Made by a program: the position numbers and the translations under genes. A stretch of 64,000 nucleotides of DNA from Nymphaea colorata (lineage: Eukaryota > Streptophyta > Magnoliopsida > Nymphaeales > Nymphaeaceae), in the NCBI RefSeq assembly GCF_008831285.2, contig NC_045145.1, positions 4,938,723 through 5,002,722 on the forward strand, in the 5' to 3' direction. The notes beneath the pieces are model-generated. The model did not search any database. It saw only the letters and a list, made by a program, of their open reading frames with translations, and was not told the DNA's origin. Shown one piece after another: positions 1 to 64,000 of this stretch (the first letter of the stretch is position 1; each line of letters begins with the position of its first letter).

Positions 1-575
1 GCATATTTCAGCAGACAGATAAAACGAGAATTGTTCTGTAGAAAGAAGATATCGGTCTATAACATCAGATTAGTCATGACATGTTGACTAGGTGTCCCAT
101 GAATGTATTCAGAGTTCAGACAGAACATGATTCCCATTGTTCTTTAAACCAAGATTCAGGACAAAAATACAATTTTTGTTACTGGCAGGCTCTCACTGCT
201 GGGCACAAAAAAGCCTCTAGAGGGGTACAGTCGTATAACATAGAGAACATGTTTATTCCCAATAAAGCTGCTACAAGCTTGGTTGCACACAATAATTACT
301 TTAAGCTTTACTAGTCAAGGATTTATTCACTTAAGTGTGCTTAACAATCCCACTTTGTCCTCATGGATATCATTGTAGACCAGCCAAAGAGATACCACTA
401 AATACGAATCATCAGTATGCAATTTTCCTCAAACTCTCTTTTTCTATCTCGTATACGCTAATGTACCTTAAGATTTGTCATATTGTCTTCTAAAATGAAT
501 AGAAGTTTTAATGACAACAAAAACCACTCTTCCAACTAAAAGAAGTCTGGGAATATTGAAGCAGAAAATGCTCAC
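1..575. other. No exon seen; intron or 3' part of the carrier gene
   Basis: AT-rich sequence directly downstream (minus strand) of the last visible carrier exon. I looked for the next carrier exon, which should resume the third transmembrane segment after the Gly-Val-Gly-Asp region, and did not find it. It probably lies beyond the left edge. No repeat or RNA gene recognised. Confidence 0.4.
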
Positions 576-3500
576 CAACACCACCAGCAATGAAGTGGGC
601 CCAATGTCCTCTAAGGTTAGGATGTGATTCCTCTATCCACTTCTTTGTCGATTCAATGACACCAAAATACGTTGCCCCAGTAGCCAATGATCCAGTTAAT
701 CCTGGAGCTATTCCTCGATAAAACCCTGAGATAATCATTATCGAAGAGCAATAGATGCTGCACGGATTAGGTTCATATGCAATGAAAGTTTCCTGTCAAT
801 GTCAGAAACTTAGAACAAGTATGTACTACATACATGTGAAGGACATAACCATGACAATGGAGATATACACTTGGCACAAGTGCCCATGAACATATGAATA
901 GAATGAACATGTATTTCCATATCCATCGTATAACTGGAAAGTAGTACCAATCAAATGCATGCAAATAATATGGAAGATCTATATCAAATATTAAACAGCT
1001 TTGTCAGCATACCTCGGTCAATTTTTGGGAACTACATGCAACCTACAAGTTACTTATTTAAGTTAGAATCATAGTCATAAATATTGTTTTTGGGTTTCAA
1101 ACAGCAAGATGTTTTTCGGGTATAATACAACGAGCTTGAAAAAAAGGGAAAAAAATATGGTAAATTGTAAAAAAAATTAAAATCCTAAAATTTGGGGAAA
1201 ATAAAATAAATGAGAAACTAATAAGACAACATCAAAAAGTAAATAGATTATCAACAAATAAAAATAGAAAATTGAAACAAGCAATATGGCATTAAAAAAA
1301 ACCTAACAAAACGTCTAAAATGAAAAAAGGATGAAAATTTTGGGAAAATGCCAAAAAACAAGTTTTTTTCGTTTTAGCTTTTTTTGCCATTTTTTCCGGC
1401 TGACTTATTTTTCACGTTTTTAACATTTTTTTTTAAACATGTTTTTGTGACTATGTTCTTAGAATGAAATGCATCCCCAGGTTGGCAAGAAAGATGCAAG
1501 GTGGAGTGTGAAGCTAAACAAGCAATAAGATGAAAGAATGTGTCAACAAGAATTAACCTGGACAGACATGAACTGCAAGTTGAACAAGCTATGATGATAT
1601 ATTTGTAATTTTGTATATACAAAAGTTTAGTCCAGAAGTGCCTTTCCTACTTGAACCATGATCTATTGACTGCAGTAAGCATGTAAATTGTTACCTTTTA
1701 ATCCATCAGCTAGCCAGACTGTGCGAACCATTTGCAAAATGCCCTTCTGTGTCTAAGAAAAATAAAAGGGAGAGACAGTGATCACCAAAGCCTGGAAGCA
1801 GTCCAGTAGTGGCATAATGAAGTATGGAAACTAATATTCGTAACACAATTTCAATTTTATGAAAGCAAACATAACAAGCAAAAACAGCACCCTTGCAAAT
1901 GCAGTCAAAAGTACTTATATCGCCACCAACTCTAACTAGAAACTAGCATGCTTATATAAAGAGCAGATAAAACAAAATCAAACTGCAAAATGTAATTGCA
2001 CAAATGGCTAGAAGAATACAGAGAGTACCTTCCAGTCTCAAAGAGATGCTCAAACACTAAGATAGCATGACTAGTCAGGCATACTTTAGAACAGATCCTC
2101 CTTAGAGACATCTCCCGTCTCCTTAATTTGCATGTCCAGAAGATGCAGGAGTGTTCACTATGTTGAATATTTAAACTCCTTTCCTTTCTCTTTAGTTTGT
2201 CTTTTAATTGTATACTATAATATAATTACAAGATAATTCATTGTTGTCACAAGCATGAGTACCAAGACATCAAAAATTGTTCTGTCCTATAATGAGGATG
2301 TTTCTTGAGCAATATTTTTGGATGACCATTTTAGGAGCCACCACCGTTTAATGTAATTGAATAATCATGTTCATGCACAATTAGGGTAATCTAACTATCT
2401 AGTAGGGTTAAGATACTCCATAACCACTTATTTATTCATTATGACGGTACACCATCTACTTTGTAACTGATTGCTTAGGACTCCATTTAGTAGATCATCT
2501 TTAATCCTTTATTGTTAATTTACAGCCCCATATTGTGAGAATAAAGAGAACATTGACTCGCTAACTTGATTATCTCCCTTAGAGATAGATGCATACAAAA
2601 AATATTAACAAATGACCAAATATCTTGCAAAATAAAACTATATAAGTAAGCGATATGAACAAAGACAGCAAGTAGTCACATAATGATCAGATCAAGTTGC
2701 ATGACAGGGTACCTGGGATCCACTTAGCACTGCTTGGCTTTGAACCCGTGTCTTCAGTGTATCAATCGGGTGCATCATGCCTTCCCCAAAAGCCCCAGCA
2801 AGACCACCCCATACAAATTCCCTCCAAACTACAATATTGGAAGTTGAGAGAGAGAGAAAGAGAGAGAGGGAGAGGGAGAGAGACAGAACAATCAAACTGT
2901 AGAAGTGGTTCAATCAACAAAAGGCAAAAACATGCATGCAAGGTTTATCATCTCCATTCTAATACCTGTATTTTCTCATTCAATTGCCAATTATTCCATT
3001 TTTCATCTTATGCATGTACCGAGACAATGTAGCCAGAACTCAATCAACTAGAGATCGTAGCAAACACTTTCTATGAGGTGCAGCATTTGAAATTCAAATA
3101 CTTCAAAGTGCTAACACAATTGCACTCTCTCATAGACAAAGAGGATTGAAGCTCAATGACAACAGGAAATTATGGAATGTACCTAATCGAAAACTAGTAA
3201 ACTGAATAAATGTTCATTTTTCATTTACTCCTACTGACTTCCTTTCTGCACCCTAATTATTTTAGTAGAAGGACAATTCACACCCTGAAATCTCCATATC
3301 AAGCAGTCAATGCTTTTGTTTAATTTCAAATATTCGCTTCTTTTCTTTGAACCACTTTCTTTTTTCACACAACATTAATCAAGTTTATTTATAATTGTTT
3401 ACAAACAAACCACTTGTTACTAGTGGTTCCAGACATAGAATTAACAGGTAAAATGCCTTCAGTGGTAACTAGTTAAAAAATAAGAAAATTAAAATACAAG

Positions 3501-4220
3501 AAAAACTTTCAAATAAATATGCCATGTTTCACCTCCAGTAACACCTCCTTTCTGACCTCAAAAGAGGAGACAGTTCTTCTACATGATTCCACACACTGTC
3601 TTATCACAAGCTTCGCACTATCTTACCACAATTTTCTTCTAAAGTGCAAAAAGGCTTCAAGAGACCATCTCAAGTAATGCTCCGGGTCCAAATTCTCTAG
3701 GTATGCCCAAACATTTCACACAATCCCTACTTAGACTACATCTAGCATCTAGAACTGATTCTTCTTGACACTCAAATGATACTGCCATTGCTAAGCCAAA
3801 TCAAACTTCACATAATTGATCAGAAGATGGATCTTCCGCCTCAGCTAAATCAGCTAATATTCATAAAGACTTAACATACAAGAAAAAGGGAAAAGAAATG
3901 GCATGCTAAATTCAGGAAATACAACATAGACGACCTTCTTGCCATTCGAACAAGAGTACTGAAACCAAAAACTATCAAAACCATCAAAAGCATATATTTC
4001 GCAGAACGGCAACAAAAAGGAAGGTGAAGCATATTCCTCTATCGCACAAAGTAAAGGGCGTCGAAGGAACTAGCTGGCCGAGTGCGAATGTAGCCAGAGC
4101 ATCGATACTGAAGAACAAAAGAGAGGAGAAAGAACTACCAAAGAAATTCTGAAGATTCCCGTATGATGGGTTGGCTACTTCCGTGATTCGGGCTCTCCCA
4201 GAACCCGAGTCCGTCGCCAT
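576..4220 (-). CDS. Mitochondrial carrier family protein, SAM-carrier-like (partial, exons 1-4)
   Basis: Four minus-strand coding exons with GT-AG borders and consistent phase: 4139-4220 (ATG at 4218-4220, phase 1), 2713-2828, 1695-1752 and 576-725; 406 nt are visible and the CDS continues off the left edge. The protein starts MATDSGSGRARITEVANPSY. Exon 2 encodes the first helix and the carrier signature Px[DE]xx[KR]x[KR] as HPIDTLKTRVQ, preceded by WGGLAGAFGEGMMHP. Exons 3-4 encode GFYRGIAPGLTGSLATGATYFG and ESTKKWIEESHPNL, closing the first repeat and entering the second. From memory this matches the plant mitochondrial substrate carrier group near Arabidopsis At1g74240, which databases label S-adenosylmethionine carrier-like. 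Known for the family: six-helix inner-membrane transporters of three ~100-aa repeats. The substrate is not shown here. Introns are 1.3, 0.96 and 0.97 kb. The gene is divergent from the ATP synthase gamma gene, with ~7.6 kb between start codons. Confidence 0.85.
2850..2882. repeat. (GA)n microsatellite in carrier intron 1
   Basis: Imperfect GA/GAGAGG run just upstream (on the minus strand) of the carrier exon 2 acceptor. On the coding strand it is a CT-rich tract and may simply be the polypyrimidine region of this intron. Confidence 0.8.
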
Positions 4221-4224
4221 AGCT

Positions 4225-4256
<32 letters not shown>

Positions 4257-4690
4257 AAATTTGTCGGTGCCGTACTAGTAGGGTTTTAGACGGTGAATTT
4301 CCCTCGTGCCTCTCTCTCTCTTGGCGGACGGAGGGTTTTAAACGGTCTACCTGATACGAGTTTTTTTCTGTTTTTTTCCTAACGAGAAGCAATCTTGACC
4401 AACCTTTTGGCGGCCTTAACCAAGTTATCGCACCGTTCAAACTAAAGCTGAAGTTTTTGGGTGAACGGATGATTGTTTTACTATTCAAATGAGAGCGCCC
4501 AAGCGTTTCCTTTTAAAAAAAAAAATCCTCATCCAAAATTTCATCGGCACTTTGACGGTCTTCAAGTTTTGATTAAACATCTCACCGTTTAAACTAAAGG
4601 CACTGAGTGAACGGGTGATTGCTTTACTATTCAAATGACAGCCGAATTTTTTCCAATCTCCTTCCTTTTATCCTCAGGATCCAAAGTTGC
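4221..4690 (-). promoter_or_regulatory. Leader and proximal promoter of the carrier gene, with GA tract and degenerate duplication
   Basis: On the coding (minus) strand the start codon is preceded at 4226-4254 by a (GA)n tract, common in plant 5' UTRs. Further upstream is a degenerate tandem duplication with ~150-bp period: the segment around 4429-4494 (caccgttcaaactaaag ... gaacggatgattg) recurs at 4579-4643 (caccgtttaaactaaag ... gaacgggtgattg). No clear TATA box was pinned down. The regulatory role is inferred only from position. Confidence 0.45.
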
Positions 4691-4789
4691 ATCGGCACCA
4701 ACCAGGGAACCTAACTAAGTTGCTTGTTGCATTAAGCTTAGTTGCATTAAGCTTTTCAATTTGCTTTTATTAGTTGTCGCTCTGTCACG

Positions 4790-4994
4790 TATGGGAGGAG
4801 CCAAGGGGGGGCCGCATGGACCCTGGCCTCACTTCAAAAATTTTTTTAAATTTGCATATAAATTTTAGAAAATTTTACTTGTTTTATATAAAAATTTTGA
4901 AAAATGGTATTTCGGCTCGTGTCAAAACTTAAAAACTTTAATTCCTCATGTAAATTTTCAAGTTCCTCATGAAAATTTTCTAGCTCCGCCCTTG
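4790..4994. mobile_element. hAT-type MITE, family A (copy 1)
   Basis: About 205 bp, beginning tatgggaggagccaag and ending tagctccgcccttg, so the ends are imperfect inverted repeats of the plant hAT terminus CAGGGGCGGAGC. It is flanked on both sides by CTGTCACG(TAT), giving an 8-bp or slightly longer target duplication. Internal sequence is AT-rich with aaaattttgaaaaatg and lacks coding capacity. Related copies lie at 6648, 56904 and probably 57915. Confidence 0.7.
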
Positions 4995-5149
4995 CTGTCA
5001 CGTATTTGAGAAATGCTTGAAGGCATGAATAAGTTCCATCGAGCTCATCGTTTTGCTGTTGCCTGCCATACTGCCAACATTTTATGCATGATATGTTCCT
5101 CACATTGGGAGTCAAGTACTCTACAGTCGAGTATACAAGTCTATGGTCA

Positions 5150-5640
5150 GGCGTTTCCGTCACTTAGGCCTGACCAACGAGCAGAGCAACTTGAGCTTGG
5201 CACATTAAAGCTTGGCTTTGGCTAGAGCTCAAGTTGGCTCTTTTGTCAAATGAGTCAAACTTGAGTTGATGTTTTGACTCATTCATTTAGTCGAACAGAG
5301 TTTGAGCTTTCTTAACTCTACTCGTTTAAGCTCGATCCTGCTCGAGTCTTAACCTTATTGTAAATATCGATTCTCTTATTTTCATTAAAAGAGAAAACAT
5401 CATCTCAAACTCTCATTAAGTATCCTAAGACTGAGTTTGTTCACTATATTTCTTACCAGTTAATGAGTTTTATCGAGCTCGTTTAAATGAGCTTCAAACG
5501 AGAGCTGAAGTTAACATTTAAAATTTAAATGAAACAAGTTCACAGAGTCGAGCTTGAGCCTATTATGTGGAGTTCTACTCGAGTTCGAACTGAGCTCAAG
5601 CTGGCCTGTGTTCAAGTCTACTACCAGTGTCTTCTTTACA
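5150..5640. repeat. Dispersed repeat rich in GAGCTCAAGCT motifs
   Basis: Repeated variants of gagctcaagct/gagcttgagc over ~490 bp, typical of a degenerate non-autonomous plant repeat. No clear TIR or TSD found and no credible protein. Confidence 0.4.
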
Positions 5641-6647
5641 AGGCAATGTGTCTTCTTCTTCTTCCTTTCTTTTTCTTGTTTTTTCTTCTTCATATAATAG
5701 CAATGGTGCAGTGGAAAATTTTTAGCTATGGGGTGCCAATAAAAAGTGAGGAGCACCATATATTTAAATATGTAGATATTCGGGGTCATCCAATTTGTAA
5801 AAAAAAGAATTTTGTGAGACTGCATAGGTGATTGCCAATACAAACCCATATGTGGATCCACCCCCTCTATAGAGCCTCTTTTCTCCATCTCTCAGTGTTT
5901 ACCATGTGAATCACCATTGGAAGTAGTGTTTACCTTCATTGTTGTGGTTGTGTGAGAGGTCAAGTTCTAAAAGTTCAATGACCACACTCATGTTTTAGTG
6001 AGAACGTAGAGTAAAAAATTTTTGTTTATGGGACACTAAATATATAGGTAACAAATTTTCAATTGACTGACCTGGGTCTCATAGGTCCGATCTATATAAT
6101 TAGACTCAATTCTATCCAGATTAATCATTAAATGAACAATGTTTAGAATGGACTTCGTGGGGCATATGCTCCATGCAGCCCACACTTACCTCCCGTCCTG
6201 GACTTTTAGCTCATAAGAGGTCAGCTGATCATGAGCTACCATGGGAATCTTTGTCCTTACTTTGAGCCATTGCTTGTATATTATTCTTCCACTGTATGAA
6301 TCCCATGTCTTCCATATGTGATTGCTTGTGTCTAAAACTCTTACTGAAAAGCTCACATCTTATGCTTCATCTTCTTCCCCTGAACACCTCCCCTCTCAAA
6401 AAGACACTTAGACACTTAGGTGGTTCATGTTTCTTATTCTTCTCTTATGGGAACCCTTTTCATCACATCAACTCTATTTTGTTGGAGGGGCGTAGCATAA
6501 CAGATCGGCATGAATGTCACATTGATGATGCGTCCTTAATTCGATTCCTTTGATGTTGCCCCTTCTAATGCAAACAAGGGCATGCATGACATTTGAGTTA
6601 AAAGGTATACTGTAGGACCACCGATGTCCCAAATCAACCCTGGACCT

Positions 6648-6829
6648 AGGGGCAGAGCCATGCGCCAGCCGGGGCCATGCCCACCCCCCACCCCCTTCAA
6701 TTTTTTTTAGCATGTAATTAAAAAAAGCATTTGGCCTATATAAAAATTTTGAAAAGCTATATTTCAGTCCCTGTTAAAATTTTGAAACTACAGGTCAACC
6801 CCTTCAATGACAAATTTCTAGCTCCGCCC
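6648..6829. mobile_element. hAT-type MITE, family A (copy 2, degenerate)
   Basis: Starts aggggcagagccatg and ends tagctccgccc, with the same internal aaaattttgaaaagctatatttc core as the copies at 4790 and 56904. Target duplication not clear. Confidence 0.6.
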
Positions 6830-9800
6830 AATTAGGGGCATGGCGAAGGGGGTGGCTTCACTTCTCGTAGACTGCCACACCTACTCCATTATTGTTGGAT
6901 TTGAGGCTTGTCTCTGCCTAACGAACATTGTTAAAATCCCACTTGGACACAAACTACAAAGAAAAACCAAGCTTTATGGTTTGATTTCATCTGATGACTT
7001 GTTTTTTTTACTATGCCTATAAACGATTTCATTTTCTTTGTGAGTTTAACATATTTGGACATAAAGATCTACATGATTAATTGCAGCAGAAGAGAATCAA
7101 CGTTGTCTAACCATCTATGTGTGTAAGAAATGAATGAAACAATGTACAAAAACTTCTAATTAATTGTTTTGAAATTTGTTCGTTAGATGTTAAGCAAACA
7201 TGCAATTTGATGGTCATCCATGTCACATTACTTTCATACGTATATAGTTACACATCACCATTTCAGGTGGCTTTCCTTTGGTATATACCTCAATTGATGA
7301 TGAATATTTTACATTCAATTTGTTTGTTCATCTTTATTTGTGCCACCAATTTGGTTTTTAAATTTCCATTTGAACAATTATTTCCTTAGAGAAGATTAGG
7401 AATCATTTGTGCTTTAATATTTTTTTGTGTAGGTTGATGTGTAGCTTGAAAGCATATATTTTCTACATGGTATGCACATGAAGCAAAAATTTTACATCTA
7501 ACAATGATGGGCAACTGAATAGTTAGACTGGCAGCTTATTGCCTAAGCTTGAAATATTAGTTGAAATTGTTAAATGGCCAAACTCAACAAATAAATAGAT
7601 CAGTTGATGGTGTTTAAATTTATACATTGAAAATAGAAAAATGAAATTATATATACCTTGGAAGTAGTAGGCATGATGTCAATTCATTTGTACTAAAATA
7701 TTGTTATTATTTATGCTAAAGCTTTATTTTAAATCGATAAAAATTTGTGTTAGACTTTAAAGTACAAATATATAATTTTTTCATCAACATTTCTTAAAAG
7801 GAAATCAAAACCTCATTACTTCAAGTCTGATTTTTATAATCCCAAATTTGTGTTGTTTCTACTCCCACAGGCTTTCTAATCTCTTTATTTTGTGTACATA
7901 GTGGTTCAATCTCTTAAGGCATATAGGACAACTACATGCACATGTTCTTATGGGGAACGTGTGTTACATGTTCCATGGTAAATTAAATTTGGATGATGCA
8001 ACAATTATACTTTCAACGATGTTGAATTGGAGTTTTTTTGTCTGTGCTTATTTTAAGCAAATATAAGGGCAACAATCCGAGACAACTTATTTATGTCACT
8101 CAAACACTAAAAAAGTTTCTTAATCATAGTGACCATTCTTGTTTTCATATTGTGCCTTTCTATTAAATACTCATTTATGAATGTTATACTCTACCTTAGT
8201 ATTGGTTTCTTTATTTAATTTTGCTTTCTTTCATTTGGTGTTTGATGTAAATGTAAATGGTTTGATCGTAGTACATTTACATGTTTGTAAATAGATAATA
8301 AGGTTGTTGAAACTTTTGTAATGCTTCAACTTAACTAACTTCTCAGTTTAATAAGTTCTAACAAGAGTACAGTTATATACGACTTAATTTTATACAATGA
8401 TAATAGCTTATGTTGACTCCCATTTTAGCAGATGTCTCCTGGAGACAATAGTAAATTATATTAGCATTTGTTAGTATTTGCTATACATTAATGTCACAAT
8501 TTGTTAACAAATAATATATTAAAAAAATTGAATGGATACACTTTTTTGTAAAGTCTAAAAGCATGTCCTCACAAAGATAGTGTAAAAGGAATACCTTGAA
8601 GAGAGGGCATTGACTTGTAAAACAAGCTAGCAGCATGGCTCCATCTCAAGTCCATTTGGTGGAGACCAATCTATTGATTTAGTGTGTTAGGGAGAAAGTG
8701 GCAATCGTGGAGACTGGTGGTGGATGAATTCGAAATCTCTCTGGGCGCCCCCTGTACTAGGTCCAAGACGGTGGCAAAGCTACATGGGGGCTGGTATAAG
8801 AAATTACCTGCACCAGTTGCACAAAATATAACAACTCGGCTCGCTCCCACATCAATCTCAAGTATCTAGTTTGATTGATCTCAATGTGCCCCATAGCGGC
8901 TTCAATTTAACCCCAAAAAGACTTATGGACCAGAAAAATCAGTCACTCAACAACCTTTTTTTTATAAGCTTTTGAAGATCTCTCATAATCTTTTACGTAA
9001 CTAAACTTTTTAAAGTAGAGAGTTACAATCCACCCTTTTAAGACATGCATCAGTGAGTGAGGGACCCTAGGCCGGAGTAATGAACTATGCTTCAAAATCA
9101 ACATAACAACTCAGTCCACTCCCACACGGGGCTTGGACCCTTGGACTGTCAGATCGCTGGCCTCCTGATAGTTTTGGTTTCAACTCTAAAAGACTGGAAC
9201 CATGACAACTAGTAATTTAATATTTCACTTTACAAACCCTTGAGGAGATCTGCTACCATCTTTAATATGAAAGGAAACTTCTCAAAGTGAGGCATTATAC
9301 AAAGCATATTTATTTTCACATTATTGGCTTGAAATATTTGATTGGTCATATATATAGGTGCCCTTAAAGACATTGAAGTTTTTGAATTAACGCTTGTCCA
9401 ATCAAAATTTTTGGCACTGCTAGTGGTCCTAAGACATTTTGTTTCTTTTCTCTTGATAACAAGAAATAAAACTTGATCTTCTATAAGGTTTCCAAGTGAC
9501 TAATCATACAACTGATCTATCATAACCTAACCACAAAATGATCACTTGGTAATAAAATCAATCAACTATTATGATCCTATGCTTATTTAGAAGATTAGTT
9601 TCCATGGAATTTAGCCTCCCCTAGCAAGGTTGCACCGAATTGCTATAGAGTTTGGACTTTAGCAATAAATCTAGCAAGTGTTTGACACCCAAAACCCAGT
9701 CCAAAATCAAAGTTTTGAATATCAAATATAGTTTACCTCATCACATCAAGTTTTTATGTGTCAAAAAAATAATCAAGCTTAGGTTCCATAACTTAGCTAT

Positions 9801-11430
9801 AAAAATTCTATAGGCCACACTTGAAAATGCGGTATTAAAATGTCATGCATTAAAATGCCAAACATTTAGTACTGGGTAGTTATTAGGTGGAACAAAAGTT
9901 CAAGGTTTCACCTACCACATCTTGTGTGATGACTTGAAACTTTCGTTTCACCTGTTTACGTGGAACTCTAATGACGACATCTCTCTCTCTCAAAAATTCC
10001 ACCTATTTAAGCAAAACTTTGGAGCAACAATACTAGGATTGAGCAAAAACACTAGGGATTAATGTTCATGTTCATTTTGCCATGAAACTCTCCCGAATTT
10101 TTTAGACCTTGTTCCGTTTCTACAGTGAACTATCCCATTTTCAAACATGGCCATTGAGAGATCCTTGAGCGAATAGTGGCAAGCTTCAATTGCAACCATT
10201 AGGTATGATTTTCCTGCTTTTGTGATGGAGTGGAGGTGTCCTTATGAAAATTATCTGAAAAATTAAACATTAGTGTAAATATTTAATAACTTAACCTGCT
10301 TATGTAAAATGCACAAACTTTGGGTGCCCTTTTTGTAGTTTTTAAAGAAAAAAAATCATTATAAATACCGAGAGAACTACCAAGGTCTCAACCACCTTTC
10401 ATTTCTCCTTCTTGTCACAAGAAAGGCCAACTATAGCCTAATAATAGAAGATCCAAATTTGTAGAATTCGAGCATTGATGATTATACGATCAAATAACAA
10501 TGGAATTTTTTTTAGGAACAAAAGGGGAGTTTTTGCATATGCATGTTTTAGGTTGGTTTTGGATTGGCCCCAATGAGGATAGTTAGCAAACCCGTGACTC
10601 AGACTCGGATCGGCAAATGACCTGGTTACTGGGTCTGTGAGTTGATTCGTCGACTAGGTCAAGTTTTAAAATAACTAGAATTGGGTGAGTCAGGGCCAAG
10701 TCAAGCCAAGTGAGGAACGAGTCGGGCAGACTCAAGCCGACTCAAGCTGGGCCTTCCTTGTCTTGTGGCCAGACTTTCTAGTGATCCCAGCTGGCTTGGG
10801 CGATTCATGAGCAAACTCAACAAGTCAGCCAACTATGCCGATGAGAGTTGGTGCATCAGCTCGCTTCAATGGCCGTAGAAGTGTAAACCTGGTCTTGATG
10901 CCACCTAAAACACCATTTTGGAGTTTTATCTACAAGCTTCTCAAAAAACATTTGAGTATTTATCGTATGCATGCAAATTCAAACTCTCTAAAACAGAACA
11001 AGAGTGAATTTTTTTTCCATTTTGCTTTGACAAAAAGGTCAGTCGTAGATAGTTTTGACTATTTTTTCCAGAAAAGTTTCAATCATGTTACAAGCAAAAA
11101 AAGTTGCCCAACAAACAACAGTAAACAATGACGTACGGCCTTTGAAGAGCACAACATAGTTGGTCGGGCAAGCGGTCGTATACAAGGTACATTGTTAGTT
11201 TGATTATAGTAGGTATTATTCTTATTGACTGTAAAAGGTATGATCAGACGGATATACCGTACCCCACATACACTTCAATGCAACTAAAGATGCCAGTGAG
11301 TTCACCTCTTGCTCACAAGAAAACAACACCTTACAAGTAATATCGTTTCTGAGTAAGAACGGTATATATTACAGATGGACATGAAAATAATACATGAAAT
11401 GGTTATTCCAATATGATATAAGTTTGAGCA
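6830..11430. other. Intergenic, no gene recognised
   Basis: AT-rich sequence with only short random frames. 9894-9951 can fold into an imperfect stem (aggtggaacaaaagtt against aactttcgtttcacct). 10560-10850 is a degenerate repeat rich in gactcg/cgactcaag motifs. No tRNA, rRNA or conserved protein recognised. Confidence 0.6.
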
Positions 11431-11439
11431 TCCCAATAG

Positions 11440-11843
11440 ATAATGACAGCGATTTGGATTGAAGAAAAAAAAAGAAAGGATTCGATTATGTTGTACAGTT
11501 AAGCATCTTTCGGGTCCAGTACAAATAGGGTTGAATTCATATTGGTTAAATCCTGATCCAGACTACAGATCCACGAAAGCTATGGATCCAAATTTGATTG
11601 CTCACCGTATTATTGTGAAACCTATATCGAAATCCATATCCGCGAGATTCGGATATGGTATCAAGTTAAGTCCGATCCACTTTACGGGCTCTGCTCCGTT
11701 TCGCAAATCGCGTTGTTCGTTCTCCCAAGTACTCGAGATCCCGACCGACGGGAAGTAAAGGCAAGAACCAGACTGCAATTTAGGGTTCGTCTCTCACATT
11801 GTCTCTCTCTCAACGGTCGGTGTTCTCCTCTCGCACAACCAAT
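11440..11843 (+). promoter_or_regulatory. Promoter and 5' leader of the ATP synthase gamma gene
   Basis: Sequence directly upstream of the ATG at 11844. It ends in a CT-rich leader (ttcgtctctcacattgtctctctctc at about 11788-11813), common in plant housekeeping genes. No TATA box is assigned with confidence, and the transcription start is inferred only as lying between about 11700 and 11800. Confidence 0.4.
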
Positions 11844-14800
11844 ATGGCGATGGCTGCTCTGAGAAGGGAAGGGAGGCGTCTCCTCCTCCCTATGGCATCC
11901 CAAGCTACGATTGGAGCTGCACGATCAGGCCTCGTTGCTGAGTAAGTTTCTCGGGCTTTTCTTTTCCGCCTTCCGTTCATCTACCTCTCGTCTTTCAGTA
12001 TCATTTCGATCTCCGAACTATCCGTTCGATTATTTGTTCCTTTTCGCAGCGAAATTCACGAAAATTTCGTGATTGGGGCAGAGAAAATTTCGTTTTGATC
12101 GCAGAATGTTATTTGTATATATCTGCCTCTGCCGATCCTTTGATCATTTTTGGTTGCGATTTTCTGATTTTCGTTGTCGACTTGATATAGATTGATCTCA
12201 TTGTTTGGGATGAATACGCCGGGTGTTCTTTGGGTACCAGTAAGAGTGTTATCAGCATTCGGGGATCCCCCATTTCTTTTAGGATCAAAGGACTTGTAAC
12301 TTGCAGACCGAGACGGAGATGTCTCTCTTCTGGATTGGTATTTGATTATATGGTCGTACTTGATTGGTTATGTTAGTGGTGACGAATGGGGCTAAATGTG
12401 CCGATATAGGTCAGTTTTATGCCAAGAGACGCGCTGTTGGTATTTTAACCTTTATTTCCTTCAGTCTGTCCTTCAACGAGATTTTCGCTAAAGTGATTCC
12501 TGCTTCCCTGTTTGTTAAGGTGCAAAAAATTTCATGTTTTCAGATTGGAGCAGTAGACTTGTTAGAGTACTGCAATTTTACTTCAAGCCTTATTTGATAA
12601 TATAGATCTATTTAATGGGTACATCTAGTAGCTGTTTTTGTTCGTGCATCATGCTCCCTTTCTTTGGGGCTTGCATCTGTGCTTCAGTTTTTCTTCACAG
12701 TTTCAAATGTTAGATAACTGATGGTATTTAGAATTTACAGGGAGATGGTCCCGTTTGGAGCACGTTCTATTTCAACCCAAGTTGGTATGGACCTCATTCT
12801 TGTTGTTCCTTATGGATGTGCTATACACTTATGATATATGAGTGTACTTCTTGTGTATATTGGGATCTGCATTGTCGACAGTATTATTCCTGCAGTTAGG
12901 AATCGGATGAAAAGTGTGAAGAATATTCAGAAGATCACGAAGGCAATGAAAATGGTTGCAGCCTCAAAACTACGGGCGATTCAAAGCAAGGCAGAAAATT
13001 CACGTGGCTTGTGGCAGCCATTTACTGCACTTCTCGGGGATGCTGCTGGTATGCTTATTTTTTTTTTTCCTTTCTTAAAAATATTAATACCCGAAGGAAT
13101 TTATAAGCTTCAGCGGAAACTAAAATTTTGTTAAATATCATAAAGCCATTTCAATATGTTCTGAACTGGCCCAATATGAGCCATCTATCTTGGTACGCTT
13201 CTGGTTCTGGAGCTTCATTTTTTCCCAAATACATACATATTCACTTGACAACCGTTCTTTACAAGGAGTTGAAGTGACTCTTGTTTATTTCTTTATTGAG
13301 CCGATGTTAACTCTCTGCTTACCTTTTCTCTTTCAAGAATTTGTCAAATAGTATCAAGAAATGCAAGTTGTCAAGACTTGTTCTCCAGAAAAATACCACA
13401 AGGAAAAGAGGAGCTAGTTTCAGCTTCAGGTTTCAGGTAGGGTTTAAATTGTTTATGGGGCCTGATATGACCCCCTTAAAAGACTGGCCTGTAGGAGGCT
13501 GAATTGGCCCAACAGCTCATATCAGTTGATACAGGCCCATATCACCAATATTTTAATAAAAAACTAATTAACAATTAATTTAATTGTTTAAGTTAATTTG
13601 TATTAGCCAGTATGGCCCAAGTTTTCAAGGTCTCTAATATGAGACAGAAACTTAGATTTTTAACATTGCTTTTAATCCGTGCTTTTGATACTATAGCTGT
13701 AGACTTGGTATAATTCAAAAATCAATAATGTGTTTTACATCCTATCTCCTCAAAGCATCACAATTAGGATCTCAATGCCTGTCAAACAGTTAAATGAAAT
13801 TTTGCTTCAAGAGGTCAAGGGGACCTGATAATAACTACCTAGCTAACCAACATTTTACAGTATTGGGAAGGATTTCAGCTCTACATCAAGCTCTTCTGAA
13901 AGTGCCATTTAGGTTTTCCTTCTTGGAGGAACTTTGATATAAATGTGTTAGGTCTTATTCTTTTGTGTTCTCAGTTCCTGGTTTCTACTTAAAATTATGG
14001 ATATTGAGGTTGATGCAAGTCTCTGATACACAAAGATGAATGGTTGTTGAACACTAAGTCACAGTGGTACGTGGGGGAGCCCACGTACCCGTACCAGCGT
14101 ACTGGCATACCCGTACCGGGGCTGGGTACGTTTGGATCGGTTCCGGGTCAGAACCAATCCAAACCACAAAAAAAAAAAACATTGTGTTGGTCTGTTTATG
14201 TTTTTATTTATGAGATTATATGTAGGAACTATGTAAGGAACATTACCTTAATGATGTGATAATATCAATTTTGTTTCTTAGAATTAAAAATATATAATTA
14301 TCGCGGTACCAAGATTGGCGAAAACGCCGTGCCCCTACCCGCTTTTCCGTACCCATACCCGTACCTATGTGACATAGGTTGAACAACAGTTCTAGGGGAC
14401 ATGATATAAAAGTTGTGGTTGCATGTCATGGTTTAGGCTGCATATGAGTGGCATCTTACATGGACTAACGCAATGGTCATGCATTTTGCCTGCATGAGCT
14501 AATGCTGTGTGGCTCTTTGTGAACTTGGTTTTGTTGTTGTCACTTCTTCTTTGACCAATTCTCTGTTGTGGTTTTAGGTGTTGATGTAAAGAAGAGTGTT
14601 ATTGTCACAATTTCTTCTGACAAAGGTCTTTGTGGTGGGATCAACTCAACATCTGTGAAGGTCAGCAAAGGACTTCACAAGGTGACTTCCGGTTAGTACT
14701 ACTGCTCCCTTTGGAATTCTGTCAATTGAGTTTTTTTTTTTCTTCCTACCAAAAGGATAATATCTTCAGAGTGTTGTATGGCCCTTTATTTCCTCCCCTT

Positions 14801-17800
14801 GTCCTATGAATTCAAAATTTGCGGAGGCCCATTAGATGGTCACCTTTTTGATGGGCTGGGTCACTTAGCCATGAAAGGAAAAAATAAAAAATGTCGTCAA
14901 ATTCTCTTTTTATCCTTCCCCTTCTTGTTCTTCTTTTACAACTGTTTCTACATTCTTTATTCTTTCTCTTCTTTTCTCCCTTTTTCTTATTATTGTTTTG
15001 TTCCTTTTCTGCTTCTTCCTAGTTCCTCCTTGTTCTCATTTTTCTTTCATTTACTGCTTTTGGTCTGCCTAGATGCTATCTAGTCCTTTTTGAAGGTGTG
15101 CCACCTAGTGCTTTTCAACCACATGATCCCATTAGATGGGGAAATGGAATCAAGTAAATAATGCAAATGGAATCAAGTAAATAATGCATACCTTAATTTA
15201 TGGTTGGAGATTTGTTTGTGGGAGTGCAAACATGTGATTATTTTTTCTCAAATGCTAAAATTGGTTGATGAACTTTACATTGTGAAAGTAATCTAAGTTG
15301 CTTGAAATCCAACCTAAATAGTGAAATAGGAAAGATAAGCCCAAAACTGATCAAACAAGACTGTTGATTTCTCAGTTTTCCAATGGCATCTTTTCAGATG
15401 ATGCATCTTTTCATTAGCCAGAATGTTCTGCTGCTATTGGTTTGTAGGATTTATTAAATTAAGATACATTGATATCCAAATGCATTGGAAACATGATGAT
15501 GGTATGCACATCTTCTGATGTCTTCTCTTATACATAGCAACCAGAATTTGCAGCTTGGTATTATCGAGTTTCAATAGACAAAGAACTGAAAAATTTCTGG
15601 CTGCCATTAGTTGGATTCAGGCCTTGGTTTTGGACTTTTGGTTATTTATACTTTATAGTGGCATGAATCCAGGCAGTTGATTTAATTGTAGCATCATGGG
15701 GTGCGAAGAAGAATTTGACATGTATATCAGCTAATAGTTGCTGGCCACAGACCTTATGGGAACTTGTGTTTCTGGTCAATGCTCTCAGAAAAATTCAGTG
15801 AATCACATACTAACCAGGTCTGACATGATTATGTTAAATTAATTGACTGTGTGATTATCTTGGTCATATATGGGCGTCTCTTTCCCTGTATGTGTATATG
15901 TTTTCATATATCTGCTTATACAAATGCATGATTTCCTTTTCCCTGAAGTTGAAGAAAAATAGAAAACAGCCTTTAACATTCTCCATCTAATTTTATAGCT
16001 CTAAATTTTCAAAGCAGACTGATTTTAATTTTTATGAGTCAGTTACCGAAGTCATAAGCATTTTATTTTCAATTTGTTATGTATATCCCTTAGTTTTGGC
16101 TTTTGTCAATGTTTTTTTTTGTTCTTGTAAGTTCTATTTCCACATTTCATTGAGCATCGGCTTCTCCTTTTTCAGTGGTCCTGCATTCTCATGCAGGCCA
16201 ACTTCTGTTAATGTGCTTTAGGACAAATGCTGAAAAGTTGAAAATTAGTATCTCATATATGTATACAAGTAAAGCTGCTTATATTGGTTTTATGCAATCA
16301 GGTCCTGATAAGGAGGTAAAGTATGTGATTCTGGGAGAGAAGGCGAAAGTGCAACTTGTACGTGATTCCAGGAAGGACATCGAGATATCCATAACAGAAT
16401 TGCAGAAGAATCCATTAAATTTCACCCAGGTTAGTTAACTGAAATTCCTCATTTGTCAACCCATGATTCTTTTTTCTATATTTTCCTAGAGTAGGGTTGA
16501 TCATTTGGCGGGGCCAGTCCTGCCTGAGTACAAAGCTGATAACAAAAAAGTTGCGCTTGGGTTCTATCTGGCCCAATAACCATGATTGAGTTAGTTATTT
16601 TGAATTGGGTTAAACCTGATCCAACATGTACATTCTCTGCTGTTTTCACTCTATTTAGCCTAATAGCTAACAGATTAACTAAAACACATGCATGTGCTTT
16701 TGGAGGAAAAGAATTGGAAAAAAAAATGATACTATGGTTTTTTAGTTACTAAATATCATAAGAACTGTAAATATGAAACAAAGATCAGTAAGCGCTTTCA
16801 TGACATCTTTCGGGCCCTCAATGGTTCTTTGACCTACTGCGATGGAATGGATGCTGTTTCGTCGCCGCCGAGCCTTATCTGAATCGTGGAAAAATCTGGT
16901 ATTCGCGTCACCCTGTTTCAACCACTTCATCCTAGATCTTTGCCTCCAGAAGTCCTCTTTCATGCGAAGGAGACGGAGCAGATTGGAGGTTTCTTGTTTC
17001 TCTTGAATAGTTGCGTGCGACTGACCACTTTCAATTTCCTCTTGAAACGGAGCTAGACGACCTCTAGAAAGTTGGATCTGATTGGATAGGCTCTCACCTG
17101 AATCCTTAGCCCACCTCCTGAGGCCTGCTTGGAGTTTACCTAACACTTGTATCAGCGGGAACCCTTGATCTCACGTCTCCCACTCCCTCTGGATGATCTC
17201 TCTGCATTGAGGCTTATCAAGCCAATAATTAAAAAACCGAAAAGTCTGTTTGCCCACTGTATTTGACCTGGTTTCTTACAATCTTCAAGAACCGGGTTAT
17301 GGTCGGAGGAGGATCAAGGAAGCAACGAGATGGTAGACTGTTGCCAAAATTCGTCGAGCCAAGCACAATTGAAAAAGGCTCAATCTAGGCGACACATGAC
17401 GTTGGTAGTTCCCTCCCTGTGGTTCGTCCAAGAGAACTTATAGACTTTGTCTACTTGTTCAACCAGATCACAGGAATGAATGAAATTGGAGAAGGCAGCA
17501 CATGCGGCTGGAGTTGGAGGGTGGCCTGGTTTCTCCATACCAGATAAGCCAGAACTAAAATTTCCTACACAAAAGACAGGGCCCATGGTTGTGCCCAACA
17601 CCGAATTGAGCTCAAGAAATTGATGCCTTCTCCATCAGAAATCTGGCTGAAGATAGGCCCCAGATACAGTAAAATTATCAAGACAATCAATAGTTCAAAA
17701 ATGGCATTCAGTCCAACCAAAATTTGGAGAAAAGGACATCAGTTGTACCTCTATGTCATCCCACAGTGGTAAGATACGAGCCCAAACACCAGCTGCATCC

Positions 17801-20800
17801 AAGTTGGATATTATCTGGTAGGCAGGGAACTTCAACCTGGCTTTGCCCAGGCTTTCAGACAAATACTTTGGGGTCCAGAATAAACGAAATGGAAGGTTTC
17901 TCCCTAGCAAGCAGGATCGCAAGGTCCCGTTGTAATGTGCTACCTTTGTCTGATTATCCTTCTCGAAAGGATTAGGTTCATCTCCTAAATCTATCCCTTA
18001 TCCCCTGGTTTCATTTCCTCATCCGACTTCGATGGGTCCGAAGTTTTTGTTGCTATTATGTCATCTAAATTTTGCCTTGCCGTTTTACCCTTTGAATTGC
18101 CATGGCCTCCTTTTTTAACATATTGGATATCTGCAGGTGCCCTTCGATCATTCGGATGGGCTGCTCTGCGCTTGAACTGGCTGACCTCCTTGCACTTGAG
18201 GCCTCTTTTTGGATTTGACTTAGCCTCTTTCAATGTTGTAAAAAGTGTATCGTAAGTCGTATCGGTCCGGCCAATAGATACACTGTATCGTAAAGTATCA
18301 TAATGTATCGTAAATTTATTTTTTTGATTAAAAAAAGAAAAAAAAATAAAAAATAGAGAAAAATCAGATAAATCAAGAAAATAAAAAATATGTTTTTTAA
18401 TGAAAAAACATGTTATGCATAATGACAGATTTATTATATTATAGGTATGGAGTTACTTCACAAACATTAATTAGTAGTCATAAAATATATTGTAACACAA
18501 CATGATCTAAGACATCAAGAAACATAATTTATAAGATGATCTGCATAATAACTCATAAGTCATAATATCCATAACACATCAAAAACCAAGTATTACCTAC
18601 ACTATACATCACATCACAAGACAAAATTGTTCAATGTTAATGCACATAACAAATGAAAACAACTTCATCCATAATCTTTATCATCTCATTCTCATTTTCA
18701 TCTTTCGTAGAAGATATAAACCCCCTGTATCTAAACAAGAATCAATCATCTTTTATAAATCTGCCTCAAATCGACGATGCCATAGTGAAACTGATTATTC
18801 CTTTTGAAAATTGCCAGAATCTCCCCCTCCAACTATTAGATATGTTCAGAAATGAAGAGGGAGGCAAGTTTTAAAAATTAGTTTGAAAAAAAGGTGGTTT
18901 TAACTTTTAACCCCATAATTTTCAAAATAGACATGTATCGTGTGATACGGGGTGTATTGCTCTGTATCGTACGATATAGGTTGTGTATTGCACGATATAT
19001 GCGATACACATACGCAAAAGACCCTCTCCCTTCAGAGCTCGACTGGGAGATCCGGTAAGCAAATCTAGAGACAGACCTTATTTGATGCTTACACCTTCAT
19101 CGGTTGGCCAAGGTACCATCGATTCGCAATCAGCGTGCGATTCCCCGCCCTCCAGGCCTCCGTGAGAGAACAACACTGATGTCTTCTTCTGAGTTTGTGT
19201 GAATGACGAAGTTACTTTTCTGACCACTGTAAACATGGTTGGGAACTTATCTCCATTGTTCCTTGCAATGGCACTTACCGCCGCATAGTCTTACCTTCTT
19301 GTCATCTCCTTATAAGATTCCTTCGGAATGAATAACTGCTTCATTCAGTTCTTTTCTTTAAGCAGCAGCGGGGGGATACATCCCTCCATACCAACCTCGG
19401 TGCCATTCCGTTCCACAATAGAACTCCAAGACCTGGCTTTCACCTCTGTAGTTTTCCATGCGTCCTACCCTATGTCACACGGACACGGCAAAATGAGCCA
19501 CGTACCGTTATCGACACTCCGACACTTGGACACGACAAGATACGTTTTGGATCGGGTCTGGGTCAGACCCGATCTGAACTACTTTACTAACCCGACATTC
19601 TTTGTTTTGTTTGAGACTTTCTTTCTTATGACTTATGAGATTGGTGATGAACAATGTTTTGTTTGAGAATATGAGACTTTCTTTCTTATGACTTGTGAGA
19701 TTGTAAGAGTGCATTATTAATTTATGTTTTTTTTTAATTTTATTATCCTTTTTAATTTTTTAGAATATAAAGTCAATTCCAATGTCCTTCAATAAGCTTT
19801 TTAACCATACAATCTCCATGGTGGTGGTGGCCATGGCACGATACTCTGCTTCAGTTGATGATAGAGAGACCTTATTTTGTTTTTTGCACCTCCACGAAAT
19901 AAGAGAGCCACCTAGAAAAACACAAAAACCGGTGGTGGAATGCCTGTTATTAGGATATCCACCCAACTGCTTCATTCAGTTCTCTTCTTTAAGCAGCAGC
20001 GGGGGGATACATCCCTCCATACCAACCTCGGTGCCATTCCGTTCCACAATAGAACTCCAAGACCTGGCTTTCACCTCTGTAGTTTTCCATGCGTCCTACC
20101 CTATGTCACACGGACACGGCAAAATGAGCCACGTACCGTTATCGACACTCCGACACTTGGATACCGACACTTGGACACGGCAAGATACGTTTTGGATCGG
20201 GTCTGGGTCAGACCCGATCTGAACTACTTTACTAACCCGACATTCTTTGTTTTGTTTGAGACTTTCTTTCTTATGACTTATGAGATTGGTGATGAACAAT
20301 GTTTTGTTTGAGAATCTGAGACTTTCTTTCTTATGACTTGTGAGATTGTAAGAGTGCATTATTAATTTATGTTTTTTTTTAATTTTATTATCCTTTTTAA
20401 TTTTTTAGAATATAAAGTCAATTCCAATGTCCTTCAATAAGCTTTTTAACCATACAATCTCCATGGTGGTGGTGGCCATGGCACGATACTCTGCTTCAGT
20501 TGATGATAGAGAGACCTTATTTTGTTTTTTGCACCTCCACGAAATAAGAGAGCCACCTAGAAAAACACAAAAACCGGTGGTGGAATGCCTGTTATTAGGA
20601 TATCCACCCCAATAAGCATCAGTATAGGCAATCATATTCAAGTTTGATGAGGAGGATAGAAAAAGTCCTTTAGTGATTGTGTGTTTGACATATCGAACAA
20701 TCCTCAATGCGGCTCCCATGTGTACAGAAGTGGGTCTTTGTTGAAACTGACTTATGACATGTACCGCATGTGATATGTCAGGCCTTGTGATGGATAAATA

Positions 20801-23800
20801 TGTGAGAGCTCCAACCAATTGACGAAATGGAGTGGGATTTTCTAGAATTTCTCCATCATCAATCTTCATCTTTACTCCTAAGGCTTCAGGAGTGTCCACC
20901 ACCTTGTCATCAGTGATTCCTGATCTGTTTATAATGTCATTGGCAAACTTCATTTGTGAAAGTAAGTATCCTTTTCTACTATAAGCTACTTCAATACCAA
21001 GAAAATAGGCTAGTTTACCCAAATCAGTCATTTCAAATTCATTCTTTAGAAAATCCTTTACCTGCATAATTCCGTTGGCATCATTACCTGTAATAATCAT
21101 ATCATCTACATATAAAAGTAACACAATTATACCTACAGCAGTATTTTTAACAAACATAGCAGTGTCAGAATAGCAGGATTTAAAACCTTGTTTAAACATA
21201 ACATTGCTAAACATGTCAAACCAAGCATTTGGAGCTTGTTTCAAGCCATATAATGCCTTTCTAAGATAAAGAACTTTTCCTTGAGGTAAATCAAGCCCAG
21301 GGGGTGAATCCATGTATACCTCCTCATTTAAGTATCCATTCAAAAATGCATTTTTCACATCCAATTGATATATCGACCATTGTTTAATGGAAGCAATGGC
21401 AATAAGAGCTCTAACAGAGGTCATACGAGCAACAGGGGCAAAAGTTTCTTCGTAATCAATCCCATATTTTTGAGCATATCCTTTGACAACAAGTCTAGCT
21501 TTATACCTTTCAAGTGATCCATCACTTCTAGTCTTGACTTTGTATACCCACCTACATCCTATTGTCCTTTTCCCTATAGGAAGAGACACAATGTCCCAAG
21601 TTTTATTGTCTTCAAGGGCTCTAAGTTCACTGTTCATTGCTTCAATCCAATGTGGGTTAGTTTTGGCTTCAAGATAGGATGAAGGTTCAACATGAAAGTG
21701 AATAGCTAATAAGCAAGCTCTTTGTTTTGGGGAAAAAGACTCGTAGGAGACAAATTTTTGAGGTGGATGAAAAACTCTTTGAGATCTCCTAAGAGTAGGT
21801 TGAGACTCTTGGATGTTTTGTTGAGGCCTTCTCTTATAAACTATAACTTCTCTTGGTGGAGATATAAAATGAGTACTCTCAACCTCATTTAGAGCATCAT
21901 CATGTGAAGAAGGCAAAACATCATCATCATCATCATTTATCCATAAAAAAGAATAGTCATCTTCATGCTTGGTTTTATTTTCATTAAAGCCATTTTCTTC
22001 TTCTAAAAATATCACATTTCTTGAAACATACACTTTATCTTTTTCAATATCATAGCATCTATATCCTTTTTGAGTTTCGGAATAGCCAATAAAGACACAT
22101 TGAATAGCCCTAGATGAAAGTTTGTCATTTTTGTCATTTAAAATGAAACATTTGCAACCAAAGACTTTGAATCTTTTATAAATTGGCTCCAAATTAAAAA
22201 GTTTTTGAAAAGGTGAAATATTTTCTAAAACTTCAGAGGGCATTCTATTAATCAAGTAAATGGATGTTAGAATCGCTTCAGCCCAAAAATTTTTTGGAAC
22301 ATTTTTTGATATAAGAAGAGCTTTTGTTGTTTCAAGAATATGTCTATGTTTTCTTTCGGCAACTCCATTTTGTTGGGGGGTTTTTGGACAAGACTTTTGG
22401 TGTATAACTCCCTTTTCCTTTAGGAATTCTTCAAATTCATTGGAAATGAATTCTCCCCCGGAATCACTTCTAAAAATTTTAAGATTTGCATCAAATTGAG
22501 TTTTGTTCATGTTGTGAAAGTTTTTAAAATTCATAGACTTCCGATTTACGTTTAAGAAAGTAAACCCAAGCATATCGAGAGTAATCATCCACAAAAATGA
22601 CATAATAAAGCAAACCACCTTTAGACATAATAGGAGCGGGACCCCATACATCCGAATGCACTAATTCAAAAGGTGCCTTTGCAACAAAATTTCTATTTCC
22701 AAAAGGTAAAGCCTTAATTTTGGCTTTAATACAATCATCACAAGAGATCATTTCTTTACATTTCTCTTTCCAAAAAGGGATACAAGACATTTTTCCTAAA
22801 CTTGAATGCCCAAGTCTTTGATGCCAAACTTGAATGTCACTCTTCTTGACTACATTGCAAGTAGGGTTGGAAAGATCCAAAAAATCAACATAGTAGAGAT
22901 CATTTTTCCTAGAACCTTCCCCAATCGTCTTCTTGGAAAGATGGTCCTGTATCAAAAATTTATTTTGTGAGAAGATAATATCACATCCATGATTTGTTAT
23001 TTGAGAAACCGACAAGAGATTTAAGTTAAGTTTGGGAATAAATCTAACTTTTGGTATTTTAAAAACTTTTGAATTAAAATTTTGATCAATATTCCCAACA
23101 CATTTGATTTTAAGAGGAGTTCCATCGGCGGTTTTAACAAATGGGCAAGTTTCTTTCTTAGTGCATTCGGTAAGTAAAGAACTACAAGGGGTCATATGAA
23201 ATGAAGCTCCGGAATCAAGAATCCAAGAGTACTTACTTGATGATGTAGATGCCACCGTTGCTCCGGAGATTGGAGAAGTCCCTCCTCATTTGAAAAGCGG
23301 TTGAAGAGCATCAATAAGCTTTGGTTGGAGGGCAATTACAAGTTTGTCTAGGTCAAATCGATTGCTTTCTTCATACATTGTCCCAGCCACACTTGTCTTT
23401 TTATCAAATCTCCTCAATTTAGGACATCTATGTTTAGTATGTCCTTCTTCTTGACAATAAAAACATATGATTTTCTTGTTGCCATGATTGTTATGCTCAT
23501 AGTTTCGATTAAAGTGAGGAGGCCTATAAGTTCTCATATGAGCACCGGGTCTTGAGGTAGCAAGAACATTCTCACTTTTATCTTTGGAAAAATTGAGACT
23601 ATTCTCCTCCATTTGAAGTTCCGCTATGGCTTCATTCATAGATGGCACTTTATGCCTATGGAGTAAGGAAGTTTTGACTCCATCATATTCCGATCTAGGA
23701 CCAAGAATGAATTTATAAAATTTCTCTCTTTGGATTTGTTTTTCTCTAACTCCAATGTCTCTTGGATCATACCATTCGGGTTCAAATAGAGCAAGTTCGT

Positions 23801-26800
23801 CCCATAATTGCTCCATTTCTCCAACGTATTCTTTAATAGACTTATCCCCTTGTTGGAGACTTGCAATCTTCATTTGAAGATTGCACATGTAGGCTACATC
23901 CTTCATAGTGTGGGTTTTCTTGAGGAATTCCCAAGCTTCATGAGCAAAATTATGTTTTGCTATTTGGCCCATGGTTGTAGTATCAACACAAGCAATAATC
24001 CAAGTGATAATCTTGTGGTGTCCTATCTTCCACTCTTTCCATTTTTTCTCATATTCATTCATAACCTTGTCTTTTTCAACTCCATCTAGTTCTTGGGCTT
24101 TACCATCTATGGTCTTGGTGAGGACTAATTGAGGTTCACCTTTAGACCCATCAACAAGTCCCCATAGGCCTTTACTTCTAATAAAATGTTCCATAGTTTT
24201 TGCCCAAGAAACATAATTTGATGAAATTAATTTAGGAAGAGGAGTAGAAGAAGTTCTTTCATCCATAATGTGTACCTTGTAAAGGAGACGTTGAGGTAGT
24301 GTTAGGATGAAAAACAGCCACACAAAATGAAGCTTTTGACGCGTCAAAGACTGCCACAATCTTCACCACCAATGGAGCTTTATCCCGTCATAAATATCAC
24401 CAAAAGAGGCCAGTAAAATAACAACACCTTCTTGTGTCAACTCAAAGCAGCAATATATCGAACACTTGGAGTGCTTCACGGCTCCAACGGAAGAGAAATA
24501 CCAGGGATCTTCAAGCTTGAAAGACAGCAAGACAAAGAGCCAAAACCTGACTCTGATACCATGTAAATCAGTCCCAATCTTGAGAATGCAAACACTTCAA
24601 GAGATACACTCTTGAAGATTCCAACACCTTCAATAGGTAAATACACAACCAAACCTCAAACTTGAGGAGAAGATAAATATATTAATCTCAAGAGAAGAGA
24701 ACACAAGAGAGGCCTAAAAGCCTTAACAAAACAAGGGACAACAGTCCCTTATTTATAGTACAATGTAAGGGAGAGAAGAAGGAGGAGTTGGCTGTTGGGC
24801 CAGCTCCAACGGCTAGAAATCTAGCCGTTGGAAGCTGGCCCAACAGCTAGTTCCCCTTTACAAAATAAGAAAAAGTAAAAATAGAAAAAGAAAAGAAATA
24901 AAAAAGGTACATAAAAAAAGAAAAAGAAACAAATAAAATAAAATACATAAACACCTATGCATACATAGATATTCATATGTACAAATCATACATGAAACTA
25001 GATGTATGACAGTATATATGAAATATACATATGTATACTTACATAATGTCTAATCTTTAAATTCTAACACTTGTATCCTAAAATTTTGAAAATTACCGTG
25101 TCCGCGTACCCGTACCCGTGTGACATAGGTCCTACCTTGGTGTAGAGAAGGGAAGTCCCTTTTCCTCCTGGGCATGTCATCATCGCCCTGTTGAACTTCC
25201 ATGGGTTGATGAGATTCCCAGAATGCCTCACAATACTATCTGGTGCTTCTCTCAGCTTCTTCCATCGTCCCCCCCCCCTCGCCAACCTCGCCAACAAACC
25301 TTTCTCCAGCGCTTTGTGGGAGACTCTCTTGCTTCACCCCTATTCCTTGGCATTAGGCTTTTCATAGGTGATGACCAAGCCTGTGGTATAACGCTTGTTA
25401 ATGTCGAAGGGGGGTTCTCTTGTCTCGCCTCAAGAGAGCTACTTTGGCCTATATCAAAAGATGAAATCAGAAGTGCCGTGGTGGAATCCAACGCGGATTC
25501 TGCCCAGTCCCCGGACAGGTTTAACAACAAATTTTATCAGGCAAACTGGGAATTCGTAGGCCAAGATGTTAGCAGGGCCATTCGCGATTTCTTTGAGAAA
25601 GGAAGGCTTGTGAGGAAAGCTGACAAGACCCATCTGGTCCTCATTCCTAAGTATCTAGGGGATCGACAACTCCAAAACCTCAGTCTGATTTCTCTTTGCA
25701 ACTGCCTGACGAAGTTTATCAACATGGAGATTGTAAATGGCATGAGGCCCATTTTGTGCTGAATTATATGCAGGAATCAAAATGTCTTTCTTCTTGGAAG
25801 AGGCATTCAAGATAGCTTTCTGCTTGGGCGCGAGGTGATTCATTCCATGTTCTCTAGGAAGGCCAAAGCCCTATGTTGATCTTAGGAAATCATACAACAA
25901 AGTTAGTTGGGAGTTGGGACTTCCTAGAAAATGCTCTTTTGTGTTTAGGGTTCAGGTTGCTGTGGACGATGCATGTGATGGCCTGTCTTCGCATGACCTC
26001 CATGGATATTCTTTTGAATGGACGAGAGGGACCTTGGTTTGAGGTGAGAAGAGGGCTCCGTCAGGGTGACCCTCTTTCACCCTATTTATTTTTACTTGTG
26101 GATGAAATGTTTAGCAGGGTGCTGGATAAAAGCAACTTGGCAAGGACTATTCGAGTTCCAAATAGCGGTAAATATAGAACTCGTCCATCCTCGATGCAGA
26201 TGATATTCTGCTTTTCACTGATTATCATAAAGGCTCCATACGAAATTTGAAGTCTTTACTCTGTGAGTTGGAGGAAAAGTCAGGTCTTGCGGTTAATACT
26301 AATAAGGGTCAAGGTATTGGGATGAATCTCAGTCACTCGGAAGCCATGGCGGTGGCTACGCTCATGGGCTGGCAACTCGGCACTCTCCCTTTTAAATATC
26401 TTGGGCTACCTTTTGCAACTCAGCAAGCTGGCTGTTGCTCAGTGTCGGCCTTTAATGATCAGAATGGAGGGTAAACTTGGTGCTTGGAAGCAAAGACTGC
26501 TTTCTTATGTAGGCCGTGTGTGCTTGGTCAAGCATGTGCTCTCCTTGCTGTCTTCTTATTGGTGTATGGCCCTTGAACTTCCAAGCCAGATCATTAAGAA
26601 CATTGAAAACAATGTGCAAATTTCCTCTTTGGAGACTCCTTTGAGGCCTCGCCCCTTCATCTGATGAGTTGGAAAAGTTTATGCCTTCCGAAGCTGGAAG
26701 GGGGAATCGGTATGCGTAGACAAGGAGTCCCTATCTAGCCCTCTCACCTCAAACTCCCTTTGGAGTGACTATGCTAAGCGCAAATATCTGCATAACCAAT

Positions 26801-29236
26801 GTCTATGGGATGATTCCAGTTATTGCAATGCTTCAACGTGTTGGAGATCTATTCATGGCGCCTGGAAGAGTGTCTGCAACAGGATTGTGTTGGAAGTCAA
26901 TGATGGTGCTTCGGCCAAGTTCTGTGCAGACCCTTGGCTTGGCAAATCCATAGACAAAAGGATTCCGGTCGACTGCTAGCTTCTTCCGTGTCCCAACAAT
27001 AGAGACACAGTCAGGGAGATTCTGCAGGATAAAGAGAATGAAGTTAGGATGATCCTTGCTAACTGCTCCCCTTCTGTCACCCTGCCAAGTCTCTCCCACG
27101 ATGAGGTCAACAAAGCAGATCATTTGAAAGTGGATGATCAGGTTCAACTATCATAACCAGAAAATGCATTGCAGAAGAAATTCGACAGTAGGGAGAGGTG
27201 CAACCTTGGACACTTCACATGTGGTCCTCTCATGCTGTGCCTAGAACCTCTTGGACGTTATTTATAGCTTGTGCAAACATGCTATTAACTGAAGATAGGC
27301 TGCAACGGTTGGGTATTAGTTTGGTTTCTCGCTGCTCATTTTGCAAATGCCAGTCGGAGGATGCGAGGCATCTTTTCTTTAGTAGACCCTCAGCTAGAAA
27401 GGTCTGGAGGGTGATAATTAAGAAACTTGGAGTGAGAAAGGCCCCAATAGGAGATCTGTGGTCAGAATTCAAGAGCTGGGTCAAGTGGAACAAAGGTAAG
27501 AAGCTCCCTAACAAATGTAGGCTTATTGCCTTCCACATCATAATTTGGTGTATATGGATTCGCCGGAATGAAATACCGCATAGCTCGCTGAAGTCCAGTT
27601 TAGCCATAGCGAAATGGGCTTGGAAGCGTGCAGTGAGCAGTTTCTCTCTATGGAGATGGATGAGCGATCTCGGAAGATGATCAAGATCTGGAGTAGAACG
27701 GGCATTTGTACGGAGGTCTGGTGTCAGGACCATCCGCCTTCCCTTTCCATTCAGATTGTGTCCTGGCATGGTACATGTAAACAGGGGATTGCTGTTCTGT
27801 CAAAAGATGAGGATGGTGCATTCCCATTTGCATGTGTAGCATAGAAGGTCTCTAGCCCACATACAGTGGAAACCTGCGCGTTAAACAGATGTCTTCAAAG
27901 ATTAAGCTCTTTTAAAGGTAGTTTTGTAGTTCAAGACAACAATAGCAAGTGGAAACAGTGGTTTACCTGGTCAAGGGTCTCCAGGACTGCAAATCCTTGA
28001 TCCTTCCCTGAAGTTTTGGGCAAGCTAAACAGGATACATGTTGCTGATTCACTACATACCAATGAAGCATGCACACTATTTTTATGACTAGTGAAGGAGA
28101 GGACTTCCAAGAATGGCTTCAACAGCCAGCCTTGTCTCAGCAGCTGTGCTCTAATGTATACATCCCCGTGGTGGGATTTTGTTTTTTGATTGTGAATATC
28201 ATATTTTGGCAATAAAATTGAGGGCACTTTCCTCTGCAGGAGTTTTTTGGTAAACAAAGATAAAATATGTATTTTTTTATAAAATTGAGGTACGTAAAAA
28301 TCTCAATATCAAACAATTCAAACCTGAGCCTAGCTATTTATAATTGGGCAGGGTTGGCCCAACTCTTTTCAGATATTATTTCAGCTTGGTACCCTGGCCT
28401 GAAATGGGTCAGGTACCTGCCTGCCGCGCACCCTTGTTCTGCATTCTAATTACACTATGTTTTCTGCATGTTATCAAACAAGAAGCTCAAAGTTCATTCT
28501 TGATTTTATTGGAAATAAATTCATTGTTGAGCAGTATCACATATCCTCCATTGCATAGAACAATAATTTTCAGTAGAAAAGTTTAATGTATTTGAGCGTA
28601 GTTATCAAAAAGCGACTAAGTCAGTCTGGCTAATTGCCTAGTCTGGCAAGGTGGTAGTTAGTTGACCAGTCCCTACCCTCTAAGCTGGCAGGCCCTGTTA
28701 GGGACTAGTCAGCCAACCTGGCCGACTAGTTTTTCTTTTGGTGCTTCAAATGTCAGTATTGGTATTTTCATCTTCCTTCTTTTTTGTGGTAGATAATATT
28801 ATATTCTTAGAAATTTATTTTTCCAATGTGAACGTCTTCCTATATGTTTGCAAACTTATATATAAATTATAAACCTTTTAACCATTGTCACAAAAAACGT
28901 GTACGGGTATTATACGGCGAGGAATTTCTCGGGTATAGTATGACAAAGTTATATATCTCAGGAATAAAACGGAAAAATCTCGGCAAATTTTTTAAAAATT
29001 TAAAACATTTAATAAATCCTGAAAATTATAAAGAAATCATAAAAAGTACGAAAATACACGTATAATACACGTCTTTTCACGTTTTTATTTTCTGGCATTT
29101 TTTTAAAAAAGATGCGTTTTTCATGGTTTATACGGCTGACTGTGTTTTGGCGTATTATACGTGTTCTCTTCCAATAGGATGCTTTTTCTATGACAGTGCT
29201 TTTAACTTTGACTTTCTCTGCTATATTATGTTTTTT

Positions 29237-29279
<43 letters not shown>

Positions 29280-29442
29280 TGCTCTCTGTCTCTCGCTGTT
29301 TATATGTGTGTGTGTGTGTGTGTAAGGCTATAAGCATCATATATGTCTACTGTTTAGCTGTGTAGTATATATACATCCGTATGTGTGTTCTTATATGTAT
29401 ATATAACAAATATGCAGAAGACATATGTATGATTTATGTAGA

Positions 29443-29478
<36 letters not shown>

Positions 29479-32400
29479 CCCTTATTTATTTATTTATGTG
29501 TATTTTGAAATTTTGTGCTATAAAGATATGTTACCTGTGATTGATACTGACATTTTATGTCTTTCATTATTTTGAGAACTTTAAATATTGTGTACCTCTT
29601 CATTGGTTTTATTTTATGCAAACAACTTGAACCAACTATCCAAGAGTAGTCTTTTTACAATTTTGACTGACTTGTGGCTAATGTCTAATTTTGACAATTT
29701 AGATTTGTGCTGTATTTCAGCTTCCATAATGATCGAACTTGCCTTGGTGACTGAGTAACTTGGCGGTACAAATTCATTGGGTGCTTGATTATACAAAAAT
29801 GGGTGTGAAAATTATTGTATGCATTGTGTATGTTAGATTACTGTCACCCATTATCTATTTTTTAGAGTTATTGATGCTTCTGATGCTAGCCACTTTGCAT
29901 TTGTTCCTTTTAGGTGGCTGTTCTTGCAGATGATATCCTGAAGAATGTCGAATATGATGCTTTGAGGATTGTCTTTAACAAATTTCATTCTGTTGTCTCT
30001 TTCATTCCCACAGTGACAACTGTATTATCTCCTGAGGTGAGTTTTATGTACTATCTATATTGGTAACTATATTTTGCTTGATTGGTTGATCTCACTTGGC
30101 TCTTGATGTGCTCAGACTGTTGAAAGAGAGTCTGAAGGAGGAATGCTTGGTAATCTGGACTCGTATGAAATAGAAGGGGGTGAAACCAAAGCAGAAGTTC
30201 TTCAGAATCTAACTGAATTTCAGTTTGCTTGTGTAAGCTTCATATCTTTATCGTTTATGGTGTCTAATTTTCTTGTTCATTTTGCTGTTAGGCACTAAAT
30301 TATAGCTATCTGTTTAGTGGATTAACCCTAACATGTCATTTTATGTAATGTATTATTTGCTCTATGGTTTCCTAACTTTCAATTAGAAATAGCGGAGTCA
30401 AATGCCTATACCAGAAGATGGAATAAGGCAATCATGTGCTTCATATCTAAATATCAGTGGCTCTGAGCCAGAAATCTAAGCTGGGCAGGCACAACATGTA
30501 ATTAAGCTTTAAAAGAAAAATCAGTTAAATAAATACTGTAAATTGTTTAGAGAAAGTGAAAAAAGTACAAAAGGAAGATGTTACCATTTAGGGCCCGTTT
30601 GATGCATAGGAGGAATTTAACGTGGTAAATTTACCATGGTAAATTTTTCTGGAAAAATTTACAGGATGAAAATTTACCCTCTTCCAATCTGAGGGCCTGT
30701 TTGATGCACATGAAGAATTTAACGTGCTAAATTTAACCCTGTTTGATGCACAAGAAGAATTTAACCTGATAAATTTAACCCTGTTTGATGCACATGGTAG
30801 AAAAATTAGGAGACTTTTTTCAGAACTGTTAGTAGTTGTTTTTTTTTATTCTCCCCAATTTGACGTGGGAAGAAATAAGAAGATGATCTTTCAAAACAAC
30901 AAAATGTTGATGTCTACACCTACGCATTAAGCATGCAGTACCAACAACAGTTTTTATGTAAAAAAAAAAAACACAGTTAAAAGAATAATGACTTTACTAT
31001 GTGTTTGCAATTTACAAGGAACGCATTTGAGCATGATATCTATGTTGATTTGCTGGATACAATGAAAGGTTGCAGCTTTCTACTTCAGCTATTAACTTCA
31101 TATTATCTAGCTTTCATACCAACCAAACTGGACTAGGCTGACATACTTGGATCCCTGCAATCTCTACATCGGTTTCCCTTATGTTTTTTTAATCCTAAAC
31201 TTAATCACACAGATGTAATTATCATGTTAAAAATTCACCTAGAAAGTAGAAACATATTCCAAGATCAAATCCTTTGAGTTCAGTTTTTCAGATGCTTAGA
31301 TAAGTTCTGATTACGTTGTAAAATCTTGAGAATTTCTGCCCTGATCGGTACAGATTCTACTCACACGTTCACATAAACTGATGTAAGGGACAAATGTTGT
31401 ATATCACATCCGTGCAGTATAAAAGTCAGAAACTTGAAGTGACGATTAACATACTGATTTCTGAGTTGTCATTACAAAATTTTTGTACAATTAGATACAT
31501 TATCAGCAAACGCAACATTCACCTAAAATTCTAACACAACGAATACCAGATCACAAAGAACCATCCACGAGGGAGTCGCTCCCATTCATCATCATCTCTG
31601 ACCGGACAGTCAGGTGACCATTATGAAGAAAAAATGAACAGACACTCACGGGAAGGCGACGACCTTCGTACCGTCAAAGTGGAAAGGGCAGACAGCGAAC
31701 TCGAAGAGCTCGAATCTCTCCGCCGCGTCCTTCGCTTTGTTGTAGGCCGTCTCGGCAGTGTCAATGGGAAGAATCCGACGCCACGGAGAAGAGTAAAGCC
31801 CTGATTTCTGAGTGGAGATGGAAATGAAATCGGTGTCGGGAATGCGCTCCTTCACCTCCCGCAGGAGGTAATCGAAGTTCGACCGCACCACCTGCTTCAC
31901 CCTTCATTCCTTCGTGCTCCTGCTGCAGAAACCCCTCGGCACTCTCGGCCACATGTAGGGCTTAAGCAAGAGAGAAAGGGAGACAACGAGAGCAAGAGAG
32001 AAAGACAAAGACACATTTTTTGGGTGTTTCTGAAAGGGACACAGTGAGAGCAAGAGAGAAACCCTTACATGTGGCGATGGCGAACAGTGGCCCAGTGGAG
32101 GAGCGGCGACTGTGGCGGTGGCGGACTGGTTGTGCGCCAACAATGACGATGGGATGCTGCCAATGAACACACGCTGCTGGAGATGTTCTCGACTGCGAGA
32201 GGAGAAAATTGGCGTGAGGGAAAAATCGAGAGCAGTCGATCGGGTGAAATTTCACCCGCTCAAAAGTCCGACCTGTGAGGTCGGACTTTTGAGCGGGTGA
32301 AATTTTATCCGATCAAATAACATTTAAACGGGTGAAATTTCACACCGTTTGATACGGCTTGAGACGGGTGGGTAAAATTTCACCCGCCCGTACATATTTC

Positions 32401-33643
32401 AACCGATGCACAGGAAAATTCCTGTGCATCAAACGTGCCCTTAGGGTGGACATGGAGCGACAAAAGTCAGGTAAATAAATAATGTGGATGAAAAATTTGT
32501 CTTTTTTCTTTGATCGTTGTCCAATGAGATCAGGCAGAGCAAAATAATGGTTGACATGTAGCACAAGGTACATAGTTGAGGCCAAAGATACATAATTTAG
32601 CCCAATTTAAGGTGGAAAGTGCCTGCAAGACATGAAATAATTCTTCCTGTGGGTTTTCCAAGACTTTGAATAGTCTAAAATCCAAATTTATACAATGGCT
32701 TGCCTAGGCCCCAAGCCTTGGTTGGTCACTTATGGTAACTGTTCCTAGGCAACCTGCCATGCGAGTGGCCGAGGCAATCACCCCCTTGGTGCCCATCAGT
32801 CTGGGTTTTTTCTTTTCTTCGACAGTCAACCTTTTTTTCTTTTTGCCCTTCATGTGCTGCTTGAGACTTTGTTTCTTCTACTGTCTGAAGCAGTTATTCT
32901 TCTTCTGTTTTTCGTGCAAATTTTCTTTTTTTCTTTCTTTTTGACTGCTGCATTTCATTTCATCCAGATCATTAGGGTGTGTGTGTGTGTGTGTATACAA
33001 ATTACATGGTGTAAATAGAGTTTCTTGTGCATCATGTTCCCTACCCTAAAATCATTCAATCCAATGATTGAATGGACAAATAACACCTTAGTTTATTTGA
33101 CAACTAAGAACCTTTGGAGCACATCATTTGGCTATATAAAAACAAAGATCAAGAACATAAAAAATTCAATGGCTCATGCTACATCATAATTTGATTAGTC
33201 AAAAACTCATGATGTGTTTCCCAAAAAAATAAAAATAAAATGTGATTAATATGAAAAGTACATTGAATTTATCTATGCTATGAAATCAAGTGAAATTGCT
33301 ATCTTTTAGCCTAGGGCACACCAGAATTTAGACAACACTGACTTTCTGTCTCTCCAAATGTTCAAAACATAGTAGTGCACAAATATTAACACTATATATA
33401 TATATATATATAGGTATGATTGATTGAGAGAGAGAGAGGTATTGGAATTAGCTAGCTACCTTTGTGGCTGTATGTTTTTTTTGTGTCGCTAAAAACTATT
33501 GCAAAAGATGTATTAGCGATGGCTAATTGCTTGGCCACCGTCCTTAGCAACGAAATGTGTCTTTTATGATGGTTTTAGCGACACAAAATTAAGGAAATAA
33601 CTATCCTACTGTAGAAGTAGCCAGCCTGATTTCAAGTTTCCCA

Positions 33644-33680
<37 letters not shown>

Positions 33681-36600
33681 TAACAGTTGTGCATGATAAC
33701 GGTTTTGCATGATCAGATTGGATCAACAAATCACATCCCACAAATCTCATAAGGATAGGACTTATACAAATGTGCCACTAACTCAATGAAATCTTAAATA
33801 TTTTACAAATAGATCAACATATGCTCATTCAAAGCTACCACACAAACTGTAATTGGGAAGGATATGTTAGAGAGAAAAATTAGAAACAACATATATCACA
33901 AACTGGACCATGGAACCACCAAATTGAAATCTCCTTGAAAAAGGAAATATGGATCTGAGAAAAAAAGGAGGTATGACTAATCCAACTCTAAAGCATGTAG
34001 AAGACAAAAAAAGCCGTTGGGGTCAGATATGGTTAGAGAAGAACCTCAAAACAAACATTTAAGTGGAAAGAAAAGAAACAAATATTGAAATGTAAGACCC
34101 ACGATTTTTTTTAAGATTCCTTAAAAATTTGGAACATAAATTGGGAAGGAATCACAAATGAAAGATCAAATGATTCCTAATGATTTTTCAAAAACTGTCA
34201 AGTTTATCATAAAGGACACATTTGTGGAAAAGATAGGGATAAGGTTGTAACTGCAAAGGAGAACTATTCTTTTATTGCAGCATTTGAAGAACACGTCCAA
34301 CAAAAGAGAAATTGAGAGAGCGAGAGAGAGAACGTGAGAGAAACGTTCTCATTCTTGCTCTCTTGTTGGGATTGAGATTGGTGGCTGCTGAAAAGAAACC
34401 AGAGGCAAAGAGGCTGACGAGAAGCCATCTCAGATTTTCATAGGTATGGGAGTATTAAGTGATGAATAGCATGAAGCCCTTGTATTTTGATTGCTTATTG
34501 ATGGAGATATATATGTTTGCATTATATACTGTATTCGTAGTTCTGAATATCTATGAGAAAGCATGCTAAATACAGATATGAAGTGTAAAACATGTCGGTC
34601 TAAGTTGTTTCTCCTTGTTTTCTGTCTGTTATTGCCTTCGTGAGAAACGAGACTAGAGTCGACCTTAGGTCAGAGCATGAATATCTATGTTAATGGCTTT
34701 GTTAGAGGATTCAATCAAACTAGAAGAAAGAAAGTGGTATACCAGAACCCTCTCAGAGGGTCTGGGCACAAAACTTATGAGGATACCAAAACATAAACAA
34801 GAACAATAGGAGCAGTCCGGGACGTCGCCAACAAAAGGCGGGAATGCTCTACTCGACTTAGGGAAAATCTAAAAATCAACAACAAATAAGAGAAAGGGAA
34901 AGAGCGACTGCATTGACGAGCAGACGCTGTTGCCCAATTCACTGGAAAACCAGCCTTTTTAGTCACGTTGGTGGCAGAGAGGCGTTTTGGGTAAAGCTGA
35001 AATGCAACGTCCTCCGTGTGGGCCGGTTCATCCTCGTCACAACAAAAGGGGAGATCGAGAGAGATGCGTCTGGTTCGGATGGTGGTCTTCCTCACGGTGG
35101 CTATACTGGGAGAACGAGAGAAGAGGAGGCGACGGCGGTTGAAGGCGTCGAGCGGTCCGTAGGCGCGACAACATGGAGACCCAACGCCGGATCTCGTGAG
35201 ATGATGAACTTTGCTCTCTGGTTTTGGGTGGTGGAAGAACGGTGGAAGCCCCACCGCCAGACGAACAGGAAGAAGAAGAAGAAGGAGCTCTCGTGCTCTG
35301 AGGAGAGAGAAAATCGGGCGAGAAATGAAGGAAAACTTAGGGTTCGACCAAGTTTATATTGAGTTGGAAATTTTCAGAAATAGTACAGCTTATTAGCGAA
35401 ATTCTTTGAAAAACTGTTATAATTTCTAGAAATTCATGCCGCAACGTTTTTGCTAAAAACTTTTTCAGAAAGAGGCTTGCTTGCGAAGGTTATTTTCAAT
35501 AAAAACCAGAGATTTCATACGAAATTGCGATTTGGTACCCTCTAAGTTCTTAAAATTTGCAAAAGGGGGGTTTTATAGATTTGTTTGTAATTTCAGTAGA
35601 AAGACAAAATGTTATGTGTTATTGGGCCTTGGTACCCTTATTTTTATTTAAATTTCAGACAAAGGGTTCTGAAAATAAAATATGAAAGTAGAAAAAGAAG
35701 GTCATGTTTTGAGAATTTAAAATATAAATCCCTTCTTTCTAAACAATGATTATATTATTATTATTTGAGATTCCTAGACGTGATATTCGTTGTTTCTTGA
35801 TTTCTCTACTTTGATTCGTTTGGGTAGTGGGGGAATATACTTGATACGTATATTCCAGAGGTTGTCCTCACTCCTTAGAAATTGAAAATGACTTATTGCT
35901 TCTATTTGGGGAACCGTGCCTTAAGATGGTTTCTATGAGAGGTAATAGACGATGTCTAGTGATGAGAAACACTCACATTTGAAATTCGAAGGCGAAACGT
36001 GGATTGTGTGCAATCGTACATCGAGTGCGAGCTTGTATTTTTGCCCAGTGTTTGGTTTCGTCTCGGAAGGTAGTGGTGTGCGTGAGCTCACTGTTGACGC
36101 ACACTCCTCCGTCTGCACTGGAGGGCCCACAGGGTATTGGGCGGCACAAGGGCCCGGGATTTTGTTCTGTTTCTGTTGGAGAGCAAGGCATCAACTAGTC
36201 CCTCACCCTGGGTGCCAAGAGGGACCTTGCTGCTGCAGCGGCGATCTGGGATATCCTAGGAGGCTTCACTACAGGTTACCCTCGATCTGTTGGATCGCCT
36301 GGTGAAGATATGTTTTGTTCTGCCCGTGAGTGCCCACGGGGATTTCTGTTGTCGCTCAGCACGATGACCATGACATTGTCAAAGAACCACGGTTGGAAGT
36401 CTACGAAATTATGGAGGTTTTGTACACCTCGTTTTTTATAACGTGACATACCTGCAATTTGTGTTAAGATTTGGAGACTTATAGTTGTGGTTCATAAGGC
36501 CATTTTATGAATTTATTTTACAAAATCAAATATTATTTTGTTGGGCCATGTTCCATTAATGGCTGGATTTTTCCATAATCAGAGGAATTCTGTCCCTTCT

Positions 36601-39600
36601 TTCTATCTCTACAAGTAGTTCTTGATAGATTTTGGCTCATGGAGTGACAACCTCAATTTTGCGATGGACGGACATTGGCAATCTGGACACTGCATCGGTT
36701 TTGGGCTTAGTGGTCATTTTAGTTGTTTGAGTCCAAGTGTTTTATTTTAATACAGTGCATTTGTTTAAGTTTTAGTCATGACTCAATGTTACTTCAGCTA
36801 TTATTTATGCAAATGAAAAAAAAAAAATTGGTGTCAAATATTTGGTCGTGAGAAACTTTGGTATCAGAGTATAGTGTTTAGAGTTTTTGTCCAATGCCAA
36901 TGTCGATCACAAGCAGAGGAAAGGTCATCCAAGCCTGTTAGAGAAGAGTGTTTTTGATTTATTGTGAATTTTGAAGTTTTATAGTAGTCTTAACGGATTG
37001 CTTTACTTACGAATACAATTGTTATATTTTGTTTTCTTCCATGCGGTATAGTTTAAATGGCACGCACTAGAGGACGAAGTGCTAGAGGTAGAGACAGAGG
37101 CCCTCACAGCACCAGGGGTCGAAACGTGGAGACTCATCCTACTCGACTTTGGACACCTGTTGGAAACATCCAACAACAGCAAGCGTTCATCATGAACACC
37201 TTGCACATGATTACGGGGTTGATGCATGGATTGGCGCTGGACGTTCCTTCAAGAAGAAACTAGTACAAATACAAAGGGGACAACGAATGGTGAAGCAAGG
37301 GGCGCAACTCACCAACAGTTTATGAGCTTACATCCTCCAAAGTTCCATGGGAAAGGCACGACTGACGATGCAGAAGAGTGGATAAAAGAAACCGAAAAGA
37401 TTTTTACCACCCTGAAAGTACCTGACAACAAGAAGGTTCGGTATGGAACCTTTATGCTAAAATGAGATGTTGAGGAATGGTGGCAGACGCAACGTGAAGT
37501 GAAGTTCGCAAGTGGCGAAGCGACTTGGGAAGGATTCAAGGAAGCCTTCACACATGCTTACATCCCCGCCTTCACACGGGAGAAACGCATGCAACAATTC
37601 TTGGAGCTTCAAGAAAGAAGTATGAGGCTGCACGAATACGTCGTCAAATTCAGTGTGTATACTTTTGCTATGGACAGAGCGAATAAGTTCATCAGAGGAC
37701 TTAAAGACGGGTTGCGGAGCAAAGTAATGGGTAGTCGTCCACGAGACTTGGACGATGCAATTGACATGACCACACATTTTGATGAAGACTAGAACCAGAC
37801 GCATGAGACAGATAGGAGGAATGAATTTCTGCGGTCCAAACAGAGGCGAAACATGTTAAAGAGGAGGCGCAATGACAGGGTGAACTAGGGGGACAGGTTT
37901 AAGAGACAGAGGTCATCTTCATCCAGGCAGGACGAGGAATGCTCCAAATGTCATCGCCAACATCTCGGTAAACCATGTTACAGAGATGTCAGGGCTTGTC
38001 TCTACTACGGAACGCAAGGTCTTTTTATTCGTGAGTGCCCAATGAAGAAAGAGGCGGAGCAGAAGCGTGGTGTAGCCAACCAACCAGCAGAAAAGAAGGT
38101 ATATGGGAGAGTTTATACAACCATGGTAGAAGATTTGAAATCCATTGACCTGATTGAAGATACCCTTGTTGTTCCTTCTCATTGGGCACATATTCTATTT
38201 TTCTATGGTGGATCACATTCCTTTGTTTCTGAGAGATTTGCCGAACTTTTAAAGTTTGAAAGAAAGAATATGCCTTATGAATTGTTAGTCGCTAATCCCA
38301 TGGGAAGCAAAGACACATGCAGGACCTATTTAGAAAATGTGAAAATAGAAATACATGGACATTATGATGTAATCCTATGAATGGATTGGTTATGCCATGA
38401 CTATACGACGATAGATTGCAGAAGGAAAAAGTTGAAGATTGAGTTGGAGAACGCTCAAAAGATCGAATATGGGGTAAAAGCGTCCCAAGATCAAAGAAAG
38501 TTAGTTTTCTCAGCAGTTAAGGCAAAGAAATACGTGGAAAATGGGTGCATTGCTTATTTGGTTAGCGTGGATGCAATCGACCAGAAATTAAAACCCATCA
38601 GTGAGGTGCGAACGGTGAAGGACTTTGCAGACGTGTTCCCTAAGGATTTACCCGGATTGCCTCCTGTACGAGAGGTGGAATTTGACATCGAATTGATACC
38701 AGAAACTGCACCTATTTCTAAGGCTTCATATAGAATGGCACTAGCAGAACTGGAAGAATTAAAGAAACAGATCCGAGATTTGGCCAGCAAGGGATTCATA
38801 CCCCATCATATTTATTACCACAAGTTGTGCTGGTAATAAATGTCCATGTATTTCTATTTTCACATTTTCTAAATACGTTCTGCATGTGTCTTTGCTTCAC
38901 ATGGGCGTAGCGACTAACAATTCATAAGGCATATTCTTTCTTTCAAACTTTAAAAGTTCAGCAAATCTCTCAGAAACAAAGGAATGTGATGCACCATAGT
39001 CAAACAGAATATGTGCCCAATGAGAATGCACAAGAAGGGTACCTTCAATCAGGTCGGTGGATTTCAAATCCTCTACCATGGTTGTATAAACTCTCCCAAG
39101 TACCTTCTTCTCTGCTGGTTGGTTGGCTGCACCACGCTTCTACTCCGCCTCTTTCTTCTTTGGGCACTCACGAATAAAATGTCATTGCGTTCCACAGTAG
39201 ACACATGCCCTGACATCTCTGTAACATGGTTTACCGGGACGTTGGCGATGACATTTGGGGCATTCCTCGTCCTGCCTGGATGAAGATGACCTCTGTCTCT
39301 TGAATCTATCCTCCTAGTTCACTTTGTCACTGCGCCTCCTCTTTAACATGTTTGGCCTATGCTTGGACCGCAGAAATTCATTCCTCCTATCTGTTTTATG
39401 CGTCCTGTTCCAGTCCTCATCAAAACGTGTGACCATGTCAATTGCATCGTCCAAGTCTCGTGGGCGACTACCCATTACTTTGCTTCGCAACCCGTCTTTT
39501 AAGTCCTTTGATGAACTTATTCGCTCTGTCCGTATCAAAAGTATACACATGGAGGCAATAGTTTTCCAGGTGTCTGAATTTGACGACGTATTCGTGCAAA

Positions 39601-42600
39601 CTCATACTTCTTTCTTGAAGCTCCAAGAATTGTTGCATGCGTTTCTCCCGTGTGAAGGCTGGGATGTAAGCATGTGTGAAGGCTTCCTTGAATCCTTCCC
39701 AAGTCGCTTCGTGACTTGCGAACTTCACTTCACGTTGCGTCTGCCACCATTCCTCAACATCTCCTTTTAGCATAAAGGTTCCATACCGAACCTTGTTGTC
39801 AGGTACTTTTAGGGTGGTAAAAATCTTTTCGGTTTCTTTTATCCACTCTTCTGCATCGTCAGTCGTGCCTTTCCCATGGAACTTTGGAGGATGTAAGCTC
39901 ATAAACTGTTGGTGAGTTGCGCCCCTTGCTTCACCATTCGTTGTCCCCTCTGTATCTGTACTAGTTTCTTCTTGAAGGAACATCCAGCGCCAGTCCATGC
40001 ATCAACCCCGTAATCATGTGCAAGGTGTTCATAATGAACGCTTGCTGTTGTTGGATGTTTCCAACAGGTGTCCTAGGTCGAGTAGGATGAGTCTCCACGT
40101 TTCGACCCCTGGTGCTGTGAGGGCCTCTGTCTCTACCTCTAGCACTTCATCCTCTAGTGCGTGCCATTTAAACTATACCGCACGGAAGAAAACAAAATAT
40201 AACAATTGTATTCGTAAGTAAAGCATTCCGTTAAGACTACTATAAAACTTCAAAATTCACAATAAATCAAAAACACTCTTCTCTAACAGGCTTGGATGAC
40301 CTTTCCTCTGCTTGTGATCGACATTGGCATTGGACAAAAACTCTAAACACTATACTCTGATACCAAAGTTTGTCACGACCCAATATTTGACACCAATTTT
40401 TTTTTTATTTGCATAAATAATAGCTGAAGTAACATTGAGTGATGACTAAAACTTAAACAAATGCACTGTATTAAAATAAAACACTTGGACTCAAACAACT
40501 AAAATGACCACTAAGCCCAAAACCGACGCAGTGTCCAGATTGCCACTGCCCGTCTATCGCAAAATTGAGGTCGTCACTCCATGAGCCAAAATCTATCAAG
40601 AACTACTTGTAGAGATATAAAGAAGGGACAGAAGGGACAAAATTCCTCTGATTATGGAGAAATCCAGCCATTAATGGAACATGGCCCAACAAAATAATCT
40701 TTGATTTTGTAAAATAAATTCATAAAATGGCCTTATGAACCATAACTATAAGTCTCCAAATTTTAACACAAATTGCAGGTATGTCACATTACAAAAACGA
40801 GGTGTACAAAACCTCCATAATTTCGTAGACTTCCAACCTTGGTTCTTTGACAATGTCATGGTCATCGTGCTGAGCGACAACAGAAATCCCCGTGGGCACT
40901 CACGGGCAGAACAAAACATATCTTCACCAGGCGATTCAACAGATCGAGGGTAACCTGTAGTGAAGCCTCCTAGGATATCCCAGATCGCCGCTGCAGCAGC
41001 AGGGTCCCTCTTGGCACCCAGGGTGAGGGACTAGGAGATGCCTTGCTCTCCAACAGAAACAGAACAAAATCCCGGGCCCTTGTGCCGCCCAATACCCTAT
41101 GGGCCCTCCAGTGCAGACGGAGGAGTGTGCGTCAATAGTGAGCTCATGGGCAAAAACACAATCTCGCTCTCGCATGTACGATTGCACACAGTTCACGTTT
41201 CGCTTTCGAATTTCAAATGTGAGGGCTTCTCATCACTAAACATCGTCTATTACCTCTCATAGAAACCACCCTCACGCTCGGTTTCCCAGACAGAAGCAAT
41301 AAGTCATTTTCAATTTCTAAGGAGTGGGGAGTGGGGACAACCTATGGAATATATACGTATCAAGTATATTCTCCCACCACCCAAACAACGCAAAGTTGAG
41401 AAATCAAGAAACAACGAATATCACGTCTAGGAATCTCAAATAATAATAATATAATCATCGTTTAGAAATAAGAGATTTATATTTTAAATTCTCAGAACAT
41501 GACCTTTTTTTACTTTCAGATTTTATTTTCAGAACCCTTTGTTTGAAATTTACATAAAAATAAGGGTACCAAGGCGCAATAATACATAACATTTTGTCTT
41601 TCTACTGAATTTACAAACAAATCTATAAAATCCCCCTTTTTGCAAATTTTAAGAACTTAGAGAGTACCCAAATCGCAATTTCGTATGAAATCTTTGGTTT
41701 TTATTGAAAATAACTTTTGCAAGCAAGCCCCTTTCTGAAAAAGTTTTTAGCAAAAACGTTGCGGCATGAATTTTTAGAAATTATTACAGTTTTTCTGAGA
41801 ATTTCGCTAATAAGGTGGACTATTTCTAAAAATTTTCAACTCAATATAAACTTGGTCGAACCGTAAGTTTTCCTTCATTTCTGGCCCGATTTTCTCTCTC
41901 CTCAGGGCACGAGAGCTCCTTCTTCTTCTTCTTCCTGTTCGTTCGGCGGTGGGGCTTCCACCGTTCTTCCACCACCCAAAACCAAAGAGCAAAGCTCTTC
42001 GTCTCGCGAGATCCGGCGTTGGGTCTCCATGCTGTCTCACCTACGGACCGCTCGACGCCTTCAATCGCTGTCACCTCCTCTTCTCTCGTTCTCCCAGCAT
42101 AGCCACCGTGAGGAAGACCACTATTCGAACAAGACGCGTCTCTCTCGATCTCCCCTTTTGTTGCGACGAGGATGAACCGGCCCACACGGAGGAATGACAG
42201 GAGGAGGACGCTGCATTTCAGCTTTACCCAGAACGCTTCTCTGCCACCAGCGTGAGGAAAAAGGCTGGTTTTCCAGTCGATTGGGCAACAACGTTTGCTC
42301 GTCAATGCGGTCGCTCTTTCCCTTTATCTTATTTGTTGCTGATTTTTAGATTTTCCCTAAGTCGAGCAGAGCATTGCATTCCCGCCTTCTGTCGGCGACG
42401 TCACAGACTGCTCCTCCTATTGTTCTTGTTTATGTTTTGGTATCCTCGTAAGTTCTGTGGCCAGACACTCTGAGAGGGTTCTGGTATACCAGTTTCTTTC
42501 TTCTAGTTTGATTGAATCCTCTAACAAAGCCATTAACATAGATATTCATGCTCGGACCTAAGGTCGACTCTAGTGTCGTTTTTCACGAAGGCAATAACAG

Positions 42601-44846
42601 ATAGAAAACAAAGAGAAACAACTTAGACTGACATGTTTTATACTCCACATCTGTATTTAGCATGCTTTCTCATAGATATTCAGAATTACGAACACAGTAT
42701 ATCATGCAAACATATATATCTCCATCAATAAGTAGTCAAAATACAAGGGTTTCATGCTATTCATCACTGAATATTTCCATACCTGTGAAAATCTGAGATG
42801 GCTTCTCTTCATCTTTGCCTCTGGTTTCTATTCAGTAGCCACCAATCTCAATTCCAACAAGAGAGCAAGAATGAAGACGTTTCTCTCACGTTTTTTCTCT
42901 CTCTCAATTTCTCTTTTGCTGGACCTATTCTTCAAATGCTGCAGTAAAAGAATAGTTCCCCTTTTCTGGTACAACCTTATCCCTATCTTTTCCACAAATG
43001 TCTCCTTTATGATAAACTTGACAGTTTTTTGAAAAATCATTAGGAATCATTTGATCTTTCATTTGTGATTCCTTCCCAATTTTTGTTCCAAATTTTTAAG
43101 GAATCTTAAAAAAAATCGTGGGTCTTACATGAAAACAGAAGAAGACATGCCTTGCAGGATTGTTGCGAGTTGCCACCAGTTCTAAGCTTAGCCTGTTGTT
43201 GGAGGTAGCCAATAGTCATCTGAGGCTGGAGCAAGCAGAGGAGGGGGAAGAAAAGAGGAAAACAGAGCTTGTGAGCTAACTTTGGTTAGGTGTGCAAAAA
43301 TCTTAGTAAAGTGGGTTAGATCTGGATCTGACCTCGATCTCTATCCAATCATATTCCATTCAGTAGACGTAACCATGTTCCGATACTGCCATGCCAGCGT
43401 CAATTTGTGCTTAAACCACATACCCATGTGACTTAGGTTGTGGGTTTTATGTTCCCTCCATTTATTTTCTTATTAGATTAGTAATTTAGGTTTCAGTTTA
43501 TGCTTTTGTGGGTTTGAAACTAGAATTGAATATTTAGCGGTTGATATTTAGGAATTAGAAGATTTTTCATCCTTTATAGTTAAATCTCAAAATCAATCTT
43601 TTTATATATTTTCAAGCTTTAATTATGAACTTTATTGCATTTGATCTTTCAAAATTTTAATTAGGTTTATTACTTTGTTCTCATGTTGTGAATGTTTAAT
43701 GTGCAATTGTTATTCTGTATTTTTTTTTTGGTTATAACTTATAAGTTGATGGTTATATGATTTTCATTGAAAGTGCTTCATTTTTGCTGTTAATTTTGAC
43801 AATTAACATTTCATATTACTGTTACTATTTATTTATTGTTATTGTTATTATTATTAGTATCTGGCATTGCTTAATGTGCGTAGTCCCACCCTCGGTTCTA
43901 TGCATGACTGATCCTCCCGGCTGCACCTAGTGCTTTCAACAGCATAGCTAAAATGGCAGTTGATTGTTTAATAAACTTTAATCTGCAGTGGCAAGTAGTA
44001 TTGGCGTCTGATGTATAGTTTAGCAGTGTGAAATAGGTCTGTTGACTGCATCCATTTGCCCACAGTTGTCATCAGCTTGCTTATGTTATTGCTTCGATTG
44101 AGTTCCAAACAGACATTGGCTGCTTGAGATAAAGCCATTTTGTCGGATTGCTTATCAAGCTCGATTTATCTGGATGATCCATTTAAATCTCAGAGTTTGC
44201 TGAATTATGGTTACAGGGCTGGTTATATTTCTCTCTAGATTAAGCATTGTTAGGTAACTGGCTGCCAGTCCACCTACAGAAATTTCTCCATAGATATAGA
44301 AGGAATATATGTTCGTTGTACAATGCAATGGATTCTTGCCTAAGTTCTCCACGCTGTAGTCCAAACTTGCTTGTGTTGTTTAATTCTGTTACAATTTCCT
44401 TTTTCTGGGTTGATTGTAAATTTGGCTGTTATAAATGTTAGGTCCTTTTCAACGCGAGTTTGGAGAATGCATGTAGTGAGCAAGGAGCAAGGATGTCTGC
44501 TATGGATAGTTCAAGCAGAAATGCTGGGGAAATGCTTGACCGGCTCACTCTTACGTATAACAGGTACAGGTTCTTAGTCATAACGTGCATCTTATTGAGG
44601 TTACCAAATGCTGAAGCCTGGTGGTTTGGTCAAGTGGTTTTCTCTAGTTATGAGGGGAGTGCTTGAGCCCTTAGTGTGGCATGTCTTCTTTTGGTCAGTC
44701 AACTTTAGCCAGTAGAGTCATTATGGAATGTGGCAACTGATCCATCTTTTTCCTTGCTTTTCCTTTTCCCTTGCAGAACCCGTCAAGCTTCTATCACAAC
44801 GGAACTCATTGAGATTATATCGGGTGCATCTGCACTGGAGGGCTAA
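11844..44846 (+). CDS. ATPC: ATP synthase subunit gamma, mitochondrial (nine exons, 322 aa)
   Basis: Coding exons: 11844-11941, 12741-12784, 12896-13048, 14578-14691, 16302-16429, 29914-30036, 30116-30232, 44442-44563, 44777-44846. All introns are GT-AG, phases agree, total 969 nt. The protein starts MAMAALRREGRRLLLP, an Arg-rich mitochondrial presequence. The mature part opens at STQVVRNRMKSVKNIQKIT with the conserved TKAMKMVAASKLR helix of the rotor shaft. SSDKGLCGGINS lies near residue 112, and the C-terminal helix (LENACSEQGARMSAMDSS, then RNAGEMLDRLTLTYNRTRQ) is complete, ending in TELIEIISGASALEG. Gamma is the central stalk of F1, coupling c-ring rotation to catalysis in the alpha3beta3 head; Arabidopsis At2g33040 is the reference. 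The length matches the family. Unusual: introns 5 (13,484 bp) and 7 (14,209 bp) are filled with transposons, yet coding sequence and splice sites look undamaged. Gene symbol taken from Arabidopsis usage. Confidence 0.95.
13049..14577 (+). other. Intron 3 of ATP synthase gamma
   Basis: A 1,529-bp GT-AG intron. 13430-13640 resembles a degenerate dispersed repeat (ggcccatatc motifs), and a hAT MITE lies at 14054-14377. No other gene. Confidence 0.8.
14054..14377. mobile_element. hAT-type MITE, family B (in intron 3)
   Basis: 324 bp starting ctaagtcacagtgg and ending ctatgtgacatag, flanked by a perfect 8-bp direct repeat GTTGAACA (14046-14053 and 14378-14385). The interior has gtacccgtaccc repeats. 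Same family as the element at 19470-25128, which has TIR ctatgtcacacgg. No transposase, so non-autonomous. Confidence 0.8.
16742..18233 (-). pseudogene. L1-type LINE, inverted 5' part: endonuclease remnant and RT start
   Basis: Minus-strand translation, with stops and frameshifts, gives pieces of a plant L1-type LINE. From 18233: a basic, lysine-rich ORF1-like segment. At 17601-17380: endonuclease region GPVFCVGNFSSGLSG (normally GDFN; Asp lost) followed by FSNFIHSCDLVE and TNHREGTTNVMCRLD, then SSSDHNPVL near 17310. At 17146-16742: the linker FWRQRSRMKWLKQGDANTRFFH typical of plant LINEs. LINE similarity stops around 16770-16790 after VMKALTD, inside the sequence that should continue into the reverse transcriptase. 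That continuation is found on the plus strand from ~25290. Dead element. Confidence 0.8.
18234..19010. repeat. Inserted non-autonomous repeat with gtgtatcg inverted ends
   Basis: About 0.77 kb of AT-rich sequence interrupting the LINE 5' part. The left end reads gtgtatcgtaagtcgtatcgg and the right end gatatatgcgatacac, so the termini are imperfect inverted repeats around gtgtatcg/cgatacac, with further tgtatcg motifs inside. LINE-like sequence resumes on both sides. No protein. I could not settle the target duplication, so the superfamily is open. Confidence 0.5.
19011..19469 (-). pseudogene. LINE 5' part, ORF1-region fragment
   Basis: Continuation of the inverted LINE piece upstream of the inserted repeat. 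On the minus strand a short frame (VLEFYCGTEWHRGWYGGMYP) joins in frame across the hAT element to the fragment at 25129-25297 once the 8-bp target duplication is counted once, showing that both were contiguous before the hAT inserted. The product is inferred from context only. Confidence 0.5.
19334..20609. repeat. Tandem duplication, two units (631 and 645 bp)
   Basis: Unit 1 is 19334-19964 and unit 2 is 19965-20609. They are nearly identical; unit 2 has a 14-bp insertion near 20160. Each unit runs from LINE sequence through the left part of the hAT element (from ctatgtcac at 19470 and 20101) into the truncated 3' end of the Copia pol gene. Because it spans three nested elements, the duplication is the most recent event here, and the low divergence agrees. 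Confidence 0.9.
20405..23255 (-). pseudogene. Copia 1 pol: protease, integrase, RT, partial RNase H
   Basis: First frame 23255-22524: protease motif ILDSGASFHMTP, then the GAG-pre-integrase zinc region (WHQRLGHSSLGKM ... CDDCIKAK) and integrase start (HSDVWGP, FVDDYSRY). A frameshift near 22528, in a T/A-rich run, moves the frame to that ending at 20405: rest of integrase (FRSDSGGEF ... PQQNGVAERKHRHILE), RT with WVYKVKTRSDGSLERYKARL and catalytic LLLYVDDMIITGND, then RNase H up to SSTEAEYRAMATTTMEIVWL. It stops at DIGIDFIF, before the last catalytic Asp region. Apart from the frameshift and 3' loss the frame is open over ~2.8 kb, so the copy is fairly young. pol is in the same frame as gag, separated by a single TGA. 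Confidence 0.9.
23286..24266 (-). CDS. Copia 1 Gag (326 aa, UBN2/CCHC)
   Basis: ATG at 24264-24266 gives a protein starting MDERTSSTPLPKLISSNYVS; an in-frame Met 31 codons upstream is less likely because family similarity begins here. The N-terminal and central part has the Copia gag fold (NYVSWAKTMEHFIRSKGLWG). A zinc knuckle C-X2-C-X4-H-X4-C is present as CFYCQEEGHTKHRCPKLRRF. The frame ends at TGA 23286-23288 and resumes in frame as pol. Intact Copia elements normally have one gag-pol frame, so the stop is either a point mutation or, less likely, a readthrough site. Confidence 0.85.
   Translation of the reverse strand: MDERTSSTPLPKLISSNYVSWAKTMEHFIRSKGLWGLVDGSKGEPQLVLTKTIDGKAQELDGVEKDKVMNEYEKKWKEWKIGHHKIITWIIACVDTTTMGQIAKHNFAHEAWEFLKKTHTMKDVAYMCNLQMKIASLQQGDKSIKEYVGEMEQLWDELALFEPEWYDPRDIGVREKQIQREKFYKFILGPRSEYDGVKTSLLHRHKVPSMNEAIAELQMEENSLNFSKDKSENVLATSRPGAHMRTYRPPHFNRNYEHNNHGNKKIICFYCQEEGHTKHRCPKLRRFDKKTSVAGTMYEESNRFDLDKLVIALQPKLIDALQPLFK
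24551..24561 (-). other. Copia 1 primer-binding site (tRNA-iMet)
   Basis: Minus strand reads TGGTATCAGAG directly after the LTR end CA, complementary to the 3' end of initiator tRNA-Met. Confidence 0.9.
24562..25069 (-). repeat. Copia 1 5' LTR (508 bp)
   Basis: On the minus strand it starts TGTTAGAATTTAAAG and ends ACTGATTTACA next to the PBS, so the TG...CA ends are present. A TATA-like TATAAATAAGGG lies at 24746-24757. Just upstream in U3 is a strong hairpin: 24791-24816 pairs with 24821-24847 around an AAAT loop. No second LTR is present. Confidence 0.9.
25129..25297 (-). pseudogene. LINE 5' part, outermost fragment at the inversion junction
   Basis: Minus-strand frame with WKKLREAPDSIVRHSGN and FNRAMMTCPGGKGTSLLY, continuous in frame with 19469 and below once the hAT is removed. 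The opposite (plus) strand from ~25290 begins the 3' part of the LINE, so this point is the internal junction of the two opposed pieces. Confidence 0.55.
25290..28250 (+). pseudogene. L1-type LINE, 3' part: reverse transcriptase and zf-RVT
   Basis: Plus-strand continuation of the LINE, broken by stops and shifts. It begins FLQRFVGDSLASPL, where the minus-strand piece left off. RT follows: ADKTHLVLIPK (~25620), VRRGLRQGDPLSPYLF (~26045), and SILDADDILLF (~26190; the usual YADD has Tyr replaced by Asp), then LPFKYLGLPF (~26390). The zf-RVT domain is at ~27200-27560: TEDRLQRLGISLVSRCSFC, HLFFSRPSARKVW, IIWCIWIRRNE. A weak RNase H-like remnant follows around 27740-27840. The 3' end is uncertain, near 28150-28260; no clean poly(A) tail or target duplication identified. 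Confidence 0.85.
28870..29160. repeat. Dispersed repeat with gtattatacg ends (copy 2)
   Basis: Starts with gtgtacgggtattatacgg and ends ggcgtattatacgtgt, so the ends are roughly inverted. A similar AT-rich sequence (cgggtataatac ... ttttcacgtttttaac) lies at ~1110-1430 in carrier intron 3. Low-complexity interior, no protein. Confidence 0.4.
29240..29480. repeat. Microsatellite cluster in intron 5
   Basis: (CT)n at about 29239-29276, (GT)n at 29306-29323 and (AC)n at 29453-29477 in quick succession. Confidence 0.9.
31650..31954 (-). pseudogene. Captured first exon of a PARN-like poly(A)-specific ribonuclease
   Basis: Minus-strand frame from ATG 31952-31954: MWPRVPRGFCSRSTKE, an in-frame TGA at 31904-31906, then RVKQVVRSNFDYLLREV, ERIPDTDFISIS, GLYSSPWRRILP, AERFELFEFAVCPF and TKVVAFP, ending exactly at a splice donor (CCC|GTGAGT). 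It resembles the plant PARN-like deadenylase family (CAF1/DEDD exonuclease; Arabidopsis At3g25430 type). In the family FISIDxE carries the first catalytic Asp and Glu; here the segment reads FISISTQKSG, so both are lost. With the early stop this is not a working nuclease. The CT-rich stretch at ~31960-32170 may be captured 5' UTR. It sits antisense to the host gene, inside a transposon. Confidence 0.75.
32238..32314. repeat. 36-bp hairpin near the right end of the PIF-like element
   Basis: 32238-32273 is the reverse complement of 32279-32314 with two mismatches, separated by the 5-nt loop tgtga. The inner 27 bp pair perfectly. Confidence 0.9.
33397..33672. repeat. AT microsatellites
   Basis: (AT)n at about 33393-33412 and 33643-33680 flank the small inverted-repeat element at 33476-33592. 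Confidence 0.85.
33476..33592. mobile_element. Small MITE-like element with gtgtcgctaaaa ends
   Basis: About 115 bp with inverted ends ttttgtgtcgctaaaa and ttttagcgacacaaaa. Non-coding. The target duplication is unclear, so the superfamily is not assigned. Confidence 0.55.
34086..34090. repeat. Left target-site duplication TGAAA of the palindromic element
   Basis: TGAAA precedes the LTR start and is repeated at 43130-43134 after the opposite end. Five bp is the size made by plant LTR-retrotransposon integrases. Confidence 0.8.
34091..36853 (+). repeat. Left-arm LTR of the palindromic Gypsy (2,763 bp)
   Basis: Starts TGTAAGACCCACG and ends GTCGTGAGA; the other arm keeps the expected GTCGTGACA. 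It is followed by aactt and the PBS. The long LTR suits Del/Tekay-like Gypsy elements, but the lineage is not proven. Open frames inside (e.g. 34913-35362) are mirrored in the other LTR and are not taken as genes. Confidence 0.9.
36859..36869 (+). other. Primer-binding site, left arm (tRNA-iMet)
   Basis: TGGTATCAGAG, 5 nt after the LTR end, continuing into tatagtg. Confidence 0.85.
37057..38800 (+). pseudogene. Left-arm Gypsy gag, protease and start of RT
   Basis: Gag starts MARTRGRSARGRDRG (37057) and is broken by stops at ~37262 and ~37463. The Retrotransposon_gag core reads FHGKGTTDDAEEWIKETEKI and WEGFKEAFTHAYIP. Two zinc-knuckle-like segments (CSKCHRQHLGKPC, CLYYGTQGLFIREC) are at ~37938-38040. 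The protease active site is damaged: FYGGSHSFVSERFAELL at 38200 in place of D-S/T-G. RT begins near 38600 with VRTVKDFADVFPKDLPGLPP and LPPVREVEFDIELIPETAPI, then stops being RT-like after DLASKGFI at ~38800, well before any catalytic motif. Non-functional. Confidence 0.85.
38801..38838. other. Apex junction filler with a 10-bp inverted repeat
   Basis: Between the end of RT similarity (~38800) and the first paired base of the right arm (38839) are ~40 bp unlike either arm. They contain atttattacc and ggtaataaat, a perfect 10-bp inverted repeat around acaagttgtgct. This is where the two head-to-head copies were joined. Confidence 0.7.
38839..40204 (-). pseudogene. Right-arm Gypsy gag and protease
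   Basis: Mirror of the left arm, reading on minus from ~40170 to 38839. gag is open for 176 codons at 39998-39468 (KFHGKGTTDDAEEWIKETEK, then the WWQTQREVKF region), with fewer lesions than the left arm. The protease site keeps Asp but not the Ser/Thr-Gly step: LFDYGASHSFVSERF near 39000. Similarity ends within the protease-RT linker at catggacatt, so this arm has no RT. Confidence 0.8.
40355..40365 (-). other. Primer-binding site, right arm (tRNA-iMet)
   Basis: The minus strand reads TGGTATCAGAG five nt after LTR end GTCGTGACA. Confidence 0.85.
40371..43129 (-). repeat. Right-arm LTR of the palindromic Gypsy (2,759 bp)
   Basis: On minus it starts TGTAAGACCCACG at 43129 and ends GTCGTGACA at 40371, an inverted copy of 34091-36853 with small indels and substitutions. 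It is followed outward by TGAAA at 43130-43134. Confidence 0.9.
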
Positions 44847-45517
44847 TCATTGGATTGCCGCACCTTTGCTACATAGCAGCAGTCACTTTGATCAATTATT
44901 TGTGGTGCTTTTCACAGACCGGTTTCCCACTGAGTTGCTAATAAAAGAAACATTTCCCTTTGATCAATGTCATAGCGGAAATTTCTTGTCCACATTTTGG
45001 TATTTAGATTCAAGATCTGCCTTTTGTCGAATATCCATCTCTGGAACTTTTGATTGTGAGAATCTATACTTGAAAAAGGAGCAAGACGGTGTTGTATAAT
45101 GGCTCTTTACTCATTTCACTTTCCATCATTTCATGTGAATATTTTTGGGGTAGCGTTACCAAGAACATGCTAATCTTGAAGCTATTTTCTGTTGCCACAG
45201 TTTCGCCAGCTGAACTTAGCCTGTAAGTGCTTCCTGGAGTTGCATAGTCCCAAATCAAGTGAAGTGGGCTCCATGGGCCCGCAGCTTAAAGTCTAATAGG
45301 TTGGAGGTTAGGAGTTGGGCACCAGGGGCAGACGCCCTTTGCTGCTTGCAGCGGCGACTGGTTTTGTTTTAATTTTGACAGAGATACATCGAGCACTTGT
45401 CGAAATAAAAAAAAAAAACAGTATACATTTCACTTCCTGGTCTCATCTACGAACGAGAGATCTGCCCCTCCGATCAAGATGCTAGTTAGGCCAAGTTATA
45501 ATCCATATTCACTTGAT

Positions 45518-45781
45518 CTTTGAGTAAGGTTCCTAGGTCCCTTCATATTCAAAATCATTGATCTTGGAAGAGGATTTCAAAAGGGTAAATAATTGGTGAC
45601 ACCATAACTCACTTGCATAAAAATCGTGCACTTTGATGATAAACTTTTCGAGTCCCTTTATCTGTTGCGGGCCTGTCTGAAACTCCCAAATCCACTTTTG
45701 AAACGGTTTAGTCGGATGCATGAATAGGATTTTACAGGACTTCTGGAAATCTATATGCCGTAACGATCTTACTCAAAGATC
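45518..45781. repeat. Short element with GATCTTTGAGTAAG inverted ends
   Basis: gatctttgagtaag at the left end and cttactcaaagatc at the right end, a 14-bp perfect inverted repeat enclosing ~260 bp. No protein and no clear target duplication. Confidence 0.5.
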
Positions 45782-46399
45782 GTATATATGTTATGAAAGC
45801 AAATAATTTTTTTCTGGAATTCTACAGGACGTAAATTTTATAATATCTGCACCAAATTATTTTGTTACTTTGTCCACCCGTTGTTGCGTCGGCCGTAAAT
45901 GTCCTCCACTAGGAGAGGTACATGTATAGCGGGCAAATTTTTTGTAGCTAGAAATCCAATAAAAAGAAATGATCATTAATTGAAACTTAATTGAAACTCA
46001 TTTCAAGAGGCGTAGCATAACTTGCCAGGTTGGTGGAGCCACTGGAAGCTCTGGACACTACTCCTTTGAACTGCAGTTGGTAGTTCAAGAGAGTAACCGT
46101 AGGGAAACCTCAGCAAGGGTCAAGTTTTGCAAAGCCTCCAGAATGACGCTCACCAATCTCCTTTATTCTTTTCAAAGGGGTCGATCGTTGACGACACGTA
46201 TCAGCACTGAGCATATGATTACTTCCATCTCAATTTGGTAAGAGTGAGCAAATGAGGTTTAGAAGAAAAGTCAGACCCCCAAAGATCCGAATCGTATTCT
46301 TTCTTTTTTCGAGCCATAAAAACTACTTCTAGAGAAGTTGTCCTCAGATAACTTCTTTCATGTTGGAATGATCTCGGAATACCATTAGGCGTTCAAGGG

Positions 46400-46579
46400 A
46401 TCAAACGGCAACTCAAAGCAGTTGGTCATTTTAGTATTTGCAACGCCATGTAACCTACGTTTATATATATCCCAACCAGTAGACTTTCAAGAAATCAAAC
46501 GGCTCGTTGGCAACTCAAAGCAAGTTGATCATTTTAGTATTTGCAACGCCATATGTCATACGTTTATTTTACACACACA

Positions 46580-46610
<31 letters not shown>

Positions 46611-46640
46611 CTGTGTGTGTAAAATAAACGTAAGGCATAT
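46400..46640. repeat. ~100-bp direct duplication plus AT/AC palindrome
   Basis: The segment ggcaactcaaagca ... ttagtatttgcaacgcc occurs at ~46407-46448 and again at ~46508-46550. The second copy runs into a palindrome at 46560-46631 (acgtttattttacacacacagata... and its mirror), ~35-bp arms with no loop. Confidence 0.8.
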
Positions 46641-47180
46641 GTTGTGTATATATAAAGAGAGAGGGGTAAAACCCAACTATGTCATCATAAAGAATCAATA
46701 CTCCTCAATACATTCAAACAAAAAACGTTTGTATAAAAACTGCAATTACTACCAAATTTGGTTACTTTTAACTATTTGTTTCAGTATCAACAATCATTCA
46801 ATAAAAATTTCAATTGCCGTGAAGCACTTCAACTTCAATACCAACAACCATTCAATAAAAATTTCAATTACCATGAATTCTTTTTTTTAGTAAGCACTCC
46901 AAACCTTTTGAAGGTCACATCAAAGCAAAAGGCTTTGCTCGTGATGATGCGACTTGATGTTAGAGATTTGCTAATAATGTGACCTGACATGACATTGGGA
47001 CTACACTTTGGATTGCATCAAGGCTTGGCGGGTTGCCGGAAGCATTTCTCCCTACCGGCTGTCGCTTGAGAGAGGGGCAGATACCAAAAAACGGGTTGCA
47101 CTAACCTAAGCGCGTCCAAATTATGTAAAAGAAGAAACAGGTCCAGCAAACAACAAAAATCGTACATTGGTTTCCGAGAG

Positions 47181-47254
47181 CGCTAGAAGGAGGGCTCGAA
47201 CCTCCGACCTTGTGGTTAACAGCCACACGCTCTAGCCAACTGAGCTATTCCAGC
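47181..47254 (-). tRNA. tRNA-Asn (anticodon GUU)
   Basis: 74 nt on minus. The acceptor stem gctggaa pairs with ttctagc with one G-T pair, discriminator G. The A box is in tagctcagttggctaga, the anticodon GTT at 47218-47220 in the loop ctgttaacc, and the B box is ggttcgagccc. No intron and no encoded CCA, as in nuclear tRNAs. A T5 run at about 47154-47158 (minus TTTTT) can act as the Pol III terminator. The sequence matches the known plant nuclear tRNA-Asn almost exactly. Confidence 0.95.
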
Positions 47255-47389
47255 AGTTGTGTTACTTAGTTCACATTCACATTTTCAATTTTTTCATTCG
47301 TGCGACTTATCTAAACGCAGCCTATTACCTACAGAAGTTTCATGTCTCCGCCATGAATCTTCCTCATGCATGTCCCTTCAATCTATACA

Positions 47390-47850
47390 TCATTGTTTTT
47401 CGTTCAAAAGGTGATTAGCAATGCCGAGAACATGCGCATTATCATGGGCTGTTAAACTGGCCCAGGTGCTATGCAGATCCATAATCAAACTAGAGTTTCC
47501 AAAACTGCCAACCAGAATGGTCCTCATTGCATGGGCAACCCATTTTCTGATGGATGGATGCCAACAGCAGAGAAGATCGGAGCCCGTTTCAACCTTTTGT
47601 AACTCGAGCATGAACCTTCCGAAGCCCAAGGGCATCATAGAGACCAAAGAGATGGTCTCAAAGAGGGCAGCACAATGGGTCACCAATGCACAAGTTGAAG
47701 CGCAATAGGGATAGCACCGAAAACATGCCATATACTTAAGGGAACAATGGATTGAATGAGAGCTTCGACTTTCTGCCGGGTGGTGAATTTCCCCTTATCA
47801 CCCAGAGAGATCAGGGAGATAAGCTCTTTGCTGCTGGATTCTGACAGTTT
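47390..47850 (-). other. Possible decayed coding remnant, unidentified
   Basis: Minus-strand frame at 47731-47390 (113 codons; e.g. VETGSDLLCCWHPSIRKWVA) with a second helix-like frame just upstream at ~47850-47730 (SSSKELISLISLGDKGKFTT) in a different phase. Composition looks protein-like, with helical amphipathic stretches, but an antisense frame is also open and no family is recognised. It could be an old gene fragment or chance. Confidence 0.25.
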
Positions 47851-48457
47851 AAACAGATGGTAATGTAAATGGATCCTGCATACTGTATAACCATATCACG
47901 TATAGATAATTTGGTTTATGCGAAAATATGGAACCGTATGGCAAGAACCAAATTATTTATGCATGTTCAAATGTGTGGTGTAGAACAACTCAGGCATCCT
48001 TGCATTCAAACATGAGCACCTGCACTAGATCAGACTCCAACTGGTAATCATATATGATAGCTGAATTGATATTTGGTGAATGATGCTGATAACTGAATAT
48101 CAGAGCCATTTAATCCCTTGAAAAACACCAACAGCAGAGTTGTTTGGCTATTGCTGCACTGTGGTCCAAATACGACCTCAATAACCTATGATCAGATTCT
48201 CTTCAGAGTAGTTCGTTTAACTATCACGACCATGCCTTTAGTCACTACGAATATTTGACAATAATTCGTCCCTTACGATAAAAATGTTAACAAGAAATAA
48301 AAGATACAAAAAACGTAAACTCAGCATTTCTAAAATATTTGAGCATCCAGGGAAAAAGATAAAGAGAAAGTAGACCTTTAGTCGTCTGCAACCCCGTCCA
48401 GGGAGCAACCATTTTGTGCTTTTGGAGTGCTATTAGTCATTCTGACTTCGCTAGGTA

Positions 48458-48478
48458 GGGGGGGGGGGGGGGGGGGGG
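48458..48478. repeat. Homopolymer run of 21 G
   Basis: Uninterrupted G tract between aggta and tgggaac. The length is likely variable or poorly sequenced. Confidence 0.9.
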
Positions 48479-48499
48479 TGGGAACATTGATATTTCTCA

Positions 48500-51400
48500 A
48501 AGAGGTTGCTCTCAAGTTTGTTCCCAAACCCAACTCCAATCTGTGTGCGCCTGTGAAGATAAGTGGACATGCATAGATTACTTTTCCCAGCTTCGCTTTC
48601 AACATCGATTGGCTGGCCACTTCAATCGTCTAATGATACTTTGCCACAAGCGGGATAGAGAGAACGGCCTTTAAAAATCTAATATGGTTTTCCAGCCAAA
48701 AAACAGAATCATGTTCGCTTTTGGCTTTATTGATACGTAATCTCAAGAAGTAATAAAGCGCCGAGCTAATATGCGAGAAAGTAAGATGGAAACGTCAAGA
48801 GCTTAGGTAAATATGAATCCATATTTTCGACTCTAAGATCTGCAAAATAAGTTCATTATACAGAATACAAAAGCTGTCAAAAAGTAGAGTTGATCCCGGA
48901 GTGATTCAACCAGATACATCCTTTCATATTCTCCGAAATGCTTCCAGCCCGTATGTCGTTCCTGTCACATGTTGAAAAGATACAGTTTAATTGGAAACTC
49001 ACTGCCACAAGGCCCATGCTGCTTTAATGCTTTTCAAAAAAACTTAGTGAAACAAAGTACAAATGTTTTACCTGAGTTCAATCAGATTATCTTAAATGCA
49101 AACAGTAAATACACTTTGTAACTCACAAAGAGAAATTGATACACAGGATGGAGAAACAATTTAAGGTTTATCATTAATTGGCATGCAAGTAGCATAAGTT
49201 AGTTGAATATATTTCTTCTCAAAAAAGTTCCAAAGCTGCCACAGAATTAAGAAGAGCAAGGCTTATATTTCTTAGAAATGAATACTTACATGAAATTTTT
49301 TACTTAAACTATGTGCGATGGTTGTACTAGTGTCAGAATCACTTCATAAGTGGAAACTAATAAATAAAAAGTGTACATAATTGACTTGATTTACAAGACT
49401 TGCTTTTTATATAAAACCTCATCAAGAAATACATCAGGTCAAAGACTCAAGAAATTGCATCTGACATTTAGTTACTTTTGAGATAAATGTAAATGCGTCC
49501 CCCCCGAATGAGCTAGAGATTCATGAATATTGAAAATGAAATTCGAACAGCTTACAAGTGTTCCGGAAAGTAAAATTTGACCAAGAAGACTTGGTTCTTG
49601 AAGTGTCTCAGACTCTCAACCTTTCATGATGACGACAGTAATCATGGCAACTCTGGTAGTCTTATGCATCATACTGCATCTTGTAAAATTTGTCAATTTC
49701 AAGTTACTTTCTTTTCGTTTTTAACTGAATTTCAGGGATTATGTTGATAATATCTTTACTCCTGTTCAGCAATTACTATTTAATAGCTGCACCCTAAGAA
49801 AATTGGGTTAACACTAGAGAAAACACAGGACTCTTCCAACCTTCTTGTGTTTATCTGAAGATGTTGTAGTAACCGGGAGCAAAAGAATTGCTCAGTTAAA
49901 AATACTTTGAAATAACATCAACACATGGTGATGAAGACCACATCAGTGCAGGTACAGGTGCACGTGCAAGTGCAGAGTCTGCAGACTATTAAGGAGTTAT
50001 TACAGGATTGGATCAGAATCAGATCCATTTTGTTATCATGAAGGGCGTTTGTAAGGGTATTCTTGTATTAATGCTTCACATTAAAGGACAGTTATGCCCA
50101 ATCAGAAGTTGTAATCTATATAAGCTAGAAGATTTGCCATGATGCCCACATTGGTAAACGTCAAAGACAAGCCCCAAATCTACAACTTTTCTTCTTCCCT
50201 CTTATAAACACAATCTGTTGCACTTCCAAAACCAGATAAGTAACAAACCAGGTTTAGATCTAGGGCTCAAAGTTGATTCCAAAAAGTATAAACTTTGTGA
50301 CCATCATCTTATCCAAAGCAAGAAACTATTCTTCAACTGATTTCCATCCTTCTCGGTTTTTTGTTTCTATTATCTTTTCTCTTTGTTTCATATATTCTAC
50401 TTCTCTTCTCTTGTATAATATATATAATTTCTCATCTTGACATCTGCTGCCATTGAATTTCTGTTCTCTTTTTCAGGACTCTAATTTTTCCCAAAGCCAA
50501 CTTCGTAATCCGTGAAAGGACCATGAAAGTAGTATGAGACTCCACGTACATACAGCTATTATAATTTCTCAACATCCTTAGCATGAAAATATTGCCAAGT
50601 CTTCCCACACTTAGGATGCTACTTGAAATCTGTGACAATAGGATTATAGGCAGAGGAAGAGTAGAAATGACATTACACCCTTTCCTCACAATCATAAGTG
50701 GCAGATCACCTAGTCAAATTGGGGATTACACGAGTCAACTTGGATCACCAAGGGACAGGGTGACGAGTCAAGTGTTGACTAAATGCAACATATCCTGAAA
50801 GCAGGCTGTTTTATTCAGCATCAATTCTAACTATTAGTCAATATCACCAGAAAACAAACTATGGTTGTTCATTAAATAAGCTAATCAGACAGTTGTTGTT
50901 TATTAGTTATTACTTTGTAGTTGTGTTCATAAACTATAGTTATTTGATAGTATTTACTCAACACTTGTGATTTCATAGATCCGTTTCAACTTCTTCATGA
51001 AGTTGTAGTAAAAATACATTATAAAAATTTATGAATTGACGCGGTTCAGCTGCTGAGTCAACTTGTTGGCCTGCCGATCCGACTCCAATAGAAGTAGATC
51101 AAGGTAGCATCACTGTGAAATGTAAATGAAACCCTAGAAAGCAGCAGCAGTAGGAGATCATGCTGTTGACATATTTGAGCTTAAGAACCATCTTGCGAGC
51201 CGTACCGTCTCAAAACAGTGTTCCGCATGAAGGCATCACAGGAAACACTACCAACGTCGTTTATAGAGAAATCCACATTCCTTCCCACCTCATCAGGACA
51301 ACACACTAGTAGATTGATTGTGGGATTTCTCTTTCGACAGTTCACCTTTTCATTTTCTTAATAATGTAGGCGTCCGAACACTTAACCATAAATCTAACGG

Positions 51401-51653
51401 ACGATCCTCTCCTGATTTAGCAGATCAATTATTATAGAATTAGAATTTCGGTAACAAATGTCTTATATACATCGGACTTTGGAGGCTATGAAGGAGGCAG
51501 CAAGTTTATCGTATTAGATAGAATTGGAGCATTTAAATGAACTTAGACTTTTCATTCTTCCTGCAGTAGGAAAAATACACCAAAACACACAGCAGGCAAT
51601 GCAAAACCGACGTGAAGCGAAGAAACGCCAAAGAAGAAGAATGATCCATGTAC
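48500..51653. other. No gene recognised; possible solo LTR
   Basis: AT-rich. About 49925-50480 has LTR-like character: a TATA-like ctatataagc at ~50116, a pyrimidine-rich leader after it, and wording like plant Copia LTRs (aagggtattcttgtatt). Ends and target duplication could not be fixed. Part of this stretch may be the 3' UTR of Sec61 gamma. Confidence 0.3.
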
Positions 51654-52014
51654 CTAACCAGATCCGACGATGATATTATTGATGGGAATGAAAATCAGCT
51701 TGACAAAGAACCCCACGAATCCCATCACCGCGAACCCGATCGCTGTCCGGAACGCCACTTTCGTAAACTCTGAACCAGATCAAGGTAAACCCAACACAAA
51801 TCAACAAGGAAAAAAAACGAAGAGACACCTCAAGCACGGAATTGAGAGAAATTCAAGACGATCCAACAAGAAAAAATGGAAAAGCAGATAAATCAACGTA
51901 TTTGCAGGGAAACCACGCACCCTTGCGATCTGGCTTGTGGCATCTCTTGACGAGGCGAATGCTGTCCTTAGAGAATTCCCTAAGCGGGTCGACAACGGAG
52001 TCCAGGGCATCCAT
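51654..52014 (-). CDS. SEC61G: Protein transport protein Sec61 subunit gamma (69 aa)
   Basis: Two minus-strand exons, 51921-52014 and 51654-51769, with a 151-bp GT-AG intron. ATG at 52012-52014. The protein runs [20 protein letters not shown], then [20 protein letters not shown], and a single membrane helix [19 protein letters not shown] before INNIIVGSG and TAG at 51654-51656. Sec61 gamma (SecE homologue) is the tail-anchored small subunit of the ER translocon, its helix clamping the two halves of Sec61 alpha. Family length is 68-70 aa, so this is complete. A donor-like GTTAGG overlaps the stop, but splicing there is not needed. The reading matches plant orthologues closely. Confidence 0.95.
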
Positions 52015-52360
52015 TTTCCGGCGACGGAGAAAACCCTAGACAGGCACCGCAAGGACGCAACGGCAAATGAGCAGGGGGAGAACAGCCGGGGAAAAACGGA
52101 AAAAAGTTCATTTAGAGTGATTGTAATTTCAAAATCAGCCTTCACATTTTTACCATTTTATATAAACCCTACATTTTGCGACAACTGCCAAAAGTTGAAG
52201 CAATACCGCATCATGTTATGTTTTTCATTTTATGTCTATATTGAGGAGACTGCCTCTTTAGCGCAAACCCCAACATAATACCCTTAATGGCTTATATTTT
52301 AAGGTTTTTTTTAAGGTTTTAATTTGTTTTTAGACTTGAGTAGACTTATGATACACTTGA

Positions 52361-52416
52361 AAGTATCACACTTCTCGTTGTTTACAAGTCAAGTATCACA
52401 CTTCTCGTTGTTTACA
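52361..52416. repeat. Two-copy tandem repeat, 30-bp period
   Basis: aagtatcacacttctcgttg plus tttaca occurs at 52361-52386 and 52391-52416, identical, separated by agtc. Confidence 0.9.
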
Positions 52417-52754
52417 GACAACGAGATAACTATGAATCACCTTGTCGCTTGGTTGCGCTATGTCCCTTAAAATAAGATAGCATGATATATTAAAACTTTA
52501 AAAAGATTAACAGTCAGTTTGGATGATGCATTTGGTTTGTACCGTATTTTAAGGATGTTACATTTATATACTGTTTTGTTGTAAGGACAACTCTTCCTAA
52601 AACACTTGTCAAGTGTCTTAAGGACAAAGAGTCCTTGTTCATATGAACAAGCTGTAATTTTGTCCAGTCTTTGATTATAAAAGCAAAATTTTCAACTTGC
52701 CTTGTTTGCCGTTTGTTTAAAGAATTAGACGAACAAGTTCAACACATGCTTTGC

Positions 52755-52757
<3 letters not shown>

Positions 52758-52789
<32 letters not shown>
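52758..52789. repeat. (AT)n microsatellite
   Basis: About 16 uninterrupted AT units. Confidence 0.95.
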
Positions 52790-52792
<3 letters not shown>

Positions 52793-53398
52793 ATAAAATG
52801 TGGACTTCTCTTGCTATGAACATGCAAATAAATGTTTGTATAATAACCTCCAAAAACAGGGCCTAAGTGGACAAAAAATTTCTTACATATTGCATCTTTG
52901 GTTTGAGCTTGAGAAATTCTCTTCAGCCATATATAGTAGGCAATACTGATAAAGGTGACTCTATGATTGACCCATCCATAATCAATTTTTATTAAGTTAC
53001 GGTTGAAGATAATTGACTTGACATGAGAATGTCAATCAACAATCGACTTTATTGAGTTTAATTAATTTGAAGTCCAAGATATCTGACTCGAAATGAGAAT
53101 GTCACGTAGGATAATTAATTTATCTGATTGAGATTAATAAAGGCAAGCAGATTTGAGAATCATTTCAAATTTATATGGACAGATTTTCCACTAGAGATTC
53201 ATCCTTGAAACTTGACCAGATGGTTGTCATCACGGAACGAGTCAGAATTTCATCTTTGAGGGTGGACGAATGGTCATGCGACATAGTGAATAAGATTTTT
53301 GAAAATTTTTCATATGGTAATTGTTATTTCTCATAAGTCTTACAGGGGCCAAACTGAAAATTTTAAAAATTTTCATTTACAAAATGTAATTTTTCAAA

Positions 53399-53475
<77 letters not shown>

Positions 53476-53490
53476 TACACACATACACAT
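53399..53490. repeat. Compound (AC)n(AT)n(AC)n microsatellite
   Basis: About 15 AC units, then about 16 AT units, then further AC/ATAC units. The flanking AC tracts and central AT tract are roughly symmetrical. Confidence 0.95.
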
Positions 53491-54096
53491 ACACGCATTC
53501 TTGATATTCTATCAAAGATTTATAATATGCAATATGCTTTACAAAGAAAAAAGCCATGTGAGAGAAATGTTTGCTAATGAATGATATGTTTAGTTTACCT
53601 CATTGATAACATATATGGATTTCTTATGAATTATGTCATAACCATAGCATGTAATTCTTCATGATCTTAAGTTGGAGTGGGTAATGTTATTCATAATTAT
53701 ACTTTGTCTTTCTAGTTTTGAAAGGTCACCTAAAATTTAATTTTTGGGTTGGCAAGCGAGAGTTTCCAAATCTTTATCAGCTACACTCTAACCATGAACA
53801 TTAGGAGCCAATGTTTGTAGTGGTTTTAAAATTTCACTCATTTCTACACTTAATTTAGTATTACAAAGAATGGTCTTGTATAGCTATTTTCACTGCAAAG
53901 TTAAACACTGTAATAGTTTGTTAATTTTTTTTCAAAGTCATTTTCTATACATCTTTGGTTTAATTAAATTACTTGAGATAGCATCTATTTAGGATTTTTT
54001 TTTAATTTGTTTCCACAACTTATAATTTGAATAAGTATAATATATGTTTGCAATTGAAGATGGCCAATTAAGACAAATCTAATTTTTTTACATAAG

Positions 54097-54851
54097 CAGC
54101 TGCTGGAGGTGCACTGATCTTGAAGCCATGCATGTATGGTTTGCGGAAGTCTTTAATTGCCATTGATGTGGACTTGTTTATTTGGTATGAAAGAAACTTT
54201 GATGGTATGTGTCTGTTTTTCTTTTGCTGGCTTAAAGGTCTAACATACATGCATTATTGCTTTATTGGATCTTTTTAGTAAAAGGTAAGAAAATTTTACG
54301 AGGACTGGCCATTTCCTTTATGTGCATTCTTAAACAAAAAGGATGAGCTTCAAGGAGTATAGCATATAGCATAGATGGTCAGGCATCTTGCCTGTAAAAA
54401 CCGAGGTCTCTAGTTTGATTCTCGCGAGCACTATGTTCATGTGTCTTAAGGGGCATGGTAGGACACCACATCTAAGTTAAATGGTGTATTATCTTCATCG
54501 ACACAACTCAAGACCCCCAGAGACATGGGGAATTGGAGGGTGTTCGAGCCTCATTCTGGGTTGTATGGATGAATCTCTTGCTCACCTGAAAACTAAGTGG
54601 ATGAAGTTTTTGCATTGTAGGTTTGGTTAATTTTTTTGTGCTTTTGATTGAATGCACTGCTAGAAGTCTGTTTCATGTGAATGGTGTAGTCAATCTGCGT
54701 GTTCTATTTCTGATACATTTTGTACCATGAATGTTTGAACTTACTTTCTTCTGATTTTGGTGCTTTACTATTGTATCTTAGATTCCAAGCATGACCGGAA
54801 AGATATGGGGATCGCTGTTTTTGTGGAGTCTCATGGATCTTTTGAGCTTCG
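54097..54851 (+). other. Two phase-compatible exon candidates, unidentified
   Basis: Candidate A 54097-54204 (after ..cataag, ending before GTATGT) reads AAGGALILKPCMYGLRKSLI then AIDVDLFIWYERNFD with phase-1 end G. Candidate B 54782-54851 (after ..tatcttag, ending before GTGAGG) begins AT and so completes the split codon as Asp: DSKHDRKDMGIAVFVESHG then SFELR. Borders and phase agree, but I do not recognise the protein, and no start, stop or further exons were found. A SINE-like repeat lies in the would-be 577-bp intron. A third helix-like frame at 56646-56760 (MQKQGDERLGGRLSLLPDSG) may or may not be related. Could be a gene remnant or chance. Confidence 0.25.
54345..54615 (+). mobile_element. 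tRNA-derived SINE candidate
   Basis: An A-box-like tagatggtcaggc is followed ~35 bp later by a B-box-like agtttgattctcgcg (cf. GGTTCGANTCC), then a non-coding tail of ~200 bp. The spacing fits a tRNA-type Pol III promoter. Ends and target duplication not defined. Confidence 0.5.
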
Positions 54852-55128
54852 GTGAGGCGATTGTGCCTGGAGAACAGCCGGTTAAATCGCCATTCTTGAG
54901 ACCATACTTGCTGTAGATGAGACCATACTTGTTCTTGGCGTGAAGGTAGTCTCTATCTTCTGCAATTCCAAATGAACTTTATGAGCGGTAGAAGCAAATA
55001 GTTTCAGTGTTTAATTTTAAGCCACTCAGAACTTTAAAACTGAAAGAATGTTTTCGCAAAAATCTCCGTATCAAGTTCCGTTGAGAAAAGAACATCATGT
55101 TCTTCTTTTCTGAAGATAGACACTCCAC

Positions 55129-55541
55129 TAGGGATGTCAATATATCAAATTTGAATCGGACATTCGGCATCACCAATTTGAAAAAATCGGATATGAAAAA
55201 AAAATTAATAGTCAATTAAGAAATGAGAACATATTTGGATTTAATAAATGGCATCTGATCGGATTCAGATACGGATTCAGATGGGACTCATTTTTAGACA
55301 AATATCTTGTATCTAAAGCTATTAAATTTTAAAAATTGGCAAAATCCGGTTCAAAATTCACATTCGGATATAAATATAAAAATCAGATTTGGATTGTAAA
55401 ATCAGATTCCAGATTTGGATTCGGATAAGACTTTTTTTATTCAAATTCGAATCCGAATTCGAATCTAAATATGTGAATATCCGAAAAAGCGGATATGATT
55501 AAAGATGTATCTGATCCGAATCAAATCCGTTGACATCCCTA
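55129..55541. mobile_element. hAT-type MITE, family C
   Basis: 413 bp with perfect 12-bp TIRs TAGGGATGTCAA / TTGACATCCCTA and an 8-bp target duplication CACTCCAC / CACTCGAC (one mismatch) at 55121-55128 and 55542-55549. The interior repeats cggat and tcggattc motifs. Non-coding. Confidence 0.85.
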
Positions 55542-56903
55542 CACTCGACCCACGAAGGAAATCTTTTCAGGTTTTTACCTTGGTCACCCAACTCATGACT
55601 GTCTGGATTCTCGTGGGTGCTAGATCATAAAAGGTGAGAGCATGATACTCCATGGATATACACACTCCACCTTGGTCAGCCCAAACCCTAGAAGCAAGAG
55701 GAAGGAGGAGCCTTTCATGTCTTATTCAAGGAATTGTTATCCTCCTACTCACATAAGAAGTGTGAAAGACTATTAACAATAGTCTTTGAAACTAGTGTCA
55801 TAACTTTTTTAATGAACATGTGCATATATCAGCTTCCTGATGCTGAAGTAATTAATAATAGGGCTACCATATTTCATAAACGTTTAGATGTGCCAAGATA
55901 AGAGAAGGACTTGCAATCTCCTTTATCGAGCTATTTTGCAATAGTAAAAAGCTATTATCTCTCATGAATCTGCTCCAAAGATTGGAGTAGAATTATGAAA
56001 TACAGTAACACATCTTACAAATTTAGGACAATCTTTGAGACAGATTAAAGGGACAAAAAGTTATTACTATTATTAAAAAAAATAGGTATTTTAGTCATTT
56101 ATTATTATTATTTTTACTCTTGTTCATACGAACCTGGTTATATGCGCCATGCTGGTGCACAAATTTTTTGTGTGCTAGTATGGTTATGATGAAAATACCC
56201 CCAGTTCACACAGAAAAAAAAACAAACTTTTTTTGTGAAGAAAAAAATGAAAATTGAAAAAAGTAAAAAAACTAGTAGGACATTCTTTCTTAGAAAATTT
56301 CCAAAATGTCTCCCAGCTCTTATTATGTATATGGTAGGGGTGCACGCAACTCAATCTCATTTTCTCTTTTCCATACACGGTACTTTGGTCATTTCAAGCC
56401 ACATACATGACCTCATGCCATCAAGAAGTCTTAGCTCCTACTAACCTGAAAATTGCTTGATTTTTATCAGGGTGAGAACATTGAATGGGTAACTTTGAAG
56501 TTTTCAAATTCCAAACCATCAGCTGAAGACTAGATAGGCGTTTTCTCTCCTTCAAATTTCAAGTATTTTCTATGTTCATTCGACATTCTGTCCTGATCTA
56601 ACTTCTGTTTATTGCTAGTGCCTTGTTCAGCAGAAATCAAGGTCCATGCAGAAACAAGGGGATGAGAGGTTGGGTGGCAGGTTGAGCCTTCTGCCGGACA
56701 GTGGAAACCCCGCTCACCCAAAAGCAGCCCATGAACTTATAGCCAAGTCAATTCAATTAAGCATCCATATGCTGTTAACTTGCTATCACAAAAAACCCAT
56801 TAATTTTCGGCATGTTTTCACAGTGCGTCAATCTGTGAAGCCGTGAACTCTTAGAGATTTGGCTCCATTGTTATGTACTTCCACTATTAATGTTTGCTGG
56901 GAG

Positions 56904-57093
56904 CAAGGGTGGAGCCAAGGGGGGGGGGGCATAGGGGCCCTAGCACCTCCTCAAAAAAATAATAATTACATGTAAATTTTAGAAAATTGCAGTTGTCATA
57001 TATAAAAATTTTGAAAAATGATATTTCGACCTCTGTCAAAATTTAGAAACTTTAATTTGGCTCCCTTTATGAAAAATTTATAGCTCCGCCCTG
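56904..57093. mobile_element. hAT-type MITE, family A (copy 3, best preserved)
   Basis: 190 bp starting caagggtggagcc and ending tagctccgccctg, flanked by a perfect 8-bp duplication GCTGGGAG (56896-56903 and 57094-57101). Contains a G10 run near the left end. This copy fixes the family as hAT by TIR (CAGGGCGGAGC type) and TSD length. Confidence 0.85.
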
Positions 57094-57914
57094 GCTGGGA
57101 GCTGTACTTCTTGGACGTATATTATGATGTTCACCAGAATAACACTTGTTTTGACGGACCACTATTCATTTGCAGTATCGGTATGCAAACTATTCAAATC
57201 CAAACTACACAAAAGCAGGGGCTGAGACTTTGAAACTTCAACTGATCAATCAGAGGGCTGACTTTTCTTTTGCACTGTTTTCAGGGGGTATCTCAAATGT
57301 ATGCTCTTAGTGCTCTCCAACAGTTTTTAATATTCTATTCCGCTATGCACTGTAGTATTGCTTCTGAAAAAGGATTTCTGCCACTAATTCCCAACAAAAA
57401 GCACTACCATGCATAGGGTGATCATGCTTACAAATAATGCTGCAGAAGTTGTTGTAGTGTGGAAGCATCAGTAGAAGTTCTTTCTACCATGCAAAGTCTC
57501 TATTCCTTGGTAATCAAAGCCCAGAGGTCTACAAACTAGCTTGTGTTCAATTAACCGAGTGGATGAACTGCCCTACTTTTGAAGTTTGATATACCAATTG
57601 TTGTGTTAATCCACGCAAAAACATCCTATTTAATTCACTTGTTCGTGAAATGAAACTAAAGCTGTTGTATTTTAAAAAAACATATGAAGGTATCTCTGAA
57701 GTTGATGTTGATAGATAGACTAATCCTTGATCATGATTTATAGCACGAGCACTGCAGCCAAAAGATGAAACTTGTGATTAGGGGTAAAAAATTGATTTTT
57801 CTGTTAGGACTCATTTTTTTCACAAATTTCTTGAAGTACCTACTTTTAAATTCCACTATTTTGCCTTTGGTCTAAGCGGGTACTTATTCTGGCAAATAGA
57901 CATAGACACTGGGG

Positions 57915-58300
57915 AAAAGGCATGGGGGCGGCCAGGGGCCACGGCCTCGCCTTAGATTTTTAAAAATTTAAAATTATACATATAAAATTTAAAAATTCTA
58001 GTTTAAACTATATTAAAAATTTATATTTCAGATCTATGTTACTAGAACATACTAGTCCCATAATTTAGTTTTGCAGTCCTTTTTTTTTTTTAGGCTTGGA
58101 ATTAAGCCTAGGCAATGGGCCCGGATACCCGACGGGTACCTGGTACTCGGCTTCATCAGGCCTGGGCCCAGGCTAGAAAAAGCCGGCATGTGTCGGCCCA
58201 ATTAATTTTTTTTTAATTTTTTATTATTTTAATTTAATAATATATACATATATATATTATCATTAAAAATATATTTTATATTCAAAAAATTTGAGGGTCA
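57915..58300. repeat. Degenerate repeat cluster
   Basis: 57915-58060 resembles family A MITEs (gggggcggccaggggccacgg, then AT-rich core) without a clear right end. 58095-58240 has gggcccgg/gcctgggccc motifs like the family D MITE at 63539. No protein. Confidence 0.35.
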
Positions 58301-58693
58301 TTTAGCAGCAGAGGTACTTTGGGAGTGTCTCATGAATCTACTAAAAAAACGAGTGCATATTCATTGAACAATAGTTCTAATGTTTTATGAATCTACCTCA
58401 TTCTATATTCTTATAGTTTCGTTCATGCCAAATGACCTCTGCATGTTACAATAATCGATGATTATCGTTGCTAATAGTACATGACTGGTATCAAACTAGA
58501 AGCATAACTCTCTGGTTCAGGTTTTTAACTGCTGCCAAAGCTGGTCGTAGTCTCAAATGCAATTTCTTTTGCAAATGCAAAGGCCCCCCCGCTTATCCAC
58601 GCCTTGCTCAAGGGAAGTCCTGGAATGAAACCCATTCCTCTCTACTCTGAGCACAGTGATCTGCGATATACCCATTCCCCTCTCTCTCTCTCG

Positions 58694-58696
<3 letters not shown>

Positions 58697-58750
<54 letters not shown>
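58697..58750. repeat. (AT)n microsatellite
   Basis: About 27 AT units preceded by (TC)n at 58680-58692. Confidence 0.95.
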
Positions 58751-58754
<4 letters not shown>

Positions 58755-59017
58755 TATAGCATAAAATAAAACTGAAATGAGAAAATCTGTTGTTAAAAAA
58801 GCCTAAAGTCAGAGGCTTAACATCCAGGAATAAGCCTAACGGCATCCAATGAGCCCACATGCATGCTTACAGAGTCAGAGAGACAGACATGGTTTTAGTA
58901 CTCTCCTTCGGCTTGCAATATGGCATGTTCTTTGCAAACTTCAGCTAGACTAGCGGCTACAACATCGATGAGGCTGAACCTTTTGTTTCATGGGGCCCCA
59001 AAGGGGGAGCACAAGCC

Positions 59018-59492
59018 TGAAAAAAGAAGAAAGGAGAAGATGACTCAAAAATTAATGTGGTTCGGAAAAATCCTACTCCACGACTCAGTCATCAATTCCT
59101 TGATGATCTGGTTCCCTTACTCAATACGATTTCATACATAGTTTGGATGAATTCAAATTTGAATTCAGTCCACTGTTTTCAATCGGATTACAGCCTCTCG
59201 CCTTGATTCTCTCCTTTTCTTCAACGTTATCCTTAAATCTCTCATTTTTATCAAGATCCGTTTTTCTCTCTTGCCCGATTTGTGTCCCTGCAATATTGGT
59301 GGCACCTGATTTTATGAATGATGAGCTGCAACGTTACCACGATCTGAGACGTTACCACTGGCTGATGGTGCGTTATCTTCTTGCCTGATTCGTTCCCGTT
59401 TAATATTGCTGATTTTTTATTTGGCGATGTTAATATTGTTGATTGCTGATTTGGGGACGCTACCATGAATTGGTGCATTAGATGCGTTATCA
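59018..59492 (-). repeat. Copia 2 3' LTR (475 bp)
   Basis: On minus it starts TGATAACGCATC and ends CTTTTTTCA, as TG...CA. Its far end (59018-59129) matches 63889-64000 closely, with a 3-bp difference in the agaaga run and a few substitutions. Confidence 0.9.
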
Positions 59493-59502
59493 TCCCCCCT
59501 CA
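59493..59502 (-). other. Copia 2 polypurine tract
   Basis: Minus strand TGAGGGGGGA lies directly before the 3' LTR, the expected plus-strand primer site. Confidence 0.8.
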
Positions 59503-59509
59503 ACCGAAG

Positions 59510-60790
59510 GACAGCTAGCAGACGTAAGCCAAGATGTCGAATAAGGAATGTGAGCCTGTGCTGAGACAGTGGTTTGGTAAACCTATCAGCAAGCTGACAA
59601 GTTGAGCAGTGTGTATCAAGACAGCCAGCCCAATTCACATCAGAGTATGCCCGAAGAGGGAAATCGTGAGATTTAAAAAATCGAATACCATAGTGAGAGG
59701 TACCACTGACATATCGGAGGATCCGTTTAAGGAATTGAAAATGTGTCATCATTGGGGCATGCATGAATTGGCATGCAAAATTTACAACATAAGACAGATC
59801 TGGTCGTGTAAGAGTCAGATACTGAAGTGCTCTTGCAAGGCTCCGATATGCTGTTGGATCAGAATAGGGAGCATCAATCCCTTCAGGATATTTAACACTA
59901 GCAGTAATCGGTGTGGTTATAGATTTACAGTGCTGCATTTGTGCTCTAGAAATAATGTCTTGAGCATATTTGGACTGATGCATAAACAGGCCAGCATAAG
60001 TGCGTACAACTTGAATTTCTAAGAAATAATGCAGATCACCCAGATCATTCATAGCAAATTGCTGTCTGACAGTTACCAGAAAAGATGATATGAATGAATG
60101 GGAATTACCCGTAAGAATAATATCATCAATGTACAATAACAAAATAGTAACAGATTTGTCTTGTCTACGAACGAAAAGAGAGGGAACGGTGATGCTAGCA
60201 ATGAAATCCATAGAAAACAGGAAGTGGGCAAATCTATCATACCATGCCCGAGGAGCTTGTTTTAATCCATAGAGAGCTCGATTCAATCTACAAACATGAT
60301 GTGACTTGGATGGATCCTTAAATCCAGGAGGCTGCTCAATATACACTAGCTCACGTAAATAAGCATTCACAAATGCATTCTTGATATCTAATTGCTTGAG
60401 AGGCCAATCAAATGCAAGGGCAAGACTAAGAACAATTCTTATAGTAGCAGATTTTACCACTGGGGAGAAGGTTTCCAAGAAATCCAGACCTTGAACTTGA
60501 CTATATCCTTGCGCTACAAGTCGGGCCTTAAGACGGTCAAGCTGTCCGTTGTCTTTTAGTTTGGTTTTGAAGACTCATCGACTGCCAATCACATGCATAT
60601 TTGGTGTACGAGGCACAAGATCCCAAGTGTGATTGCCCTGTAAAGCAGCCATTTCCTCTTTCATAGCTTGATGCCAACCTGGGTGCTTGAGAGCAAGAGT
60701 ATAATGTGAGGGTTTGGTTAGAATGGGTGAGGTAGTAAAGGCATACTTAGGATTAGGTTTGATAATGCCTGATTTGGATCGGGTAGTCAT
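59510..60790 (-). pseudogene. Copia 2 reverse transcriptase, RNase H deleted
   Basis: 60790-60575: RT start (HPGWHQAMKEEMAALQGNHT). 60478-59510: METFSPVVKSATIRIVLSLA, LDIKNAFVNAYLRELVYIEQ, LNRALYGLKQAPRAWY and catalytic LLLYIDDIILTGNS, then TRPDLSYVVNFACQFMHAP. After YSDVNWAGCLDTHCST (~59630) the frame jumps straight to LADRFTKPLS, which in intact elements lies at the far end of RNase H, so roughly 100 residues including most of RNase H are deleted. Confidence 0.9.
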
Positions 60791-60833
60791 AGAATGAGTG
60801 GAAAGAGAGGGATTCGTGGAAGGTAATGGTGGG

Positions 60834-62149
60834 CTAGGGAGAGTGAGGAGAAGGTAATGAAGTTATTGGTATTGATGAAGGAAGCGGTGAAGGAAGGTCT
60901 TCAGATGGCGGTGAAGAAGGATCTTCGGAATCGTGCATTTGGGCTAGACGTTGGGATTCATGATGATGGTCAGTGGGCGAGTCTGAAAAGGATACAAAAT
61001 CAGCATGGGAGGTGATGGCTCTATGAGTTGGCATGGTATTTTGATAGGGAAAAATGGTTTCATCGAATACGACATGACGTGAGATGTATACATGTTCAGT
61101 GGGAGGATATAGGCATCAATATCCATTATGATGGTTGGTATATCCAATAAACACACATGGTAGAGACTTGGGCTGAAATTTATGATTAGTATACCCTTTA
61201 AGGTAGGGATAGCATCTAGATCCAAAAGCACGAAGACAAGAATAATCAGGCCGTTTCTTGAAAAGCAGTTCATGTAGACTTTGCATGTGTAAAATTTGCG
61301 AGGGAAGTCTGTTGATAAGCCATACCATAGTGGAGAAAGCCTCGACTCAATATTGAGCTGGAAGATGGCTACAAAACAACGTAGTAAGTCCCAATCCAGT
61401 AACCGACTTATGCTTATGTTCCACTGTACCATTTTGTTCGGGTATCTTAGGACAAGACTTTTGATGTTTGATGCCATTCTCCTTTAAGTAATCCACGAGA
61501 ACCAAACTATTAAACTCTCATCCCTGATCACTTTGAAATACCTTGAGCTTCACATCAAATTGAGTTTGAATCATTTTATGAAATTCAAGAAACTTGACAA
61601 AAAATTCAGATTTTCGTCTCAATGGATAAATCCAGGAATATATAGAGAATTGATCCACAAATAAAGCATAATATTTGATATTTTGGCAAGAAGCAATAGG
61701 AGCTGGTCCCTATAAATCATAGTGAACTTTAGCAAATAATGAATCACACTCATCTTCAACAGAAATAAAAGGGAATGGCGCACCTTCCCCATCTAACAAC
61801 TAGCACAAGTAAAATATTTAGGCAAACTTTCTGTCATAGTAATCAATTTATTTGCAGTCATAAACTCTAAAATTTTATGATGTGGATGCCCTAGACATCC
61901 GTGCCAAAATTCAAAGGGAGCTGATCGAAATCTCGTTGAAAAGAACACGTTCTTTGGTTTTGGCTTGAGGGCATACAAATCGCATTCTCTAGACCCTGTT
62001 GCAATCACTTCCTTGGTCTCCTTGTCCTTATTAGCAAAGAAATTGGAAGAGAATTCAAATACATAAGGCATAGAAGAAGTAAGTTTACTGACAGAAATAA
62101 AATTTTTCTTAATATCAGGCACGAGAAGCACGTTGTTGAGAGGAATCAT
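60834..62149 (-). pseudogene. Copia 2 GAG-pre-integrase and integrase remnant
   Basis: 62149-61793: LLVPDIKKNFISVSKLTSS followed by the zinc-binding HGCLGHPHHKILEF and FTCASC. 61490-61116: broken integrase core (MVWLINRLPSQILHMQSLHE; YPYLKGYTNHKFQ; LPCVFIGYTNHHNGY). 61034-60834 is a Ser/Pro/His-rich linker towards RT. Numerous stops. Confidence 0.85.
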
Positions 62150-62556
62150 TCAGTTCCCTATATGAATGTCAACAGCTCCGATGTGTGTAATATCAAGATG
62201 TTGGCCATTTCCTACCATAATTTTTTTTTGTTCCTCTATATGGAATACAACTTTTGAGTTTACCTGGATCATCAGTCACATGAGAGCTTGCTTTGGTGTC
62301 AGGGAACCAATCTTGATCAGTAGGATCAGCAATTTTCATAGCAGCAAATGCCTGTGGCGTATCACATGGCTATAAGCATGATCAAATCTGTGATAACATT
62401 AAACACGTTGTGATTATTTAGGCCACAAATCTGACATGGTACCTTAGATTTATTTGTCTCTCCATTGGCCGATCCTTGCTGATTTTGTGTCTGGGTTGAA
62501 GGATTGAAACCACGTCCCTTGGAGTTGAACCAACTATTGTTGCTATGGATATTGCG

Positions 62557-63300
62557 CTAACTATTGTTATATCGTTTTCTGTTGGTTTGATTACTGGATT
62601 GTTGTGTGAAGAAGGCCATTTGGCTGTTCAACCTAGCCTCTCCCGCATGTAAGTCCTTCATCGTTTCATGCCCTTGAAGTAGTGACACTGCATCAAGATA
62701 TGAGGGAGCCGACGGCTTGAGGATAGAAGTCATGAATGACTCATATCCTGGTTCGAGACCGTTAACAAGCCAAAAAACTTTATCGTCATCCTCAAGAGGC
62801 TTCCCAATCGCTGCAAGTTCATCACATATAGCCTTGAAACCAGTAATATATTCAGTCACAGGTTTATCTTGTTTGCGGTGGAGTTGTAGCTTTCTTGTCA
62901 GCATGATTTCTCTGTCCTTTGACTCACGAGCGAATGCTCTTGTCAAGATTTTCCATACTTGTTCAGAGGTTTCAAGACCCACGACAAGTCCAAGGACTTC
63001 TTCTGTGAGAGACCCAGTGAGCCATCCTCTTAAAAGACAGTCTGATTTTTTTCAAGCAGAATAAACAGGGTTTGGTCATCTCATGGTTTCACTATTCTCA
63101 AAAGTTTCAATGGTAGAAGATTGCGAGAGAATCGTTCCATCAATAAACCCAAGCAAATCTTGGCTTTCTATGAGACCAAAAATTTGTGTTTTCCACAATC
63201 AGAAATTTTTGTGTGACAGTTTGATTGAAACAAAATTAGCCACATTCACGGGGGAGGGACAGGGGTACTCAGCTCCCGAATTTGTTACAGATGTCGACAT
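62557..63300 (-). pseudogene. Copia 2 gag remnant
   Basis: Likely start MSTSVTNSGAEYPCPSP at 63298-63300, then VSIKLSHKNF and a frameshift. The UBN2-type core is open at 62982-62557: SEQVWKILTRAFARESKDRE, QLHRKQDKPVTEYITGFKAI, CDELAAIGKPLEDDD and NGLEPGYESFMTSIL. The zinc-knuckle region beyond 62557 is degraded. Confidence 0.85.
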
Positions 63301-63538
63301 GTTGAAGACTTGTGGCACTTGTAAATTCTGTATCTCTTCATAGGGTTGTCCAAAAAATATGCAAATTTGTCCAAAAACACTAGACACTTGCCCAAATCCA
63401 ACGCCACCTAGCACAATCTGTGAATCGCCTCCAGTCGAAAATGCACCCCAAAGAAAGTCACGCCTGGAAGACCCTCTCTGGCGAGTTTGCATGGGGCTGC
63501 CTCCTTCAACATCAGCTGCGGCACTTGTAACATGCCGG

Positions 63539-63808
63539 TAAGGGTGGGTATCGGGCCGTGCCGGGCCGGCCAGCCCGGCCCGGGTCTCGTTTCGGGCCCG
63601 GCCTGGCCCGGCCCGGCCGATTTAAATTAAAAAAATATTTTTTAATTATAAAATAACATTTTTAATATAAAATGTATTTATTAAGAATAAAAAATATTAT
63701 TAAAACAAAAAAAATTAAAAATATATATATTTTTTAAGTTATCGGGCCTAAACAGGCCTAAATTGGCCGGGCCGGCCCAGCGGCGGCCCGGCCCGATGCC
63801 CAGCCCTA
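63539..63808. mobile_element. hAT-type MITE, family D, inside Copia 2
   Basis: 270 bp. Left end taagggtgggtatcgggccg, right end (reverse complement) tagggctgggcatcgggccg. Perfect 8-bp target duplication CATGCCGG at 63531-63538 and 63809-63816. GC-rich ends (gcccggcc runs) and an AT-rich centre. It sits between the PBS and gag, so it inserted after the Copia element. Confidence 0.85.
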
Positions 63809-63877
63809 CATGCCGGCTTCTCGCAATTTGATGACGAGCTAACGATCAGAACCAATTTGCCGGTGAAAGCTTTACAA

Positions 63878-63888
63878 CTCTGATACCA
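63878..63888 (-). other. Copia 2 primer-binding site (tRNA-iMet)
   Basis: The minus strand reads TGGTATCAGAG directly after the LTR end CA. Confidence 0.9.
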
Positions 63889-64000
63889 TGAAAAAAGAAA
63901 GGAGAAGAAGATGACTAAAAAATTAACGTGGTTCGGAAAAATCCTACTCCACGACTCAGTCATCAATTCTTTGACGATCTGGTTCCCTTACTCAATACGA
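63889..64000 (-). repeat. Copia 2 5' LTR (first 112 bp in window)
   Basis: Matches 59018-59129 of the 3' LTR. The rest lies beyond the right edge. Confidence 0.9.

Follow-up and report, generated by a model that had tools for sequence, protein, structure and literature searches.

The inverted duplication at positions 34091-43129 of the window (the whole stretch of 64,000 nucleotides of Nymphaea colorata DNA that we analyzed, C8:4938723-5002722) most probably entered the genome by a single integration event that used two U3 ends. From the sequence, we put the probability of this at about 0.88. Integration usually pairs the left and right ends of an element (one U3 and one U5). Here, the 5' half of a Ty3/Gypsy-type element (LTR, PBS, gag, and protease) is present twice, in opposite orientations, with LTRs of 2.76 kb. 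A sequence-only reading had already proposed one integration through two U3 ends, and the proposal is strengthened by the 5-bp duplications of ordinary relatives, by the sister relationship of the two arms, and by the lack of any other opposed neighboring pair among 52 U3 termini in the genome. The features that we refer to are as follows.

34086..34090: TGAAA, left copy of the target-site duplication
34091..38799, plus strand: left arm (LTR, PBS, gag, protease, start of RT)
34091..36853, plus strand: left LTR, U3 outward, ending ...GTCGTGAGA (placed from the PBS position and the family's LTR end)
36038..37768, plus strand: low-divergence block, in left-arm coordinates (44 of 1689 sites differ, 2.6%)
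36859..36869, plus strand: PBS of the left arm, TGGTATCAGAG
37057..37059, plus strand: gag start codon of the left arm
38364..38799, plus strand: segment C, in the left arm only
38796..38799: apex junction, a 4-bp overlap (TCAT) common to both arms
38796..43129, minus strand: right arm (LTR, PBS, gag, protease)
38800..38838, minus strand: segment B, 39 bp, in the right arm only (missing in the left arm between 38363 and 38364)
39468..39998, minus strand: gag fragment of the right arm (Pfam Retrotrans_gag, 7.6e-13)
40355..40365, minus strand: PBS of the right arm, TGGTATCAGAG
40371..43129, minus strand: right LTR, U3 outward, ending ...GTCGTGACA
43130..43134: TGAAA, right copy of the target-site duplication, in direct orientation

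The U3 terminus TGTAAGACCCACG, which had been read at both outer ends, is found at 34091 (plus strand) and at 43117-43129 (minus strand) and at no further site in the window. TGAAA is indeed flush outside both U3 ends, and readings of the duplication as 4 bp or 6 bp give no match. A copied fold-back of the left flank would put TTTCA on the right, where TGAAA is seen; the repeat is thus oriented as integrase would leave it. Two random 5-mers from the window agree by chance with p = 0.0015, near the earlier estimate of 1 in 1,000 (TGAAA itself is at 0.0029 of positions). We also searched the genome with both flanks for an empty site and, judging by eye, saw no left-flank and right-flank places near each other among the matches listed. 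When the joined flanks were compared with C9:20971500-20973500, 231 bp of the left flank matched at 71%, the other matches were fragments of 11-22 bp, and nothing spanned the site.

Within each arm, the order LTR, PBS, gag, protease is as previously described, with the addition that the left arm continues through a further 436 bp of protease/RT, up to position 38799. The description of the arms as tail-to-tail halves also stands, but they are not identical (90-99% in ungapped blocks of over 100 bp). The LTR has TG...CA ends (TGTAAG...GTGACA in the right arm; the end is altered to GAGA in the left arm), and the PBS, which we take to be of the tRNA-Met type, begins 5 bp beyond. The 3' LTR and polypurine tract were said to be lacking, and we agree: a purine tract such as GGGGGGAAGGA lies upstream of the 3' LTR in all six of the relatives that could be read far enough (of 9 tried; exact in 3), and such a tract is at neither edge of the element in the window. 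Similarly, a 2.2-kb stretch from the 3' internal region of the C11 relative has no matches in the window.

The assignment to Ty3/Gypsy rests on a Ty3-type gag at 39468-39998 (PF03732, 7.6e-13; PF19259, 3.3e-10), on the 5-bp target duplication, and on a Gypsy-type RT/RNase H (PF17919, 7.6e-28) that was found in one of four ORF pieces, in the C11 relative alone; integrase was found in none of the four pieces scanned. The palindromic element breaks off where RT begins, and the 151-aa piece at 38381-38836 matches no families. As both outer ends are U3, rather than one U3 and one U5, we view the element as an aberrant product of a Ty3/Gypsy element and not as a normal member.

Ordinary relatives make 5-bp duplications. 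We searched 407.8 Mb of genome; these searches score the best candidates alone, so all copy counts are lower bounds. Among six two-LTR relatives that were chosen by hand, both ends could be located in five, of which four are flanked by exact 5-bp duplications (GCCAT, GCCAT, TCGCA, and GCAGC), adjoining GGGTCGTGACA. This bears out the statement that a duplication of about 5 bp is the norm. (The relative at C11:15.9M has no exact 5-bp duplication, and for the sixth, at C7:12.29M, no 3' end could be located.) A census with a 30-base pattern and up to 3 mismatches, which more diverged copies would escape, gave 52 U3 termini, and the reversed control gave 0. These termini form 22 neighboring pairs less than 25 kb apart, of which 21 are co-directional and one is opposed, namely the element at 34091-43129. 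The search for other U3-to-U3 palindromes that had been recommended thus showed no second opposed pair among these termini.

Other arrangements of the family were seen along the way. An opposed pair of LTRs on C10 was considered as a U3-out element and rejected: its U3 ends face inward, and the center of the palindrome lies outside the LTR. This palindrome (C10:19524337-19534944) is 10.6 kb long with arms that are 98.7% identical, ends about 100 bp past the PBS, and looks like a recent inverted duplication. In the copy at C11:20766779, near position 731 of the locus, a minus-direction U3 end directly abuts the plus-direction gag of another copy, probably because one element inserted into another. 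Same-family tandem arrays with three U3 starts each are present at C1:33719372-33727686, C2:16106305-16115241, and C6:16174280-16183214, with a constant U3 pitch (4157 bp; 4468 bp; 4465 and 4469 bp) and one matching outer 5-bp duplication per array (TGTTG, CTTGG, and CTATG, respectively). These three, of five arrays looked at, could be template-switching complexes or the result of unequal exchange between LTRs. In place of a matching outer duplication, the array at C11:18.68M has a purine tract ahead of its first U3. The array at C3:24955589-24963332 has shorter LTRs, and its upstream flank ends in LTR-like sequence plus CTTAG, which equals the downstream 5 bp. Finally, there are U3 starts at C9:2164055, 2164631, and 2170587, two of which are co-directional and 576 bp apart.

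The two arms appear to derive from one source. Between them, 228 of 4221 ungapped sites (5.4%) are different and there are 19 gap runs, and they are sister sequences in the trees for all six pieces, with the following support (among the rows of the pieces other than 36860-37768, a few are one copy fetched twice).

34091-34500: 13 rows, 95/92
34501-35097: 4 rows, with the two LTRs of the C11 copy as the sole relatives, 96/94
35257-36037: 21 rows, 100/100
36038-36852: 23 rows, 100/100
36860-37768: 17 rows, 100/100
37769-38363: 20 rows, 100/99

Over the first 610 bp, identity is 93% to the other arm and 82% to the next full-length match, with a partial match of up to 90% over 208 bp (best 40 of 146 candidates). 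Elsewhere, relatives are at times nearly as close as the other arm, yet the trees group both arms. For the gag/protease stretch of the right arm, the other arm is 92% identical, C11 91%, and C3 90% (best 40 of 113 candidates). Across 35891-36490, a region with a 35-bp deletion in the right arm, identity is 89% to the other arm and 88% to C10:12.8M (best 40 of 356). The left arm differs from C11 by 7.9% at 34501-35097, compared to 6.7% between the arms, and the right arm differs from C11 by 7.9% at 38061-38363, compared to 6.9%. Both arms also share a gag frameshift (at about 37.25 kb), a gag stop codon (at about 37.89 kb), and a 6-bp deletion, all absent from the 13 aligned relatives. The shared stop lies outside the low-divergence block, and its CHG context makes a double hit possible, though unlikely. 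Given these common defects, the source RNA was probably defective in gag already, and its proteins would have come from elsewhere (in trans).

The differences between the arms are as expected for silent decay in place. When we polarized 224 of them, 78 were private to the left arm, 65 were private to the right arm, and 81 were ambiguous; at 37769-38363, there were 20 left-arm changes and 6 right-arm changes. CG and CHG sites have an excess of transitions, and the codon positions in the divergent gag/protease stretch (11/21/20) have no clear bias. The block at 36038-37768 is only about one third as diverged as the remainder, with 132 of 1937 sites differing on one side of it (6.8%) and 52 of 595 on the other (8.7%). 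Its limits were picked for the strongest contrast, and none of 5000 permutations reaches that contrast. We reject purifying selection as the cause, given the lack of codon-position bias, and lower mutability, because divergence from the C11 copy does not drop within the block. Another possibility is that the arms are a mosaic of two decayed parents. We see no sign of two different parents: the share of differences for which relatives have both states is no higher outside the block (59 of 179) than inside it (22 of 45). Together with the lack of a drop in divergence from C11, this favors gene conversion over a mosaic, and it was probably conversion from arm to arm that made the block.

At the apex, the segments run A (to 38363), B (39 bp), and C (38364-38799) in relatives, and A, C, and then B and A reversed in the window. 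The 39 bp of B are missing from the left arm exactly where the right arm ends. A 43-bp stretch (B plus 4 bp) is unflipped beside C in 36 of the 39 other loci that were scored (from the best 40 of 204 candidates); in the remaining 3, there is no such match among the matches listed. The arm limits, for which a self-alignment had been called for, lie at 38799 (left) and 38796 (right), with the arms joined over TCAT. Among 15 distinct relatives (in 16 rows, two being one copy), 14 continue with a T or a C in place of the A of the window (TTCAT in 11 and TTTAT in 3), and the match of the other one, L035, ends 2 bp short. On the other side of the junction, the base needed to extend the homology is absent from all 15. 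As neither side extends in the relatives, the junction homology is 4 bp. A hairpin near 38811-38842 was considered as a fold-back apex or an insertion and rejected, as it is ordinary family sequence (segment B) in the C11 copy and in the same 36 of 39 loci.

How were the halves joined? A finished palindromic cDNA, as the sequence-only reading proposed, is plausible, and we lean towards joining before integration, by a strand switch between plus strands during reverse transcription. A gag-defective Gypsy-type RNA would have been reverse-transcribed with the help of proteins provided in trans. One plus strand, extended through U3-R-U5-PBS-gag and into the beginning of pol, would have switched, over 4 bases, to a second plus strand, and would then have copied that strand outward as far as its U3 terminus. 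This would yield a linear duplex with a U3 end on each side and no U5 end, which integrase could insert in one concerted reaction with the single 5-bp duplication TGAAA. Both arms would then decay in place, and the 1.7-kb central block would later be equalized by conversion between the arms. The joining point may correspond to a plus-strand discontinuity: one molecule's plus strand may have ended there, and in the other molecule, a gap over the hairpin-prone segment B may have been skipped before the free 3' end switched strands. The 39 bp missing at the joining point calls for such a second step under a strand switch, and the apex suits end joining equally well. A simple snap-back of one strand seems less likely because it would give just one double-stranded U3 end.

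A second possibility, which we consider doubtful though worth entertaining, is that two cDNAs of one source were brought by their U3 ends into one intasome and inserted together, and that the chromosome was healed through their free tails by trimming and microhomology end joining. The unequal arms (436 bp more on the left), the 4-bp microhomology, and the 39-bp irregularity at the junction have the look of end joining, and the resulting sequence would be identical to that of a palindrome joined beforehand. On the other hand, this route demands two cDNAs in one intasome and a chromosome break that is repaired via the tails, and the differences between the arms give no hint of two different parents. 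If it did occur, then living plants do not enforce the pairing of U3 with U5, and inverted-repeat loci that could make hairpin RNA against their own family can be built by integration itself.

Third, a normal element could have been rearranged later, by an internal break, backward copying of the 5' half, and a second switch onto the old right flank. The U3 and U5 ends have GGGTC..ACA in common, so a 3-bp switch point was available, and the C10 palindrome is a large inverted duplication with LTRs of this family. We think this very unlikely because the copied left flank would give TTTCA past the right U3 end instead of TGAAA, and because the second switch must land within the final 3 bases of some 9 kb. 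Fourth, it is highly improbable that two independent insertions in opposite orientations each lost their 3' parts and have equal duplications by chance. Nested and tandem copies are common here, but the chance match is about 0.0015, there are no other opposed pairs among the 22, and the arms are sisters with a common frameshift and stop. Finally, palindromes are hard to assemble, but an artefact is scarcely credible: the differences and gap runs between the arms exclude a fold-back read, and a misjoin is not expected to yield flush U3 ends and one duplication.

The element resembles several known systems in part. Complex LTR elements with three LTRs and a single duplication have been attributed to template switching (Sabot and Schulman, 2007, PMC1950507). 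Like the element here, they involve the abnormal joining of two copies, thought to occur during reverse transcription, and were inserted once with one 5-bp duplication. However, all three LTRs of those complexes point the same way, and the complexes have two internal regions and normal outer ends, whereas this element shares the single flanking duplication but is tail-to-tail, with two opposite LTRs and no U5 at either outer end. In vitro, retroviral concerted integration can join two separate donor ends, using short donor DNAs in a tube; two like ends, one target, and one duplication are the same, but here a 9-kb product is fixed in a genome. Autointegration also yields inverted retroelement DNA around the time of integration, but it inverts part of one cDNA at internal targets and does not leave a U3 end at both host junctions. 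Maize hairpin loci of the Mu killer type contain an inverted partial element and can, as this locus could in principle, make hairpin RNA; in contrast, the locus here would have been built by retroelement integration. We found no U3-U3 palindromic insertion among the listed titles and abstract openings of the open-access literature, with subscription journals mostly outside this search, and we have filed the element as a new form of aberrant retrotransposition.

The element would be natural evidence that two U3 ends are enough for the integrase of a plant LTR retrotransposon to complete concerted integration, and it suggests that integrase can use two identical ends in place of the usual left/right pair. 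This would be a one-step route to an inverted-repeat locus of an element. As both LTRs read inward, a young copy could yield hairpin RNA and start the silencing of the family. Opposed U3 ends with one duplication also make a signature that can be counted in other assemblies.

Elsewhere in the window, a head-to-tail duplication of about 640 bp (19334-20609, 97% identical) overlaps the end of a Copia pol ORF. Short inverted repeats at 46550-46641 (93%) and 32238-32314 (91%) are MITE-like hairpins, and a tRNA-Asn (gtt) gene lies on the minus strand at 47180-47254, about 4 kb from the element.
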